Source: an uncultured Lachnospiraceae bacterium
GTDB taxonomy: Bacteria > Bacillota > Clostridia > Lachnospirales > Lachnospiraceae
Length of the DNA: 64,000 nt
Reading direction: 5' to 3'
Assembly (NCBI GenBank): GCA_947629865.1
Contig: CANRFJ010000003.1
Location: 1 to 64,000, forward strand
Shown: positions 1 to 64,000 of the stretch, one piece after another
Layout of the letters: each line of letters starts with the position of its first letter
Numbering within the stretch: position 1 is the first letter of the stretch
Made by a program: the position numbers and the translations under genes
The notes under the pieces: model-generated
What the model saw: the letters and a program-made list of their open reading frames with translations, nothing else
Told to the model about the DNA's origin: nothing
Databases searched by the model: none

Positions 1-12
1 AAGGTTGAGAAT

Positions 13-34
13 CTGCCGGCGGCCTAGCTGGCAG
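13..34. other. Imperfect hairpin (ctgccggc-ggcctagct-ggcag core with outer GAGA/TCTC pairing) just downstream of the truncated ATPase ORF; possible mobile-element boundary
   Basis: Self-complementarity read directly; lies within 15 nt of the premature stop of the 46..879 ORF. Confidence 0.35.
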
Positions 35-45
35 AACCTCTCATT

Positions 46-879
46 TTATTTTGTACTAAATCTTGACATAAGACCATACTCTTCTTTTGATTTGGTTGAA
101 CCAATTTGCTCAGAAATATTTGAGATCAATTCCTTTTTAGCATTCTTTTCAGTCTCATCATCGATAATAATACTCTCATATTCCTCTATCTTGTTCTGAG
201 CATTTTCTATATTAGTCTTAGTTGCATTAATATCACTTCCGCTTGAAATAGTCCCTTTACTCAAATAAAGCTTACCAAGAACTGTAGTTTTCAGGTCGGT
301 ATTTCCAATATGACCGAGTGCAGACTCTAAAATATCTAAATCAAAAATAGAATACAATGCCTTGCGAAGATTTTTAGCAGAATCCCTTCCCTTTACTCTG
401 AGATCTGCTATCATATTCTCGCCGTCAAAGAAAAAATATTCTGACAATCCTGATGGAAGCAACTTTTCTATGGTCTCCTGCGGTCGTTCAATTCTCTTCC
501 AATTATCATCTGAATCCAAATGATTAAGTTCTAACTCTTCGTTGATAATAGATGAAGAATCTAATTCCTTGCGATAAGTAATTGTTCGGGTGAGAGAATA
601 CTTCTCATTCATATGTTCAAAATCTATTCGCCCCATTACTTGAAATGTAGAATTATATGCCTGCTCACTCTCAAAACTCAGGTTGTATAAAGTATCCGAA
701 GTCGTCTTATTGAAGTGGACAGAACCATAAAACACCCACTGAAAGAGTTGGTGTAGAGTAGTTTTTCCGTCTCCATTTTTACCGTAAATAATGGTTACTT
801 TCCCATCGGTAGAGCATTTTATTTCTCCGTATCCTTTAAAATTTCTGAAATTTTCAAACTCAATCCTACTAATCCTCAT
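46..879 (-). CDS. DndD/SMC-like AAA ATPase, N-terminal part only (probably truncated)
   Basis: N-terminal ISRIEFENFRNFKGYGEI and Walker A GKNGDGKTT; ORF stops at 277 aa in a coiled-coil-like region, no Walker B/signature half. Confidence 0.7.
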   Translation of the reverse strand: MRISRIEFENFRNFKGYGEIKCSTDGKVTIIYGKNGDGKTTLHQLFQWVFYGSVHFNKTTSDTLYNLSFESEQAYNSTFQVMGRIDFEHMNEKYSLTRTITYRKELDSSSIINEELELNHLDSDDNWKRIERPQETIEKLLPSGLSEYFFFDGENMIADLRVKGRDSAKNLRKALYSIFDLDILESALGHIGNTDLKTTVLGKLYLSKGTISSGSDINATKTNIENAQNKIEEYESIIIDDETEKNAKKELISNISEQIGSTKSKEEYGLMSRFSTK

Positions 880-1036
880 CAGGCACCTCCTTATCTAACT
901 CAGATAAAATCGAATTAACTATATCCGACTTATATTTATTGTCGCCACTTGAGCCTCTAAGTTTATCATTTACTACACCTCGTTCTTTCTCTTTGATAAA
1001 CTCTATCATATGCTCCTTAATCTGCTCGTCACTCAT
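869..1036 (-). CDS. small charged hypothetical protein in the defence-like operon
   Basis: Short ORF overlapping both neighbours, translationally coupled; MSDEQIKEHM start preferred. Confidence 0.5.
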   Translation of the reverse strand: MSDEQIKEHMIEFIKEKERGVVNDKLRGSSGDNKYKSDIVNSILSELDKEVPDED

Positions 1037-3074
1037 CAATCTCATCCTCCATTTCTTCGTAATCATATACAGCTACGTCTTCTTCTGACAAACCATATTG
1101 AACCAAAAGATTATCTAACTCGTCCATAGTTTCAGCATAATTTATAGACAATTTAGCATATTCTCTATAACGCCTAAGCTCAATCTTAGCCCACTCCACC
1201 ATGTCATTAGACGGCAGTACAACAACATCATAGATAACTGCACTCTTTTTATCATCATAAAGCCTAAGAATACGTCCCCTTCTCTGAACAAATTCCCGGT
1301 AATCGTCGTTACTCGAAAGAATCAATGCACTCTTTATTGATGGAATATTAATTCCCTCGTCCAAACATCTAATAGCCGCCAAAGCAGATATCTCGCCTTT
1401 GTTAAAGGCATCAACCAATTCCATTCTTTCCGTCATATTTTCCTGTGCAGTAAACTGGCTTGCTTTGTAATCCATATCATTTAACACACGTTTTACTTGT
1501 CTGATATGTCTTATTTCTTCGCCGGTATTATCATATAACCTTCCATCACCACAATAAACTACCACATGATCTTTTTCCTCAATCTTATTAACAAAATCAC
1601 CTATACCATCAATCTTTGCTTGTGCCATCGAAATAATCCTTAATCTATTTCTCAATGTCTTTGCAAGACTTTCGGGATCGATACACTTTCCGTTTCTAAA
1701 ATATGAAGCAATAATTCTCGACTGTTTCCTGAATCGTTCTTCCTCATCATCTGTAGCATATACGAATATCGGTTTATAATAATAAGGAACAAGAAACTTC
1801 TTATCCAGCGCTGTTTCTATTGGAAGATCAAATACCTGTCCACCAAAATATTTCATCAGTTCCTTTCCGGAAGTTGCACTTCGACCACTGTATGGCGTAG
1901 CACTCAATCCCAACATATATTTGTAATCGTTTTTTAATTCCTCACTTCTTTTAGTAAATCTATGCGCTTCGTCAACAATCAACAATTTATCTGAAGAATC
2001 TTTGCTTATAACATTTGTAAATCTGTCCAAATTGAAAGATACAATTGTTGAGATAATAATAATCTGAACATTTTTATTATATCTTTTATTAATAATTGCC
2101 TGACTTATCTTCTGACTCCATGAGGGATTCTCTGATGAAACCATTATAAGTACTGCATCGGGAAATGCTTTTCTTACGTCTTCTGCCCACTGTTTCACTA
2201 AGTGTTTATATGGAGCACATATCACTACAGTTGCAGAATGCTCTTCAAGTAACCTTTTAGCAGAATATATCGCAGTCCATGTCTTACCAGTACCTGTAGC
2301 CATAACATAAAACCCATGATAGTCATTATTAACCCACGCTTTAATTGCCTCTTCCTGATAATCTCTCAGCTTAATCCCTGTGTTACCTTGCTTTCGTGAA
2401 TTACTCCTGCGTTCCATAACCTGAAGCAAATGCTTTCTTGCTGACTCTTTGTATTCATATACTTCAACAAACTTATTCGTGCCATTCCACAACGAATCAA
2501 ATTCTTCCACTTCGTCATCAACACTGTCTTTTTGACCATCTATCCAGCTTTTCACAACACGGATTTTATCATAATTGTCTCTATATCCGTTTTTACTGGA
2601 ATTAGCCGATCCATAAAACGCAACTTTATTGCCATCAAAATCTTCAAGAATTCCTAACTTATCATGATAATCCCCAAGAGTCTTTGTCACTGCAATTCTT
2701 ATATCTAATACTCCTCTAGCTATCAATTCCGCCAGCAGTGCAAGTCTTGAATCATTAAAATTTTCAACTTCTTCCAGAAACTCTCTGCTAAACGCATTCC
2801 CAATAATACGCTCCTTTTCTTCATAGCCAAGATTGATTGCATCAATATCCTCATCATTTAACTTAGGACTGGCAATCATCTTAATATCGCCACCGTTCCT
2901 AACAAACGTAGGAATCCCATCTATAATAGTGTCAAAAACACCCGAAGAAAAATAACCGACACTTCTGTAATAATGATTAGTACATTTCAATGCCGGTATA
3001 ATCAAAGCATCTGCAATACCATCTTCTCCACAACTTATATAACTTCTTTTTATATCCATATCTTTATAATTCAT
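1029..3074 (-). CDS. PLD-like nuclease domain fused to SF2 DEAD/DEAH helicase
   Basis: N-terminal half includes DYHDKLGI...FYGSANSSKNG (HKD/PLD-like); helicase motifs MATGTGKTW, VDEAHR, LSATP, QRRGRILR. Confidence 0.85.
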   Translation of the reverse strand: MNYKDMDIKRSYISCGEDGIADALIIPALKCTNHYYRSVGYFSSGVFDTIIDGIPTFVRNGGDIKMIASPKLNDEDIDAINLGYEEKERIIGNAFSREFLEEVENFNDSRLALLAELIARGVLDIRIAVTKTLGDYHDKLGILEDFDGNKVAFYGSANSSKNGYRDNYDKIRVVKSWIDGQKDSVDDEVEEFDSLWNGTNKFVEVYEYKESARKHLLQVMERRSNSRKQGNTGIKLRDYQEEAIKAWVNNDYHGFYVMATGTGKTWTAIYSAKRLLEEHSATVVICAPYKHLVKQWAEDVRKAFPDAVLIMVSSENPSWSQKISQAIINKRYNKNVQIIIISTIVSFNLDRFTNVISKDSSDKLLIVDEAHRFTKRSEELKNDYKYMLGLSATPYSGRSATSGKELMKYFGGQVFDLPIETALDKKFLVPYYYKPIFVYATDDEEERFRKQSRIIASYFRNGKCIDPESLAKTLRNRLRIISMAQAKIDGIGDFVNKIEEKDHVVVYCGDGRLYDNTGEEIRHIRQVKRVLNDMDYKASQFTAQENMTERMELVDAFNKGEISALAAIRCLDEGINIPSIKSALILSSNDDYREFVQRRGRILRLYDDKKSAVIYDVVVLPSNDMVEWAKIELRRYREYAKLSINYAETMDELDNLLVQYGLSEEDVAVYDYEEMEDEIDE

Positions 3075-3081
3075 ATACTCA

Positions 3082-5706
3082 TCACCACTTGATATCAAAA
3101 TCTTCCATTATATAATCTTCCACAGCATCAATATCATTCAAGTCGATTGTCTGAACCATTTCACCGGAATCAGAATCTCCATAATCCTCCCTGTTAAATC
3201 TACCTATCCTAGAAACAACCGGGGACGATAATCTGAATTGATTTGATGTTGTATTAGCCTCAAGTTCCTTCCCCCATTTATTTATTACGCTATAAATCAA
3301 CCATTCATTCCACGGCACACATATAGAAGGCAGGTTATATATGCACTTAAGATTTGTAATCAATGCACTATTATCTATTTCTTCAAGTATTTGTTGTTCA
3401 ACTTCATTTGCAACATCAGAAGTAATACCTATATATTCTATTGTCGCCATCTCGTCCTTGTTAATCAGTAAATGTGTATCATTCCATCCGTTTAAGAACT
3501 TCAAAATATCATATACAAAATAATGATAATCTTTTGCTAGTCCCTGTAATTCTGTTATCTCAAATACTTCATTTGCTGATACATACTCCTGCAAAAGTTC
3601 TATCGGTTTATTTATATTGGTACCCTTTTCTGCTATGTACGGTCTTGCAAATTCGTATCTATCCTTATACAAATACTGTAACAAACTGAATAAGCTATAT
3701 TGATAAAAAATACCCAATCTATTAAGCATATCCTGATTGCCTTTTTGAATTAATGAAAATATTTCATCACAATGATGAGGCGTACCATCGTTTATAATCG
3801 CTCCAACAACCTTATCAATATACTTTTTATCATCGGCATAAAGATTAAGATTAGCACCATGTATATAAGATCCAAAATAGTTAATTATGTCATCATCAGC
3901 CAAAGCAATGCTAATCATTATTTCTGTAATTCCAGGATAAGCTTTTCTAATTTGTTCTTTTGTCACCGGATATTCTGATTTCTTTATGAACAACTGAATA
4001 TCCCTATACATCGAAAGGTTTTCACTGTCCTTGGATACATAATCCCTTCTAAAGAAAAGATCATTTTCATATTCTTCACGGAGAATTCCCTGAAGAAAAA
4101 ATCTATTATCTATGCCCTCCTCACGAAGCTCATTTTCAAATTCAAGGAAGATTTCATTCATAAAGAATATTCTTCTATCACTTTTCATGATGAATTCCCA
4201 AATCTTTTTTACAAGTTTGTTAGGAATTACAACATCATCTTTTACTTGATACTTTCCTCTTCCACATAAAATACACGTTCTTCCTATCGCAGCAGATATC
4301 GCCCTGTTCTTCTCAGGAAGTGAAACATCTCCAAATTCATTAATCAACAAAGATCTAAAACGTGCAAGTTCCGCATCATCATACACATTCATTCCGTCAG
4401 GATAATACCGTTTCATAACAATATTATACATCTTCTCAAGCGAAAGCTTATTTCTATGATAAATTGTACCTGAAACTTTATATTGCCTATCAATCTCTCT
4501 TTCAAAAATATCTATAGGAATATCATGCTCACCTATTGCTTTGTTTTTATATTCTTCAATAAGCGCAACATCTAATTCATCCGGCATTTTCTCCACATAA
4601 TCTCTTGCAAAATCAGTAATATCATCACCAACAATTATTACTGTATCCGTATCACGATCATACGAAAAGAACTCATCATCGGCACATTGTAATAAGTACA
4701 ACAAAACCTCTGTTATATCACCAAAATACTCTTGCAGTTCTGTTGACTCAATTATAGTTTCGCCATTAAACTCAGCAGACAATCTCGGAAGAAATTTTTT
4801 ATTTCTCTGCCATCGGCAAAATGGTTGAACTATCTTCTTCTCAATCTGACGCACTCGCTCTCTTGTAATCCCTAATTCACCACCTATCTCTTGCAATGTA
4901 CGTTTCCTCGCTCTAAGAAGAAGGACTCTCTCCGCATTCGCAGAACGTTCGTAAAATCCATTCAAAAAAGAGGTGAGCTCTTCTTTTAAATCATAAGAAG
5001 CCCATTTGACAAACTTTATTTTTTCTTCTGCCGAAATAACAGATGATATTGCTTTGTCAAATAGTGATCCAAACAAAACACTACCATCGTCACAATAGTT
5101 TCTAAATTCTTCACTTATAGACTCTCGCATAGGATAGACTTCATAATAAGGCTTAAGGTGATTGTTTATCTTTCCTTTTACAGAATCATATAACTTGTCT
5201 AGTTCTTTGTATCTTTCTATCTGCATAGCAAAACGTTTCAGCATACTAGAAATATCATATGCGAATGCTGGATTATCCCTGCACAGAATAATTAGATTAT
5301 AATCTAAAAGCTCAAATCCCCTCTTTAGTTCTTCAATAGTTCTTTGTTCGCACTCATTAACTCCTTCATACAATTTTTCCGTGAACTCTCCGGAATAAAT
5401 CATGTCTCTTCGATTTTTAATTCTGGATGTCATACAGATATCCATTTTTTCCATCGTCTCTTCTGTCTTTAAATCAAGTTTCTTGACATATTCTTCAATA
5501 TCATTTAAACTTAGCATTCCCAGATTTTTTATCATAGATAGTTTATCATATGACATAGCCAACAAACTATCAATTCCAAAAATACCTGCCCCTTTTAGAC
5601 AATTCGCTGTACGTATTCTAAGAGCCTCGAAGTCTATAGGCATACCTCTGTATAATTCGATATCTATATTATATTTTTCATATAAGACTTCGTTATCTAT
5701 AGTCAT
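3082..5706 (-). CDS. RNA polymerase alpha-CTD-like domain plus sigma-70 region 4-like HTH multidomain protein
   Basis: N-terminal LRIRTANCLKGAGIFGIDSLLAMSYDKLSMIKNLGMLSLNDIEEYVKKL resembles RpoA CTD; RTLQEIGGELGITRERVRQIEKKIVQPF is sigma region 4-like. Confidence 0.8.
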   Translation of the reverse strand: MTIDNEVLYEKYNIDIELYRGMPIDFEALRIRTANCLKGAGIFGIDSLLAMSYDKLSMIKNLGMLSLNDIEEYVKKLDLKTEETMEKMDICMTSRIKNRRDMIYSGEFTEKLYEGVNECEQRTIEELKRGFELLDYNLIILCRDNPAFAYDISSMLKRFAMQIERYKELDKLYDSVKGKINNHLKPYYEVYPMRESISEEFRNYCDDGSVLFGSLFDKAISSVISAEEKIKFVKWASYDLKEELTSFLNGFYERSANAERVLLLRARKRTLQEIGGELGITRERVRQIEKKIVQPFCRWQRNKKFLPRLSAEFNGETIIESTELQEYFGDITEVLLYLLQCADDEFFSYDRDTDTVIIVGDDITDFARDYVEKMPDELDVALIEEYKNKAIGEHDIPIDIFEREIDRQYKVSGTIYHRNKLSLEKMYNIVMKRYYPDGMNVYDDAELARFRSLLINEFGDVSLPEKNRAISAAIGRTCILCGRGKYQVKDDVVIPNKLVKKIWEFIMKSDRRIFFMNEIFLEFENELREEGIDNRFFLQGILREEYENDLFFRRDYVSKDSENLSMYRDIQLFIKKSEYPVTKEQIRKAYPGITEIMISIALADDDIINYFGSYIHGANLNLYADDKKYIDKVVGAIINDGTPHHCDEIFSLIQKGNQDMLNRLGIFYQYSLFSLLQYLYKDRYEFARPYIAEKGTNINKPIELLQEYVSANEVFEITELQGLAKDYHYFVYDILKFLNGWNDTHLLINKDEMATIEYIGITSDVANEVEQQILEEIDNSALITNLKCIYNLPSICVPWNEWLIYSVINKWGKELEANTTSNQFRLSSPVVSRIGRFNREDYGDSDSGEMVQTIDLNDIDAVEDYIMEDFDIKW

Positions 5707-5881
5707 AAATAGCACCTCATATCGTCAAAAGACTTCAGTTGCATACAATAATTTAAAATAATATTATCATATTTCGATTGATTTATCAATTTTCCTTACA
5801 GTTATTTTCAATTCAATTGCCTCCGACGCCCTGTCATTTCACGGAGAGACGGACAGTTCACAGCGCATGGGGACGCCGCCT

Positions 5882-8860
5882 TTATTGCAGCAGCCGGAGC
5901 ACTCCCTGCGTCATCTGGTTCGCCTGGCTGAGGAGGGAAGAAGCCGCCTGCACCAATATGTTGTGTTTTGAAAATTCAGCCGCCTCCTGCGCCATGTCTG
6001 CGTCCCTCAGTTTCGACTCCGCACTCTGAAGATTTTCTGCGGCATTTTTGTCATTGGCATATGCGAATTCAAGCCTGTTGGTAAATGCGCCGAAATCGCT
6101 TCTTATACTGCTTATTATTGCGATTGCCGTGTCCACGTCCGACAGCATCTGCTCCGAATTTTTGCGCGTCAATGTATCTCCCATTCCTATACCCAATGTG
6201 TACGTTGAAAATCCGTCCCAGTCAAGTACGATGCCCTGAAGTTTATTGGCGCCCGCCTGTATCCAGAACGCCCTTGTATCTTCGATGTAGAAATCAAATT
6301 GTGAGACTGTCGCCTGATTTTCTCGCTCATTTGCCGTATAATCCACATAATCATAATCGGTTGATTCCATGGCCACGGAGGTCTGATTGGCTATATTCTG
6401 CATGATCTGGTCGTAATAATCAGGCCATGAGGCAATGCGCCCCCTGACTTCCACATTGTATCTGACAGGCTCGCTTGTGTTCGGCCACTTCAGCGTTCCG
6501 TCCAGATTGTGATAATCGTAGTAATTATATCGCTTAAGTCCGCCCTTGCCGTCGTCTACAAATTCACCATTGGCATCTTCTATCTTATCCGCAAAAGGAG
6601 AGAGATCCTGTTTGAAATCATATGTATAACTCAGGTCAAATCCTCCCTTTCCGGTTTTCTTATCCGCCATTCTCACATCAATTGTACACGATTCCACCTC
6701 ATAGGGTTTCGTGTCAAATGAGCCAAGCGAATTATGGCGCTCGTCGCAGACGTAAAAACTGCTCCCGTCCGCTGCATATTGCTGGTAATGGAAGTCAAAC
6801 ACCGCCTCGTTCATTACATCTACCAATGCGTTCGCAAACTGTTCGCCGTAGGCGATTCCCTTATCCATCATAGATTTTATATCGACCATCAGTGTATAAT
6901 TATTCTGCCCGTCATTGAACATGGAGTAGCCATATCCGTCAGATGTTGTCTTGTCTGTATCTCCCCACACAAACAGCACGCTGTAGTGATTGTCGCAGGT
7001 AGCACATGTCGAGTTGAAACCCGTTCCAAGCAGGTCGTAAATCTCATAAGCCGTCCCCATGCCTGAAAAATCCAGTTCCACAGCGCTGTATGTCCCGCTC
7101 AGTCCCTGCGTGGAATTCATTTTCCCGTTGAAAACAAACTCTCCCTCCTGTATGCTGCCGCCCCCTATCACATCCTCTAACGTCGGAAACGAGGCGCTCT
7201 TGCCACTGAGAAGCGCCTGAACCTGCCGCGCTGTAAAATAACTCTCATAAGCGCGGGCCTTATCCTCTATCGTCTTCTGACTTGTCATCTGACTTGTGCC
7301 GAATGTGAGTTCTGGATCTCCGGATGCTTTGTTCGGAAATGTCAATACAAATTCATCCGTCGCCGCATCATAGGTGAGTGTACCGTTGGAAAAAGTTTCA
7401 GACTGGACATCAAAATTTCTTCCGAGCGCCGCCTCGTCATATATATCCACATTCACATTCTTACCTGTCATTCTGCCGTCCGTCAGACCGTTTCCCGCTG
7501 TAAATCCCATATTCAGATCATTATTTGTCCGGATCAGCGTATCTCTGAGGCTGGCGTCGTTGATTCCCTCAATTACAGAGTCAATACTGGTTTCGTCCAG
7601 CAGTTTAAAATCAAACTTAATGTCATAGCCATCTTCATTGAAACGGTATTCATACTGCTTCTTATCCGATATGTCTCCCATGGAATCCCAGGAGCGGATT
7701 CCCATATCCTCCCACGTTTTTTTGGAGCCCCGCACCTCGGCGCCGTCTGAGCCGTCCGCATTTACGGTGACAATCCATATGCCCGACTCGTCTGCTTTCA
7801 GCCGCATATCCATGTCGTGGTTATTTATCAGCATATTGTAGAGAGCGCTGTTGACGCGCAGACTACTGCCTTCGGAATGAATGATATCGACAGCCTGTTC
7901 AAAATCATATCCCGAATATTCGTTTACATACTTTCTCTCATATCTCGCATTGGCGGCGTCAATTCCGTTGATCACATCGTCGAGAGAATCAAATTCCGGA
8001 ATGTAAAAACAGCCTATTCCGTCTCCCGACTTGAAATGATAAAAGCCGCCTTCGCCGATATGATCCAGAATACTCTCATCATCTTCATTCAGGACGTCTC
8101 TCCAGTCGACGTGCTCCCCTGCAATATTTATGCCTTTCTCGTCTGCCGTAACGGGAAACGTGACCTTGATTTCCGGAGGCTTGCTGCCCTCTTTACACTC
8201 TATGTCAATCTTAAAAAATCCTCCGTCATAGCGGTATGTTCCCTCGTTAAACACAACCTCTCCCGTCACCGGATCTGTTTTGACCATATTGGGATTAATC
8301 TCTTTCCATGCTATTCGGGTGTCCTCTCCGCCGGTCGGCGTACTGAGTATGATTCCCCCGTAGGAATTCGGATCGTCCGGATCGCCGTTCGTCGCATCAA
8401 ATATTTTAACAACCTTAAACTCCCGACTGAACTCGATCTCATATGGAATCGCAAATATCTTCTTTTTGTTAAATTCTGTATCGCCGCTTATCCGGTTAAG
8501 CTCTTTTTTTAACTGCTTAATCTCGTCATTGATATTTCCCCTGTCCTCGTCCGTGCAGACATCGTTGGCAGCCTGAACCGACAGTTCCTTTATACGGCCG
8601 AGGATATTATGCACTTCATTGAGCGCCCCGTCTGCCGTCTGGCAGAAACTGATACCGTCCTGAACATTTTTGGCAGCCCGCTCAAGGCCCCGGATCTGTC
8701 CTCTTAATTTCTCTGAGATGGCCAGCCCCGCCGCATCATCTGCCGCACGGTTTATCCTGTAGCCTGACGAAAGCCGTTCCATGGCCTTGATTTTATTCCG
8801 GTTATTTATCTGAAAATTTCTGCTGACATAATCTGCCACTGCATTATATGCAATTATCAT
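5882..8860 (-). CDS. very large flagellin (992 aa) with conserved N/C termini and a long central domain
   Basis: N-term ERLSSGYRINRAADDAAGLAISEKLRGQIRGL, C-term DADMAQEAAEFSKHNILVQAASSLLSQANQMTQGVLRLL. Confidence 0.95.
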   Translation of the reverse strand: MIIAYNAVADYVSRNFQINNRNKIKAMERLSSGYRINRAADDAAGLAISEKLRGQIRGLERAAKNVQDGISFCQTADGALNEVHNILGRIKELSVQAANDVCTDEDRGNINDEIKQLKKELNRISGDTEFNKKKIFAIPYEIEFSREFKVVKIFDATNGDPDDPNSYGGIILSTPTGGEDTRIAWKEINPNMVKTDPVTGEVVFNEGTYRYDGGFFKIDIECKEGSKPPEIKVTFPVTADEKGINIAGEHVDWRDVLNEDDESILDHIGEGGFYHFKSGDGIGCFYIPEFDSLDDVINGIDAANARYERKYVNEYSGYDFEQAVDIIHSEGSSLRVNSALYNMLINNHDMDMRLKADESGIWIVTVNADGSDGAEVRGSKKTWEDMGIRSWDSMGDISDKKQYEYRFNEDGYDIKFDFKLLDETSIDSVIEGINDASLRDTLIRTNNDLNMGFTAGNGLTDGRMTGKNVNVDIYDEAALGRNFDVQSETFSNGTLTYDAATDEFVLTFPNKASGDPELTFGTSQMTSQKTIEDKARAYESYFTARQVQALLSGKSASFPTLEDVIGGGSIQEGEFVFNGKMNSTQGLSGTYSAVELDFSGMGTAYEIYDLLGTGFNSTCATCDNHYSVLFVWGDTDKTTSDGYGYSMFNDGQNNYTLMVDIKSMMDKGIAYGEQFANALVDVMNEAVFDFHYQQYAADGSSFYVCDERHNSLGSFDTKPYEVESCTIDVRMADKKTGKGGFDLSYTYDFKQDLSPFADKIEDANGEFVDDGKGGLKRYNYYDYHNLDGTLKWPNTSEPVRYNVEVRGRIASWPDYYDQIMQNIANQTSVAMESTDYDYVDYTANERENQATVSQFDFYIEDTRAFWIQAGANKLQGIVLDWDGFSTYTLGIGMGDTLTRKNSEQMLSDVDTAIAIISSIRSDFGAFTNRLEFAYANDKNAAENLQSAESKLRDADMAQEAAEFSKHNILVQAASSLLSQANQMTQGVLRLLQ

Positions 8861-9028
8861 GTTCTAACCTCCTGCCGTCGCACATATAGCAACTATACAT
8901 ACTCTTTTCCTCATTTTGCATAGTCTATATCGTAATGGGCATAGAGGTTTTTTACATTATTTAGGTAATCGGTCACAAGCCGTGTCAATTTGGTTACAAA
9001 CAGCACGGCTCCGCCTGCGCGGTGATTC

Positions 9029-10663
9029 TCACCCTCTGTTCTGGGCGTCCACCAGATTCTCGCTCTGGTACATCTTCCTCAGTTTTGGTTTCTCTATCTT
9101 ACCGGTCGGGTTTCTCGGCACATCGGCAAAGAAAATCTTCCTCGGTCTCTTATATCTCGGGAGTTCCCGACAGAAATCATCGATCTCCTCCTCCGTGCAT
9201 ACCATGTCCGGTTTCAGTTCGATAATGGCGGCGGCAATCTCGCCCAGCCGGTCGTCCTGCAGGCCGATGACAGCCACATCCTTCACCGCCTCGTGGCGGC
9301 TCAGGAAATTTTCAATCTGTACGGGATAGATATTCTCGCCCCCGCTGATGATGACGTCTTTTTTTCTGTCCACAAGATAGATAAATCCATCTTCGTCCAT
9401 CTCCGCCATGTCGCCGGTGTAGAGCCACCCGTCGTGCAGCACCTCCGCCGTGGCGTCCGGATCGTTGTAGTAGCAGGTCATCACGCCCGGCCCCTTAACA
9501 GCCAGCTCGCCCACCTCTCCCTGGGACACCTCGGCTCCCGTATCGTCGATAATTTTGGCCTCCCAGCCATAGCCGGGCACGCCGATAGCTCCCACCTTAT
9601 GTATGTTTTCCACGCCCAGATGCACGCAGCCGGGCCCGATGGATTCGCTGAGCCCGTAATTGGTATCGTACTGGTGCTCCGGAAAATATTCCTTCCAGCG
9701 GCGGATCAGACTCTGGGGCACCGGCTGGGCGCCGATGTGCATCAAACGCCAGCGGGACAGGTCATAGTCCTCCAGCTTCAGTCGTCCGCTGTCAAGTTCC
9801 ATCAGAATGTCCTGTGCCCACGGCACCAGCAGCCACACAATCGAGCATTTCTCCTCCGACACGGTCTCCAGAATGGTCTTTGGGCTGACGCCCTTTAGGA
9901 GGATTGCTTTTCCCCCGCTAATCAGGCTTCCAAACCAGTGCATTTTCGCCCCCGTATGGTACAGCGGCGGAATACACAAAAACACATCGTCCCTCGTCTG
10001 CCCGTGATGCTTCTGCTCCACCTCGCAGGACTGCATCAGGCTCCGGTGCGGGTGCAGTATGGCCTTGGGAAATCCCGTAGTGCCGGAGGAAAAATAAATG
10101 GCGGCGTCATCTTCGTCCGTCAGCGGAATTCCCGGCGCCAGGCTGGCGCAGTTGGCCGTGAGTTTGTCATAGTCCTCGGCAAAGGAAGGGCAGTCGCCTC
10201 CCACATAGAACAACAGGCGGTTCTGGCTTATGGAATCGGCGATTTCCTCCACCCGTCCGATAAATTCCGGGCCGAATACCAGCACGTCCACCTCGGCCAG
10301 ATTCAGACAGTATTCGATTTCGTCCGGCGCATAGCGGAAATTCAGCGGCACCGCCAACGCCCCCGTCTTTAATATTCCAAAATAGATTGGCAGCCACTCC
10401 AGACAGTTCATCAACAGGATAGCTACCTTATCACCCCTGTGGATCCCCCGACTGAGCAGCAGCTGGGCGAACCGGTTGGCCTTCTCGTCAAACACATGCC
10501 AGGTAATCTCCCGCCGGTAATGGCACAGAGGACTGGATTCGATCAGTTCATAGTCCCTCCATGTAACCCTTCTTTTTTCCTGAATGTCCGGATTGATTTC
10601 CACCAGACACACATCATTGGGATATTGTCTGGCATTTCTCTCCAACAATTCTGTAATTGGCAT
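9029..10663 (-). CDS. AMP-dependent synthetase / acyl-CoA ligase
   Basis: Adenylation motif YFSSGTTGFPKAILH, GWLYTGDMAEMDEDGFIYLVDRKKDVIISGGENIYP, C-terminal PTGKIEK. Confidence 0.93.
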   Translation of the reverse strand: MPITELLERNARQYPNDVCLVEINPDIQEKRRVTWRDYELIESSPLCHYRREITWHVFDEKANRFAQLLLSRGIHRGDKVAILLMNCLEWLPIYFGILKTGALAVPLNFRYAPDEIEYCLNLAEVDVLVFGPEFIGRVEEIADSISQNRLLFYVGGDCPSFAEDYDKLTANCASLAPGIPLTDEDDAAIYFSSGTTGFPKAILHPHRSLMQSCEVEQKHHGQTRDDVFLCIPPLYHTGAKMHWFGSLISGGKAILLKGVSPKTILETVSEEKCSIVWLLVPWAQDILMELDSGRLKLEDYDLSRWRLMHIGAQPVPQSLIRRWKEYFPEHQYDTNYGLSESIGPGCVHLGVENIHKVGAIGVPGYGWEAKIIDDTGAEVSQGEVGELAVKGPGVMTCYYNDPDATAEVLHDGWLYTGDMAEMDEDGFIYLVDRKKDVIISGGENIYPVQIENFLSRHEAVKDVAVIGLQDDRLGEIAAAIIELKPDMVCTEEEIDDFCRELPRYKRPRKIFFADVPRNPTGKIEKPKLRKMYQSENLVDAQNRG

Positions 10664-10689
10664 ATTCTCTTTCCCTCCGTGATTTTATT

Positions 10690-11352
10690 TCATATTTTAT
10701 TCAGCTGTTCCAGCAGGGGCAGTGCGTCATATATCTCCCGAATAAAATAATCGCTATTACTTTTCAGTATATCCGGCTCGCAGCCCCATATTTTTTCCCA
10801 TACTCCGACGGTGATAAAACCGCCCAGCGCAGCGCCTTTTAAGGCCACGGGCTGATCCTCAAAGACCACACACTCTGCGGGCGCGCAGTCCAGCTTCTGC
10901 GCCTCTTTTATGTAAATATCGGGAAATCCCTTGCCCCTGTCCACTTCGCTGACTTCCGTAAAGGAGTGAAAGTACTCATATATACCGTTGCGGCGCAGGC
11001 ACGGCTCAAAGAGACGGGAGATGTTCGATGTGGCCACCCCGGCAGGAATCTCATGCTCTGCCAGCCAGTCAAGGACTTCCTTTGTTCCCTCCCGGAGAGA
11101 TACCTGAGTGGCATAGTGCTCAAAAGCTCTTTCATTCCACTCCTTCATCACAGCCTCCGGCGAATCGGGCAGGGCAAATCGCTCAATTGTATATACGGCA
11201 GCCTCCCTGAAAGTCATGGGTGCAATCGCATCCACATAGTCCGCCGGTACTTCATAGCCGTATTTTCCGAGGAACTCGACGTCCACCTGTCTCCATACTC
11301 CTGTGGATTCCAACAGAGTTCCGTCCAGGTCAAAAATGACAGCTTTTATCAT
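10690..11352 (-). CDS. HAD family phosphatase (beta-phosphoglucomutase-like)
   Basis: VIFDLDGTLLES, ATSNIS, VVFEDQPVALKGA. Confidence 0.9.
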   Translation of the reverse strand: MIKAVIFDLDGTLLESTGVWRQVDVEFLGKYGYEVPADYVDAIAPMTFREAAVYTIERFALPDSPEAVMKEWNERAFEHYATQVSLREGTKEVLDWLAEHEIPAGVATSNISRLFEPCLRRNGIYEYFHSFTEVSEVDRGKGFPDIYIKEAQKLDCAPAECVVFEDQPVALKGAALGGFITVGVWEKIWGCEPDILKSNSDYFIREIYDALPLLEQLNKI

Positions 11353-11360
11353 ATCCGCAC

Positions 11361-12092
11361 CTAATCCATTTCCACATTGTGATACACGTTCTGTACGTCG
11401 TCGTCCTCGTCCAGCATGTCCATGATGCGCTCAAACATCTTCTTATCCTCATCGCTTGTGAGAGCCACATAGGTCTGAGGTATACGCGTCACCTCGGCCT
11501 GTGCCATCGGCACTCCCTTCTGCTCCAGCGCCTCCCTCACGGCGCTAAAGTCCTCCGGCGCAGTCAGGATTTCGTAGCTGTCGTCCTCCTCGGAGAAGTC
11601 CTCGGCTCCGGCATCCAGCGCCAGCATCATAAATTCGTCCGCATCGGTCTCATACTCCTCCTTGTCTACCAGAATCTGGCCCTTTTCGTCAAACATATAG
11701 GACACGCAGCCGGTCGTCCCGACATTCCCGTTGCCCTTTGTAAACGCATTTCTCACATTAGACGCCGTCCGATTCTTGTTGTCCGTCAGCGTCTCTACTA
11801 TAATAGCGGTGCCGCTCGGCCCATAGCCCTCGTAGGTGCAGTTCACATAATTTACCGAGTCCACATCTCCGGCAGCCTTCTTGATGCCTCGCTCAATGGT
11901 GTCATTGGGCATATTGTTGGCCTTGGCCTTGGCGATCACATCCCTCAGCTTACTGTTGTTAGCCGGATCAGCGCCTCCCTCCTTTACAGCCACGGCGATC
12001 TCACGGCCGATTACCGTAAAAATTTTTCCCCTTTTGGCGTCATTTTTTTCCTTCTTGTGTTTGATATTGGAAAATTTTGAATGTCCTGACAT
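11361..12092 (-). CDS. yebC: YebC/PmpR family regulator
   Basis: [26 protein letters not shown] and full-length family pattern. Confidence 0.97.
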
Positions 12093-12214
12093 GATTTTAC
12101 TCTCCTTTTTTGGTTGTTATATTTTATTAAATTTATAAACGCATAATTTAATATTTTTCAATTTAATATTGTTTATATATGCTTTATTACTTTTTATATT
12201 TTATTTCTTATTTT

Positions 12215-12667
12215 TTATTGTTTCTGGATTTTTTCAATCACTCCCGGCACCAATTCCGCCGTTTCCACGGCGCACATGATTGTATCGTCGCCCGCTATCG
12301 AGCCGACGATCTCCTCTATGCCCAGCGCGTCAATCGCCGCCGCCACAGCCATGGCCATGCCGCTCACTGTCCTGATCACTACCAGATTATCCGCCTGCCG
12401 GAGCGACACAAGGCCCTCCTGAAGCACTCTGGCATAGCGTCCGGAATAGACCGGCGAAGAATTTCCTCCGTAGTCCATCGCCGCATATTTGGGCCGTCCG
12501 TCTTTTCCCGCCACCTTGGTCAATGACAGTTCCCGTATATCTCTGCTTATTGTGGCCTGAGTCACAGGAAATCCCGCCTCTCTCAGGCGCTGTCCCAGTT
12601 CTTCCTGCGTCTCGATTTCATATCGGGTAATCAATTCCCGTATTTTTCCCTGCCGCGTCCGCTTCAC
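12215..12667 (-). CDS. argR: arginine repressor
   Basis: TQEELGQRLREAGFPVTQATISRDIRELSLTKV and C-terminal GTIAGDDTI-type core (GSIAGDDTIMC). Confidence 0.95.
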   Translation of the reverse strand: MKRTRQGKIRELITRYEIETQEELGQRLREAGFPVTQATISRDIRELSLTKVAGKDGRPKYAAMDYGGNSSPVYSGRYARVLQEGLVSLRQADNLVVIRTVSGMAMAVAAAIDALGIEEIVGSIAGDDTIMCAVETAELVPGVIEKIQKQ

Positions 12668-12706
12668 ACAATCGCCCCTTTATTCTCTCCGGCTGCCGCC
12701 TCCGGT

Positions 12707-13537
12707 TCAATTCCGGTTCAGTTTGCTTCTCATCTTGTCAAAAAAACTCACGTCGCCCAGACATACCATGTCAAAGGTGGCCTCCGCCTTTTCAATCCAT
12801 ATTACGTCTCCCGTGGAGACTGTCCAGAGCATCTGTCCGTCGCCCCGAATCGCCGCCTCGTCGTCATAATTCTCCTTGGTGCGTCCCACCTCAATGCGCA
12901 GTCGGGAACGGGAGGACACTACCAGACTCCTCTTATTCAGGGAATGTGGACAGACCGGCGTGATAATCACGGCCTCCATTGCCGGTTCCAGCACCGGCCC
13001 CGCCGCAGACAGATTGTAGGCCGTAGAGCCCGTAGGCGTGGAGATTAGTATTCCGTCCGCCACATAGGTGTCCAGCAGAGAGTCGTCTACATACACGCGG
13101 GTGGTAATCATATGGCCGAAGTCCTGCTTCCCGATGACAAATTCATTGACGACCAGACCGGTGGCCTCGTCGCCCGTCCGCTTCCGCAGCCGTCCGGTAA
13201 GCGCCATGCGTTTCTCTATCTGATACTTTCCCGCAAGCACCGCGTCCAAAGCCGGCAAAAGCCTGGGGCGCTCCACCTCGCTGAGAAAGCCCAGTGTGCC
13301 GAAATTCACCCCAAGGATCGGAACATTCTTTCCGGCAAGCTGTCTGGCCGTCTGCAATACCGAGCCGTCGCCGCCGAGCACAATCGCCATGTCCATCTTC
13401 TCCCCGTCCGGTACATCAGAGGAATTCCCTACTATTTTAGCATATTTATCGTGATTTTCCAAATACCTTTTTATCTCCTCTGCGGTCTCATGGTTTATAT
13501 CCTTTTTCCCGTCAGAGATAATATAAAAATTTTCCAC
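12707..13537 (-). CDS. nadK: NAD kinase
   Basis: VLGGDGSVLQTAR, GVNFGTLGFLSEVE, DGILISTPTGSTAYNLSAAGP. Confidence 0.96.
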   Translation of the reverse strand: MENFYIISDGKKDINHETAEEIKRYLENHDKYAKIVGNSSDVPDGEKMDMAIVLGGDGSVLQTARQLAGKNVPILGVNFGTLGFLSEVERPRLLPALDAVLAGKYQIEKRMALTGRLRKRTGDEATGLVVNEFVIGKQDFGHMITTRVYVDDSLLDTYVADGILISTPTGSTAYNLSAAGPVLEPAMEAVIITPVCPHSLNKRSLVVSSRSRLRIEVGRTKENYDDEAAIRGDGQMLWTVSTGDVIWIEKAEATFDMVCLGDVSFFDKMRSKLNRN

Positions 13538-14364
13538 TACACGTCCCGCCTTTCCTTCAGCGTCTCATGGGCTCTGTCCACCAGCTCCGCGACGGCCCTC
13601 TCCTGTTCCTCCGGCGAAGGCGCCGTCCCTCCTCCCTCCTTTTTCAGATAGAGAAGGTATTCGATGTTCCCCTCCGGCCCCCGAATCGGGGAGTGGTCAA
13701 GACCGAGAATGGAAAATCCCAGTCCCGCCGCGTGCTCCATCACCGTCCGGATTACTTCCCTGTGCACTCCCTTATCCCTCACAACGCCTTTTTTTCCAAC
13801 TTTTTCACGCCCCGCCTCAAACTGCGGTTTGATCAGGCACACCATCTCCGCCTCTTTCCTCATCAGCGCCCTGACCGGCTCCAATACTTTCGTCAGTGAA
13901 ATAAAAGCCACGTCAATGGATACAAAATCCGCCAATTCGCCGATGTCCTCCGGCTCCACATATCGTATATTGGTTTTTTCCATGGATTTCACCCGCTCGT
14001 CCTGCCGGAGCTTCCAGGCCAGCTGGTTGGTTCCCACGTCGATGGCATAGACAAAACGGGCGCCTCTCTGCAGCATACAGTCGGTAAATCCTCCGGTAGA
14101 GGCTCCCACGTCGATACAGGTTTTCCCCTCCAGCGAAATGGGGAACGTCTCCATGGCCCGCTCCAGCTTGTAACCGCCACGGCTGACATATTTCTGTTTC
14201 TTCCCTCTCACCTCAATGTGCACCGTGTCCGGAAACGTCTGTCCTGCTTTGTCCTCCCGCTGGTTCTCCACAAAGACCTCTCCCGCCATGATAACGGCCC
14301 TGGCCTTCTCCCGTGAGGGAGCCAGCCCCCTTTTCACTAACAGCACGTCCAGTCTCTCTTTCAT
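13537..14364 (-). CDS. tlyA: TlyA family rRNA methyltransferase / hemolysin
   Basis: S4 domain N-term, DVGASTGGFTDCMLQRGA, LIKPQFEAGRE. Confidence 0.93.
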   Translation of the reverse strand: MKERLDVLLVKRGLAPSREKARAVIMAGEVFVENQREDKAGQTFPDTVHIEVRGKKQKYVSRGGYKLERAMETFPISLEGKTCIDVGASTGGFTDCMLQRGARFVYAIDVGTNQLAWKLRQDERVKSMEKTNIRYVEPEDIGELADFVSIDVAFISLTKVLEPVRALMRKEAEMVCLIKPQFEAGREKVGKKGVVRDKGVHREVIRTVMEHAAGLGFSILGLDHSPIRGPEGNIEYLLYLKKEGGGTAPSPEEQERAVAELVDRAHETLKERRDV

Positions 14365-16250
14365 GGCTTTCTCCTTTTTCTCCCTGACAGCGCCTCCTGT
14401 ATCCTCCCCGCCACCGTTGCGGCATCAAGGCCGTATTTCCGGTACAGCTCGTCCGGCCGCCCATGCTCAATAAACTCATCGGGCAGACAGACCGCCAGGC
14501 AGTCTAATCGGTTCTGCCCCTTCTGCCTCAGAAATGCCAGGATTTTCTCGGAAAAACCTCCGCTGTATACATTGTCCTCCATCGTGACTATCAGCCTGTG
14601 CCCCGCGGCCTGCTCCAATACAAGGTCTCCGTCAAAGGGTTTGACAAAACGCATATTTACCACTGTGGAGGAGATAGAGTCCCCGCGCAGCTTCTCCGCC
14701 GCCTCCAGCGCGTGTTCCACCATGTTGCCGACGGCCAGAATGAGCACGTCCTTTCCTCTCTCCAGAATCTCGGCGCGCCCGTATTCCAACGGCTCCCGAT
14801 TCCTTTTTCCGTACCGGAAGGCCTCTCCCCGCGGATAGCGCACGGCCACCGGCCCCGATATTTTCAGCGCAAAATCCAGCGACTCCACCAGCTCCGCGCC
14901 GTCCATCGGGGACAGAATCGTCATATTCGGCATGGAAGACAGATAGGAAATGTCAAAGATTCCCTGATGTGTCTCCCCGTCCTGCCCCACGATTCCGCTC
15001 CGATCCACCGTGAGGATTACCGGCATGTTGTTCAGGCACACATCATGCAGAAGCTGATCATAGGCCCTCTGCAAAAAGGTGGAATACAGAGACACCACCG
15101 GTCTCATGCCGCCCGCCGCCAGTCCTGCCGCAAAGGTCACGGCGTGTTCCTCGGCGATTCCCACGTCAAAAAATCGCTCCGGATAGCGCTCTGAAAAGGC
15201 GCGCACCCCTGTCCCGTCCGGCATGGCGGCGCACACGGAGACAAGATTTTCCTGCTCTCCACCCCGCTCAAGCAGCCACTGCTCAAAAATCTTCGTATAG
15301 GTAAGTTTCTCCGTCTCAAGCGGCTCCCCATCGCGTACACGGAAAGCTCCGATTCCGTGAAAGAGAGACGGATTTTTCTCCGCCGGTTTATAGCCCTTTC
15401 CCTTGCTAGTGAGCACATGCACTAACACCGCCTGATCCTTCACCGAGGCGGCCGTCTGAAAGGCTGTCACCATCTCTCCTATGTTGTGCCCGTCCACCGG
15501 GCCGATATAAATGAGCCCCATATCCTCAAACAGCATACCCGGTATCAGCAGCCGCTTCAGGGAATCCTTGGTCTTTTTGATTTTATGTGCGATCGGCTGC
15601 CCCAGATTGGGGATTTTGTCCAGCGCATTTTCCACGCTGGCCTTTAGGTTCCGATACTTCTGGTTGGCGCGGATCTTGGCCAGATAATTTGCCATTCCGC
15701 CCACGCCGGGCGCTATGGACATCTTGTTGTCGTTCAGCACAATTACGAGGCCGGAGTGCAGCTCCGCCGCATTATTGAGCGCCTCAAACGCCATCCCGCC
15801 GGACAGGGCGCCGTCGCCAATCACCGCAAATACCTTTTCCTCTCCTCCCCGCAGTTCCCTTGCCTTGGCAAGGCCCAACGCCACGGAGACAGAGGTGGAG
15901 CTGTGTCCAGTGTCAAAAGTATCGCTTGGATTTTCCCTCACCTTGGGAAAACCGCTCAGCCCTCCCATGCTCCGCAGGGTGTCAAAGACGTCGGCTCTCC
16001 CGGTCAGAAGCTTGTGCACATAGGACTGATGGCCCACGTCCCAGACCAGCTTGTCCTCCGGAAAATCCAGACACAGATGCAGGGCCATTGTCAGCTCCAC
16101 CGCTCCGAGATTGGAGGCCAGATGCCCTCCGGTACGGCTTACGCTGCGCACCAGCCGGATACGGATCTCCTTTGCCAGTTCCCTGTAGTCCTCCGGCGAT
16201 ATATTTTTAATGTCGTTTTCCTTCAAAATCTGATTAAGTAATTTACCCAC
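14361..16250 (-). CDS. dxs: 1-deoxy-D-xylulose-5-phosphate synthase
   Basis: GHLASNLGAVELTMALH, VIGDGALSGGMAFEALNNA, DRSGIVGQDGETHQG. Confidence 0.97.
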   Translation of the reverse strand: MGKLLNQILKENDIKNISPEDYRELAKEIRIRLVRSVSRTGGHLASNLGAVELTMALHLCLDFPEDKLVWDVGHQSYVHKLLTGRADVFDTLRSMGGLSGFPKVRENPSDTFDTGHSSTSVSVALGLAKARELRGGEEKVFAVIGDGALSGGMAFEALNNAAELHSGLVIVLNDNKMSIAPGVGGMANYLAKIRANQKYRNLKASVENALDKIPNLGQPIAHKIKKTKDSLKRLLIPGMLFEDMGLIYIGPVDGHNIGEMVTAFQTAASVKDQAVLVHVLTSKGKGYKPAEKNPSLFHGIGAFRVRDGEPLETEKLTYTKIFEQWLLERGGEQENLVSVCAAMPDGTGVRAFSERYPERFFDVGIAEEHAVTFAAGLAAGGMRPVVSLYSTFLQRAYDQLLHDVCLNNMPVILTVDRSGIVGQDGETHQGIFDISYLSSMPNMTILSPMDGAELVESLDFALKISGPVAVRYPRGEAFRYGKRNREPLEYGRAEILERGKDVLILAVGNMVEHALEAAEKLRGDSISSTVVNMRFVKPFDGDLVLEQAAGHRLIVTMEDNVYSGGFSEKILAFLRQKGQNRLDCLAVCLPDEFIEHGRPDELYRKYGLDAATVAGRIQEALSGRKRRKP

Positions 16251-16262
16251 AACTGTACCTCT

Positions 16263-17192
16263 TTATTTTTCTCTCTCTGCCAATAAACGTATTAAGTCCT
16301 GTAAAAATTCTCTCTCCTCGCTGTCCTCCTCCCCGAAAGAGGCGGACAGCGCCAAGGCTCTGTCGGTATATTCCTTCACGCTGAGGCGGCTTTTCTCCAG
16401 CCCGTACAGGGCGACAAAGGTGGATTTCTCATTTTTCTCATCGCTGTGTACCGGCTTGCCGAGCACTTCCGTCTGTCCCACCACGTCCAGTATATCGTCC
16501 TGAATCTGAAAGGCGATGCCCAGGTCTCTCCCCATCTTTTCCGCCTGCCGGAGCTGCTCTCCGCTTCCTCCGGCGAGCGCCACGCCTGTCATCAGGCTGG
16601 CCTCTATCAGGGCCGACGTCTTCTTCTCATAGACAAAGCGGAGCATTTCCTCCTCCTGGCTGTCGCCGCCCCGTCCGCTCCGGCCCGAAAACTTACCGTC
16701 GTTCTCCACATCCACGACCTGGCCCCCGACCATGCCGTACATTCCCGCCCTGTTTGCCAGAATCCGGAGAGAATGTGCGATGCGCGCAGGATCCGTCTCG
16801 CTGTCAAAGGCGAGAAGGGCCGTCTCGAAGGCCCCGTTCAGCAGCGCGTCACCGGCCAGAATACCCATCGCCTCTCCGTACTTTTTGTGTGTCGTCGGTT
16901 TTCCTCTGCGCAGTTCATCGTTGTCCATGGCCGGAAGGTCGTCATGCACCAGCGAATAGGTGTGTATCATCTCTATGGCCATCATAAAGGGGCGTATGGC
17001 CTTCTCATCACACCCTCCGCACAAATGGTACATCAACTGCATAAGCATGGGGCGGATACGCTTTCCCCCCGCCCGAAGGCTGTAGTTCACCGCCTCAAAT
17101 ACTGTCTTCTGATACCCTTCTTCCTGCGGATAATATGGGATAAATCCCTCCTCAATATCCCGAACTCTGCGCTCAAGCCTCTCTCTGTTCAT
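16263..17192 (-). CDS. ispA: polyprenyl (farnesyl) diphosphate synthase
   Basis: GGKRIRPMLM, first DDxxD motif HDDLPAMDND, second motif QIQDDILD. Confidence 0.94.
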   Translation of the reverse strand: MNRERLERRVRDIEEGFIPYYPQEEGYQKTVFEAVNYSLRAGGKRIRPMLMQLMYHLCGGCDEKAIRPFMMAIEMIHTYSLVHDDLPAMDNDELRRGKPTTHKKYGEAMGILAGDALLNGAFETALLAFDSETDPARIAHSLRILANRAGMYGMVGGQVVDVENDGKFSGRSGRGGDSQEEEMLRFVYEKKTSALIEASLMTGVALAGGSGEQLRQAEKMGRDLGIAFQIQDDILDVVGQTEVLGKPVHSDEKNEKSTFVALYGLEKSRLSVKEYTDRALALSASFGEEDSEEREFLQDLIRLLAEREK

Positions 17193-17391
17193 CTGCCTCG
17201 TCCTCATTCTCCATCAATATCTGGATTTTTTTCTCCACCCTGTCAATAGCCCGATTGCCCTCCTTCACCAGTTTCATTCCCTCCGAAAACTGCTGATAGG
17301 ATTCCTCCAGAGTGAGTTTTTCCTGCTCCATTTTCCGGACAACCTCATCGAGTTTTTCCATAATTTCTTCCAGTTCTATCTTTTTTTCCAT
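17173..17391 (-). CDS. xseB: exodeoxyribonuclease VII small subunit
   Basis: EEIMEKLDEVVRKMEQEKLTLEESYQQFSEGMKL and adjacency to xseA. Confidence 0.92.
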   Translation of the reverse strand: MEKKIELEEIMEKLDEVVRKMEQEKLTLEESYQQFSEGMKLVKEGNRAIDRVEKKIQILMENEDEADEQREA

Positions 17392-17433
17392 CACAAAACT
17401 TCCTTCCGTTTTCATTCACTGATACGATTCGGT

Positions 17434-18654
17434 CTATTGTTTCTCCGGCGCCTCCCGCACCGCTGTGACGCGGGCCGTTATCTCCCCGTCTGTCAGAGTG
17501 GCCGTCAGAACCTCCCCCGCAGAAACCTTTTTAACGGAGTCGATCATTCGCCGGTCTTCGTCTGCCAGATACGCATACCCGCTCTCCAGACGCTTTAACG
17601 GGCTCACGCTGTCCAGCCGTCCAGCCAGCAGGGCAAACTCATATTTTCTGTCCTTCAGCTTCCTCTCTATGAGATTCGCCAGTCTTCCCTCTGTGTCCAT
17701 GAGGTACTGACGTCTCTGGAGCATCTGATTGCGCGGATCCAAAAACATCAATTTGTCAGCCTGCCTCTCCAGCGCCTCCCGTATATCCTCCGTCCGGGCA
17801 AGCATCTGTCTGGCGATCCGGTCTTTGTAATCGTAAAGTTTTTCGAGAACCTGCCGCACATCATAGACGGTCAGTTCAGCCGCCGCAGAAGGCGTGGGCG
17901 CCCGCCGATCCGCCACAAAATCCGCTATGGTAAAATCCGTCTCGTGCCCCACTGCGGAGATAACCGGCGTCCGGCAGGTAAAAATAGCCTCTGCGACAAT
18001 CTCCTCGTTGAAGGCCCACAGATCCTCCATAGAACCTCCGCCGCGGCCCACGATAATGACGTCTACCCCCAGTTTGTCCAACCGGCGTATCCCCTCTGCG
18101 ATCGTTTCCGCGGCTCCCTCGCCCTGCACTCTGGCAGGACAGAGAATAAGCTGCACATACGGGTTTCTCCTGGCGGAGATGTTTATGATATCCTGAATGG
18201 CCGCTCCGGTCTCGGCGGTGACGATCCCCAGCCGCTTCACATAAGTCGGGAGCGGCAGCTTTCTATCCTCGTCAAAATATCCGGCGGCCTCCAGCTTCTT
18301 CTTCAGCCTCTCGTACTCCTCCGCCAGCCTTCCGTCACCGGCCAGCACGATTTTCTTTGCATATAACTGATATTTTCCGTCTCTCTCATACACGCTGACG
18401 GAGCCGCCCACAACCACTTCCTGCCCGTCCTGCAGCCGGAAGTCCAGACCGCCTCTGTCACTGCGGAACATCACGCAGCCGAGCTGGGACGCGGCGTCTT
18501 TTATTGTAAAATAAATATGCCCGGAACTATGATATTTGCAATTGGATATTTCGCCTTTTACAAATACAACCGACAGGGCATATTCATTCATAAACATATT
18601 CTTGATATACTGGTTGATAGATGAGACGGAATACACTTTTCCTCTATTATTCAT
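17434..18654 (-). CDS. xseA: exodeoxyribonuclease VII large subunit
   Basis: VSSINQYIKNMF, GEISNCKYHSSGHIYFTIKD, GRGGGSMEDLWAFNEE, SAVGHETDFTIADFVADRRAPTPSAAAE. Confidence 0.97.
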   Translation of the reverse strand: MNNRGKVYSVSSINQYIKNMFMNEYALSVVFVKGEISNCKYHSSGHIYFTIKDAASQLGCVMFRSDRGGLDFRLQDGQEVVVGGSVSVYERDGKYQLYAKKIVLAGDGRLAEEYERLKKKLEAAGYFDEDRKLPLPTYVKRLGIVTAETGAAIQDIINISARRNPYVQLILCPARVQGEGAAETIAEGIRRLDKLGVDVIIVGRGGGSMEDLWAFNEEIVAEAIFTCRTPVISAVGHETDFTIADFVADRRAPTPSAAAELTVYDVRQVLEKLYDYKDRIARQMLARTEDIREALERQADKLMFLDPRNQMLQRRQYLMDTEGRLANLIERKLKDRKYEFALLAGRLDSVSPLKRLESGYAYLADEDRRMIDSVKKVSAGEVLTATLTDGEITARVTAVREAPEKQ

Positions 18655-19045
18655 TTACGATTTTCCCCAGAATTCCATTGACAAAGGAGTAGCCGTCCTC
18701 CCCGCCGTATTTTTTGGCAAGCTCCACTGCCTCGTTCACAGCCACGCCCACCGGCACGCCGTCGTCATATCCGGCCTCATACACAGCGAGCCTCAGAATC
18801 GCCAACTCTGCCCTGGCAATCCGATCCAGTTTCCAGCCTCTGGACGCCCCCTTGATCTTCCCGTCAATCTCCGGCAGATGCAGAATCAACTGCTCCAGTT
18901 TGTGGCGTATCTCTGTCTCGTCGGCGTCGGACAGCTTCTTCTCCTCCAGATAAATGTCTCTCTGCTCCTCAAATTCCCCCGCAGGATAAAATTCATTCTG
19001 AAACAGCAGGCAGAACATGCACTCTCTCATCTCACGTCGTGTCAT
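18647..19045 (-). CDS. nusB: transcription antitermination factor NusB
   Basis: C-terminal AVNEAVELAKKYGGEDGYSFVNGILGKI. Confidence 0.95.
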   Translation of the reverse strand: MTRREMRECMFCLLFQNEFYPAGEFEEQRDIYLEEKKLSDADETEIRHKLEQLILHLPEIDGKIKGASRGWKLDRIARAELAILRLAVYEAGYDDGVPVGVAVNEAVELAKKYGGEDGYSFVNGILGKIVNE

Positions 19046-19107
19046 ACTTATCCTCATTTCCACATTGTGAACGGCGCCTGTCAGAAGACGCCGCCTGCAA
19101 ACAACTC

Positions 19108-19482
19108 TTATTCCTGTTCCAGTGTCACTCCGGCAATGCGGACATTCACCCGCTCCACCGTCAGCCCTGTCATGGAATTGATGGCCTGCGCCACCTTATC
19201 CTGAACCTGGGCGCAGGTTTTCGGAATATTATAACCATATTTCATATTAATCGCCAAATCCACTATGGCGGAATCGTCCTGCACCTCTACCTTCACTCCC
19301 TTGGAGAGATTTTTCACGCCGAAGCGTCCTGCCAGCTCGTTGGTGAGACCTCCTGCCATGGAATCCACGCCCTCTACCTCTGCCGCAGAGATGCCTGCAA
19401 TGGTGGAAACCACCTCATTGGCGATCTGCACCTCTCCGATGCCCGGTGAATTCTCCAATGTATCACGATTCATGTCTGTCAT
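19108..19482 (-). CDS. Asp23/Gls24 family envelope stress protein
   Basis: GEVQIANEVVSTIAGISAAEVEGV...KGVKVEVQDDSAIVDLAINMKYG. Confidence 0.92.
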   Translation of the reverse strand: MTDMNRDTLENSPGIGEVQIANEVVSTIAGISAAEVEGVDSMAGGLTNELAGRFGVKNLSKGVKVEVQDDSAIVDLAINMKYGYNIPKTCAQVQDKVAQAINSMTGLTVERVNVRIAGVTLEQE

Positions 19483-19552
19483 ATCCCTGGTACCTCCTGT
19501 CCGTATGACGCAATCCCAAACACACGGTTATTATTTGTTTATTATATCAGAT

Positions 19553-20242
19553 TTATTTGTTTTTGCCAACAGGGGAAATTACAATTTTATCTGCACTGCA
19601 TTCGGTCTTCCGTTTTACCACATCTTCGATCTGGACGATCTGCTGCTCCGTCAGGTTCTCCGCATCAACAATGACGTCCACGCTGTCCTCGACGATTGTC
19701 ACTACGGCCTCCGGAAATCCCCTGGCCGCCAGAAGGTTCTCCGCGGCTGTCTCCTTTTCACTCACCGCCGTCATCTTCATAATCTCATTCATGGCCTTAT
19801 CCCTCTGTGCGGCAGTGGCGTTCTTGTTATTGACCAGGTTAGTCAGCGTCTCTTTATTTTTGGCCCGCGTCTGCTCCCTGGAAAGTTTTGCCTCCTCAAA
19901 GTAACTGCTGCCCACCGTATTGCTGACAAGCACCGCCTCTCCGGCATTATCCCTGGAAGCGGTACTGGGGGAATCCGCCGACGGACTGGCCGTCGCATCG
20001 GAAACATTGTCGGAATCCCCGCTGATGCCGGCGGCCGACACCGACGCCGGACTGGCGGCTTCTCCCTCGTCCAGTACAATGTCCTCCTCTGAGATATCCG
20101 CCACCTCGCTGTCTGTCACCGAATCATTGCTCGCGGTCATGCTCAGTTCGTCCGAATCCGTCATGCTGAGATACCCGGCCACCGCCACCATGACCACAAG
20201 CGCCGTAATAATAATCTGATTTTTGCGCAAAAGTTTTTTCAC
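19553..20242 (-). CDS. spoIIIAH: stage III sporulation protein AH-like
   Basis: Last gene of the spoIIIA operon; single N-terminal TM and AH-like C-term. Confidence 0.88.
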   Translation of the reverse strand: MKKLLRKNQIIITALVVMVAVAGYLSMTDSDELSMTASNDSVTDSEVADISEEDIVLDEGEAASPASVSAAGISGDSDNVSDATASPSADSPSTASRDNAGEAVLVSNTVGSSYFEEAKLSREQTRAKNKETLTNLVNNKNATAAQRDKAMNEIMKMTAVSEKETAAENLLAARGFPEAVVTIVEDSVDVIVDAENLTEQQIVQIEDVVKRKTECSADKIVISPVGKNK

Positions 20243-20775
20243 TCCTTTGCCTCCTTGCCTTTCATTATTTTTATTTTATGACTCTCGATTTGAAATAATG
20301 CCCCCACCGCTTCGGTTATTTCTCTTTTTATTCCTGCGTCGTCTCCTCCGTCGCACACAATGACCACCCCCTCCAGCTCCGGTTCCCTCTCCTGGATCAC
20401 ATAGGGGGAGGAGTTGCGCTCGCTGTCCTCCACTAATACCGTCTCCTCCTCGTTGGCTCCATTTCGGCTGTTGTTGTCCTTTAACGTCACCTTTTCATTG
20501 GAGGCCCGAAGCGTCAGCATCACCTCCACGTCGCCGACTCCCTCCACCCGTCGCAGAAGTTCCACCAGCTCCCTCTCCATCGTCTCCTTATATTGCTCCA
20601 GTGCGGTTTCCTCGGTCTGCGCCGGAGCGTCTGTGCTCCCTGCCTCTGCCTCCTCCTCTCCGCCCCCATAGAGGGAATCCCCCCAGGCAAAAGCAAGAAG
20701 AAGGATACCGCACAACAGGGCGGCTCCCATTCTGGCCGGCCCCGCCTTCTGTATGATCTGCTTTATTTTCTCCAT
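20239..20775 (-). CDS. spoIIIAG: stage III sporulation protein AG
   Basis: Operon position; LVELLRRVEGVGDVEVMLTL; internal start MEKIKQI preferred. Confidence 0.88.
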   Translation of the reverse strand: MEKIKQIIQKAGPARMGAALLCGILLLAFAWGDSLYGGGEEEAEAGSTDAPAQTEETALEQYKETMERELVELLRRVEGVGDVEVMLTLRASNEKVTLKDNNSRNGANEEETVLVEDSERNSSPYVIQEREPELEGVVIVCDGGDDAGIKREITEAVGALFQIESHKIKIMKGKEAKE

Positions 20776-20788
20776 ACTCCAGACCTCC

Positions 20789-21271
20789 TCACTGTTCAAT
20801 AATAAAAATGTCATCACTGCTGATTCCGTAGCGCGCCGCCAGTTCCGAGAGCAGGGAGCGCACATTATCCGGCCGCTCGGAGAGCCTCACGGTGATTCGC
20901 CGGAGCCGCCCCTCCGACACCTCGACATCGCAGTTTTCCGCCCTCGCGCCGCACCGCGCCGCCACATCTTCCCTCACCTGTTCCTCATAGCGCTTTTCTA
21001 TCGCCTCCTCGTACTTCCTGCCAAACATACGGATATCCTGCTCTGTCTGTTCCGCCCTCTGCTCCGACACAGCCCGTTGGAGCCAGACGCCCACATCTTC
21101 TTTTCCGCCGAGAAGGGACAGCGCCGGTGAGAGCGCCAGCGCAATGACAATCAGGCCGGCGACATATTGAAAATATTTTTTGTACTCCGTCCCCGAAAAC
21201 AAATTGGTGAACAGCGCCGCCACCATCATAAAGACCGTGATTTTCTGAACCATAGACAAAATCGTCTGCAT
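20789..21271 (-). CDS. spoIIIAF: stage III sporulation protein AF
   Basis: Operon position, two N-terminal TM segments. Confidence 0.85.
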   Translation of the reverse strand: MQTILSMVQKITVFMMVAALFTNLFSGTEYKKYFQYVAGLIVIALALSPALSLLGGKEDVGVWLQRAVSEQRAEQTEQDIRMFGRKYEEAIEKRYEEQVREDVAARCGARAENCDVEVSEGRLRRITVRLSERPDNVRSLLSELAARYGISSDDIFIIEQ

Positions 21272-21293
21272 AGCCCGCCTCCTTCTCTCTTTC

Positions 21294-22550
21294 TCACCCG
21301 ACCAGATTCGTACACACCACGACAATGGCGATGGAAATGAGGAACATCAGCGCTCCGGCGAACAGACAGCCAAGCATCAGCTTCCCGCTCTCCGCCGCCG
21401 CCTGCAGCGCCGCCACCACTCTCCTGTCGCTGACAGGCTGCACAAGAGCCGCCCCCGCACGGTGCAGAAGGGTAAAAACCAGAAGCTTCAAAAGGGGATA
21501 AAAGCACATCACGGCAATGCAGATCAGGCCGCCCACACCGACGGCGCTCTTTACTAACAGCCCGCTCCCCAATAGAGTATCTGCCACGCCCTCAAAGGTA
21601 CTGCCGACTCCCGGCAGCCCCCTGGCCGTCTGCAGCAGAGTGTTGTTTTTTACCCTGTCCATTACGGGAAGAATCATTCCCTGAATTCCCTGATAGCCGA
21701 TTAATATGCCAAATACGACTTTTATGCCGAGGCGCAAAACACTCCTCACCAGCTCCGCCATCTTGGAAAAACGGTTATCCGCCAGCTGGTTTGCCATGCT
21801 CAGCAGAAAATATACCTGGATACCCGGCAGAAAAATATGTACCATTGCCATCTCAATCATGCTGATGGCAATAAGCATCGTCTCATAGTAAGCCAGCGAA
21901 GTTCCCGTCCCCATTCCCATACACAGGCTCATGGAGAAAGCCGGAACCAACGCTTTCATAAAATCAAGCAGGTTTCCCATGGCCTCCCCCGCCACAGACC
22001 ATGCGGTATAAAATCCGGTGGCAACCACGGCAAACAAAAGCAGATAGGTGATATAGAATCCGGTCTCCCCCAGTTCCCTGTCTCCAATCGTGCCGGAAAA
22101 ATTCAGAAAGATTCCCGCCATGAGCCCCAGCGCCAGTATCCGGAACAGAACCGCCTTCTGCTCCGCAAACTGCCCCTTGATCTGCTCCACGCCCTTTTCC
22201 CATATCTCCGGCAGGGAAAATTCCACCCGCCCCTCCACTGCGTCCCGCACATATCCGGTCAGGGAAAATCCACCCGCCCGGCCTCTAGTCTCCTCAAAAG
22301 CTCTCTCGGCCTCCTCCAGCGGAATCGCGTCCTCCCAGTCCGAAAGGCCGTCCGCCAGAAAGCTCCCCTCTCCCGCTTCGCCGGTCTCTCCGGTCGTTTC
22401 CCCCTGTCCTGCCACGCCGGACTGTCCTGCCACGCCGGACTGTCCCGCTTCGCCGGTCTCTCCGGCAGACGCGGCGGCCACTGTCACTGTCGCGGGAAAC
22501 AGCAGAAAAAATATAAGAAAACAATACAGGACTGCTTTTTGCTTTTTCAT
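21294..22550 (-). CDS. spoIIIAE: stage III sporulation protein AE
   Basis: Operon position, multi-TM core typical of AE; start MKKQKAVLYC preferred. Confidence 0.9.
   Translation of the reverse strand: MKKQKAVLYCFLIFFLLFPATVTVAAASAGETGEAGQSGVAGQSGVAGQGETTGETGEAGEGSFLADGLSDWEDAIPLEEAERAFEETRGRAGGFSLTGYVRDAVEGRVEFSLPEIWEKGVEQIKGQFAEQKAVLFRILALGLMAGIFLNFSGTIGDRELGETGFYITYLLLFAVVATGFYTAWSVAGEAMGNLLDFMKALVPAFSMSLCMGMGTGTSLAYYETMLIAISMIEMAMVHIFLPGIQVYFLLSMANQLADNRFSKMAELVRSVLRLGIKVVFGILIGYQGIQGMILPVMDRVKNNTLLQTARGLPGVGSTFEGVADTLLGSGLLVKSAVGVGGLICIAVMCFYPLLKLLVFTLLHRAGAALVQPVSDRRVVAALQAAAESGKLMLGCLFAGALMFLISIAIVVVCTNLVG
22405..22458 (-). repeat. 18-nt tandem repeat (2 perfect copies of tgtcctgccacgccggac plus one degenerate) coding GQSGVA-type peptide repeat in spoIIIAE
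   Basis: Direct reading of repeat units at 22405, 22423 and 22441. Confidence 0.85.
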
Positions 22551-22927
22551 GTGAACAGCTCCCCTATCGTCCGCACCAGCGCCTGCAGAATCGGGAGGCT
22601 CACGATCAGCATACTGATTTTTCCGGCAAATCCAATCTGTCCGGCGACCGCTCCCTGCCCGGCGTCCCTGCACAGACTGACGGCAAACTGCGTCAGGTAG
22701 GCGATGCCCGCCATTTTCAGCAAAATACTTATGTACTCGCTGTCGAGCCCCATGGCGTCCTCAAACCGCTTTACCGCATCGACCATGACCGAAATCCTGG
22801 ACAGGCCATAGGAGAATATCATCAGGGCGGCGCAGGCCGCCACCATAAACCCGTATTCCTTTTTTATGCTTCCGGCCGTCATAGACAGAAAAACCGCCGT
22901 CAGGCCAATCAATACTACCTTTAACAT
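22547..22927 (-). CDS. spoIIIAD: stage III sporulation protein AD
   Basis: Operon position and AD-like sequence (SEYISILLKMAGIAYLTQFAVSLCRDAGQGAVAGQIGFAGKISMLI). Confidence 0.92.
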   Translation of the reverse strand: MLKVVLIGLTAVFLSMTAGSIKKEYGFMVAACAALMIFSYGLSRISVMVDAVKRFEDAMGLDSEYISILLKMAGIAYLTQFAVSLCRDAGQGAVAGQIGFAGKISMLIVSLPILQALVRTIGELFT

Positions 22928-22955
22928 TCCGCCTCCTCAAAAACATTCCGCCCCG

Positions 22956-23150
22956 CTAAAAGGAAAATAAATCCTCTATTGTATCAAACAATTCAGATAT
23001 ATAGGGAATTACCCAGAACAACACAAGAATCAGTCCCGCCAGACTGACGATAAAGGCCTGTTCCTCCCGTCCGGACTGCTTTAATATCTGATTCAGTATT
23101 GTTACCAGAATTCCCACCAGCGCAATTCTGAAAATAATTGTAATCTCCAT
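22956..23150 (-). CDS. spoIIIAC: stage III sporulation protein AC
   Basis: MEITIIFRIALVGILVTILNQILKQSGREEQAFIVSLAGLILVL. Confidence 0.92.
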   Translation of the reverse strand: MEITIIFRIALVGILVTILNQILKQSGREEQAFIVSLAGLILVLFWVIPYISELFDTIEDLFSF

Positions 23151-23240
23151 CTTTCCTCTCATTCCGCCGCTTCAGCGGCTATTTCATAAGTGGGGACTTT
23201 GTGCGCCCGCACAAATCCCGCTGAAAATTTTCATTTTCAG
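23151..23240 (-). repeat. Leader hairpin element, copy C (upstream of spoIIIAC)
   Basis: Minus: CTGAAAATGAAAATTTTCAG-c-GGGATTTGTGCGGGCGCACAAAGTCCCC-acttatgaaata-GCCGCTGAAGCGGC-GGAATGAGAGG-ATG; same architecture as copies A and B. Confidence 0.75.
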
Positions 23241-23247
23241 TTTTTTC

Positions 23248-23763
23248 TCACACCAGGATAATACATATAAGAGCTCCGCACATAGCGCCCAGCAGCGGAT
23301 ACAGCCTCGTGCGGTTTCTCTTTTCCCTCTCATACTCCTCCAGGCTCTGCTCCAGCCTCTGCAGGTACAGATTGATGGTCTGTATCTGCATCTCGGCGTC
23401 GAGGTAGCCAAGCGTGTCCCCCAGTGATTTGAGTTCTCTCCGCTCCTGCTCGCCCATCTCCCTGTCTGTGAAAATCTCCTCCACGGCGCTGCCCCATATA
23501 TCCTCCATTGTCCCGCCGCCCCGCTCCAGTCTGCCCGACACCTCGCGCAGGAAATGTGATACCGTCCCCCCTGTGCGTCCGGCAGCCTGAAAGAGTGCGG
23601 CGGGCAGGGGTGTGCGTCCGTATGCGATTTCCCCCCGAAGCAGAACCATGGCGCGCCGACAGGCCGAGAGATTTTTCCCGCGCCGCGCATAGAGGAGGGC
23701 ATACCACATGCCGAGTCCCGCGCTTCCCGCCAGCACAAGCCCCATGCCAAGCCATTTAATCAT
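23248..23763 (-). CDS. spoIIIAB: stage III sporulation protein AB
   Basis: Operon position; N- and C-terminal TM; LRGEIAYGRTPLPAALFQAA. Confidence 0.88.
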   Translation of the reverse strand: MIKWLGMGLVLAGSAGLGMWYALLYARRGKNLSACRRAMVLLRGEIAYGRTPLPAALFQAAGRTGGTVSHFLREVSGRLERGGGTMEDIWGSAVEEIFTDREMGEQERRELKSLGDTLGYLDAEMQIQTINLYLQRLEQSLEEYEREKRNRTRLYPLLGAMCGALICIILV

Positions 23764-24707
23764 GACGCCCTCCCCTCTGTGAGAGCGGACGCACCGCGGG
23801 AGAGTTCCTTTCCTTTCCCATCACACACGGCGACAATTTTGCCCGGTCTCCCCTCGTCTCTCAGAAACACCAGTCTCCCAAACATCTCCTCCTCAAGCAT
23901 CTGCCGGAGTAACGGCTTTTCCCTGAGATGTTTTAAGGAGTCGCCATGGACTGTAGCTAACAGTGCGCACCCGCTGGTCAGCGCATAGGCCATGGCCTCG
24001 TAGTCCTGCCTTGTGCCGATCTCGTCCACGGCAATCACCTCCGGCGCCATCGACCGTATCATCATTCGTATGCCCTCAGATTTTGCACAGGCGTCCATCA
24101 CATCACAGGGCCCCACATCTTTCTGCGGCACTCCGAGATAGCATCCGGCAATCTCCGAGCGCTCGTCCACCACCGACACATTTTTTCCCGGACGCCCCCG
24201 TTCCCCCTCTGCCAGCTGCCGCACAATATCCCGCAGAAGCGTTGTCTTGCCCGCCCCCGGCGGAGAAATCAGGAGCGTGGACAGGAATCTGTCTGCGTCC
24301 ATCAGCCGGGGCAGCAGTCTGTCTGCGCACCCCCTGACTTCATGGGAAATGCGGATATTTAAGAAGGTGATGTTGCGGAGTGTGCGCACCTGCCCCCGCT
24401 CCATCACCGCCCGCCCCGCAACCCCGATCCGGTGCCCTCCCGGTATCGTGATATAGCCCTTGCGGATTTCCTCCTCGAAGGCATACAGGGAGTAGCGGCT
24501 GATATGCTCCAGAATTTCCCGAAATTCTCCAGCGCTCACTGCCTCTCCGGCGCCTCCCGTAATCTTCTTCTCTCCCCGGATAAGAAGTACCATCTGCCTC
24601 CCGCTCCGGATCCGGATCTCCTGCACCTGCTCCCAGTCACCGGCCTCTCGCCCGGCCAGTCTCCGGAGACGCTCCGGCAGCAATTGAAGAATTTCTTCTT
24701 TTTTCAT
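23760..24707 (-). CDS. spoIIIAA: stage III sporulation protein AA (ATPase)
   Basis: SPPGAGKTTLLRDIVRQLA, VVDERSEIAGCYLGVPQKDVGPCDVMD. Confidence 0.95.
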   Translation of the reverse strand: MKKEEILQLLPERLRRLAGREAGDWEQVQEIRIRSGRQMVLLIRGEKKITGGAGEAVSAGEFREILEHISRYSLYAFEEEIRKGYITIPGGHRIGVAGRAVMERGQVRTLRNITFLNIRISHEVRGCADRLLPRLMDADRFLSTLLISPPGAGKTTLLRDIVRQLAEGERGRPGKNVSVVDERSEIAGCYLGVPQKDVGPCDVMDACAKSEGIRMMIRSMAPEVIAVDEIGTRQDYEAMAYALTSGCALLATVHGDSLKHLREKPLLRQMLEEEMFGRLVFLRDEGRPGKIVAVCDGKGKELSRGASALTEGRAS

Positions 24708-24885
24708 AGTCCCTCTCCTCCTCCACGGCATGTCCGTCTATCTTTCAATTTCTACATATATATGCCTGTCCCCTCTGAATATTCCTTGAAGGAAAAAACT
24801 TTTTGTGGTATATTTTCTAACATAGGCTGCCGCAGGGCCGCAGAGTATATGCGGACAAATCAGCGCGGCCGGAAAGGAATTTTTT

Positions 24886-25650
24886 ATGAAATACGGACTG
24901 ATTGGAGAAAAGTTGGGACACAGTTATTCTAAGGAAATACATGAGAAACTGGCAGATTATACATACGAACTCTGCCCCCTCACCAGAGATGAATTTGATA
25001 TTTTTATGGAAAAGAAAGAATTTTCCGCCATCAATGTGACAATCCCCTATAAGCGCAGCGTCATTCCCTATCTGGCAGAGATGAACGAGACCGCCCGCGC
25101 CATCGGAGCCGTCAACACAATCGTCAACCGCGATGGCCGCCTGTGCGGATACAATACCGACATGCCCGGTTTTTTATATATGGCGCGGAAAAACGGCGTT
25201 GATATGCAGGGAAAAAAGGTGGTCGTCCTCGGCAACGGAGGCGCTTCCCAGGCCATACAGGCAGCTGTCCGGACAATGGATGCCGCCGAACTCATCATAG
25301 TGGGACACCGCACCATGAAAGAGGGCGTTATTACCTATGAGGAGTGCTTCGCCAGACACAGCGACGCCGACATTATAGTGAATACCAGCCCGGTCGGAAT
25401 GTACCCGAATGTGGACGCCTCTCCGGTGGATTTGAGGCATTTTCCAAAATGTCGGGCCGTACTGGACATTATCGCAAACCCGCTCGTCACTAAACTGACG
25501 GCCCAGGCCGAAGCGCTCGGCATGATCGGCGTGACCGGTCTTGAAATGCTGGTGGCCCAGGCCAAGTATGCCGTGGAGATTTTCCTGGATACCCAAATCG
25601 ACGATTCGGAGATCGAGAAGATTTGCGAGGATATCAAAAAGGCCCGCTGA
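24886..25650 (+). CDS. aroE: shikimate dehydrogenase
   Basis: GLIGEKLGHSYSKEIH, NVTIPYKRSVIPYL, VLGNGGASQAIQAA. Confidence 0.96.
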   Translation: MKYGLIGEKLGHSYSKEIHEKLADYTYELCPLTRDEFDIFMEKKEFSAINVTIPYKRSVIPYLAEMNETARAIGAVNTIVNRDGRLCGYNTDMPGFLYMARKNGVDMQGKKVVVLGNGGASQAIQAAVRTMDAAELIIVGHRTMKEGVITYEECFARHSDADIIVNTSPVGMYPNVDASPVDLRHFPKCRAVLDIIANPLVTKLTAQAEALGMIGVTGLEMLVAQAKYAVEIFLDTQIDDSEIEKICEDIKKAR

Positions 25651-25662
25651 TAAACGCGGGCC
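25641..25662 (+). terminator. hairpin overlapping the aroE stop codon (ggcccgc-tgataaac-gcgggcc)
   Basis: Perfect 7-bp stem including TGA stop in the loop side. Confidence 0.6.
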
Positions 25663-25737
25663 TCTGCACCAGAATAAATCGCAAATAATATGTATAGTTG
25701 TCCCATAACCGCTTTTAACGGGACGCAAAGTCCCGTC

Positions 25738-26244
25738 TCACTCTGTCTGACGGCTTATGCCTTTCATTGCGTCGGACAATTTCTGCCCCTCTGCCGACAG
25801 TTCTACCGTCGCTCCGGTGGCAATGGATTGGTTTTTCAATATACTTTCAGAGTTTTCTGCAAGTCCGTCTGTCCCTGTACCGGCGGCTTTGTCTGTTCCG
25901 GCTTTCTCTGCCTTGGCTTTCTCCGCCCTTGCCGCTTCTTCCTCTTTCCTGTTTTCAGCACGCTCTCTGGCCTTTTCCCTGGCGTCCTCTAACCTCTCCT
26001 CCCGCAGCTTTTCCGCTTCCTCCCTGGTTCCCTCTGCGGCGCGGTCTGTGTATTCACTGGCATCTTCCAGAAAACCGTTTGTATATCCCAGCGCGCGCTC
26101 CATCACATCCGTATTTGCCGCCTCGCCCTTGATCTCCGCAAGATCAGCCTCTATTTTGGCGGCGTGGTATACCCGATATGACGTCCCGCTGTTTTTCAGA
26201 TTAACCCCGGCTCCCGCCAGCCCCTCCATCGTTTTTACGTTCAT
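25738..26244 (-). CDS. coiled-coil-rich small protein next to the DUF6033-like genes
   Basis: K/E/A/R-rich tail; adjacency; MNVKTMEGLAGAGVNLKNSGTSYRVY start. Confidence 0.55.
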   Translation of the reverse strand: MNVKTMEGLAGAGVNLKNSGTSYRVYHAAKIEADLAEIKGEAANTDVMERALGYTNGFLEDASEYTDRAAEGTREEAEKLREERLEDAREKARERAENRKEEEAARAEKAKAEKAGTDKAAGTGTDGLAENSESILKNQSIATGATVELSAEGQKLSDAMKGISRQTE

Positions 26245-26307
26245 GGGAGCACCTCCTTCTATTATCTGTATAGTATATTTATCGGCAGACACGGAGACGT
26301 CGATTAC

Positions 26308-26883
26308 CTATAACCGGATGTCCAGTTTTGTGCCCCGTCTGGTCTCCAACGCCGTTTTTTCTGCCTCTTTCGCTGCCCTTTTCTCCCTTTTGGCTTTCTC
26401 CTTCTTATTTTCCTTTATTTTTTCCTGAATCTTTTTGATCCAGTTATCCTTGTCCTTTTTGTCCAAAGAGAGGAACGTCTTTTTCTTCGTGCCCTTGGAC
26501 TGGCTGATGCCCCAGGCCGCCAGACCTCCATCGGCATTGATGATAAATCCTCCGGCAATATCTCCCTCGTGCCGGAATGCGCCCGCCTTGATACACTGCG
26601 CACAATCATAGATCAGAGCCTCATATTCCAGTCTTTTTTCCGGATCGTTCTCCATTTCCCGCAAAATATTCGGGGCAACTGCTATATTATTCTGCCCTTT
26701 TGCGGAAAACGGCTCCGTATTTGTAGAAAATTTGACGTCCGGATATTTTTCCTCCAGTTCGCTCAGCACACCGTATCCTTTTTCCGCTTTCTTGCCCTCC
26801 GCCGTATTTTCTGTCTCCATTTTATTCTTTGCATAGGCGTAGGCCTCCTCCGAAACCCAGCTGTTTCCCACTTTAATTGGCAT
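26308..26883 (-). CDS. DUF6033-like protein
   Basis: Core APNILREMENDPEKRLEYEALIYDC plus K/R/E-rich tail, alignable with 27085..27834, 37836..38543, 38637..39416; family name from memory. Confidence 0.65.
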   Translation of the reverse strand: MPIKVGNSWVSEEAYAYAKNKMETENTAEGKKAEKGYGVLSELEEKYPDVKFSTNTEPFSAKGQNNIAVAPNILREMENDPEKRLEYEALIYDCAQCIKAGAFRHEGDIAGGFIINADGGLAAWGISQSKGTKKKTFLSLDKKDKDNWIKKIQEKIKENKKEKAKREKRAAKEAEKTALETRRGTKLDIRL

Positions 26884-27024
26884 ATAATTCCTCCATTCCA
26901 GAGCGCAGTGACGGAAGTACGAGCAAAAAGCAGCGTAGCTGTTTTTGCTCTGTACATCATATATTTGTGGCGCTCCGACACAAATAGTTGTGTGAAAAAT
27001 AGCTATCGAGCTTATTTTTCACAC
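26884..27024 (-). repeat. Leader hairpin element, copy E (three hairpins plus possible pseudoknot, upstream of DUF6033-like gene)
   Basis: H1 26990-27024 GTGTGAAAAATAGCTATCGAGCTTATTTTTCACAC nearly identical to copy D; loop GGAGCGC complementary to GCGCTC next to the SD. Confidence 0.75.
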
Positions 27025-27084
27025 TATCCTCCTAATAGTTATCTGCTACCATTTATTATAAATGTTAAACCTCTCTTTTCCCTT

Positions 27085-27834
27085 CTACGCCTTTATATCA
27101 AATCCCGCCCTCACTGTCGCGGGCAGCCCTGACAATGAAGTTATCACCTTCTGCGTGACGGTTTTTACATCTGTACCCACAGCGCTTGCGGTAAAATCAC
27201 CCGTTTTTCTTCCTGCTTTCCCGGCCTTTCTTTTCTCTGCCCGCCTTTCAGCCGCCCTTTGCTCCTCTGCTCTTTTCTTTTTCCGTCTTTTAACCGCTTT
27301 TTCCTCCTGCACCTTCTTTTCTCTTGCTTTTCTCGCCGCATTTTCTCTGGCAATCTTCCCATCCGGATCATTTGTGCAGGATGAAATTCCGGTAATATTT
27401 CCATTTTCATCAATTATATAAGCATCATAAGTAACCACGGGACTTCCCGGCATCATTTTGGTATAATTTTTAAGCGATTTCACACAATCCGGAATGGCCG
27501 CCAGATTTTCCTCCAAATATTTGGCTTTCTCCGGATCATTCATACACTTTTCCAAAAATGCGCCTGATACTGATACCGATACCGGGACGCCCTGCATAGA
27601 AACTGTCCCCTTATTCATATAGCTATACTTGCTCTGCAAATACCGAGAATAATCATTAACATTGCTATATCCCGTTTTTATCTGCTCCGTTCTGGTTACG
27701 CCGGGCGTGGAAGTTTTCAGCTCCACTGTGCTTGTCGTCACATTGCTGTCTTTTTCACTGCCGGCGCTTTTTATGGTACTTGTACTGTTTGTCTGCGCTG
27801 AATAGTTATTGCAGGCATTGATCTCCATTGCCAT
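27085..27834 (-). CDS. DUF6033-like protein
   Basis: SGAFLEKCMNDPEKAKYLEENLAAIPDCV core; very basic tail RKKKRAEEQRAAERRAEKRK. Confidence 0.65.
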   Translation of the reverse strand: MAMEINACNNYSAQTNSTSTIKSAGSEKDSNVTTSTVELKTSTPGVTRTEQIKTGYSNVNDYSRYLQSKYSYMNKGTVSMQGVPVSVSVSGAFLEKCMNDPEKAKYLEENLAAIPDCVKSLKNYTKMMPGSPVVTYDAYIIDENGNITGISSCTNDPDGKIARENAARKAREKKVQEEKAVKRRKKKRAEEQRAAERRAEKRKAGKAGRKTGDFTASAVGTDVKTVTQKVITSLSGLPATVRAGFDIKA

Positions 27835-28059
27835 TATCTCGTCCTCCTTGCACACTTCGTTCCTTCTCTGTGTCCATAGGCTGTTGATATACATAAGCCT
27901 TCTATATGTATATCGGATAACATTTGTTATTCATTAGGACGGACTGATTTTTTTCTCTCATGCTCACAAACTTTTATCTTCTTTCTGGTTTTTACCTGCC
28001 AAACTTTGTGTCGGCGTCACATCAAACGCCGAATTTCTTGATAGATACTGAAAACATAT

Positions 28060-29925
28060 CTATTTCATCTTTACCTTAATTTTCTGGCTCCAGCAGGTTT
28101 TATAAGGAATCCCATAAAACCAGCCTTCTCTTGGCACAATGCGGAACTGGACATAATACGTCTTCCCTTTCTTCGCATTGTAAACATCAAAATCGCCAAA
28201 ATCTCTTATTGTATAACTCGAGGCATGTTTCATTTTCTTGTTGTCCGCATAGCGAATCTGAGAATCAAAGTCGTCATTCTCATATATGCCGGAGATTGCT
28301 TTTGCATATTCTTTTATCTCCGCCATTTTATATGACAGTTTCCAGTATTTTTTTATGTTGATGGCGATCTGCTTTTCTTTTTTATCAATAAAATCAATTT
28401 TCCAATTGCAAACCATGGGGCGCACCGTCAGATTTCCCTTTACTCCGGGGGAAAACTTTTTCGTCCAGATGCCGTACCATGTCCGGACGGCGCCTGTCCG
28501 AAATTTCTTTTTCGATGATTGATAGCGCCAGCCAATAAAGCAATACTGTTTTTTCCCGCATGTTATATTCTGGGGAAGCTTCGGCTCCTTTCCATAAGTA
28601 TAACGAGAAGGCAGCTTCCCTTTTATCTTAAACTTATACTTCTTCAACATTTTCCGGTCATAAGTAATCCGGAACACTTTTCCCTTTCCGGTAACTGTTT
28701 CCCCTGCCTTTACCGTTTTTACTTTTTTCTTTCCGCAATACCAATTCATTACCTGTTTACTGGCTGACAGAGAATACGCCGTATTGGAGTTATTGATGAT
28801 TTTATGCAATTTGGGACAGTTCTGATGACATGGTAAAATTTCTTTTACGCCCCTCGGAATGATAAGTTTCGTAAGAGAGGCACAATCCTCAAACGCATTT
28901 TTCTTTATTTTTTCTACCGAATCCGGTATGGAAATCGCCTTTAAGGAAATGCAGTCGGAAAACGCCCCCTCTCCTATGACAGACAGGTTTTTCGATAAAG
29001 TAATCTTCTTCAGGGAAACACAATCTGCCATCATCTTCTTTCCAATCGTTGTTACTGTGTCCGGAAGACGCAACTTCTTCAATGCAAGACAATAAGAAAA
29101 GGCTTTTTTCCCCACGCTGCGAAGCCCATCCGGAAGAGTAATCGTTTCCAACTTGCCGCAAAATTGAAATGCTCTATCTCCTATGGCAGTCATGTTTCCT
29201 GACAAAGTAACTTTTTTCAGTATATGACAGGAATCAAATGTGCCGGAGGGCAGATTTGTAATGCCGGACAACGAAGCCTTTTTCAGAGAATAACAGTCCC
29301 GGAATACTTCTGCTCCCAGTTCCTTTACATGATCCGGCAACACGAGTTCCTCCAGACCGCTCTCAGCATAGGCACAATCTCCAATATATGTAACCGTAGA
29401 CGGCAGTTTGACTGCCTCCAGGTTCTGGCACTCCATAAAGGTTTCTGCCTCAATTCTGGTCGTGCCCTCCGGAATTGTAATTGCAGACAGGCTGCTCCCC
29501 TTAAAAACTCCCTTTCCCATACTTATTTCAGCGTTCGGTATGTTTATTTTCTCTAAATCACTATACGCAAACGCATAGTCGCCGATGCTCCGGATCGTGC
29601 TGGGAAGCGTAATCCCCTTGCTCAGAAAAACATCCCGCTCTGCACTTTCCGGTGAAAAGGCAGAGTGACAAATGGATGTGATTCCCTCTGCAATGACCGC
29701 CTTCTCCATATAATCCGGAATGTCATCATCGTCCATCCATGCGCATGACGTCATCTCTCCGGTTCCGGTTATCGTCAGCGTATTGCTATTCTTATCATAT
29801 TTCCAATATGCATTGGGGCCGCACTTACCCTCATACGTGTTCTTTGCGTCCGTTTCATGCTGTGGAAGCAGCAAGCAAAGCAGGAAAAACCAGACAAGTA
29901 AAATCGAAAATCTTATATTTTTCAT
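28060..29925 (-). CDS. BspA-type leucine-rich-repeat (LRR_5) surface/secreted protein
   Basis: Signal peptide; repeated IGDRAFQFCGKLETITLPDGLRSVGKKAFSYC units. Confidence 0.9.
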   Translation of the reverse strand: MKNIRFSILLVWFFLLCLLLPQHETDAKNTYEGKCGPNAYWKYDKNSNTLTITGTGEMTSCAWMDDDDIPDYMEKAVIAEGITSICHSAFSPESAERDVFLSKGITLPSTIRSIGDYAFAYSDLEKINIPNAEISMGKGVFKGSSLSAITIPEGTTRIEAETFMECQNLEAVKLPSTVTYIGDCAYAESGLEELVLPDHVKELGAEVFRDCYSLKKASLSGITNLPSGTFDSCHILKKVTLSGNMTAIGDRAFQFCGKLETITLPDGLRSVGKKAFSYCLALKKLRLPDTVTTIGKKMMADCVSLKKITLSKNLSVIGEGAFSDCISLKAISIPDSVEKIKKNAFEDCASLTKLIIPRGVKEILPCHQNCPKLHKIINNSNTAYSLSASKQVMNWYCGKKKVKTVKAGETVTGKGKVFRITYDRKMLKKYKFKIKGKLPSRYTYGKEPKLPQNITCGKKQYCFIGWRYQSSKKKFRTGAVRTWYGIWTKKFSPGVKGNLTVRPMVCNWKIDFIDKKEKQIAINIKKYWKLSYKMAEIKEYAKAISGIYENDDFDSQIRYADNKKMKHASSYTIRDFGDFDVYNAKKGKTYYVQFRIVPREGWFYGIPYKTCWSQKIKVKMK

Positions 29926-29960
29926 ATAGTTCAACTCCTTTTTTCTATAGTGCGTTCCAA

Positions 29961-30860
29961 TTATATCTCATCGCTGAAAATGTCTTTTATCTCTTTCAGC
30001 ATCATTTCCTTTAGATCCGGCGGGATATGGAACAGATTCAAAAAAGCCGCCTCGTCAAAGAAAGTCCCGGAAGCACCGTTTATTGCTGAAATCCATGAAA
30101 GATATTTCTTCGCCATTTCTTCACTGATTTTCTTTATAATGAAATAATCTGTCAGTATTACAAGGTTCTCCGACAAGTCATGCGTACCATCGTCCATGCG
30201 GATTGACCGATTTAGCAGGATGTCAGTAAACTGGTGTGTGTACTCATGAAACAACTGAAAAAAAGTTTGCTCAACTTCTCGTTCATTTTGAGGCAGCGGT
30301 ACAGCGGCAAAAAAACCATCCTGTACATATGATCCGCGCCCATTGCAGGTTATGCTGAACGAAAGAAAAGCGACTGCTCTGTTTTTTTGATAGTGTGAGA
30401 ATACGCAATCGCACGATTTTAAGAGCGATTCAAGCCGCGCCTCGCACTTTTTGCGTCTGTCATGCGTATTCCGATATTCCGACTCCCAATAGGGAAAATA
30501 TAGGAGGGATTCCTTTTCAAGTGCGGTTACAAACGGTTCGACAAAAAAATCTTTATCCTCACGCGTGAAACCGGAATAATTCAAAAGCCGTTTTTTCAAT
30601 TCTTCAAAGCTCTCATCCGGTTGTGCAAGCGGCAGAAAATTCACAATTCCAAGGCGTTCAAAATTATGATTGTAGTATTGCTGGATTTTAGCCATGGTAC
30701 GCCTCAGATCAAATGAAAATTCGGATGTTCTTCGATACTTTTCAAACTCGCAGATGTATTTTTCAGAATACAGATTTGAAGCATTACACACCTGCATATA
30801 TGCCAACACATGGTAGACGAGATCAACGCATTTAGAATATGTAAAAACAATTTCCGCCAT
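29961..30860 (-). CDS. putative zinc metallopeptidase-like protein (HEYTH)
   Basis: HExxH motif FQLFHEYTHQFTD; no further family recognised. Confidence 0.5.
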   Translation of the reverse strand: MAEIVFTYSKCVDLVYHVLAYMQVCNASNLYSEKYICEFEKYRRTSEFSFDLRRTMAKIQQYYNHNFERLGIVNFLPLAQPDESFEELKKRLLNYSGFTREDKDFFVEPFVTALEKESLLYFPYWESEYRNTHDRRKKCEARLESLLKSCDCVFSHYQKNRAVAFLSFSITCNGRGSYVQDGFFAAVPLPQNEREVEQTFFQLFHEYTHQFTDILLNRSIRMDDGTHDLSENLVILTDYFIIKKISEEMAKKYLSWISAINGASGTFFDEAAFLNLFHIPPDLKEMMLKEIKDIFSDEI

Positions 30861-30971
30861 AGACGAGCACCTCCTTTCCTTATCCACTCGACATTTAATA
30901 GTATACCACTCAAATGTGAAGAAATCTACTGTGCTTTAGGACGGGTAATCAAATTTATTTGTTGTGCTGCT

Positions 30972-32627
30972 TTACCGCGCATGAGTATTTCCCTCCGGAA
31001 CATCATATTTTACAACCATGTCATAAAGCATACACACGATGTAGGTGTCCCCGGTATATATGTTCTCGAATTGCAGATAGGCATCGTCGTAAGGCTCCGA
31101 TTTATACCGCAACGGCGTCTTTCGTTTTTTGTAAGCGTCGCTTCCCGTTTCAGTCCGGTCGAGGAACGTCTTATCAAACTGCTGCACAATCTCAATCCCT
31201 CTTTTCTCCAGTTCCTTTTTCGTCCTGTCTGAATTGTGATACGTCTCGCTTAAATTCTCAGACAAAAGCTCCAGATATCCATACTCCTTGGATTCATACT
31301 GCACCAGCGTGCGACCGTTGTAGGTAAAGTCCAGGCGGAGAGTGTCAGCCTCCCCCTCTCTGCCATTGCCAAACAAATAAGTAATCTCCTTCTTACCACC
31401 CTTTACCGTGCGGCACTCCGCCGCATCTAACTCATTCACCACAGGCTGCGGCATCGTGTCCCGAATGGCCTGGCGCAGAAATTCCTCCCTGGAGATTTTC
31501 TTGATCTGTCCCTTTCCGCCGGTCTCCGTCCCTGTGTTATCCGCTTTTTCTATCTGTGTCCCACTTTCTCCCCCAACGGCATCTGTGACTTGGTTTTCCC
31601 CTTTCCCGTTGGTCAGGCAGGCCGTTCCCAGCAAAACAAATAAAACAATTGACAGTGCGCCCAGCCATTTTTCCTGAAGCACTCCACTTTTTCTGAATTT
31701 CATAATATGCTTCACCCTCTTTCTTGTACTTGTCTCTCCAAACGCCAGCGTTCCTATTGAATACTGCCTTTTGTTGGTGGCAAAGGACAGTAGCGACAGG
31801 CTGTAGCTGTGACAGATTTCCTCTCCCATCTCGGAGAGTACATGTTCATCACAACTCATCTCCATGTCCCGTATCATACAGAACCAGGAAGCCCACACAA
31901 GCGGGTGGAACCAGTACACGGCCGTCAGAGAAAACGCGATGACCTTGATGATATAATCCCGCCTGTGAATATGATACTGCTCATGCTTTAAAATATACAT
32001 TCTCTCCTGTTCCGCCAGACGGAAGGGAATATAAATACGGGGACGGAATATGCCCATCACAAGGGGAGACGGAATACAATCGCTCTCATAAATATTATCC
32101 CTGTACAGAACGGCTTTGGCCAGTCGCTTTTTCGTGCGGATTGTTAAAAAGATATTCCGCAAAATAATCAGCCCCATACCAGTCAGCCAGAACGCCGCCA
32201 GCCAGGTTGGCACAGGAGTCGTCACAGGCGCTCCCTCTCCCGGCTGTCTGTTCATGGTCTCCCGCTCCGCCATCTCCATTGGGGATATGTTCTCCGGCCT
32301 GTCCGGACTATCCAAACTATCTGAACTGTCCACGCTTCCGGACGGTTTTCTTTCCTCCATAACCATCAGGCCTTCCTGCTCCCCCATACTTTCTACAGGC
32401 ATCCGGAGTCCCGCGGCGAAATCCAGATTGAACAAGCTGAGCGGCGAATAGAGCGTTACCGGACAGATCAAACGGATTCCCACAATGAGCCACAGGGCAT
32501 AGACATACCTTTTGGGAAACTTACTCATCAGTCCCCTCACAAGAAGCACTGCCAGAATAACGAAACTTCCCGCTAACGCCATATCCAGAACCTGCGCAAA
32601 TATTTTTTCTAACAACTTCCACCTCAC
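30972..32627 (-). CDS. BlaR1/MecR1-type M56 membrane metalloprotease sensor
   Basis: Four TM N-term, YILKHEQYHIHRRDYIIK HExxH, WFHPLVWASW; C-terminal domain not a recognisable penicillin-binding domain. Confidence 0.88.
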   Translation of the reverse strand: MRWKLLEKIFAQVLDMALAGSFVILAVLLVRGLMSKFPKRYVYALWLIVGIRLICPVTLYSPLSLFNLDFAAGLRMPVESMGEQEGLMVMEERKPSGSVDSSDSLDSPDRPENISPMEMAERETMNRQPGEGAPVTTPVPTWLAAFWLTGMGLIILRNIFLTIRTKKRLAKAVLYRDNIYESDCIPSPLVMGIFRPRIYIPFRLAEQERMYILKHEQYHIHRRDYIIKVIAFSLTAVYWFHPLVWASWFCMIRDMEMSCDEHVLSEMGEEICHSYSLSLLSFATNKRQYSIGTLAFGETSTRKRVKHIMKFRKSGVLQEKWLGALSIVLFVLLGTACLTNGKGENQVTDAVGGESGTQIEKADNTGTETGGKGQIKKISREEFLRQAIRDTMPQPVVNELDAAECRTVKGGKKEITYLFGNGREGEADTLRLDFTYNGRTLVQYESKEYGYLELLSENLSETYHNSDRTKKELEKRGIEIVQQFDKTFLDRTETGSDAYKKRKTPLRYKSEPYDDAYLQFENIYTGDTYIVCMLYDMVVKYDVPEGNTHAR

Positions 32628-32986
32628 TCCTCCCTGTGATCGTCAATCAACTTCTTGATCTTCTCTGCTTCTTCCCCTGATATTTTTTTCCCGCCCAGAA
32701 ATGCAGTGAGAAACTGTGGCAGGGAACCGCCGAACGTTCTCTCCACAAAATATTCGGACTCGTCTGCCTGCACCCGGTTCCGTTCTATCAGGACGGAAAC
32801 AGTGGCATTTTCATTGCTTATGTACCCCTTTTCACACAACTTGCGTATCGTCGTGTAGGTCGTGGACTTCTTCCATCCGAGAATCTCGCTGCAAAGTTTT
32901 ACCAGTTCTCCAGAGTTGACCGGAGCATGATCCCATACCACCGACATAAAGCGATAATCGCTGTCACATAGTTTCAAATATTCCAT
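32624..32986 (-). CDS. BlaI/MecI/CopY family repressor
   Basis: wHTH VWDHAPVNSGELVKLCSEILGWKKSTTYTTIRKLCEKGYI; overlaps the M56 gene. Confidence 0.93.
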   Translation of the reverse strand: MEYLKLCDSDYRFMSVVWDHAPVNSGELVKLCSEILGWKKSTTYTTIRKLCEKGYISNENATVSVLIERNRVQADESEYFVERTFGGSLPQFLTAFLGGKKISGEEAEKIKKLIDDHREE

Positions 32987-33053
32987 AACCCTCTCCCTTC
33001 TCCGTAGCATTTTTGCTCCGGCTGTCTTACCTTATATCATTTTCTCAAACGTC

Positions 33054-33109
33054 AAAAGGTCTATAACCATAAACCTATTATAAGATGAGTTTATAACTAT
33101 AGACCTTTT
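33054..33109. promoter_or_regulatory. Paired operator palindromes upstream of the BlaI-like gene: gtctataaccataaac (33059-33074) and gtttataactatagac (33089-33104)
   Basis: 21-nt inverted repeat arms AAAAGGTCTATA(ACC/GTT)ATAAAC, each half a near palindrome, 30 bp centre to centre, flanking a TATAAT-like -10 on the minus strand. Confidence 0.8.
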
Positions 33110-33401
33110 TTGTCAAGCACTTTTTGCAAAGTTTCCAGATTTTCATTAATTATGGTGGTCACTAATCTATTCTTTTATTCTATAAATCGTATGGCATAGC
33201 ATGGCACGATTTTGAATCTGCTGGCAGTCCGTGCTATGCCTACACAATTACCGAATACCCTGGGGTTCTCACCAAGAACTGATGGATTTTAAATTTTCTT
33301 CTCTATTTTCATGTATTTACCACGTCAAATCCGGTGGTACTATTCTAAAATTGACTGCATATTCAGCCTGTCTATAATCTGTTTCAAATTTAATTCCACC
33401 A

Positions 33402-34514
33402 TCAGCTCAATTCCCTTTCAATTTCTTCTATTGTTGGCAATGTTCCTTTAAAATTCTCCGGCACAAGCTTAGAAAGCTCAAACTCGGAAATTCCAATCGG
33501 TGCATTGATATTATTTACTGCATACTGTGCCAGTATATTGTCTTTTGTCTTGCATATCAAAAGTCCGATTGTTCTTGCATCTCCTTCTTTGCATAGAATA
33601 CCATCTACTGCAGCAACATAAGTACTGATCTGTCCCATATCACCAGGTTCAAAATCTCTTATTTTAATTTCAATCACTACATAACAATGAAGCGTGATAT
33701 TGTAAAAAAGCATATCTATAAATTGCTCCGTCTGACCAAGTACAATTTGATATTCCCGACCTACAAAGGCAAAGCCCGTGCCAAGTTCCAAGAGAAACCG
33801 CTGTATGTTGTCCATCAAGGCGTCCTTTAGTTCCTTTTCGTAATATCCTTCTGTAATCGTCAAGAAGTCAAAATTATATGGATCTTTGGTCATTTCCTGT
33901 GCCAAATCACTTTGTGGAGAAGGTAAAGTTTTATCAAAATTGCTGATTGCTTTACCTTGACGCTCATAAAGATTTGTGTCAAGAAAATTCATCAGTACCA
34001 CTCTTGACCAATTATTTTCAAGTGTCTTTTTCACAAAAAACAGTGCTTTTTCGCGATCATCCTTACACCTGTCCATAATCAATTTATGATGCCCCCATGG
34101 AATACTGAATATATCTACACCAGTCTGATTTACTTCATCACTGAGAAAAGTCTCTAATTTTCCCCCAACTTGGGGGAATTTTTTATTGACATCTATTTTT
34201 CCCTCAACTTGGGGGAATTCTTCGCCCATGTGATATAACCGATAAAATTTTATCATATAAAACAAATTCGTCTTTGAAAATCCTTTGGCATTGGGAATTA
34301 TCTCTCTCAAATCTTCACTCAAAGTAGTCACAAAGGAACTTCCCCATCTGCTTTCCGCTCTTAGCATAGCAATATCCCGCCCTATAGACCAGTAAAACAT
34401 CAGCATTTCCCGATTAACGGACGACGCTGCCTTTATCTGGCTGCTCTGATATCGACTTTTCAAATCAGTAATCCAGTTTTTGTAATCGTCATCAGCTTTT
34501 ACAATGTTACTCAT
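33402..34514 (-). CDS. DUF1016 / YhcG-type PDDEXK nuclease domain protein
   Basis: SREMLMFYWSIGRDI-like N-term; C-terminal LGTGFAFVGREYQIVLG...LHCYVVIEIKIRDFEPGDMGQISTYV. Confidence 0.9.
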   Translation of the reverse strand: MSNIVKADDDYKNWITDLKSRYQSSQIKAASSVNREMLMFYWSIGRDIAMLRAESRWGSSFVTTLSEDLREIIPNAKGFSKTNLFYMIKFYRLYHMGEEFPQVEGKIDVNKKFPQVGGKLETFLSDEVNQTGVDIFSIPWGHHKLIMDRCKDDREKALFFVKKTLENNWSRVVLMNFLDTNLYERQGKAISNFDKTLPSPQSDLAQEMTKDPYNFDFLTITEGYYEKELKDALMDNIQRFLLELGTGFAFVGREYQIVLGQTEQFIDMLFYNITLHCYVVIEIKIRDFEPGDMGQISTYVAAVDGILCKEGDARTIGLLICKTKDNILAQYAVNNINAPIGISEFELSKLVPENFKGTLPTIEEIERELS

Positions 34515-34806
34515 ACACAACCTCCGTCATACTTCCTGCTTCATATATAATAAAACCTCCTGTTTGTGGTTTATCCGCCATTTCAATTTTACTCATAATT
34601 GCACTCTGTATTTTTTATCGTTAACGCATTTGCTTTAACCACTGGGCACGCCCCTTTCAGTACAATCTAGCAAAATATAGTATATCAAAAAAAGCCTGTC
34701 ATTTCCAGCATTTTTCTATGTTATCATTATGTTGTTATTATGTTATTTTTAATCTTACCCTCCTTCTCCCCGTCTAATCCAACATTCAGAAAAGAGAGAC
34801 TAAAAA

Positions 34807-35523
34807 TCAACCCTCATTTTCCGCCATCCGTATAAACTCTGAAAATATCGCCCTGCTGTTTTTGTCTGTCTGATACGAAAATTCAGGGTGCCACTGTATT
34901 CCCCAAATAAATTTCTTCTCAGGTATACATACTGCCTCAATCAAACCGTCCTCCGAGACTGCCATTGCAAGCGCTTTGGGCGCTAACATATGAATCGCCT
35001 GATGATGATAACTGTTTACCTTAAGTGTTTTCGCCTTCAACAATTCGTACAACGGACTATGTTCTACAATATCTACAGAGTGTACGGGTGAATTATAAGG
35101 CGGTGACTGGTGATGCTCAATATCCGTAGGATACTCCGAGGGCAGATCCTGATATAATGTTCCACCCATCGCAACATTAATCAATTGTATCCCCCGACAT
35201 ATTCCAAGAAGCGGTTTATCCCTTTTATATACCATACGAAACAATATGGTTTCCATTTCGTCACGCTCTTTACAGCACAAACCGCATTTTTCTGAAGGCT
35301 TCTGCTCATATAAGCGAGGCGAAACATCCTGGCCTCCGGTACATAGAAAGCCATCCATTTCCTCTGCAATCTGTTGCAAATTTTCTTTGTCCGATGTCAG
35401 AGGAAGCATAACAGGTATCCCTCCTGCCTGTTCAATCCCTTTCATATAACCGGGAAGCATCCAATAACTCTGTCTCTCCTCATCGACTAATGGAATAACC
35501 CCTATTACTGGTTTTTTCATCAT
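34807..35523 (-). CDS. gamma-glutamyl-gamma-aminobutyrate hydrolase family (peptidase C26)
   Basis: GFLCTGGQDVSPRLY, LLGICRGIQLINVAMGGTLYQDL, WGIQWHPEF. Confidence 0.94.
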   Translation of the reverse strand: MMKKPVIGVIPLVDEERQSYWMLPGYMKGIEQAGGIPVMLPLTSDKENLQQIAEEMDGFLCTGGQDVSPRLYEQKPSEKCGLCCKERDEMETILFRMVYKRDKPLLGICRGIQLINVAMGGTLYQDLPSEYPTDIEHHQSPPYNSPVHSVDIVEHSPLYELLKAKTLKVNSYHHQAIHMLAPKALAMAVSEDGLIEAVCIPEKKFIWGIQWHPEFSYQTDKNSRAIFSEFIRMAENEG

Positions 35524-35559
35524 CAATACCCCCTTTTCTGCCATGTTTATTAAACAAAC

Positions 35560-35589
35560 AAAGGCGCCCTGCTATTGCAGAACGCCTTT
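35560..35589 (-). terminator. Rho-independent terminator after the Toprim-like/ATPase operon
   Basis: AAAGGCGTTCTGC-AATA-GCAGGGCGCCTTT then TGTTTGTTT on minus strand. Confidence 0.85.
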
Positions 35590-35656
35590 GCTCATACAGT
35601 TAGGATTTTACTACATTTTTTGTGATGCGTCAACTTTCTGCCGCCTCGTGCTTACA

Positions 35657-36259
35657 TCATTTCATATCGGATATTTGATCCATGCAGTAATTTACAAACT
35701 CTAACATATTTGTTTCTTTCACATTTTTTATCTTATTTGCAAATAACTGTATTTGTTTAACCGTATCGAGGCTCACAGGATCTGTATTAATCGGAAATAC
35801 TTTACTATAATAGTTTCCTTTTTCTGAATTCGATATGCGCTCAACCATAATCCCCGCCTTTATCATAACATCCTCAAGATTAGAAATATTGTATATTGGC
35901 ACAATATATTTCTCTAATGGGTGATTTTTAAATAAACTTTTCGTTATATATTCCTCTTTCATTTTATCGGAACAGTCATCCGTATCCATAATGATAAATA
36001 ATTTAAAATTGTTTAACTTTTTCCTCTTTCTATCATACTCAACTGAATATTCCTCAGCAAATGCGCTCAATGATCTAAACGGCTTCTTATTCAAATAATC
36101 CTTCAATCCATTTATCTGTATGCTACTTCTTCCTTTATTTTCAGCTATTATTTTTACAGATAAATGAAGATTTGTATATATATAGCGTACAATGTGAAAC
36201 TCTGATTTCCCATGAACAATCACTGCTGCCTTTGTGTAATTCAACGAATTCGAGGGCAT
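35657..36259 (-). CDS. RloB/Toprim-like small protein paired with ATPase
   Basis: IVHGKSEFHIVRYI ... FIIMDTDDCSD (Toprim-like); 2 bp from the ATPase gene. Confidence 0.5.
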   Translation of the reverse strand: MPSNSLNYTKAAVIVHGKSEFHIVRYIYTNLHLSVKIIAENKGRSSIQINGLKDYLNKKPFRSLSAFAEEYSVEYDRKRKKLNNFKLFIIMDTDDCSDKMKEEYITKSLFKNHPLEKYIVPIYNISNLEDVMIKAGIMVERISNSEKGNYYSKVFPINTDPVSLDTVKQIQLFANKIKNVKETNMLEFVNYCMDQISDMK

Positions 36260-36261
36260 TA

Positions 36262-37614
36262 TTATACATCCCCCTCTCCATTCGATTCATCACTTCTTAA
36301 CTCATTTAAAATCAGATCATAATCCAAGGTGTCAACCACAGGTATTCCGCCAAACAAACCCTTTAGATACATTATTCTGGGATTATTAGTACCTTGAATC
36401 CTCTGATATTTATCAAGGCATTTCACTTCTTTATTCCCTTGATAATCCACATTAATTAAATACGCTGATTTTATATCAATGCTCTCCAACATGTATGTGT
36501 TATGAGTTGTAATTATTAATTGTCCGGATATGTCCTCAATCATAGACTCCAAAATAATTTTAAGTAATAAATCATGAATTCCGTCATCTATTTCATCATA
36601 TACGACTGTTATTCCGCAAAACGCTCCCAACAAAGAACGAATAATATCAAGAATATGCTGTGTCCCTGCCGATTCATTTTCAAATGCAATCGTTCTTATC
36701 TTCCCACCAATCATTTTTTTTACAAAAAGTTTATATGAAATCTCATTTTCTTTATAAACCCGCTCATAAAAAACATCCTTTATATCAGCATACGCTTGTG
36801 TAAAAAAGTCTCTTAAAATGCGCTCCGACCGATTCAAATTGGTTTCATATGATTTTTTTATTTTTCCAACATCCATCCTGAGCAAAATATTATCCGGTTT
36901 CCCCGCTTCAACCTCCATTCCCGAATAGGAAGTTTTCTTATAATGCACACTTATTTCTTCCAACATATCCAGAACTTCCAGAATATATTTGGAATAATTA
37001 TCATTTATATACTGCTCATTTTTTTCTTTTCTTTCTTTATTCAATATACTTAATAATGAATGTTTCCCCCAATACTTTTCTATTTCGTTACAGATTTCTT
37101 CTTCAACCTTTTTATTGTTAAATAACTTATTGGACAATATTGGCACTATTCTTCCATTTTCGTTTTTTATTTCAAAGAATGTCCCTCTTTGCTTACCCGT
37201 GAAATAATACAATTTCTCGTACAAAAATTTTTCAGCAAAACTTAAAATATAATAGCCCTCATGATCGCCAATTTTAAAACCATATTCAACTCGGGTTTCA
37301 TCCTCACAATCTTTCATCCTACAGCTATCTGTAAGTTTCAAAATATCGGTTCCACCGATAAGCATTTCCAATATCTCCTTCGGCAGTTCCTGCTTTGGTA
37401 CTATTTCTTTTATTTTCTCCGCATTCATCAACATTTCAAACGAATCTATACTTCGCCTCAGCAAATTGATGCTATTAACAAAATTAGATTTTCCACTCCC
37501 ATTCTCACCATAAATGGCAACAAATTTTTTGGCTCCTCTACTCCCATTTTTTAAGTCAAACATCGCATCTTTAAATGACATAAAATTTTTTAGCTTAATG
37601 TATGTGAACATCAT
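36262..37614 (-). CDS. OLD-/RloA-like AAA ATPase
   Basis: YIKLKNFMSFKDAMFDL, GENGSGKSNFVNSINLLRRS, ITVVYDEIDDGIHDLLLK, LIITTHNTYMLE. Confidence 0.85.
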   Translation of the reverse strand: MMFTYIKLKNFMSFKDAMFDLKNGSRGAKKFVAIYGENGSGKSNFVNSINLLRRSIDSFEMLMNAEKIKEIVPKQELPKEILEMLIGGTDILKLTDSCRMKDCEDETRVEYGFKIGDHEGYYILSFAEKFLYEKLYYFTGKQRGTFFEIKNENGRIVPILSNKLFNNKKVEEEICNEIEKYWGKHSLLSILNKERKEKNEQYINDNYSKYILEVLDMLEEISVHYKKTSYSGMEVEAGKPDNILLRMDVGKIKKSYETNLNRSERILRDFFTQAYADIKDVFYERVYKENEISYKLFVKKMIGGKIRTIAFENESAGTQHILDIIRSLLGAFCGITVVYDEIDDGIHDLLLKIILESMIEDISGQLIITTHNTYMLESIDIKSAYLINVDYQGNKEVKCLDKYQRIQGTNNPRIMYLKGLFGGIPVVDTLDYDLILNELRSDESNGEGDV

Positions 37615-37835
37615 CGCCACCTCCATATCAATAATATCTCCTTTCTTCGTTTTTGTCAATAACTTATTCGTTTTTGTTATTTTTTATACCATTTTGCGCA
37701 AACTTTTACTCTTTTATGCATAAAAATAAAAACATATGCAGCACTAACCGCTAACATATGTTTTTATCCAAAACGCTTTATCCTTATCTTTATACCACAT
37801 CCCACAGCGGCCGCCGGCTCTCTGAACACTTCCTT

Positions 37836-38543
37836 TCAGACGGATATATCCATCTGACCGCCCAGGCCCTGTCCGCGCGCCACCGCATCTGCCAAAGCCT
37901 CTCCTGCTGAGGCATTGCCGGTTTTTCTCTGGAGTTCTGTCACGCTCTCTGCCTCCACAAAAAACTTCTCTCGGACTTTTTCCGCTTCCTCCGCCTTTTT
38001 GGCCCTCCCTTCGGCCAGCCTCTCAGCGTCTTCTTTCTTTCTTAATGCCTTTGCCTCTCTTGCTTCCTCCTTTTTCTTCTGCGCACGCTTTTCCTTCAGT
38101 TGTTTCTGCACCTTTTCCCTGTAAACCGTCCCCGGATTCTCTCTCGGCTCCTTATCGCCGCCAATCGCCCACCAGGTCACGCTCCCGTCCTCGTGGATCT
38201 GCATACCGGTTCCGTACAGAATCATGTTGTGACTATCGCAGTATTCCTGCATATGTCGGGAATTTTCCGGTTCCTCCGATATGAGTTTTTCATATTTGGC
38301 CGCATATGCCTCATCTGACGCCATCTTTTCCGCAATATTTCTCGGAATATATACATTGCCGCCCTTGCCCGCACCCCACATATAATCCTCGAAGCCGCTG
38401 TCATTCCCCACGGTGATGTGCACGCCGTATTTCTGCTCCAGGCCGCGGAGATATTCGTCCGTCGTCTGTCCGGCAGAAGCGGTACCGGCCGTGCCTTGGA
38501 CTCCGCCCGCGTAATAGCTATTGTTTACCTGATTGATCTCCAT
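37836..38543 (-). CDS. DUF6033-like protein
   Basis: MEINQVNNSYYAGG start; PRNIAEKMASDEAYAAKYEKLI core; K/E/A-rich tail. Confidence 0.65.
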   Translation of the reverse strand: MEINQVNNSYYAGGVQGTAGTASAGQTTDEYLRGLEQKYGVHITVGNDSGFEDYMWGAGKGGNVYIPRNIAEKMASDEAYAAKYEKLISEEPENSRHMQEYCDSHNMILYGTGMQIHEDGSVTWWAIGGDKEPRENPGTVYREKVQKQLKEKRAQKKKEEAREAKALRKKEDAERLAEGRAKKAEEAEKVREKFFVEAESVTELQRKTGNASAGEALADAVARGQGLGGQMDISV

Positions 38544-38618
38544 TGTTCCTCCATTCTGCCGCTTCAGCGGCCGTTTCACAGTGGGAAATTTGTGCGTCGG
38601 CACAAATTCCGGATCTGA
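38544..38618 (-). repeat. Leader hairpin element, copy A (upstream of DUF6033-like gene)
   Basis: Minus: GGAATTTGTGCCGACGCACAAATTTCC-cactgtgaaacg-GCCGCTGAAGCGGC-AGAATGGAGGAACA-ATG; about 80% like copy B. Confidence 0.85.
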
Positions 38619-38636
38619 CATTAAACTCTACTGTAT

Positions 38637-39416
38637 TCAGCCCTGCATACTCATCTGCATGAGCAGATCGAGAAGCTGACTCGTCTGGTACGACGTATTT
38701 ATCACCGGCAGATGGCGCTCTGGAAGCCAGATTTCTTCCCCTGCAATCCGATGCCTCTGCTCTATGCTGCGGTAAAACATCTCTGTCGAGTACATCTTTG
38801 CCAGCATTTTTTCATTTTTCTTTTTTCGCTCCAGCCATCTCTCATACAGTTCGTCCATGTACTTCTTGTGCCGCATACGCCTCTCCCAGAACCCGTCCTT
38901 TGCCTTCTCGTCAAACAGGCTCTCTGCCCGGCCGTTCTGGTATCCCCTGTACCAGCCCTCTCCCCGGTATTCCTCCTTCGTGGCGCCGAAAAAATGCACG
39001 GAAAAGGAACCGCCGCACATGGTGGCGAAGGGATCATGAAACTGAAAATTGGCGCGCAGTGTATCCAGCACCCATTTCTGATATTCCGGATCCTGCTGCA
39101 TGGCCCGAAAGCCCTCGTCCGTAATGTGTACGGAAATCGAACTTAACCGCTGGGACGGATCAAGAGGCATCTGACTGATTTTATTTCGTATATACTGTTT
39201 GTACTGCTCAAGTGTCATCTCTTTCGTTGGGACGTCCATAATCCTGACTCCCCCCATCTTAATCCTCTCCGCTTCCCTTACCCTCTGATAAACGGCCGAA
39301 AATGGCGTTCCCCTCTCCGGGCCGGCGTCGATGCTCCGTGCGATATTGCCCTGTAGAAACTGTCCGCACATCTTCGTCATAAAGTCGACCTGAATAGAGT
39401 TGTCATTCTGATACAT
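38637..39416 (-). CDS. hypothetical protein, distant relative of the DUF6033-like set
   Basis: TDEGFRAMQQDPEYQKWVLDTLRANF core aligns with neighbours; basic tail. Confidence 0.5.
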   Translation of the reverse strand: MYQNDNSIQVDFMTKMCGQFLQGNIARSIDAGPERGTPFSAVYQRVREAERIKMGGVRIMDVPTKEMTLEQYKQYIRNKISQMPLDPSQRLSSISVHITDEGFRAMQQDPEYQKWVLDTLRANFQFHDPFATMCGGSFSVHFFGATKEEYRGEGWYRGYQNGRAESLFDEKAKDGFWERRMRHKKYMDELYERWLERKKKNEKMLAKMYSTEMFYRSIEQRHRIAGEEIWLPERHLPVINTSYQTSQLLDLLMQMSMQG

Positions 39417-39418
39417 CG

Positions 39419-40906
39419 CTACTGCCTCCTCTCTCTCTGTACCGTCTGCGCAGCGGGCGGCGGCACATTCTTCATCATCACTGTCAGGACAAATATATGT
39501 CCCGAACCGCCGTCGGTCTGTGAGACCGTCCAGTCCACTGCTCCCTGGTATTTTTCCACTGCCCTCTTTATATTGAGCAGCCCGATTCCATGGATTTCCT
39601 TATCCTCCTTATCCGTCTCCGGAAATTCTCCCTGTCTGTTCCTCCGGAGCCTGCCGTCAAAGCTGTTTGAGATCTCAATAAAAAACATTTTCCCGCGAAC
39701 AAGAGAGGAAATCTGCAGGCGGGGCGTCTCTCCTCCCTTCAGCCTGGCGCAGGCTTCTATTGCATTATCCAGCGCATTGCAGAGTATGATTCCTATATCG
39801 TAATTCCGGATTTGCAGGTTGTCCGGAATAAGCAGTCCCTCCGCTTCAAACTGAATATCCGGCGCTGCCTGCAGCGCCTCGTGGTACTTCATATTCAGTA
39901 TGGCGTCCGCCACGGAATTGCCGGTGGAAAAACGCAGTTCCAGACGGTTTATCGTCTGATTCAGACTGGACAGGTAATTTTCCAGCTCCTGTCCGGCCCG
40001 CCCTTCTCCGCACGCCGTCTCGCCCATCAGCTGCCGGATAACGGCCAACTGATTTTTCATGTCGTGCCTCATTCCGCGCAGCCCCTCGTACACCCGATCC
40101 ATCTCACGAATGTTTTCCTCCATGCTGCGCATCTGTTTTTCCAGGACAATCCGGCTGCTCTTTTCCCGCTGCAGGGCAATCATATCCTGAAACAATTTTA
40201 TCCCGTACACAATGGCTGACAGATTCAGTATCAGGATAGCCGGAACCATAATAAACATTCTCGGATAGCGGTCATACAATGTTCTGGGGATATTCCCCTC
40301 CATAGCAATCATTAACATACGCAAAAGAAGACATGTCAGCAGGCTCACCGCCCCCGGCGCCAGCAGAAACAGCATCTCTGTCCGGCGAACCGGATATTCC
40401 TTCTCGCGGTATTGCCGCACGATCTTCTTCAGCATAAATTGCAAAAGCAGGGCAAAGCCCGCGCACGTCAGCGACTGCAGACCTATTACAATGGCATAGA
40501 GCAACAGGGAAAATGTATCCGTCGAGGTGATGATTCCCTGTCCGAAGCACCAGTTGATCAACTCTATCATGGGGCCGCCCAGTTCCAGCGTCATGGCGGC
40601 GAGAATCATGCAGCTCTCCTCTATGGCAAGAAAACTCACCGCCAGAAACAGCTTCATGCCCCGACTCCCCTCATAGAGGAACTGAGTAGCGGCAATCAGA
40701 ACGGCTATGGCAATCAGGTTCTTTTCCTGTGTCACAGTGCTGGCATAATCGGAGCGCCACCAGAGCGACATGGCGAGCTTCATGACACACCAGACCGCCA
40801 TAATCTGATAGCGCCCCGCCGGGTGCGGAAACCATCTCGTCTTCAGAAACGCCCCGTAAAACCGCTGGAGGCAATACCCCTGGAAAAATATCAGAAATAC
40901 TTCCAT
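39419..40906 (-). CDS. sensor histidine kinase, GHKL/AgrC-like
   Basis: Multi-TM N-term, YEGLRGMRHDMKNQLAVIRQL, GIILCNALDNAIEACARL, HGIGLLNIKRAVEKYQG. Confidence 0.92.
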   Translation of the reverse strand: MEVFLIFFQGYCLQRFYGAFLKTRWFPHPAGRYQIMAVWCVMKLAMSLWWRSDYASTVTQEKNLIAIAVLIAATQFLYEGSRGMKLFLAVSFLAIEESCMILAAMTLELGGPMIELINWCFGQGIITSTDTFSLLLYAIVIGLQSLTCAGFALLLQFMLKKIVRQYREKEYPVRRTEMLFLLAPGAVSLLTCLLLRMLMIAMEGNIPRTLYDRYPRMFIMVPAILILNLSAIVYGIKLFQDMIALQREKSSRIVLEKQMRSMEENIREMDRVYEGLRGMRHDMKNQLAVIRQLMGETACGEGRAGQELENYLSSLNQTINRLELRFSTGNSVADAILNMKYHEALQAAPDIQFEAEGLLIPDNLQIRNYDIGIILCNALDNAIEACARLKGGETPRLQISSLVRGKMFFIEISNSFDGRLRRNRQGEFPETDKEDKEIHGIGLLNIKRAVEKYQGAVDWTVSQTDGGSGHIFVLTVMMKNVPPPAAQTVQRERRQ

Positions 40907-40922
40907 CACATGAGCAAACAGG

Positions 40923-41633
40923 TCATACACCCAAAATTCCTCCCTTGCGCAGATAGTGCATATATGTCCTGACAAAATCCGGATATTTCTCCTTTGACAG
41001 GTATACCCTTTCCCCCGTATTCATCTGGATAGAATCGGAGGCGTACTCCGCAATGTGAGCCATATTTACCAGGTATCCCCTGTGGCATCGGTAAAAGTCC
41101 TCCCCCAGCTGGCGCTCCATCTCGCTCATAGTCGCATACAGCGTAAGCGTCTCCCTGACCGTATGGATTTCCACTTTCCTCCTCTGACATTCGATGAAAC
41201 AGATATCCGCGACCGGTATGGTCACATGACGGTTCCTCGTCCGGATAAACAGTTGCCGCCCGCGCTGTCCCCGCCCTCTCTCCACATCGTTCAGCGCCTG
41301 CCGCAGAACTCCGGCAAGCTTTTCTTCCTCAACCGGTTTCAGTAGATAGTGAAAGGCCGACACATCAAAGGCGTCAAAGACATATTCCTTTATTGCCGTA
41401 ATAAAAATCAGCACCGCGTCGCGGTTTTTCTCCCTCCAGATGCGCGCCGCCTCTATTCCGTTCATTCCCTCCATCTGGATATCCAGAAAGAGTATATCAA
41501 AGGAATCGTCCGCAGATAGTAACTCCTCTCCGGAGTTATACAATTCCACCACTGCTTCCGGACACTGCCGGAGAATGAGAGCCTTTATGTGCTCCCGTAC
41601 CAGTGGCTCGTCATCGCATACAGCTATATTCAT
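40923..41633 (-). CDS. LytTR family response regulator
   Basis: NIAVCDDEPLVREHIK, ILFLDIQMEGMNGIEAAR, LytTR C-term FYRCHRGYLVNMAHI. Confidence 0.95.
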   Translation of the reverse strand: MNIAVCDDEPLVREHIKALILRQCPEAVVELYNSGEELLSADDSFDILFLDIQMEGMNGIEAARIWREKNRDAVLIFITAIKEYVFDAFDVSAFHYLLKPVEEEKLAGVLRQALNDVERGRGQRGRQLFIRTRNRHVTIPVADICFIECQRRKVEIHTVRETLTLYATMSEMERQLGEDFYRCHRGYLVNMAHIAEYASDSIQMNTGERVYLSKEKYPDFVRTYMHYLRKGGILGV

Positions 41634-41726
41634 GTAGACTCCTCCTGTTGTTTATATCGGAAGAAAAAAGACTTTCCGCTGTGAAATGTCACGAAAAGTC
41701 TTTGAAATGTAATGAAACCTAATCTC

Positions 41727-43055
41727 TTACCGCCATCTGCCCTTCCATATCCTTTTTGCATTTTTCCCGTCCAAATCCATACAATATAAATCATGGGTGT
41801 AGCAGTCCGGACTCATATATCCCTCGTCATCGTCATTGTATTCAGCCCACTTTCTGTCGTTGTACCAGTCCCTGGAATACACTTTAATATACAGCTTTTC
41901 CTCCGTGCAATCGACTCCCGCCGATTTGAAACTGCTGATAATAACGTCCTTTTGGGTCTTTTTGGTGATTCTGTGTACCCTTTTCTTTTTATCTACATAG
42001 AAGATGTACTTTTTATTATGCGCACAGTTAAAAATGCCCCTCTTTGATTTTTCAGCCTTTTTAAACGCCTTTATCATCTTGCCGCCGACACGGGGAATCA
42101 GATAGTCCTGGCAATAGATGTAATCCTCGTCTATCTCCAGAGAAATTCCACCGCCCTCACACGGTGTTCCCTTTTCGTTCAGATAGGGGATTTTTCGCCG
42201 ATACTGCAGGATCTCCTGCTCCTCCCCTGTGTCCAGATCATAGGAAAACAGGGTGATTTTTTTGCCGCCCGCGGATGCCGCCCCATAATAGATTTTCCCA
42301 TCTATATAGGTAAGATACGGCTTTGCCTTAACAGCCGACGGCGACAGGGTAATATACTTCGCCCGCTCTGTTCCGGTCGGCCCATATACGCTCAAATCCT
42401 CCGGCCGTTTCAGATATATATTGGGCTCCCAATAGACGGTGTCCCTGTATACATTGGCGGATGTTGTGGAAAAAATGTCTGAATGGGCCTTATGTGTCTT
42501 GCTTATATCACAGATGACCTTCACTCTATGATTCTCCATGTCAACCCTTGCCAGTTTTTCCTCTCCAAAATCCTCGTATACAACATAAAAATATTCTCCG
42601 CATTTTACAAATCCCTCAACATAAGGATAATCATACGAATCTCCCTCCTGTTCAAGCAGTTCGAAACTGCCTTCTATTTCTCCGTTATCCCGGTAAACCG
42701 TATATCCCTTTTTCGTATACCGCAGGTAATAGTAGTGTCCATCCTCCACCTGGGAGTAATCGGTAATCCAGTAGGTATCCTGAAAGCGGACGCCGGCATC
42801 TTTTAAATCTATATTTCCCAGCCGCAGCTTCCGACTCTTACCCGTCTCATCAATCACCGTTTTTACCTCTGCGCTTTCCTCCGGTTCCCCGCTGTCAGAA
42901 ACTGCCGCTGCCGCACCGCTGACTGATGCGCCGCCGGCCGTCGCAGCCGCCCCCACTCCGGCTGCTCCGTCTGTGTTTTCTCTCTCGGAACTCCCGCTGC
43001 AGGCGCACAATGTCATAGCACAGATAACCGTCAGGACAAGCGCAGGCCCCTTTTT
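41727..43055 (-). CDS. lipoprotein with repeated beta-type (DUF5050-like) domain
   Basis: Lipobox LCACSGSS; repeated YYxxY/YIYCQDY segments. Confidence 0.65.
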   Translation of the reverse strand, partial: KKGPALVLTVICAMTLCACSGSSERENTDGAAGVGAAATAGGASVSGAAAAVSDSGEPEESAEVKTVIDETGKSRKLRLGNIDLKDAGVRFQDTYWITDYSQVEDGHYYYLRYTKKGYTVYRDNGEIEGSFELLEQEGDSYDYPYVEGFVKCGEYFYVVYEDFGEEKLARVDMENHRVKVICDISKTHKAHSDIFSTTSANVYRDTVYWEPNIYLKRPEDLSVYGPTGTERAKYITLSPSAVKAKPYLTYIDGKIYYGAASAGGKKITLFSYDLDTGEEQEILQYRRKIPYLNEKGTPCEGGGISLEIDEDYIYCQDYLIPRVGGKMIKAFKKAEKSKRGIFNCAHNKKYIFYVDKKKRVHRITKKTQKDVIISSFKSAGVDCTEEKLYIKVYSRDWYNDRKWAEYNDDDEGYMSPDCYTHDLYCMDLDGKNAKRIWKGRWR

Positions 43056-43090
43056 CATGACTCTCTCCCATCTCCTCATGAAACTCCTCC

Positions 43091-43561
43091 TCACAATATT
43101 TTTTCCATACCGATCTTCTGCGGCGTCAGTCCGCATTTTTCATAGAAATGCATTGCCGGCTCATTGCATGTCCACACATTGAGTGTCACATTATAGCAGC
43201 CGTTTTCTCTGGCAAAATCAAGTACCGCCTCGTAGATGTTCCGGCCGATCCCCTGCCCGCGCCGCTTCTCGTCCACGCACAAATCGTCGAGATACAGCGT
43301 CCGTATATCCGTCAATATATTGTCTTCCTTCTTCTGGTGGAACTGGCAGAAAGCATAGCCGTCCACTGTATCCTCCCCGTTTACTGCTACCAGAATGGGC
43401 GTCTGCGGATTATGGATCATCTGCTGCAGTTCCTTCTTTGTGTACTTTGTGCAGTCCGCCTTAAATAAATCCGGTCGGCCCCGATGGTGTACCATCAGTA
43501 CCTGGCTCAACAGTTCCATGATTCTTTCTGCATCTTTTTCCTCTGCACGTCGAATTGTCAT
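43091..43561 (-). CDS. GNAT family N-acetyltransferase
   Basis: LYLDDLCVDEKRRGQGIGRNIYEAVLDFARENG, AMHFYEKCGL. Confidence 0.95.
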   Translation of the reverse strand: MTIRRAEEKDAERIMELLSQVLMVHHRGRPDLFKADCTKYTKKELQQMIHNPQTPILVAVNGEDTVDGYAFCQFHQKKEDNILTDIRTLYLDDLCVDEKRRGQGIGRNIYEAVLDFARENGCYNVTLNVWTCNEPAMHFYEKCGLTPQKIGMEKIL

Positions 43562-43714
43562 ATCTTCTGATTTCTCCCTTCTTTCATATATTTCTTTTCC
43601 ATTATACACAGGAATCCCTCCCTCTTACAAGTGTTTTGCATGAAAAAGAGGCGTATATTTCTTCTCTGTTTTTCATAGAGTATAGCATATTTGCTCTCAA
43701 AATGGAGGATTTTT

Positions 43715-45568
43715 ATGTGCAGTATTTCCGGTTTTTTTAACCCTTCTGCCTCATTCGACGGACAAAGGGATTATTTTCTGCATATTCTTGACGACATGAA
43801 ATCGTCCATGGCACACCGCGGCCCGGACGATAACGGCAAACTGCTGACAAAGCACTGCGGGCTTGCCCATACCCGCCTGTCCATCATTGATTTGGAAAAC
43901 GGGCGCCAGCCCATGACAAAATCCATAGACGGCTATTCCTATCACATTGTATACAACGGGGAGATTTACAATCTGGATACGCTGAGGCGCCGCCTCACCC
44001 GCCATGGGGTAGAGCCGGAGACCACCTCGGACACCGAGGTGCTTCTGCTGTCCTTCCTCACCTTCGGCGCCGATTTTATCCGTGACGTAGACGGGATTTT
44101 TGCCTTTGCGATTTATGACGAGCGCCACCGGAGCCTCACCCTGTTTCGCGATGCCTTCGGCGTCAAGCCCCTCTTTTACACCGTACATGAGGGGACTTTT
44201 ATTTTCTCCTCAGAGCCAAAGGGGTGCTTTTGCTTTCCCGGCGTCACAGCGGCCCTTGACAAAAACGGCCTGAATGAGATTCTCTCCCTTGGCCCGGCGC
44301 GCACTCCCGGCTCCGGCGTATTCAGGGGCTTTCACGAACTTCTGCCCGGCACCTGCATGACCTGCAGCCGCCACGGTATGTCCACGGTGCAGTTCTTCCG
44401 TCTGGAAAGCCGCCCTCACTTTGACTCCTACGAGGAGACGGTGGAGAAAACCTCCTTTCTCATTCAGGACGCTATCCGCCGCCAGATGATATCGGATGTG
44501 CCGGTGTGCACGTTTCTCTCCGGCGGCGTGGATTCCAGCGTGGTATCGGCTGTGTGCGCCGCTGAACTGCGCAGGAAGGGAGATACGCTCACCACCTATT
44601 CTTTTGATTTTACAGAGAATGACAAATACTTTAAGGCCAACCGCTTCCAGCCCTCTCAGGATCGCCCCTATGTGGAAAAGATGGCGGCTTTCCTCCATTC
44701 AGACCACCATTATCTGGAGTGCGGCAATACCGTCCAGGCAGACCTTCTGACTGACTCGGTAGACGCCCACGACCTCCCCTGTATGGTGGATATTGATTCC
44801 TCCCTTCTGTATTTCTGCGGGGAGGTCAGCCGGACGCACAAGGTAGTTCTCACCGGCGAGTGCGCCGACGAGGTGTTCGGCGGATATCCCTGGTTCCACA
44901 GAGAGGATATGCTCTCCTCCGGTACGTTTCCCTGGACGCCGTCCCTGGAGCCCCGTCGGGCGCTTTTGACTCCGGAACTCGCGGAGTGCCTGGAGATGGA
45001 GGATTATGTAAAGAACACCTATCACAGGGCAGTGAGCGAGATCCATGTGCTGCCGGAGGAAAATGAGGTTGAGACGAACCGCCGCCGCGTGGGATATTTG
45101 AATATCCGCTTTTTCATGCAAACCCTTCTGAACCGCATGGATCGCACCAGTATGCACTCCGGTCTGGAGGCAAGGGTTCCCTTTGCCGACCGCGCCCTGG
45201 TGGATTATGTGTTTAATATTCCATGGGAGATGAAGGCGAGGGGAGGGGTTGTCAAAAATATCCTGCGCCAGGCCTCCCGCTCCCTTTTGCCGGAGGAGAT
45301 TCTGTTCCGCAAAAAGAGCCCCTATCCCAAGACCTATAATCCCTATTATGAGACTCTGCTGGCCGGACGTCTGCGGGAGGCCCTCGCGGATGCCGTCTGT
45401 CCGGTTCGGGAGCTTCTCAACCCGATTGCCCTGAAACAGTTTCTCGACAATCCAAAGGACTACGGTTCCCCCTGGTACGGACAGCTGATGGCGGGGCCGC
45501 AGATGATCGCCTATCTCCTACAGTTGAATTATTTTCTCAAAAAATACAGGGTGTCAATCACACTTTAG
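43715..45568 (+). CDS. asnB: asparagine synthase (glutamine-hydrolysing)
   Basis: MCSISGFF catalytic Cys2, MAHRGPDDNG, FLSGGVDSSVVSAVCA. Confidence 0.96.
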   Translation: MCSISGFFNPSASFDGQRDYFLHILDDMKSSMAHRGPDDNGKLLTKHCGLAHTRLSIIDLENGRQPMTKSIDGYSYHIVYNGEIYNLDTLRRRLTRHGVEPETTSDTEVLLLSFLTFGADFIRDVDGIFAFAIYDERHRSLTLFRDAFGVKPLFYTVHEGTFIFSSEPKGCFCFPGVTAALDKNGLNEILSLGPARTPGSGVFRGFHELLPGTCMTCSRHGMSTVQFFRLESRPHFDSYEETVEKTSFLIQDAIRRQMISDVPVCTFLSGGVDSSVVSAVCAAELRRKGDTLTTYSFDFTENDKYFKANRFQPSQDRPYVEKMAAFLHSDHHYLECGNTVQADLLTDSVDAHDLPCMVDIDSSLLYFCGEVSRTHKVVLTGECADEVFGGYPWFHREDMLSSGTFPWTPSLEPRRALLTPELAECLEMEDYVKNTYHRAVSEIHVLPEENEVETNRRRVGYLNIRFFMQTLLNRMDRTSMHSGLEARVPFADRALVDYVFNIPWEMKARGGVVKNILRQASRSLLPEEILFRKKSPYPKTYNPYYETLLAGRLREALADAVCPVRELLNPIALKQFLDNPKDYGSPWYGQLMAGPQMIAYLLQLNYFLKKYRVSITL

Positions 45569-45588
45569 AAGCCGTGCGGCGACGCGGC

Positions 45589-45622
45589 AAAAGCCCCGAA
45601 CCAGTTGGTTTACGGGGCTTTT
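45589..45622. terminator. bidirectional terminator between asnB and dpaB
   Basis: AAAAGCCCCG-loop-CGGGGCTTTT. Confidence 0.9.
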
Positions 45623-45631
45623 ATCTGCATT

Positions 45632-46246
45632 TTATTCTTTTTTCTCCCCGCCTCCCTGCCGTGGGGACTGCAAAACCGGCTGGATCTGTCTGCCCCTCAG
45701 GGCCTCCTCTACTGTCTCAGGGAGTTTTTCCAGACAGGCCGTCATGGAGCGCGGCTTCGCCCTGCAGTCGTCCTGCCCAAAGGGAACAAAATAAATGTGC
45801 TTTGTATTCATCAATTCCCCGATATTTTTCAGATTGGCCCCCAGGGCGTCGTTGGTGGAAATGGAAACCACTACGGGCTTTTCATTCCGCAGATGAGCCT
45901 TGGCCGCCATCAGAACCGGAGAATCCGTGATTCCGGCGCACAACTTTGCCATTGTATTGCCGGTGCAGGGAGCGATGACCAGCACATCGAGGAGAGATTT
46001 CGGCCCGATGGGTTCTGCTTCCTGCAGCGTAAATATCCCGCGCTCACCGGTTATCTCCTGTATTTCTATAATAAAATCCCTGGCATTTCCAAATCGGCTG
46101 TTGATTGTCTGGGCCTGATTGGAGAAAATCGGAATCACCCGGTTATTTTCTTCCACCAGCCGTCTCACCACGCCCTTTACCTTCTCATATGTGCAAAATG
46201 AACCGGTGATGGCAAAGCCCACCGTTCTCTGTTCATTTTCGCCCAT
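45632..46246 (-). CDS. dpaB: dipicolinate synthase subunit B
   Basis: VGFAITGSFCTYEKV, flavoprotein motif LDVLVIAPCTGNTMAKL. Confidence 0.93.
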   Translation of the reverse strand: MGENEQRTVGFAITGSFCTYEKVKGVVRRLVEENNRVIPIFSNQAQTINSRFGNARDFIIEIQEITGERGIFTLQEAEPIGPKSLLDVLVIAPCTGNTMAKLCAGITDSPVLMAAKAHLRNEKPVVVSISTNDALGANLKNIGELMNTKHIYFVPFGQDDCRAKPRSMTACLEKLPETVEEALRGRQIQPVLQSPRQGGGEKKE

Positions 46247-47030
46247 TCCGCTGCTCTCCTCCCAGAATTGTTTGTTCTATTACTTCCAATAATATTTTCG
46301 CAGCGGATTTTGGTGCATATTTACCGGGCAGTCCCGGACATAATTTTGCATGGGTTCCCTTTTTTCGACAATATTCAAAATCCACGCCGCCCGGCTTTGA
46401 GGCGATGTCAATAATGACGGCCTCCGGTGACAGCCGCTCTAAGAACGACGCGGTCAGGACGGGCGCCGGTACGGTATTAAATATAAAATCATACTCGGAC
46501 AGTCCGTGGGGCTCCTCAAAGGACATGGCGAGACACCCCATGGCCTGGGCGCGGGCGCGTCTCTCCGCACTCCGCTCCATGACAGACACACGGGCCTTCA
46601 GGGACACAAGTTTATCTGCCAGCACTTCGCCGCAGCGGCCGTACCCGACGACCAGGCTCCGGCTTCCGTGGATACTCACAACACCGGCCTGCAGAGCCTC
46701 TGCAATCGCTCCCTCCGCTGTGGCGACGGCATTCCGGCTGGCGATCTCCTCCGACTGCATATAATCCACAAATCGGATTCCCCGACCGCAACATTCGTCC
46801 ATCATCCTTTCCGGAAAACGGCAGCCATAGACCGTCTGCCCCTTTTGCAGTTTTTCGTGGTTTGCCCTCATATATTCTGCTGTCTGAGGAACCGGAAGGA
46901 GCACTGCGTCGTGATAGCCCGGCTGATACTCCTGCGCCGTCATCACCTCGTGTCCCCTCTCCTTCAGAAGCTCCGCCAGATACTGCTGCCTGGCCTCTGA
47001 GCCCAGCACAAGAAAATGGTACCGATTCAT
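46233..47030 (-). CDS. dpaA: dipicolinate synthase subunit A
   Basis: Overlaps dpaB; IHGSRSLVVGYGRCGEVLADKL; DIASKPGGVDFEYC. Confidence 0.93.
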   Translation of the reverse strand: MNRYHFLVLGSEARQQYLAELLKERGHEVMTAQEYQPGYHDAVLLPVPQTAEYMRANHEKLQKGQTVYGCRFPERMMDECCGRGIRFVDYMQSEEIASRNAVATAEGAIAEALQAGVVSIHGSRSLVVGYGRCGEVLADKLVSLKARVSVMERSAERRARAQAMGCLAMSFEEPHGLSEYDFIFNTVPAPVLTASFLERLSPEAVIIDIASKPGGVDFEYCRKKGTHAKLCPGLPGKYAPKSAAKILLEVIEQTILGGEQRNGRK

Positions 47031-47100
47031 TTTTACCTCCATTTCTGTCAGGAACAGAAATTCCTCCTTTGACAGACTCCCTGCCCTGACAGATTTTCCC
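47031..47100 (-). promoter_or_regulatory. dpaA leader with mutually exclusive hairpins at the SD
   Basis: Minus: TCTGTCAGG...TTTCTGTTCCTGACAGAAATGGAGG; CCTGACAGA pairs with upstream TCTGTCAGG (9 bp) or locally via TTTCTGT/ACAGAAA. Confidence 0.45.
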
Positions 47101-47141
47101 GATACTTCATTTTATGCCAGAGCCGCCTTTTTGACTCCCTC

Positions 47142-47900
47142 TCATTCCTCCGAGAGCTCCAGCTCCACCGGACAGTGATCGGAGCCCGTGACCTGCGTGT
47201 GGATAGCGGCGCCCCTCATGCGGCTTACCATGTTTTCCGATACGAGGAAATAGTCGATGCGCCAGCCCGCATTTCTCTCACGGGCCCTGAAGCGGTACGA
47301 CCACCAGCTGTAGACGCCCTCGGTGTCCGGGTAAAAGGTGCGGTAACTGTCCACAAAGCCGCTGGCCAGAAGCTCTGTCATTTTCCCCCGTTCCTCGTCC
47401 GTAAACCCGGCATTTCTCCGATTGTTTTTCGGGTTTTTCAGGTCAATCTCCCGGTGAGCCACGTTGAGATCCCCGCAGACTACCACGCCCTTTTTCGCCG
47501 CCAGTCCTGTCAGGTACCCACGGAAGGCGTCCTCCCACTCCAGCCGGTAGGGAAGACGCCGCAACTCATTCTGGGAATTGGGCGTATATACCGTCACCAG
47601 ATAGAAATCGTCATATTCCAGCGTAATGACGCGCCCCTCCTTATCATGCTCCGCAATGCCGAGTCCGTAAGAGACCGACAGCGGCTCCTCTCTGGTAAAG
47701 ACGGCCGTGCCGGAATACCCCTTTTTCTCAGCGTAATTCCAGTACTGGTGATATTCGGGCAGCGCCAGTTCCAGCTGCCCCTCCTGCAATTTTGTCTCCT
47801 GTATACAGAATATGTCGGCGTCGATTTCCTGAAAAAAATCCAGAAAATTTTTCCCGACGCAGGCGCGCAGTCCGTTTACATTCCATGAAATCAGTTTCAT
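47142..47900 (-). CDS. xth: exodeoxyribonuclease III
   Basis: MKLISWNVNGLRA, DIFCIQETKLQ, GDLNVAHREIDLKNPKNNRRNAGFTDEER, SDHCPVELEL. Confidence 0.96.
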   Translation of the reverse strand: MKLISWNVNGLRACVGKNFLDFFQEIDADIFCIQETKLQEGQLELALPEYHQYWNYAEKKGYSGTAVFTREEPLSVSYGLGIAEHDKEGRVITLEYDDFYLVTVYTPNSQNELRRLPYRLEWEDAFRGYLTGLAAKKGVVVCGDLNVAHREIDLKNPKNNRRNAGFTDEERGKMTELLASGFVDSYRTFYPDTEGVYSWWSYRFRARERNAGWRIDYFLVSENMVSRMRGAAIHTQVTGSDHCPVELELSEE

Positions 47901-48044
47901 TTTAACCTTCATTTCTGAGCGACTTGTCGCGAGGAGGCGATGAGAAAGCTGCGTACGCAGTTTCTCATCTGCCATCACAGCAATTTGTTTTCGCTCAGAA
48001 ACAAATTGCCGTGTGAAAAATAGCTATCGAGCTATTTTTCACAC
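47901..48044 (-). repeat. Leader hairpin element, copy D (three hairpins plus possible pseudoknot, upstream of xth)
   Basis: H1 48011-48044 GTGTGAAAAATAGCTATCGAGCTATTTTTCACAC; H2 loop CTGAGCG complementary to CGCTCAG next to the SD; H3 GATGAGAAACTGCG/CGCAGCTTTCTCATC. Confidence 0.8.
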
Positions 48045-48066
48045 TAATCCCCATTTCGAAGCGTCT

Positions 48067-50583
48067 CTATGCGACGGATATCACTTTGTACTCCTGCTCC
48101 TCCACCGTCTTTGTCAGCGTCTCGTCAGAGACCTCGGCGCTCATCGTCACCACGGCTGTGCCGTCCTTGTGGCTTACGACCGCCTCCTGTACTCCCGGCA
48201 GAGCCTCCAGGCATTTCTTCACTCTTGCCTCACAGTGTTCGCACATCATTCCCTCAATTTTCATTGTCTTTTTCATAATTTTTTTCCTTCCTTTCTTTCT
48301 TTTTATTTTTTTATCTCTTTTTCCACTGTATATGTCAAAGAGATTTAAGCGCAGGGCGTTCGTCACCACGCAGAAGCTGGACAGGCTCATGGCCGCCGCT
48401 CCGAACATCGGATTCAGCTGCCAGCCAAACAGGGGAATCCACACTCCGGCCGCCAGCGGAATACCGATAACATTGTAAATAAACGCCCAAAAAAGATTTT
48501 CGTGGATATTGCGCAGCGCCGCCCGACTCAGCCGGACAGCCGCCGGCACATCTATGAGACGGCTTTTCATGAGCACCACGTCCGCCGCATCGATGGCAAT
48601 ATCCGTACCGGCTCCGATGGCAATGCCGATATCCGCCCTGGTAAGCGCCGGCGCGTCGTTGATGCCGTCTCCTACCATGGCCGTCCGCCCGCTCTCTCTG
48701 AGCCTCCGGATAACCGCCTCCTTGCCCTCCGGCAGGACGCCGGCAATGACTTCGTCCACACCGGCCTGGGCGCCAATGGCCTTTGCCGTCCGCTCGTTGT
48801 CTCCGGTCAGCATTACCACGCGGATCCCCATGTTCTGCAGCGCCCTTACCGCCTTCGGGCTGTCCTCCTTTATCACGTCCGCCACGGCGATAATACCCAG
48901 GAGGTTCCCCTCTCTGGAAAAATAGAGTGGCGTCTTTCCCTCCTCTGCCAGCTCCTCGGCCTGCCCTTTCACCGACTCCGGCACCGCCGCCTGTTCGCAG
49001 ATGAATCCATAGTGGCCGCCGCAGAGCGTCTCTCCCCCGTATAGCGCCCTCAATCCGTTACCCGGCAGCGCCTGGAATTCCGTCACATCGCTCACTTCGG
49101 CCCCGTTTCTCTCTCCATAGGCGAGCACGGCTCCCGCCAGGGGGTGTTCGCTCCTTTTCTCCAGAGAGCACGCCAGGGAGAGCAGTTCCCTCTCCCGGAC
49201 TCCCTCCGCCGGGATCACGTCAGTCACCTCCGGCTCCCCCCTTGTGATCGTACCGGTCTTGTCAAGGGCCACAACCTCCACCCTGCCTGTCTCCTCCAGG
49301 GAAACAGCAGTCTTAAACATAATGCCGTGCCTGGCTCCTATTCCGCTCCCCACCATGATCGCCACAGGAGTCGCCAGCCCCAGCGCGCAGGGACAGCTGA
49401 TTACCAGCACGGATATGCTCCTTGCCAGCGCAAAGCCAATCGTCTGTCCCGCAATCAGCCACACGGCCAGCGTCACAAGGGCTGTCAGGATAACGGCCGG
49501 AACAAAAATTCCGGAAACCTTATCCGCCACTTTGGCGATCGGAGCTTTGGTGGCCGCCGCGTCGCTCACCATGCGTATGATCTGCGACAGGGTGGTGTCC
49601 TCACCCACACGGCGCGCCTCGCACCGGAGAAATCCAGACTGGTTGACAGTGGCCGCGGACACATCGTCTCCTGCCTCCTTGTCCACAGGGATACTCTCCC
49701 CGGTAAGGGCCGACTCATCGACGGCGCTGCTCCCCTCCAGTACCACGCCGTCTACCGGTATATTTTCTCCCGGACGCACCACAAATACATCTCCCTTTTT
49801 CACCTGGGCGACAGGAACCTCCCTCTCCTCTCCCTCCACTGCGATCACCGCCGTCCTGGGCGACAGTCTCATAAGCCCTTTCAGGGCGTCCGTTGTCCTT
49901 CCCTTGGATCGGGCCTCCAGCATTTTCCCCACTGTGATCAGCGTAAGGATCATGGCGGCCGACTCAAAATAAAACTCATGCATACAGGACATGACGCCCT
50001 CCATGTCCATGCGCATCTGGGCATCTGTCATCGCAAACAGGGCATAGACGCTGTAGACAAACGCAGCGCTGGCTCCCAGCGCCACTAGCGTATCCATGTT
50101 CGGCGCCCTGTGAAACAGACTCCGGTACCCGCTCACAAAAAACTTCTGATTAATCACCATGATCGCTATCGTGAGAAGCATCTGCGCAAGCCCCGCGGCC
50201 ACATGGTTCTCTGCCAGAAAAGCGGGCAGTGGCCATCCCCACATCATATGCCCCATGGAAATATACATCAGCGCCGCCAGAAAAATAAGAGAGACGCACA
50301 GCCGTTTTTTCAAAAGAGGAGTCTCCCTGTCGCGCAGCGCCTCCTCGTCTCCGCTCATCGCCGGAGCGGAAGCCTCTCCTCCCGTTCCCTTCTGTCCGGC
50401 GCCGTATCCGGCCGCCTCCACTGCCCGTATGATCGCCGCGGGTTCGGCGCTCCCCTCCACTCCCATGGAGTTAGTCAGCAGACTGACTGAGCAGGCGGTC
50501 ACACCCGGCACTTTCTTCACTGCCTTTTCCACCCTGGCGCTGCACGCCGCACATGTCATACCCGTCACCGTATACTGTTCCAT
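48067..50583 (-). CDS. copA: copper-translocating P-type ATPase with a C-terminally fused HMA (CopZ-like) domain
   Basis: [14 protein letters not shown] ([14 protein letters not shown]), [14 protein letters not shown]-terminal [25 protein letters not shown]. Confidence 0.95.
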
Positions 50584-50619
50584 CTCCGCCTCCATTCCTG
50601 CATCTGTCCCTAACGCATT

Positions 50620-50925
50620 TTATTTCATCAATTTCTTCAGAGTGTCCAGCAGTTCCTCGACTGTCTCCTGCTTTCCCTCGCGTATGTCCCTGGTCACACA
50701 GGTTCTTATGTGGTTGGCAAGCAGCACCCGGTTAAAGCTGTTCAGCGCCGCATTGGCCGCCGCCACCTGAATCAGAATATCCGTACAATAGGCATCTTTT
50801 TCCACCATTTTGCGGATTCCCCGTATCTGCCCCTCGATCCGGTTCAGCCGGTGGAGCAGATCCTTATATTCCTCCGGAGAGCGCTCTTTTGTTTTCTGAC
50901 AACAGCCACATTCCTCTTTTTTCAT
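50620..50925 (-). CDS. csoR: CsoR/DUF156 family metal-sensing repressor
   Basis: LHRLNRIEGQIRGIRKMVEKDAYCTDILIQVAAANAALN...HIRTCV. Confidence 0.95.
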   Translation of the reverse strand: MKKEECGCCQKTKERSPEEYKDLLHRLNRIEGQIRGIRKMVEKDAYCTDILIQVAAANAALNSFNRVLLANHIRTCVTRDIREGKQETVEELLDTLKKLMK

Positions 50926-50983
50926 AGCATCCTCCATTCAGTAAGGCAAATACATTCGTCCAGCGCCTCTTTCTGACGTTATC

Positions 50984-51004
50984 ATATACCCCCATGGGGT
51001 ATAT
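50984..51004. promoter_or_regulatory. CsoR-type operator palindrome ATATACCCCcatGGGGTATAT
   Basis: Perfect 9-bp arms around 3-nt spacer, upstream of csoR. Confidence 0.85.
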
Positions 51005-51134
51005 GTCAAGCCTTTTTTTGATTGCGGGCTATATTTAATTATGTTATACTATATACTGTCAAATATGCAAATTGCAAACTGTGCGGCAGACGGCGCTCTG
51101 CCCGCACCATACCGGAGAGGAAAGGGGAATAATA

Positions 51135-51578
51135 TTGGAACTAAAAGATTTTATGGATTTATCAAAACTCCAGAAGATTCAGGACGATTTTTCAAACGCC
51201 ACCGGCCTGGCTGCCATTGCGGTCGGCATGGACGGCGAGTATCTTACAACCGGAAGTAATTTTACGGATTTCTGTATGAAATACACCCGCGGCTCCGAGG
51301 AGGGAAACCGGCGCTGCGTAAAATGCGACAACGAGTGTACCGGCACTTATTTCTGCCATGCCGGTCTGATGGACTTCTCCGTAGACATTGTCGTGGATGG
51401 GGAAAAAGTCGGGGCCATCATCGGCGGACAGGTGCTTCCGGAACAGCCGGACGAGGACAAATTCCGGGAGACCGCCAAAGAACTTGGCATTGATCCGGAG
51501 GCCTACATACAGGCGCTTCGCCAGGTGCCGGTCAGCACGGAAAAAAAATCCGCGCAGCCGCCGATCTGCTGGGAATGA
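51135..51578 (+). CDS. PocR-type sensory domain protein (N-terminal part of a split PocR-MCP protein)
   Basis: GNRRCVKCDNECTGTYFCHAGLMDFSVDIVVDGEKVGAIIGGQVLPEQP; RBS plus TTG start at 51135; ends after an A8 run. Confidence 0.75.
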   Translation: MELKDFMDLSKLQKIQDDFSNATGLAAIAVGMDGEYLTTGSNFTDFCMKYTRGSEEGNRRCVKCDNECTGTYFCHAGLMDFSVDIVVDGEKVGAIIGGQVLPEQPDEDKFRETAKELGIDPEAYIQALRQVPVSTEKKSAQPPICWE

Positions 51579-51916
51579 TTACAAACCAGCTGGTAAATCT
51601 GGAATATTACAGACACCACAACGCCTCCCGCCTGGACATCATGCAGGAGGAGATACAGCAGTCCAAAGAATTTATTGATACAATCAACGAGTACACACGG
51701 AATCTCAAAGCGATTTCCAGCAAGCAGCGTATTCTGGCTCTGAACGCCAGTATTGAGGCGGCCCGCAGCGGAGAGGCCGGCGCCGGGTTTTCCGTCGTGG
51801 CCAAGAGTATGCAGGATCTCTCCACCCAGTCCGAGGAGATTTACGGAGACATCGAGCAGTCCGTGAACGAGATTACCAAGACATTTTCCACCCTGTCCAG
51901 CCTGTTTGAGGAGTGA
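51575..51916 (+). CDS. methyl-accepting chemotaxis signalling domain (C-terminal part of the same split gene)
   Basis: ISSKQRILALNASIEAARSGEAGAGFSVVAKSMQDLSTQSEE; in the -1 frame relative to 51135..51578. Confidence 0.8.
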   Translation: MITNQLVNLEYYRHHNASRLDIMQEEIQQSKEFIDTINEYTRNLKAISSKQRILALNASIEAARSGEAGAGFSVVAKSMQDLSTQSEEIYGDIEQSVNEITKTFSTLSSLFEE

Positions 51917-51985
51917 GGAAACGCTGCCGGCTCTCCGGCCGCGCATGTGTCCTGGGGCGCGCGACGTCAGGCTGTCGGCGCACGC

Positions 51986-52774
51986 TTACCGCTCACAATC
52001 CGTGAGTTCTGTGATGGTGGGCGAGTCTCCGCACACGGCACAGCCCGAGGTATCCGCGGGCAGTTTTATCTTGCGAAATTCCATTTTAAGGGCATTATAC
52101 GTCAACAGATAACCGGTCAGCAGTTCCCCTGCGCCGGTTATATATTTGATCGCCTCCATCGCCTGCAGGCTTCCGATGACGCCGGGCATGGCTCCGACCA
52201 CGCCTGCCTGTCTGCCGGTGGGCACCGCCCCCTCAGGCGGCGGCGCTCCGAATACGCAGCGGTAACAGGGGCCCTCTCCCGGCACATAGGTCATCAGCTG
52301 TCCCTCAAATCCGAGGATCCCCGCATGGGAAAACGGCTTCTCCGCCATGACGCAGGCATCGTTTATCAAAAATTTGGCGGTAAAATTATCGGTTCCGTCA
52401 ATAATAAAATCATATCCCGCAATCAAATCCATAATATTTCCGGCCGCCGCACAAGTGCGGTATGTATTTACGGTGACGTCCGGATTCAGCCGGTTCATGG
52501 TCTCCCTGGCGGACTCAACCTTTGCCTTTCCCAGGTCGTCTGTGCTGTGCAGAATCTGCCTCTGCAGATTGGACAGCTCCACCTCGTCGGCGTCCGCAAT
52601 CCCGATTGTTCCCACACCGGCGGCAGTCAGATACATGGCCGCCGACGAGCCGAGACCGCCCGCCCCTATGATCAGGACACGGGAATCCAGCAGTTTTTCC
52701 TGTCCCTCGGCGCCGATTTCCCTCAGAACGGTGTGTCTGGAATAGCGCTCCGTCTGCTCATTCGTAAATGTCAT
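51986..52774 (-). CDS. ThiF/MoeB/HesA family adenylyltransferase
   Basis: RYSRHTVLREIGAEGQEKLLDSRVLIIGAGGLGSSAAMYLTAAGVGTIGIADADEVELSNLQRQILH. Confidence 0.94.
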   Translation of the reverse strand: MTFTNEQTERYSRHTVLREIGAEGQEKLLDSRVLIIGAGGLGSSAAMYLTAAGVGTIGIADADEVELSNLQRQILHSTDDLGKAKVESARETMNRLNPDVTVNTYRTCAAAGNIMDLIAGYDFIIDGTDNFTAKFLINDACVMAEKPFSHAGILGFEGQLMTYVPGEGPCYRCVFGAPPPEGAVPTGRQAGVVGAMPGVIGSLQAMEAIKYITGAGELLTGYLLTYNALKMEFRKIKLPADTSGCAVCGDSPTITELTDCER

Positions 52775-52836
52775 CGCTAACCACCTCGCATACTATACAG
52801 AAACTGTGCTTCATCTCCCGCCCCTCATCACAAAAA

Positions 52837-52866
52837 ATTGCACCATTAACCGAATAATGGTGCAAT
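52837..52866 (-). terminator. efp terminator
   Basis: ATTGCACCATTA-TTCGGT-TAATGGTGCAAT followed by T-run on minus strand. Confidence 0.9.
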
Positions 52867-52889
52867 CTCTCTCGCATCAGACAATTTTC

Positions 52890-53447
52890 TTACAGACGCT
52901 TCAGATACTCTCCGGTACGGGTGTCAATCTGAATCACATCGCCCTGATTTACAAAAATCGGCACGTTGACCTGTGCGCCTGTCTCGACAGTGGCCGGTTT
53001 AGTCACGTTGGTAGCCGTGTCGCCCTTTACGCCGGGCTCGGTCTCTGTCACCTCTAACTCAGCAAACATCGGAGGCTCGATGGCAAAGATATTTCCCTTG
53101 TAGGAAACCATCTTTACATTGTCATTCTCCTTTACAAACTTCATGGATTCGCCGACGGCCTCCTCTGTCAGGGCAATCTGCTCATACGTCTCATTGTCCA
53201 TGAAATTGTACATCTCTCCATCGTTATACAGATATTGCATCTCTTTTTTATCAATGTGCGCCTGCGGGTACTTCTCGGTCGGGCGGAAGGTCTTTTCCAC
53301 AACGCCGCCGTCTACTACATTTTTTAACTTTGTGCGCACAAAAGCGGCTCCCTTGCCCGGCTTTACATGCTGGAATTCCACTATCTGATATACAGTTCCC
53401 TCAATCTCAATTGTCAGGCCGTTCCTAAAATCTCCTGCTGATACCAT
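52890..53447 (-). CDS. efp: translation elongation factor P
   Basis: [43 protein letters not shown]. Confidence 0.97.
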
Positions 53448-53513
53448 TTGTTCCTCTCCTTCCGCCGCTCTCACGGCACTAAAATTCGTAATCTATTCTT
53501 TATTTTATTATAC

Positions 53514-54728
53514 TTACCTGCATTTTTCAAGTATTTCTTTTGCAATGTCCGACGCCGGACGCCCATCGGTGAAAATCTGCACTTCGGCCGCCGCCTCATA
53601 GAAGGGCCTGCGCTTCTCCATCAGTTGCCGGATATAGGCCACATTCATATTGTCACGCAGCAGGGGGCGGTCTGTGCTGTGACGCACTCTCTCAAAAACC
53701 GTCTCCGGCTCCGCCCGGAGCAGGACTACCGTTCCGATTGCCTGAAGCTTCCTCACATTCAGCTCCCGCAGCGCCATGCCGCCCCCGCATGAGATCACGG
53801 CCGGAGCGAGGCCTCCCAGTTCGTCTATCATCTCCGTCTCCCGGTCGCGGAAATAGGCCTCGCCCTCCTCCTCAAAGATGGCGGCAATGCTCCGGCCCTC
53901 TTTTTCCTCGATCCACCGATCCGTATCGACCTCCTCCCGTCCGGACAGGACTCTCAGTTCCGCCGATACCGTGGATTTTCCCACCCCCATAAAACCAATG
54001 AGGACAATATGGCGCTTGCCGCTGTAGATCCGGTCAAACACACTTTTCATAACGGCGATTGGAAGCTGTCCCGGCGCCGAGGTCTGCCCCGCGCTTCCAA
54101 ACGACACCGAGGAACCGTACAGGCCGCCATACAGTCTGGATTTTTTTCCCAGTTCTCCCATCGACATCGTTATCAGCGGAAAATCCGGAGCGAGCTTCTT
54201 CATCTGAGCGGTGGCATCGAGAAGTCTCTCCACATCCGCCTCCTCCGACGGCATACAGGCAAGTTTCCCCACATCACAGCCGCTCTCCTTCGCCCGCGTC
54301 AGCTTCTCTAGGATTTTCTCCCCGGAGGGCGTGCCCGAAAAATCATGGTATGAACCGATAACTTTCACTCTGCTTTCGGGGAAGCGGGCCTTTCTGCCCG
54401 CCACATCCGCTCCCTCCCTGTCGATTTCCACATCGACATAGTCCGCAATATTCTGCCCGATTACCTTGTCAATCAGGGCAAAATAATCAAAGCGGGAACC
54501 GTTTGGCTCTCCCCCCTCCTTCTCCGTCCGGAGGGTGACGATCAGCTTTTTTTCGCCCAGGATCTTTTTCAATTCCCTGACGATATCCGGCAGTTCCTTC
54601 TCATAGCCGGCATAGCAGTCCACCCGCCATTCCGCCATCTCTGCCGGAAGGGCGGCGGCCTCTCTCGCCTGTGCCGTCAGGCCGTCCCGCATGGGAGCTG
54701 TGAGCGGCACGCATATCTCTGGTCTCAT
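53514..54728 (-). CDS. aroD-aroK: bifunctional type I 3-dehydroquinate dehydratase / shikimate kinase
   Basis: N-terminal AroD (CVPLTA, EWRVD, VTLRTEKEGG, VIGSYHDF) fused to AroK (IGFMGVGKSTVS, SCGGGMALRE, DRPLL). Confidence 0.92.
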   Translation of the reverse strand: MRPEICVPLTAPMRDGLTAQAREAAALPAEMAEWRVDCYAGYEKELPDIVRELKKILGEKKLIVTLRTEKEGGEPNGSRFDYFALIDKVIGQNIADYVDVEIDREGADVAGRKARFPESRVKVIGSYHDFSGTPSGEKILEKLTRAKESGCDVGKLACMPSEEADVERLLDATAQMKKLAPDFPLITMSMGELGKKSRLYGGLYGSSVSFGSAGQTSAPGQLPIAVMKSVFDRIYSGKRHIVLIGFMGVGKSTVSAELRVLSGREEVDTDRWIEEKEGRSIAAIFEEEGEAYFRDRETEMIDELGGLAPAVISCGGGMALRELNVRKLQAIGTVVLLRAEPETVFERVRHSTDRPLLRDNMNVAYIRQLMEKRRPFYEAAAEVQIFTDGRPASDIAKEILEKCR

Positions 54729-55834
54729 ACTTCTCTCCCTTCCTGTTCTCCTGCCCCGTCCTCAATCTCTATCAGTTCTTTTGGGGAATGGGTGATGTCC
54801 TCGCACCCGTCCTCCGTGATAATCACTACGTCTTCAATCCGCACCCCGCCGAAATTCTCAATATAGATGCCCGGCTCCACCGTGATTACCATTCCCGGCT
54901 GGATAACCGTCTCCTCCCTGGGGGAAAACACCGGCTTCTCGTGGATATCCAGACCAACCGAGTGCCCCAGTGCATGGCCGAAGCAATCGCCGTATCCGGC
55001 CTCCTTAATCACATCTCGCGCCAGCGCATCAATCTCCCGCCCCGTCATTCCCGGCCGGATTCCCGCCAGCGCCCGCTTCTGTGCCCGCAGGACGGTATCG
55101 TAGATCTCCCGCTGTCTGTCGGAGGCTCTGCCCATCACCAGCGTGCGCGTCATATCCGAACAGTACCCCCGGTAGCGGCAGCCAAAATCCAGCGTGAGAA
55201 AATCCCCCTCCTCCAACGGTTTATCCGTGGGAACGGCATGGGGCATGGCCGAGTGGAGGCCGGAGGCCGCGATGGTATCAAAACTGAGTCCGTCTGCTCC
55301 CTCCTCCTTCAGGAAAAATTCCAGCAGAGCCGCCGTCTGCTTTTCCGTCATGCCGATTTTCACACGGGGGAGAAGCCGCCGGAAGGCACGGTCGCCAATG
55401 GCCTCCGCCTGACGCAGCCACCCGGTCTCCTCCTCGGACTTCACCGAGCGGAAGCTTGTAATCTCCCTGCCAATATATCGCAGCTGTGCGCCTACATTTC
55501 TTTCCTCCAAAGCCTTCTTCAGTTTTTCATATTCGGCGACCGTCATCGTTTCGTCCTCTATGCCGAGAACGCTGATTTTTTCCTCCTTCATGAGCTTTGC
55601 CAGCGGCGCATAGTACCCGTCCCCCTCCCACTCCGCTATCTGCGCGTCTGGGCACTCCGCCGCCGCGGCTATGGTGTAGCGGGAATCCGTCGCCACCAGC
55701 GTGGTGTCGGGCGTCAGGCAGACATATCCCTCTCCGGTAAATCCGGCCACATAGCGCATGTTGGCCGGATCCGTAATTAAGAATGATTCCGCTGTCTGAG
55801 TTGAAAATATTTTTTCCCTGATTTCTTTCTGCAT
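54725..55834 (-). CDS. pepP: Xaa-Pro aminopeptidase (M24)
   Basis: FLTLDFGCRYRGYCSDMTRT, GHALGHSVGLDIHEKP, VITVEPGIYI. Confidence 0.94.
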   Translation of the reverse strand: MQKEIREKIFSTQTAESFLITDPANMRYVAGFTGEGYVCLTPDTTLVATDSRYTIAAAAECPDAQIAEWEGDGYYAPLAKLMKEEKISVLGIEDETMTVAEYEKLKKALEERNVGAQLRYIGREITSFRSVKSEEETGWLRQAEAIGDRAFRRLLPRVKIGMTEKQTAALLEFFLKEEGADGLSFDTIAASGLHSAMPHAVPTDKPLEEGDFLTLDFGCRYRGYCSDMTRTLVMGRASDRQREIYDTVLRAQKRALAGIRPGMTGREIDALARDVIKEAGYGDCFGHALGHSVGLDIHEKPVFSPREETVIQPGMVITVEPGIYIENFGGVRIEDVVIITEDGCEDITHSPKELIEIEDGAGEQEGREV

Positions 55835-56349
55835 TTCCTGTTCCTCTTTTTCTCTCTCATTTTCATGCGGTATTCCTTGAGGACGATCCTCTCTAACTGC
55901 CGCTTCAATACAATCTGTATCTCCTCCCGCCCGTTAATGGGCTTTACGAGATAGTTCTTCAGGCCGATCCTCTTGGCGCCAAATATGTCCGTAAACAGCT
56001 GATCCCCCACAAACACCGTGTTTTCCGGCCGCGTGTTCATCAGCTCCATCGCGTAGTAATACCCTTTTTTGGCCGGCTTGTGGGCATTAAACACCGAGTG
56101 CACCCCGATGTCCTCATTAAAAGAATACACCCTTTTTTTCTTATTATTGGAGATGAGACAGCACTCAAAACCGATTTTTTTGAGGCGGACAAATAATTTT
56201 TTCGCCACCTCGCTGGCGGCGCTCCCGTGCTCCACCAATGTGTTGTCAATGTCAAAGAGGATTCCACGGTAGCCCTCCTTATACAGCCGCTCATAGTCGA
56301 TGGCATAGGTTGAGGCTACGGTGGCATCCGGGAAAAAGCGTTCAAACAT
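55777..56349 (-). CDS. YqeG family HAD IIIA-type phosphatase
   Basis: YRGILFDIDNTLVEHG, CCLISNNKKKRV, NTVFVGDQLFTDIFGA. Confidence 0.93.
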   Translation of the reverse strand: MFERFFPDATVASTYAIDYERLYKEGYRGILFDIDNTLVEHGSAASEVAKKLFVRLKKIGFECCLISNNKKKRVYSFNEDIGVHSVFNAHKPAKKGYYYAMELMNTRPENTVFVGDQLFTDIFGAKRIGLKNYLVKPINGREEIQIVLKRQLERIVLKEYRMKMREKKRNRKCRKKSGKKYFQLRQRNHS

Positions 56350-56370
56350 AAGCTTTGATTCCTTTCCGCC

Positions 56371-57684
56371 TCATTTTGCTATGGATTTCAGATGCGTGAT
56401 AAACTGCTCCGCCACACGTCCCGAATAGCCGCCGTTTCGCAGGCTCCAGGCATTGGCCTGGCTGAGAAGTTCTCCCTCCGGCAGGGTGATTTCCGGACTG
56501 GCCGCCGCCAGCGACCGCACGATCTCATCAAACTCCTTCTTCATCGGCCGGTCAAAGAAAATACTGACGCCGAAGCGGGCCACGAGGGAGAGTTTTTCCT
56601 GCACCGTATCGGAGCGGTGCAGCTCGTCCTGCGACATGTCGGAGCGGTCGCTCCATGTCTCGCGGATCAGATGACGCCGGTTCGAGGTGGCATAGATCAG
56701 CACGTTGTCCGGCCGCACCTCCAGTCCGCCCTCTATGACGGCCTTCAGGTATTTATACTCGATTTCAAATTCCTCAAAGGACAAATCGTCCATATAGATG
56801 ATAAATTTATAATTCCGGTTTTTCACCTGTTCGATAATGGCGGACAGATCACGGAACTGATGCTTATAGACCTCGATCAGGCGCAGCCCCCTGTCATAGT
56901 AGCGGTTGAGGATCGCCTTGATGCAGGTGGACTTTCCCGTGCCGCTGTCGCCAAAGAGCAGGCAGTTGTTAGCCTTTCTGCCCTCGACAAAGGCCTCGGT
57001 ATTCTCGATGAGCTGCTGCTTCTGCCTCTCATAGCCAATCAGATCCTCCATCGTCACATCGCTGGTATGGGTTATCGGGGATAACACCATTTTCTCCCCG
57101 CTGTGTGTCACACGGAAGGCCTTGTTCAGCCCGAATTTGCCCACACCGTAGGTCTTATAAAAACCGGTGACGATGCGGAACATATCCTCCCCGTTCTCCG
57201 CCGCCCGCAGCTCAGCCGCCAAAGTGCGCACTTTTTCGCTGACGCTTTTGTTATAAGTATTTTCCGCCTTGGCCATCGAGCGGTAATGGGTGAGAGTGGA
57301 AAAGCACTGCACGTCTAACATCTGCTCAATCCGTGTAAAATCATAGTGGAACAGCCGGTAAAAACAGTCCATATCCTGCTTTACTATAGTATTTACGCTC
57401 GCATACTCCGATGCGCCCACGGTCTCACATATCATACTGAAGGGATTTTCATTCATCGCGAGCAGATAGGCAATATAACACTGCCACAGGTTTTCGTCAA
57501 AGCCGTAGGTGGTGGACAGATCCAACAGCCGGTAGACCTGGTCGTAGACCTTCCGCACCAGTTCGTCCTTTCTGGCGGCGCTCCCCTCCTGTTCCATCTC
57601 CTCAAAGATCCGTCCGAGGGACATCAGAATACTGTCCTCCCCCAGATTTCCATACATAATCAGTCTGGCAGTTTCCTTATACAT
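56371..57684 (-). CDS. DUF815-type ATP-binding protein
   Basis: NNCLLFGDSGTGKSTCIKAIL, FIIYMDDLSFEEFE, YATSNRRHLIRETWSDR. Confidence 0.88.
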   Translation of the reverse strand: MYKETARLIMYGNLGEDSILMSLGRIFEEMEQEGSAARKDELVRKVYDQVYRLLDLSTTYGFDENLWQCYIAYLLAMNENPFSMICETVGASEYASVNTIVKQDMDCFYRLFHYDFTRIEQMLDVQCFSTLTHYRSMAKAENTYNKSVSEKVRTLAAELRAAENGEDMFRIVTGFYKTYGVGKFGLNKAFRVTHSGEKMVLSPITHTSDVTMEDLIGYERQKQQLIENTEAFVEGRKANNCLLFGDSGTGKSTCIKAILNRYYDRGLRLIEVYKHQFRDLSAIIEQVKNRNYKFIIYMDDLSFEEFEIEYKYLKAVIEGGLEVRPDNVLIYATSNRRHLIRETWSDRSDMSQDELHRSDTVQEKLSLVARFGVSIFFDRPMKKEFDEIVRSLAAASPEITLPEGELLSQANAWSLRNGGYSGRVAEQFITHLKSIAK

Positions 57685-57696
57685 GGCAGCCTCCAT

Positions 57697-59010
57697 TCAC
57701 ATTTCTTCCAGATCAATGCACTGGATATTGTCGATATTTTTCGTCATGGTGAGTAAGTCCGTGGTAAATCCCTCTCTGGAAAAGAGATAGTAGTAATCCG
57801 CTTCCTTCCCCACCTGCTCCACAGCCTCCAGAAATTCTTCAAATTCAGTCACCGTCATCGGCTTCCTGCTCCACTTGCAATATCCCACCAGAAGTTCTCC
57901 GTTCCCGCCCCTGGCAATCAGCGGAACAAACCCCTTCTTCCCATAGAGGCTGCCAATCGTCCCGAATTTTGCGGGCAGCCTGTCATACCGGTTCATCAGA
58001 TCCAGAAATTCCCGACACACCCGAATATAGGCCTTTTCCACCACCTCGTCCAGACGGTCGCGGACATAGCGGGAATAAAATTCCTCCGGCGCAAGTATGC
58101 TGAGCTCCGACAGATTCGGATAGACCAGCTTGTACCAGAACTGGAGAAAGGAGTCCGTGATGGCATACAGGCCCTTCTGGATAGCATCACGCTTTTCCGG
58201 TTCATAGGAAAACAGTTTGGCCGCCACGTCCATCTGGATCAGATTTTTAATATATACGGAAATCTTCGCTCTGGAAAACTGTGTCCGGCTGTAGAGATAA
58301 TTTAGCTTGGGCTCGTCCTCCGCCAGCACCGACAATATCGTGCTGTAAAAGGGAAGCTCCCGCAGAGCCGTCTTCAAAAACCGCCCGGCCTCCCGGTGGA
58401 GGGCTCCCGTGTCCTCCAGAATAATGCGCAGAATATTTTTCCTCACGGTCTCTTTCGGATTCCAGAGTTTCAAATAGCCCGGAACGCCGCCGAGAATCCC
58501 ATAGACGGTGATGCACTCCTCCGTGGTGCTGTCGGGGAACCAGTCCACCATCTCCATGAAGGTGAGCTCGCGGAGTTTTATAAACGATGTGATCTGAGCG
58601 GCAAGCTCCCCCATGTCCGTCACCATGGAATTTTCCACCCACTGCACAGCCGAACTCACGAGCAGGGTAAGAACCCGTCCCTCCGGCAGACCGGCCATAA
58701 ATTCAGAAAAAGCGGCAAAAAACGTCTTGCAGCCCTTCTGCATCAGGTCAAATTCGTCCACGACAAAGCATACCCTATCCTTCTTCACCGCCTCGGACAG
58801 CTCCGCTTTCTTTTCCTCGAAATACCGGTTCTGCTCTCTCTCGGACAACTCCCTCGCCTGATAATAGACAAAGGGTTTATCCGCCACAAACTGCCGGATC
58901 AGGGCCGTCTTTCCAATCCCCTCCCTGCCGTATATGACAATCACCGCATTGTCCGGCGACTGAAAGGACTTTGACAGCAGTGCGGTTTCCCGCTCACGAC
59001 CAATAAACAC
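57697..59010 (-). CDS. archaeal-type AAA ATPase (ATPase_2/DUF234)
   Basis: IYGREGIGKTALIRQFV, DEFDLMQKG, C-terminal DUF234-like LLVGYCKWSRKPMT. Confidence 0.88.
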   Translation of the reverse strand: MFIGRERETALLSKSFQSPDNAVIVIYGREGIGKTALIRQFVADKPFVYYQARELSEREQNRYFEEKKAELSEAVKKDRVCFVVDEFDLMQKGCKTFFAAFSEFMAGLPEGRVLTLLVSSAVQWVENSMVTDMGELAAQITSFIKLRELTFMEMVDWFPDSTTEECITVYGILGGVPGYLKLWNPKETVRKNILRIILEDTGALHREAGRFLKTALRELPFYSTILSVLAEDEPKLNYLYSRTQFSRAKISVYIKNLIQMDVAAKLFSYEPEKRDAIQKGLYAITDSFLQFWYKLVYPNLSELSILAPEEFYSRYVRDRLDEVVEKAYIRVCREFLDLMNRYDRLPAKFGTIGSLYGKKGFVPLIARGGNGELLVGYCKWSRKPMTVTEFEEFLEAVEQVGKEADYYYLFSREGFTTDLLTMTKNIDNIQCIDLEEM

Positions 59011-59025
59011 AGTCTCACAACCTTT

Positions 59026-60795
59026 CTACATTCTATCCGGCGCCTCAAACCCAAGCAGTTCAATACACTGCTCCAGCACGCGCTGCACCAGTCCGAGCAG
59101 TTTCAGATAGGACGCCTTTCTCGCCCCGTCCTCCTCCGCCAAAATCTTCGTGGCATGGTAAAAATGATTCAACGCCTCGGACAGTTCATATATATACTGA
59201 CAGATACGGTGGGGAGCCAGTTCCGCATAAGCGCTCTCCATGGCATCTGCGTATTTACTTAAAGCAAGATATAACTCCGTTTCACTCTCGCTAAGGGGTG
59301 GAAGCAGGGCTTCACTGTCCGAAAGTACGCCCCCGCTCTCCTTGTATTTGTTTAATAAGGATTTAATTCTTACTATCGTATATAAGATGTATGGGCCGGT
59401 ATTTCCCTCAAAAGATGCGAACCTCTCAATATCAAAAATGTAGTCCTTGGAAGCCTGATTGGAGAGGTCGCCGTATTTCAATGCGGCCAGTCCCACCTTT
59501 TCGGAAATCTCCCTGGCCTCGTCCTCGGAATAATCCCTGTTCTCACGGATTCTCCTGTAGACGGCGTCATTGACCTGCTCGCACAGCGCCCGCAGACGCA
59601 GCACACCGCCATCTCTCGTCTTGAACGGGTGTCCGTCCTTACCATTCATCGTCCCGTTCCCTATGAAGATAAGCTCCGTCTCCGGCCGGACGATACCGGC
59701 CTTCTTCGCCGTCCGGAACACCTGCGTGAAATGCAGCTGCTGCCGCTTGTCCGTGACATAAATGATACGGTCGGGCGAAAACATTTTTTCACGCTCTACC
59801 AGCGTCGCGAGATCCGTCGTCGTATACAGCGACGCCCCGTTGGATTTCAAAACAAGGCAGGGAGGCAGTTCCTTTTTATCCCCCTCCTCGGTGATATCCA
59901 CAACCAGCGCCCCGTCGCTCAAGCGGGCGACGCCGTCCTCCTTCATCTTCTCCACCATCGGCGGAATGTAGGGCATTGCGTCGCTCTCTTTCTTCCAGAG
60001 ATCAAAATTCACATTCAGATTGTCATAATTCTTTTTCAGATCCGGCAGAGACACCTTCAATATGTGTTCCCACAGCGCGCGGTATCCCCGGTGCCCCGCC
60101 TGCATCTCAAACGTAGTCTCCTGCGCCGCCTGAAGATATTCCTCGTCTTCCTTTGACTTGGCGCTGGCATAGGGATAGATCTCGTCCAGATCGCTCATTG
60201 TAAAGGGCGGCTCCTCCGGATATTCGCCCTCAAAGTCCTCCTTATAATACGGAAGATCCGGCTGCCGCTGCCTGCACTCGTGGATAATCAGCCCCATCTG
60301 AAGTCCCCAGTCTCCCAGATGGGCGTCGCCGATAACTTCATCTCCCATAAACCGGCAGATGCGCTTGATGCTCTCGCCGATAATCGCGGGGCGAAGATGC
60401 CCCACATGGAGCGGCTTTGCGACATTGGCGCCGCCGTAATCAATCACAACGGTCTCCGGCTTCTCTTTTTTCTCCAGACCGAGTCTGTCCCCGCTGCACA
60501 TCTCCTCCGCCTGCGCAGCCAGCAGGGCGCCGCTGACGGTAATATTGATAAATCCCGGCTTCACCGCCTCTATTTTCTCAAAAATATCCTCTCCGTCCAG
60601 TCCGGCTGTTACCTCCTCCGCAATGGCAATCGGCGCCTTTTTATACTCCTTGGCCGCCGCCATCGCGCCGTTGCACTGGTACTGGCACAGATCCGGCCGG
60701 TTTGACACAGAGACACAGCCATACTTCTCATCATAGCCGGCTCTCACAAATCCCGCCTGCAGTTTTTCCGTCAGAATCTCCACTAATTTCTTCAT
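59026..60795 (-). CDS. argS: arginine--tRNA ligase
   Basis: VIDYGGANVAKPLHVGHLRPAIIGESIKR, GDWGLQMG, TRDGGVLRLRAL. Confidence 0.97.
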   Translation of the reverse strand: MKKLVEILTEKLQAGFVRAGYDEKYGCVSVSNRPDLCQYQCNGAMAAAKEYKKAPIAIAEEVTAGLDGEDIFEKIEAVKPGFINITVSGALLAAQAEEMCSGDRLGLEKKEKPETVVIDYGGANVAKPLHVGHLRPAIIGESIKRICRFMGDEVIGDAHLGDWGLQMGLIIHECRQRQPDLPYYKEDFEGEYPEEPPFTMSDLDEIYPYASAKSKEDEEYLQAAQETTFEMQAGHRGYRALWEHILKVSLPDLKKNYDNLNVNFDLWKKESDAMPYIPPMVEKMKEDGVARLSDGALVVDITEEGDKKELPPCLVLKSNGASLYTTTDLATLVEREKMFSPDRIIYVTDKRQQLHFTQVFRTAKKAGIVRPETELIFIGNGTMNGKDGHPFKTRDGGVLRLRALCEQVNDAVYRRIRENRDYSEDEAREISEKVGLAALKYGDLSNQASKDYIFDIERFASFEGNTGPYILYTIVRIKSLLNKYKESGGVLSDSEALLPPLSESETELYLALSKYADAMESAYAELAPHRICQYIYELSEALNHFYHATKILAEEDGARKASYLKLLGLVQRVLEQCIELLGFEAPDRM

Positions 60796-60822
60796 CGACT
60801 GTCCTTCCTCTCTTTTTATAAT

Positions 60823-62118
60823 CTATTCTAAACTTAAATCCAGATTTGTCAATATGTCAAAATAATTCTCAAAGGTTTTCCGGCAGCACAGGGGGTTGTC
60901 GATGACAATTCCCGGCGCCCTCGCCCCAATAATGGAGAATGCCATCGCCATGCGGTGGTCTTCATAGGTCTGAATCACCGCCGGCCTCACCTCCCCCGGC
61001 ACGATCCGGATACTGTCCGCTCTCTCCTCACAGGAGACGCCAAGCCGCCGCAACTCGGTCGCGATTCCCCGCAGGCGGTCTGACTCCTGCTTGCGGATAT
61101 GTCCAACTCCGGTAATCTCCGTGGGGGAATTGGCAAAAACCGCCACCGCCGCCAGCGTCATCGTCTGATCGGAACAATTGCTCATGTCTGCCTCTACGCC
61201 GCAGAGCCGGCCCTTCTCCGGGCCCGTCAGCCGGATTCCCTCCGGCTCCTCCTCTGTCACGCAGCCCATCTTCTCAAGCACCTTGAGAAATTGAATATCC
61301 CCCTGTGTGCTGTCCGTGTGCACATGCGAGACAAGCGCCCGGCCGCCGCTCACTGCCGCCAGACCATAGAAATAACACGCCGCCGACACATCCGGTTCAA
61401 TCTGGTATTCCCTCGCTCTGTAGCTCTGTGCCGGAAGGACTTCATATACCTGCTCATCCAGCTGTCTCATACGGCAGCCGAACTCCTCCATCATCTTCAT
61501 GGATATTTCCACATAGGCCCTGGCATTTCTTCGGCCCGTCAGCCGGATCCGCAGTCCCTCCGGACAGAATATGCCATTTAGGAGCAGGGCGCTCAAAAAC
61601 TGGCTGCTCTCGTCGATGTTCAGCGACACCTCGGAACAATCCGTCTCCTCTCTCCCGCATATCGCAAATGGAAAGGCATACGGCCTCTCCCGGTACTCAA
61701 ACCGCACGCCCAGCTGCTCCAGGGCGCACAGCAGCGGCCGCATGGGCCTTGCCTTCATCTGCTCGGAGGCCGTCACCTCATACTGCCCGCCGGACAGGGC
61801 CAGCATAGCGGTCAGAAACCGTGCCGCCGTTCCGGCGCTTCCCACATAGACCGCCGCCTTCTTCTCCGGCAGGGAATCGCCGTGGCCGAGTATCTCCACC
61901 TCAGCCTGTTCCTCCCGTATCTCCACCGAGTACCCAAGCGTCTGAAGGGCCTTCATAAACACTCTTGAATCCTCGCTGAACAGCACGCCTTTTAGAAGGC
62001 TCCTGCCCTCCGAGAGAGCCGCCAGCAGGAGCGCGCGGTTAGTTATACTCTTAGAGCCGGGAACTGTAATCCTCATATCCGGCGGCTGGGAAAAAGGGGC
62101 CATTCGGAATTTATCCAT
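60823..62118 (-). CDS. aroA: 3-phosphoshikimate 1-carboxyvinyltransferase
   Basis: VPGSKSITNRALLLAALSEG, VGSAGTAARFLTA, IRKQESDRL, DHRMAMAFSI. Confidence 0.97.
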   Translation of the reverse strand: MDKFRMAPFSQPPDMRITVPGSKSITNRALLLAALSEGRSLLKGVLFSEDSRVFMKALQTLGYSVEIREEQAEVEILGHGDSLPEKKAAVYVGSAGTAARFLTAMLALSGGQYEVTASEQMKARPMRPLLCALEQLGVRFEYRERPYAFPFAICGREETDCSEVSLNIDESSQFLSALLLNGIFCPEGLRIRLTGRRNARAYVEISMKMMEEFGCRMRQLDEQVYEVLPAQSYRAREYQIEPDVSAACYFYGLAAVSGGRALVSHVHTDSTQGDIQFLKVLEKMGCVTEEEPEGIRLTGPEKGRLCGVEADMSNCSDQTMTLAAVAVFANSPTEITGVGHIRKQESDRLRGIATELRRLGVSCEERADSIRIVPGEVRPAVIQTYEDHRMAMAFSIIGARAPGIVIDNPLCCRKTFENYFDILTNLDLSLE

Positions 62119-62196
62119 AGTTCCTCCATTCTGCCGCTTCAGCGGCTGTTTCACACAGGCGGGGACTTTGTGCGCCGGCACAAAGCCCGGTCTTAT
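62119..62196 (-). repeat. Leader hairpin element, copy B (upstream of aroA)
   Basis: Minus: CGGGCTTTGTGCCGGCGCACAAAGTCCCCG-cctgtgtgaaaca-GCCGCTGAAGCGGC-AGAATGGAGGAACT-ATG. Confidence 0.85.
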
Positions 62197-62225
62197 CTCC
62201 TCGAAAAACTCTCATATCAGCAAAG

Positions 62226-62249
62226 CGCCCCCGCATTGCTACGGGGGCG
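62226..62249 (-). terminator. strong GC hairpin downstream of transketolase genes (cgcccccg-N8-cgggggcg)
   Basis: Perfect 8-bp GC stem, weak U-tract. Confidence 0.6.
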
Positions 62250-62277
62250 TATAAAATTTCTGTTCCTTATATCTCTC

Positions 62278-63219
62278 TTAGCGGCAGAATGACTTTACCT
62301 TCTCATAGATGCTGTCTGCATCCAGTCCGTATTTCTTCACCAGCTCTACTGCCGGGCCGGACTCGCCGAACACGTCATTGATGCCGATTTTGCACACTCT
62401 GGTCGGACACTTCTCAGCCAGCACATCGCACACGGCGCTGCCCAGGCCTCCGATAACAGAATGTTCTTCCACGGTAACTACCTTGCCGGTCTCTTTGGCG
62501 GCAGCCACTACAAGCTCCTCGTCTAACGGCTTGATTGTGTGCATATTGATTACCTTGGCGTCGATGCCGTCCGCTGCCAGTTTCTCTGCTGCCTCCAGAC
62601 AGTTGGACACCGGAAGGCCGGTTGCCACGATTGTCACATCGCTTCCCTCGCGGAGGACAACGCCCTTGCCGAGCTCAAATTTATAGTCCGGCCTGTCGTT
62701 GATCACCGGCACGGCCAGACGGCCGAAGCGGAGATAGCACGGGCCCTCGTGTTCATATGCAGCGCGGACAGCCGCCTCTGCCTCCACGTCATCCGAGGGA
62801 ACAATCACCGTCATTCCCGGAATCGTGCGCATCAGGGCAATATCCTCGTTGCACTGATGTGTAGCCCCGTCCTCGCCGACAGAAATGCCGGCATGTGTGG
62901 CTCCGATTTTTACATTTAATTTGGGATATCCGATGGAATTGCGCACCTGCTCAAAAGCACGTCCCGCCGCAAACATCGCGAAAGAACTGGCAAACGGCAC
63001 TTTACCGGTCGTGGCAAGCCCCGCCGCAATGCCCATCATATTACACTCGGCAATACCGCAGTCAATGTGCCTCTCAGGGAAAGCTTTCTTGAACACGCCA
63101 GTCTTTGTGGCAGCTGCCAGGTCTGCGTCCAGCACAACAAGGTTGTCAAACTCTGCGCCCAGCTTTGCAAGAGCATTTCCATAACTTTCTCTCGTCGCTA
63201 TCTTCTTTACTTCTGACAT
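62278..63219 (-). CDS. transketolase C-terminal section
   Basis: CGIAECNMMGIAAGLATTGKVPFASSFAMFAAGRAFEQVRNSIGYP. Confidence 0.95.
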   Translation of the reverse strand: MSEVKKIATRESYGNALAKLGAEFDNLVVLDADLAAATKTGVFKKAFPERHIDCGIAECNMMGIAAGLATTGKVPFASSFAMFAAGRAFEQVRNSIGYPKLNVKIGATHAGISVGEDGATHQCNEDIALMRTIPGMTVIVPSDDVEAEAAVRAAYEHEGPCYLRFGRLAVPVINDRPDYKFELGKGVVLREGSDVTIVATGLPVSNCLEAAEKLAADGIDAKVINMHTIKPLDEELVVAAAKETGKVVTVEEHSVIGGLGSAVCDVLAEKCPTRVCKIGINDVFGESGPAVELVKKYGLDADSIYEKVKSFCR

Positions 63220-64000
63220 AAAGACTCACCTGCTTTCTCTAATTCTTCCATGGCCTGGGCATATTGCTCGTCGTTCGGAGCGGAACCATGCCAGCCCACC
63301 TGATTCTCCATAAAGGAAACGCCCTTTCCTTTGACCGTCTTCGCTATAATGGCGGTCGGCTGTCCCTTCGTGGCCTTCGCCTCGTCAAAGGCTGCCTTCA
63401 GGGCGTCAAAATCATGTCCGTCCACATTGATCACATGGAAACCAAATGCCTTGAATTTCTCATCGATCGGATAGGGGGAGCACACGTCGTCCACTGCTCC
63501 GTCAATCTGCAATCCGTTGTTGTCCACAATGGCAACAAAGTTGTCCAGTTTTCTGTGTCCGGCAAACATAGCTGCCTCCCAGACCTGTCCCTCCTGGATC
63601 TCACCGTCGCCCAACAGCGTGTAGACGCGGTAGCTGTCACCGCTGAGTTTGGCCGACAGCGCCATGCCGACAGCGGCGGAAATTCCCTGTCCCAGGGAAC
63701 CGCTGGACATATCCACGCCCGGAATGTGCTTCTTGTCCGGGTGTCCCTGAAGATAAGAGCCGACCTTGCGCAGAGTCGTCAGATCCCCGACCGGAAAAAA
63801 TCCCCTGTTCGCCAGCGCGGAGTAGTAACCCGGCGCCGTGTGTCCCTTGCTCAGCACAAAGCGGTCGCGGTCGGGCTTGTCCGGATTCGCAGGATCAATG
63901 TTCAGTTCCTCAAAGAAAAGGTATGTATAAATGTCTGCCGCCGACAGCGAGCCGCCCGGGTGGCCGGATTTCGCACTGTGAACCGAAGTCACGATTCCCT
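63207..64000 (-). CDS. transketolase N-terminal section (5' end beyond window)
   Basis: SGHPGGSLSAADIYTYLFFEELNI, LLGDGEIQEGQVWEAAMFAGHRKLDN; frame is open through the window edge. Confidence 0.93.
   Translation of the reverse strand, partial: GIVTSVHSAKSGHPGGSLSAADIYTYLFFEELNIDPANPDKPDRDRFVLSKGHTAPGYYSALANRGFFPVGDLTTLRKVGSYLQGHPDKKHIPGVDMSSGSLGQGISAAVGMALSAKLSGDSYRVYTLLGDGEIQEGQVWEAAMFAGHRKLDNFVAIVDNNGLQIDGAVDDVCSPYPIDEKFKAFGFHVINVDGHDFDALKAAFDEAKATKGQPTAIIAKTVKGKGVSFMENQVGWHGSAPNDEQYAQAMEELEKAGESLCQK

What the first reader, a model, noticed from the sequence alone, without database searches (positions are those of the whole stretch)
46..5706. Candidate new defence-type operon: RpoA-CTD/sigma4 fusion + PLD-helicase + small ORF + DndD-like ATPase
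Four overlapping or coupled minus-strand ORFs in an AT-rich segment next to ordinary genes. The lead gene (877 aa) combines an RNA polymerase alpha-CTD-like HhH domain with a sigma-70 region 4-like HTH, yet is not a sigma factor by length or context. It is followed by a PLD-like nuclease fused to an SF2 helicase and an SMC/DndD-type ATPase. Seen: motifs and overlaps. Known: PLD/HKD-helicase proteins and DndD-like ATPases recur in anti-phage and phosphorothioation-linked loci. Inference: a DNA-targeting defence module in which the transcription-factor-like subunit senses promoters, transcription complexes or phage sigma/RNAP. I do not recognise this exact gene set as a named system.
Basis: partly seen in the sequence, partly recalled or inferred. 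Interest (0 to 1): 0.82.

Follow-up and report, generated by a model that had tools for sequence, protein, structure and literature searches.

The report
Truncated PbeABCD operon with promoter-like leader
This is a broken copy of a known bacterial anti-virus operon (PbeABCD) that works with sulphur-tagged DNA; the new part is its uncharacterised first gene, which joins DNA-reading pieces of RNA polymerase to a long chain of other DNA-binding domains and accompanies one whole branch of this operon.

Summary
The four minus-strand ORFs are real, but most of the set is already named. The helicase is PbeA (PADLOC E 4.6e-197), the 65-aa ORF is the positional PbeB, and the ATPase is the first 40% of PbeC. 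They belong to PbeABCD, the published phosphorothioation-linked antiviral system. The new part is the lead gene (874/877 aa): an RNAP alpha-CTD, a SigA-like region-4 HTH that keeps the -35-reading residues, no sigma region 2, then about eight tandem winged helices (AlphaFold pLDDT 84). It lies directly upstream of pbeA in every sampled member of one PbeA clade (15/15; 5/5 among loci found through pbeA alone). Relatives head type 4 BREX operons and sit in a PDC-M33 locus. I found no report of it in the papers I could search. Best reading: a promoter-like DNA-recognition subunit of the defence complex; operon regulator is the main rival. A new component of a known system, not a new system.

The parts
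1..76 (+). End of an IS3-type insertion element; 1-27 encode the transposase C-terminus KVENLPAA*
   Evidence: 75-76 bp shared (97-100%) with five other contigs; rve integrase domains in the copy on contig C1; reading frame
46..879 (-). pbeC, truncated: homologous part 75-879 (about 268 of 656 codons), last codons read into the IS
   Evidence: PADLOC PbeC E 3.6e-38, profile positions 1-258 of 651; 91% DNA identity to L037 from window 75
869..1066 (-). pbeB, small protein (65 aa or less, depending on start)
   Evidence: Position and size as PbeB (66 aa); conserved in relatives, 100% to 35% identity
1029..3074 (-). pbeA, PLD (HKD) nuclease fused to SF2 helicase, 681 aa from ATG
   Evidence: PADLOC PbeA E 4.6e-197 over residues 11-658; HDKLGILED, GTGKT, DEAH and QRRGR motifs
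3082..5706 (-). ORF877: alpha-CTD / sigma region 4 / winged-helix array protein (874 aa from ATG; 877 aa from GTG at 5715)
5482..5622 (-). RNAP alpha-CTD (HhH) domain of ORF877, residues 32-78
   Evidence: PF03118 E 1.8e-9; R265 and G296 counterparts kept in all 12 relatives with the domain, N268 in 9 of 12
4786..4989 (-). Sigma-70 region 4-like HTH of ORF877, about residues 243-310
   Evidence: PF04545 E 3.4e-8; family profile against PDB: SigA/RpoD region 4, E 1.8e-12; R285, E286, R289, Q290 invariant in 14 relatives
3178..4794 (-). Array of about eight predicted winged-helix units of ORF877, about residues 308-846
   Evidence: AlphaFold2 with 21 sequences, mean pLDDT 84.3; partial Foldseek matches to tandem winged-helix proteins
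5761..5789 (-). Candidate SigA-type promoter (TTGATA - 17 - TAATAT), 55-83 bp upstream of the ATG
   Evidence: Scan; same spacing visible in the upstream alignment of L043 and L044; consensus match only

Best explanation
The locus is the 5' half of a PbeABCD antiviral operon, cut inside pbeC by an IS3-type element, with pbeD and the dnd modification genes missing from the assembly. In intact relatives the order is ORF877-pbeA-pbeB-pbeC-pbeD-dndB-dndC-dndD-dndE-dndA (SHOWN). Published work on an archaeal homologue found that PbeABCD blocks replication of viral DNA that lacks phosphorothioate marks; that function is INFERRED here by homology. ORF877 is a lineage-specific fifth component. Its alpha-CTD and sigma-4 modules keep residues that read UP elements and the -35 box, it lacks the sigma region 2 needed to act as a sigma factor, and its chain of winged helices could lie along DNA (domains and residues SHOWN or predicted; DNA binding INFERRED). 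Proposed mechanism (INFERRED): ORF877 binds promoter-like DNA as a stripped copy of RNA polymerase's DNA-reading parts and helps load or license the PbeA and PbeC-PbeD machine on unmodified, promoter-dense invading DNA, the part that multi-wHTH subunits (SspB/DUF4007, BrxA, the C-terminal part of PglW) are proposed to play in related systems. In this genome the copy is most likely non-functional; a second locus, with complete ssp genes, pbeA, pbeC, a pbeD-like gene and a sigma-70-like gene, lies on another contig.
For: PADLOC PbeA/PbeC; conserved order with PbeC, DndB (E 1.3e-126) and DndC (E 7.2e-182) in relatives; published function; IS junction and absence of the 3' half; ORF877 in 15/15 members of one PbeA clade, 100/98 support, 5/5 in the subset found through pbeA alone; -35-reading residues invariant; winged-helix array; the same core heads BREX type 4 operons and sits in a PDC-M33 locus, which fits a recognition module better than a regulator private to pbe; a WYL-type regulator already lies upstream in four close relatives.
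Against: No interaction, binding or phage data. PbeABCD of Haloterrigena works without such a gene, and most PbeA lineages sampled lack it, so it is not needed for the core activity. First place in the operon also fits a regulator. The fast-evolving N-terminal quarter has no assigned role. The window copy itself lacks most of pbeC and all of pbeD.
Confidence: 0.55

Rival explanations
1. ORF877 is the operon's own transcriptional regulator. It sits on the -35/UP region of the pbe-dnd promoter through sigma-4 and alpha-CTD, blocks or helps RNA polymerase there, and senses infection or damage through the winged-helix array.
For: First gene of the operon; a SigA-type promoter 55-83 bp upstream with a conserved block around it in close relatives; regulators upstream of immune operons are common (for example CapK/CapS); region 4 retains -35 readers.
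Against: 877 aa with about eight winged helices is very large for a local regulator; the core is shared by unrelated operon types; four close relatives already have a WYL-type regulator upstream.
Confidence: 0.3
2. ORF877 is a sensor of transcription itself: it contacts RNA polymerase core (beta flap) through its region 4, or competes with phage-modified RNA polymerase or a phage sigma factor for promoters, and releases the Pbe nuclease-helicase when promoters change hands.
For: Region 4 of SigA binds the beta flap as well as DNA, and one fold match is a SigA region 4-flap chimera (8d5v); short sigma-70-like genes with regions 2 and 4 are linked to other pbe loci.
Against: No flap-binding residues were tested; no region 2; no phage-related partner seen.
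Confidence: 0.12
3. The set is a new, unnamed defence system.
For: The lead gene has no PADLOC or NCBIfam model of its own.
Against: Strong PbeA and PbeC assignments and synteny with pbeD and dndBCDEA.
Confidence: 0.03

Closest known systems
PbeABCD, also described as the CxC ABC-ATPase/DndE system (PMC6459918, PMC10853773)
   Same: PLD-SF2 helicase, small protein, ATPase (CxC motif CIC at 346 in intact relatives), next small protein, and linked dnd genes in the same order
   Different: An extra lead gene, ORF877, absent from the published four-gene definition; the window copy is cut inside pbeC and lacks pbeD
PglW of type 2 BREX (PMC12839542)
   Same: Alpha-CTD-like domain followed by winged helices; the alpha-CTD of the related L092 protein matches the PglW profile (E 7e-11)
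   Different: PglW also has kinase and nuclease domains and only three winged helices, with no sigma region 4 reported; ORF877 has no enzymatic domain detected
SspB / DUF4007, BrxA and DndG (multi-wHTH recognition subunits)
   Same: Chain of winged helices in a modification-dependent system, proposed in the literature to recognise DNA
   Different: About three HTH units, no alpha-CTD, no sigma region 4
MzaA of the MZA system
   Same: Sigma region 4 in a large protein of a defence system
   Different: Only a region-4 match, E 5.8e-4 (PADLOC) and 1.8e-5 (NCBIfam), far below the cut-off of 800 bits
Tandem winged-helix proteins UFL1, Dcc1, SelB C-terminus
   Same: Partial fold matches to chains of winged helices
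   Different: TM-score at most 0.17 of the query; no similar whole arrangement in the PDB copy

Membership tests
PbeABCD | PbeA: PLD + ResIII + helicase C in one protein | tested here: met
   PADLOC E 4.6e-197 and Pfam PLDc_2, ResIII, Helicase_C; HKD-type, Walker A and DEAH motifs
PbeABCD | PbeB: small protein between pbeA and pbeC | tested here: met
   65 aa at the same place; conserved in relatives; no profile exists, so place and size only
PbeABCD | PbeC: full-length DndD-like ATPase with CxC hook | tested here: not met
   Window copy ends at about codon 268, before the hook; relatives have full-length PbeC with CIC at 346. The window copy is a remnant of a member, not a working member
PbeABCD | PbeD (DndE cognate) after pbeC | tested here: not met
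   Absent from the window and the assembly. Present at the right place in relatives (177 aa), but no PADLOC, Pfam or PDB match confirmed DndE homology
PbeABCD | Linked PT modification genes (many published loci; not all) | tested here: not met
   No dnd genes beside the window copy; dndB and dndC identified in relatives; an ssp set elsewhere in the same genome
PbeABCD | PT-dependent block of virus replication | not testable with these tools
   Needs a phage challenge; shown in the literature for H. jeotgali
Sigma-70 factor (for ORF877) | Region 2 (core binding, -10 reading) with region 4 | tested here: not met
   Only region 4 found in ORF877 and in family profile searches
MZA system | MzaA match above curated cut-off and linked mza genes | tested here: not met
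   23.8 bits against 800; region 4 only; neighbours are pbe genes
PglW (type 2 BREX) | Kinase and nuclease domains before the alpha-CTD/wHTH part | tested here: not met
   No such domain in ORF877
BREX type 4 | BrxP, BrxC, PglZ beside the gene | tested here: not met
   Not in the window; met only for the distant ORF877 relatives in L098/L099

The most novel reading that the evidence does not exclude
ORF877 founds a family of promoter-mimicking recognition proteins (alpha-CTD copies, sigma region 4, long winged-helix array) that several modification-dependent defence systems (Dnd-Pbe, BREX type 4, PDC-M33) have taken up, so that they find invading DNA by its promoters in addition to, or instead of, a short modification motif.
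Probability: 0.27. Interest if true: 0.78.

Novelty: new variant of a known kind. Interest (0 to 1): 0.5.

Why it matters
How PbeABCD stops unmodified DNA is disputed: one paper saw no cleavage, another argues for cleavage. A conserved fifth gene whose DNA-reading parts are those of RNA polymerase would give a concrete, testable idea of what these systems look for on invading DNA. It also marks an unannotated component, with no PADLOC or NCBIfam model of its own, shared between systems that are now classified apart.

Tried and rejected
Rejected: a new four-gene system (PADLOC PbeA/PbeC); a true sigma factor (no region 2); MZA membership (region 4 only); a phage- or plasmid-borne gene (only region-4-type matches in viral contigs; no plasmid match; no clear viral fold match). 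Led nowhere: first AlphaFold job with 5 sequences (pLDDT 52); alignment search of 399 phylum genomes at E 1e-9, swamped by housekeeping RpoA/RpoD so that only the top four hits were usable; PDB sequence search for PbeD; text searches for a published alpha-CTD/sigma-4 gene in Pbe or Dnd loci found none, but subscription papers and preprints are not held and the type 4 BREX paper by Yuan et al. could not be read.

Full report
OBSERVATION. The domain calls are right: alpha-CTD and sigma region 4 on the lead gene, PLD plus SF2 helicase, AAA_23 ATPase. The genes are tightly coupled: seven bases lie between the lead gene's stop and the pbeA ATG, and the small ORF overlaps both its neighbours.

IDENTITY. 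PADLOC assigns the helicase to PbeA (E 4.6e-197, nearly full length) and the ATPase to PbeC (E 3.6e-38, but only profile positions 1-258 of 651). The 65-aa ORF has the place and size of PbeB (66 aa in Haloterrigena jeotgali). Xiong et al. (PMC6459918) found that dndCDEA-pbeABCD lowers SNJ1 virus plating about 10^4-fold, that pbeB, pbeC and pbeD are essential and pbeA partly so, and that viral DNA stays intact but does not replicate. Rakesh et al. (PMC10853773) describe the same set as the CxC ABC-ATPase/DndE system and argue that the PLD (HKD) nuclease does cut.

TRUNCATION. Window 1-76 is the end of an IS3-type element: its first 27 bases encode KVENLPAA*, the C-terminus of an rve-family transposase, and the same 75-76 bp occur on five other contigs. 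Homology to full-length pbeC begins at 75. A 4.6-kb query from the close relative L037, holding the rest of pbeC, pbeD, dndB, dndC and the start of dndD, matches nothing else in this 98.24% complete assembly. The copy is probably an IS-associated deletion remnant. Loss by incomplete assembly cannot be excluded, because the contig ends inside the repeat. The purifying selection measured is the family's history and says nothing about this break.

INTACT RELATIVES. In L037-L039 and most of the named records L043-L054 (Lachnospiraceae, Eubacteriaceae and other Clostridia) the order is ORF877, pbeA, pbeB, pbeC, pbeD, then dndB, dndC, a DndD-type ATPase, a DndE-size gene and the start of a cysteine-desulfurase-like gene. 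Some differ downstream: L053 has other sulphur genes, L060 has the dnd genes on the other strand. Of the 13 named loci with ORF877, ten have intact pbeA beside it, two a pbeA remnant (L046, L051) and one (L055) none.

IS THE ASSOCIATION CONSERVED? I fetched 42 PbeA loci found in samples of the class, family and phylum and built a PbeA tree with the named loci (53 rows). ORF877 marks one clade, 15 of 15, support 100/98. Most named loci were found through ORF877, so the less biased part is 5 of 5 (G040/L044, L058, L060, L071, L072). The sisters L073 and L075 lack it; L061 is cut by its contig end. Separately, large proteins with sigma region 4, some with alpha-CTD, lie directly upstream of pbeA in another clade (L079, L090, L091, L092), and one with two alpha-CTD copies lies downstream of the pbeD-like gene in L066. 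The region-4 match in L091 is weak (E 0.049). Short proteins with sigma regions 2 and 4 follow the pbeD-like gene in a further clade, including a second locus of this genome, and one lies near it in L094. RNA-polymerase-type DNA-binding modules have thus joined pbe loci more than once.

BEYOND PBE. The sigma-4 and winged-helix core of ORF877 also heads type 4 BREX operons: in L098 it is followed by a 238-aa gene, BrxP (E 1.1e-265), BrxC (1.5e-131) and PglZ (7.7e-59), and L099 has the same set by similarity. In L134 it lies in a PDC-M33 cluster with a cytosine methylase, a type II restriction enzyme and an HNH gene. Type 4 BREX is itself based on phosphorothioation (PMC12839542). I found no plasmid match and only region-4-type matches in viral contigs.

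ANATOMY OF ORF877. Residues 32-78 are the alpha-CTD (one copy here, two in L053, three in L052), about 243-310 a SigA-like region 4, about 308-846 about eight predicted winged-helix units, then a disordered acidic tail. The counterparts of the sigma-70 residues that read the -35 box, R285, E286, R289 and Q290, are invariant in 14 relatives. In the alpha-CTD the R265 and G296 counterparts are kept in all 12 relatives that have the domain and N268 in 9 of 12 (the role of these residues is from general knowledge of RNA polymerase). Sequence matches in the PDB are SigA/RpoD-type region 4. Fold matches are partial and mainly to tandem winged-helix proteins such as UFL1, Dcc1 and SelB, TM at most 0.17 of the query. 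There is no sigma region 2, so it is not a sigma factor.

MECHANISM. Shown: composition, order, residue conservation, truncation. Predicted: the winged-helix array. Inferred: DNA binding, promoter preference, joining the Pbe complex. I prefer a recognition subunit because the core is shared by different modification-dependent systems, because the array resembles what the literature proposes for SspB, BrxA and PglW, and because four close relatives already have a WYL-type regulator upstream. A regulator of the operon is a serious rival, given the first position and a promoter-like site 55-83 bp upstream. A sensor of RNA polymerase or of its takeover by phage is possible.

NOVELTY. The system is known. 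The fifth gene is unreported in the papers I could search. Partial parallels exist: the alpha-CTD plus winged helices of PglW and the sigma-type HTH of BrxL (PMC12839542), DndH variants with a sigma-type HTH (PMC10853773), and MzaA. I score it as a new variant of a known kind.

Noticed in passing
L041 9156-15310 and L011 3324-10546 (same genome, contig C1): A second PT-type locus: sspD, sspB, sspC, sspA, then pbeA, pbeC, a 175-aa pbeD-like gene and a 386-aa sigma-70-like gene (regions 2 and 4). 19 of the 42 PbeA loci sampled have ssp genes beside pbeA; I did not check whether this pairing has been published.
   Followed up: partly
L067 11487-12647, L068 5012-6073, L083 13754-14854, L085 13862-14950: Short sigma-70-like genes (353-386 aa, regions 2 and 4) directly after the pbeD-like gene in one PbeA clade; another lies near pbeD in L094.
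   Followed up: partly
L048 463-1293, L049 9038-9868, L061 442-1254: A HARE-HTH plus Mrr-type restriction endonuclease of 270-276 aa in the pbe-dnd neighbourhood (the L048 gene has the same length and start as that of L049).
   Followed up: no
L046 7018-9890: ORF877 followed by a pbeA N-terminal remnant, then a HARE-HTH-like 272-aa ORF, a 343-aa ORF and a 99-aa sigma-4 ORF: looks like a recombination scar.
   Followed up: no
window 33402-37659: A second AT-rich block with a YhcG/DUF1016 nuclease (PDC-S02) and an AbiLi-like AAA ATPase followed by an unassigned 200-aa gene: another likely defence module.
   Followed up: partly
window 5882-8860: A 992-aa flagellin: normal N- and C-terminal flagellin domains with a very long unassigned middle part.
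   Followed up: no
L043 8094-9098, L044 8669-9691, L045 6260-7345, L046 2582-3574: A 330-361 aa WYL-domain regulator (weak PDB match, E 0.002) upstream of ORF877 in four close relatives but not in the window.
   Followed up: yes
L100 9394-10914: An isolated 506-aa ORF877-like gene in a genome sampled without PbeA, with no defence gene recognised beside it.
   Followed up: no
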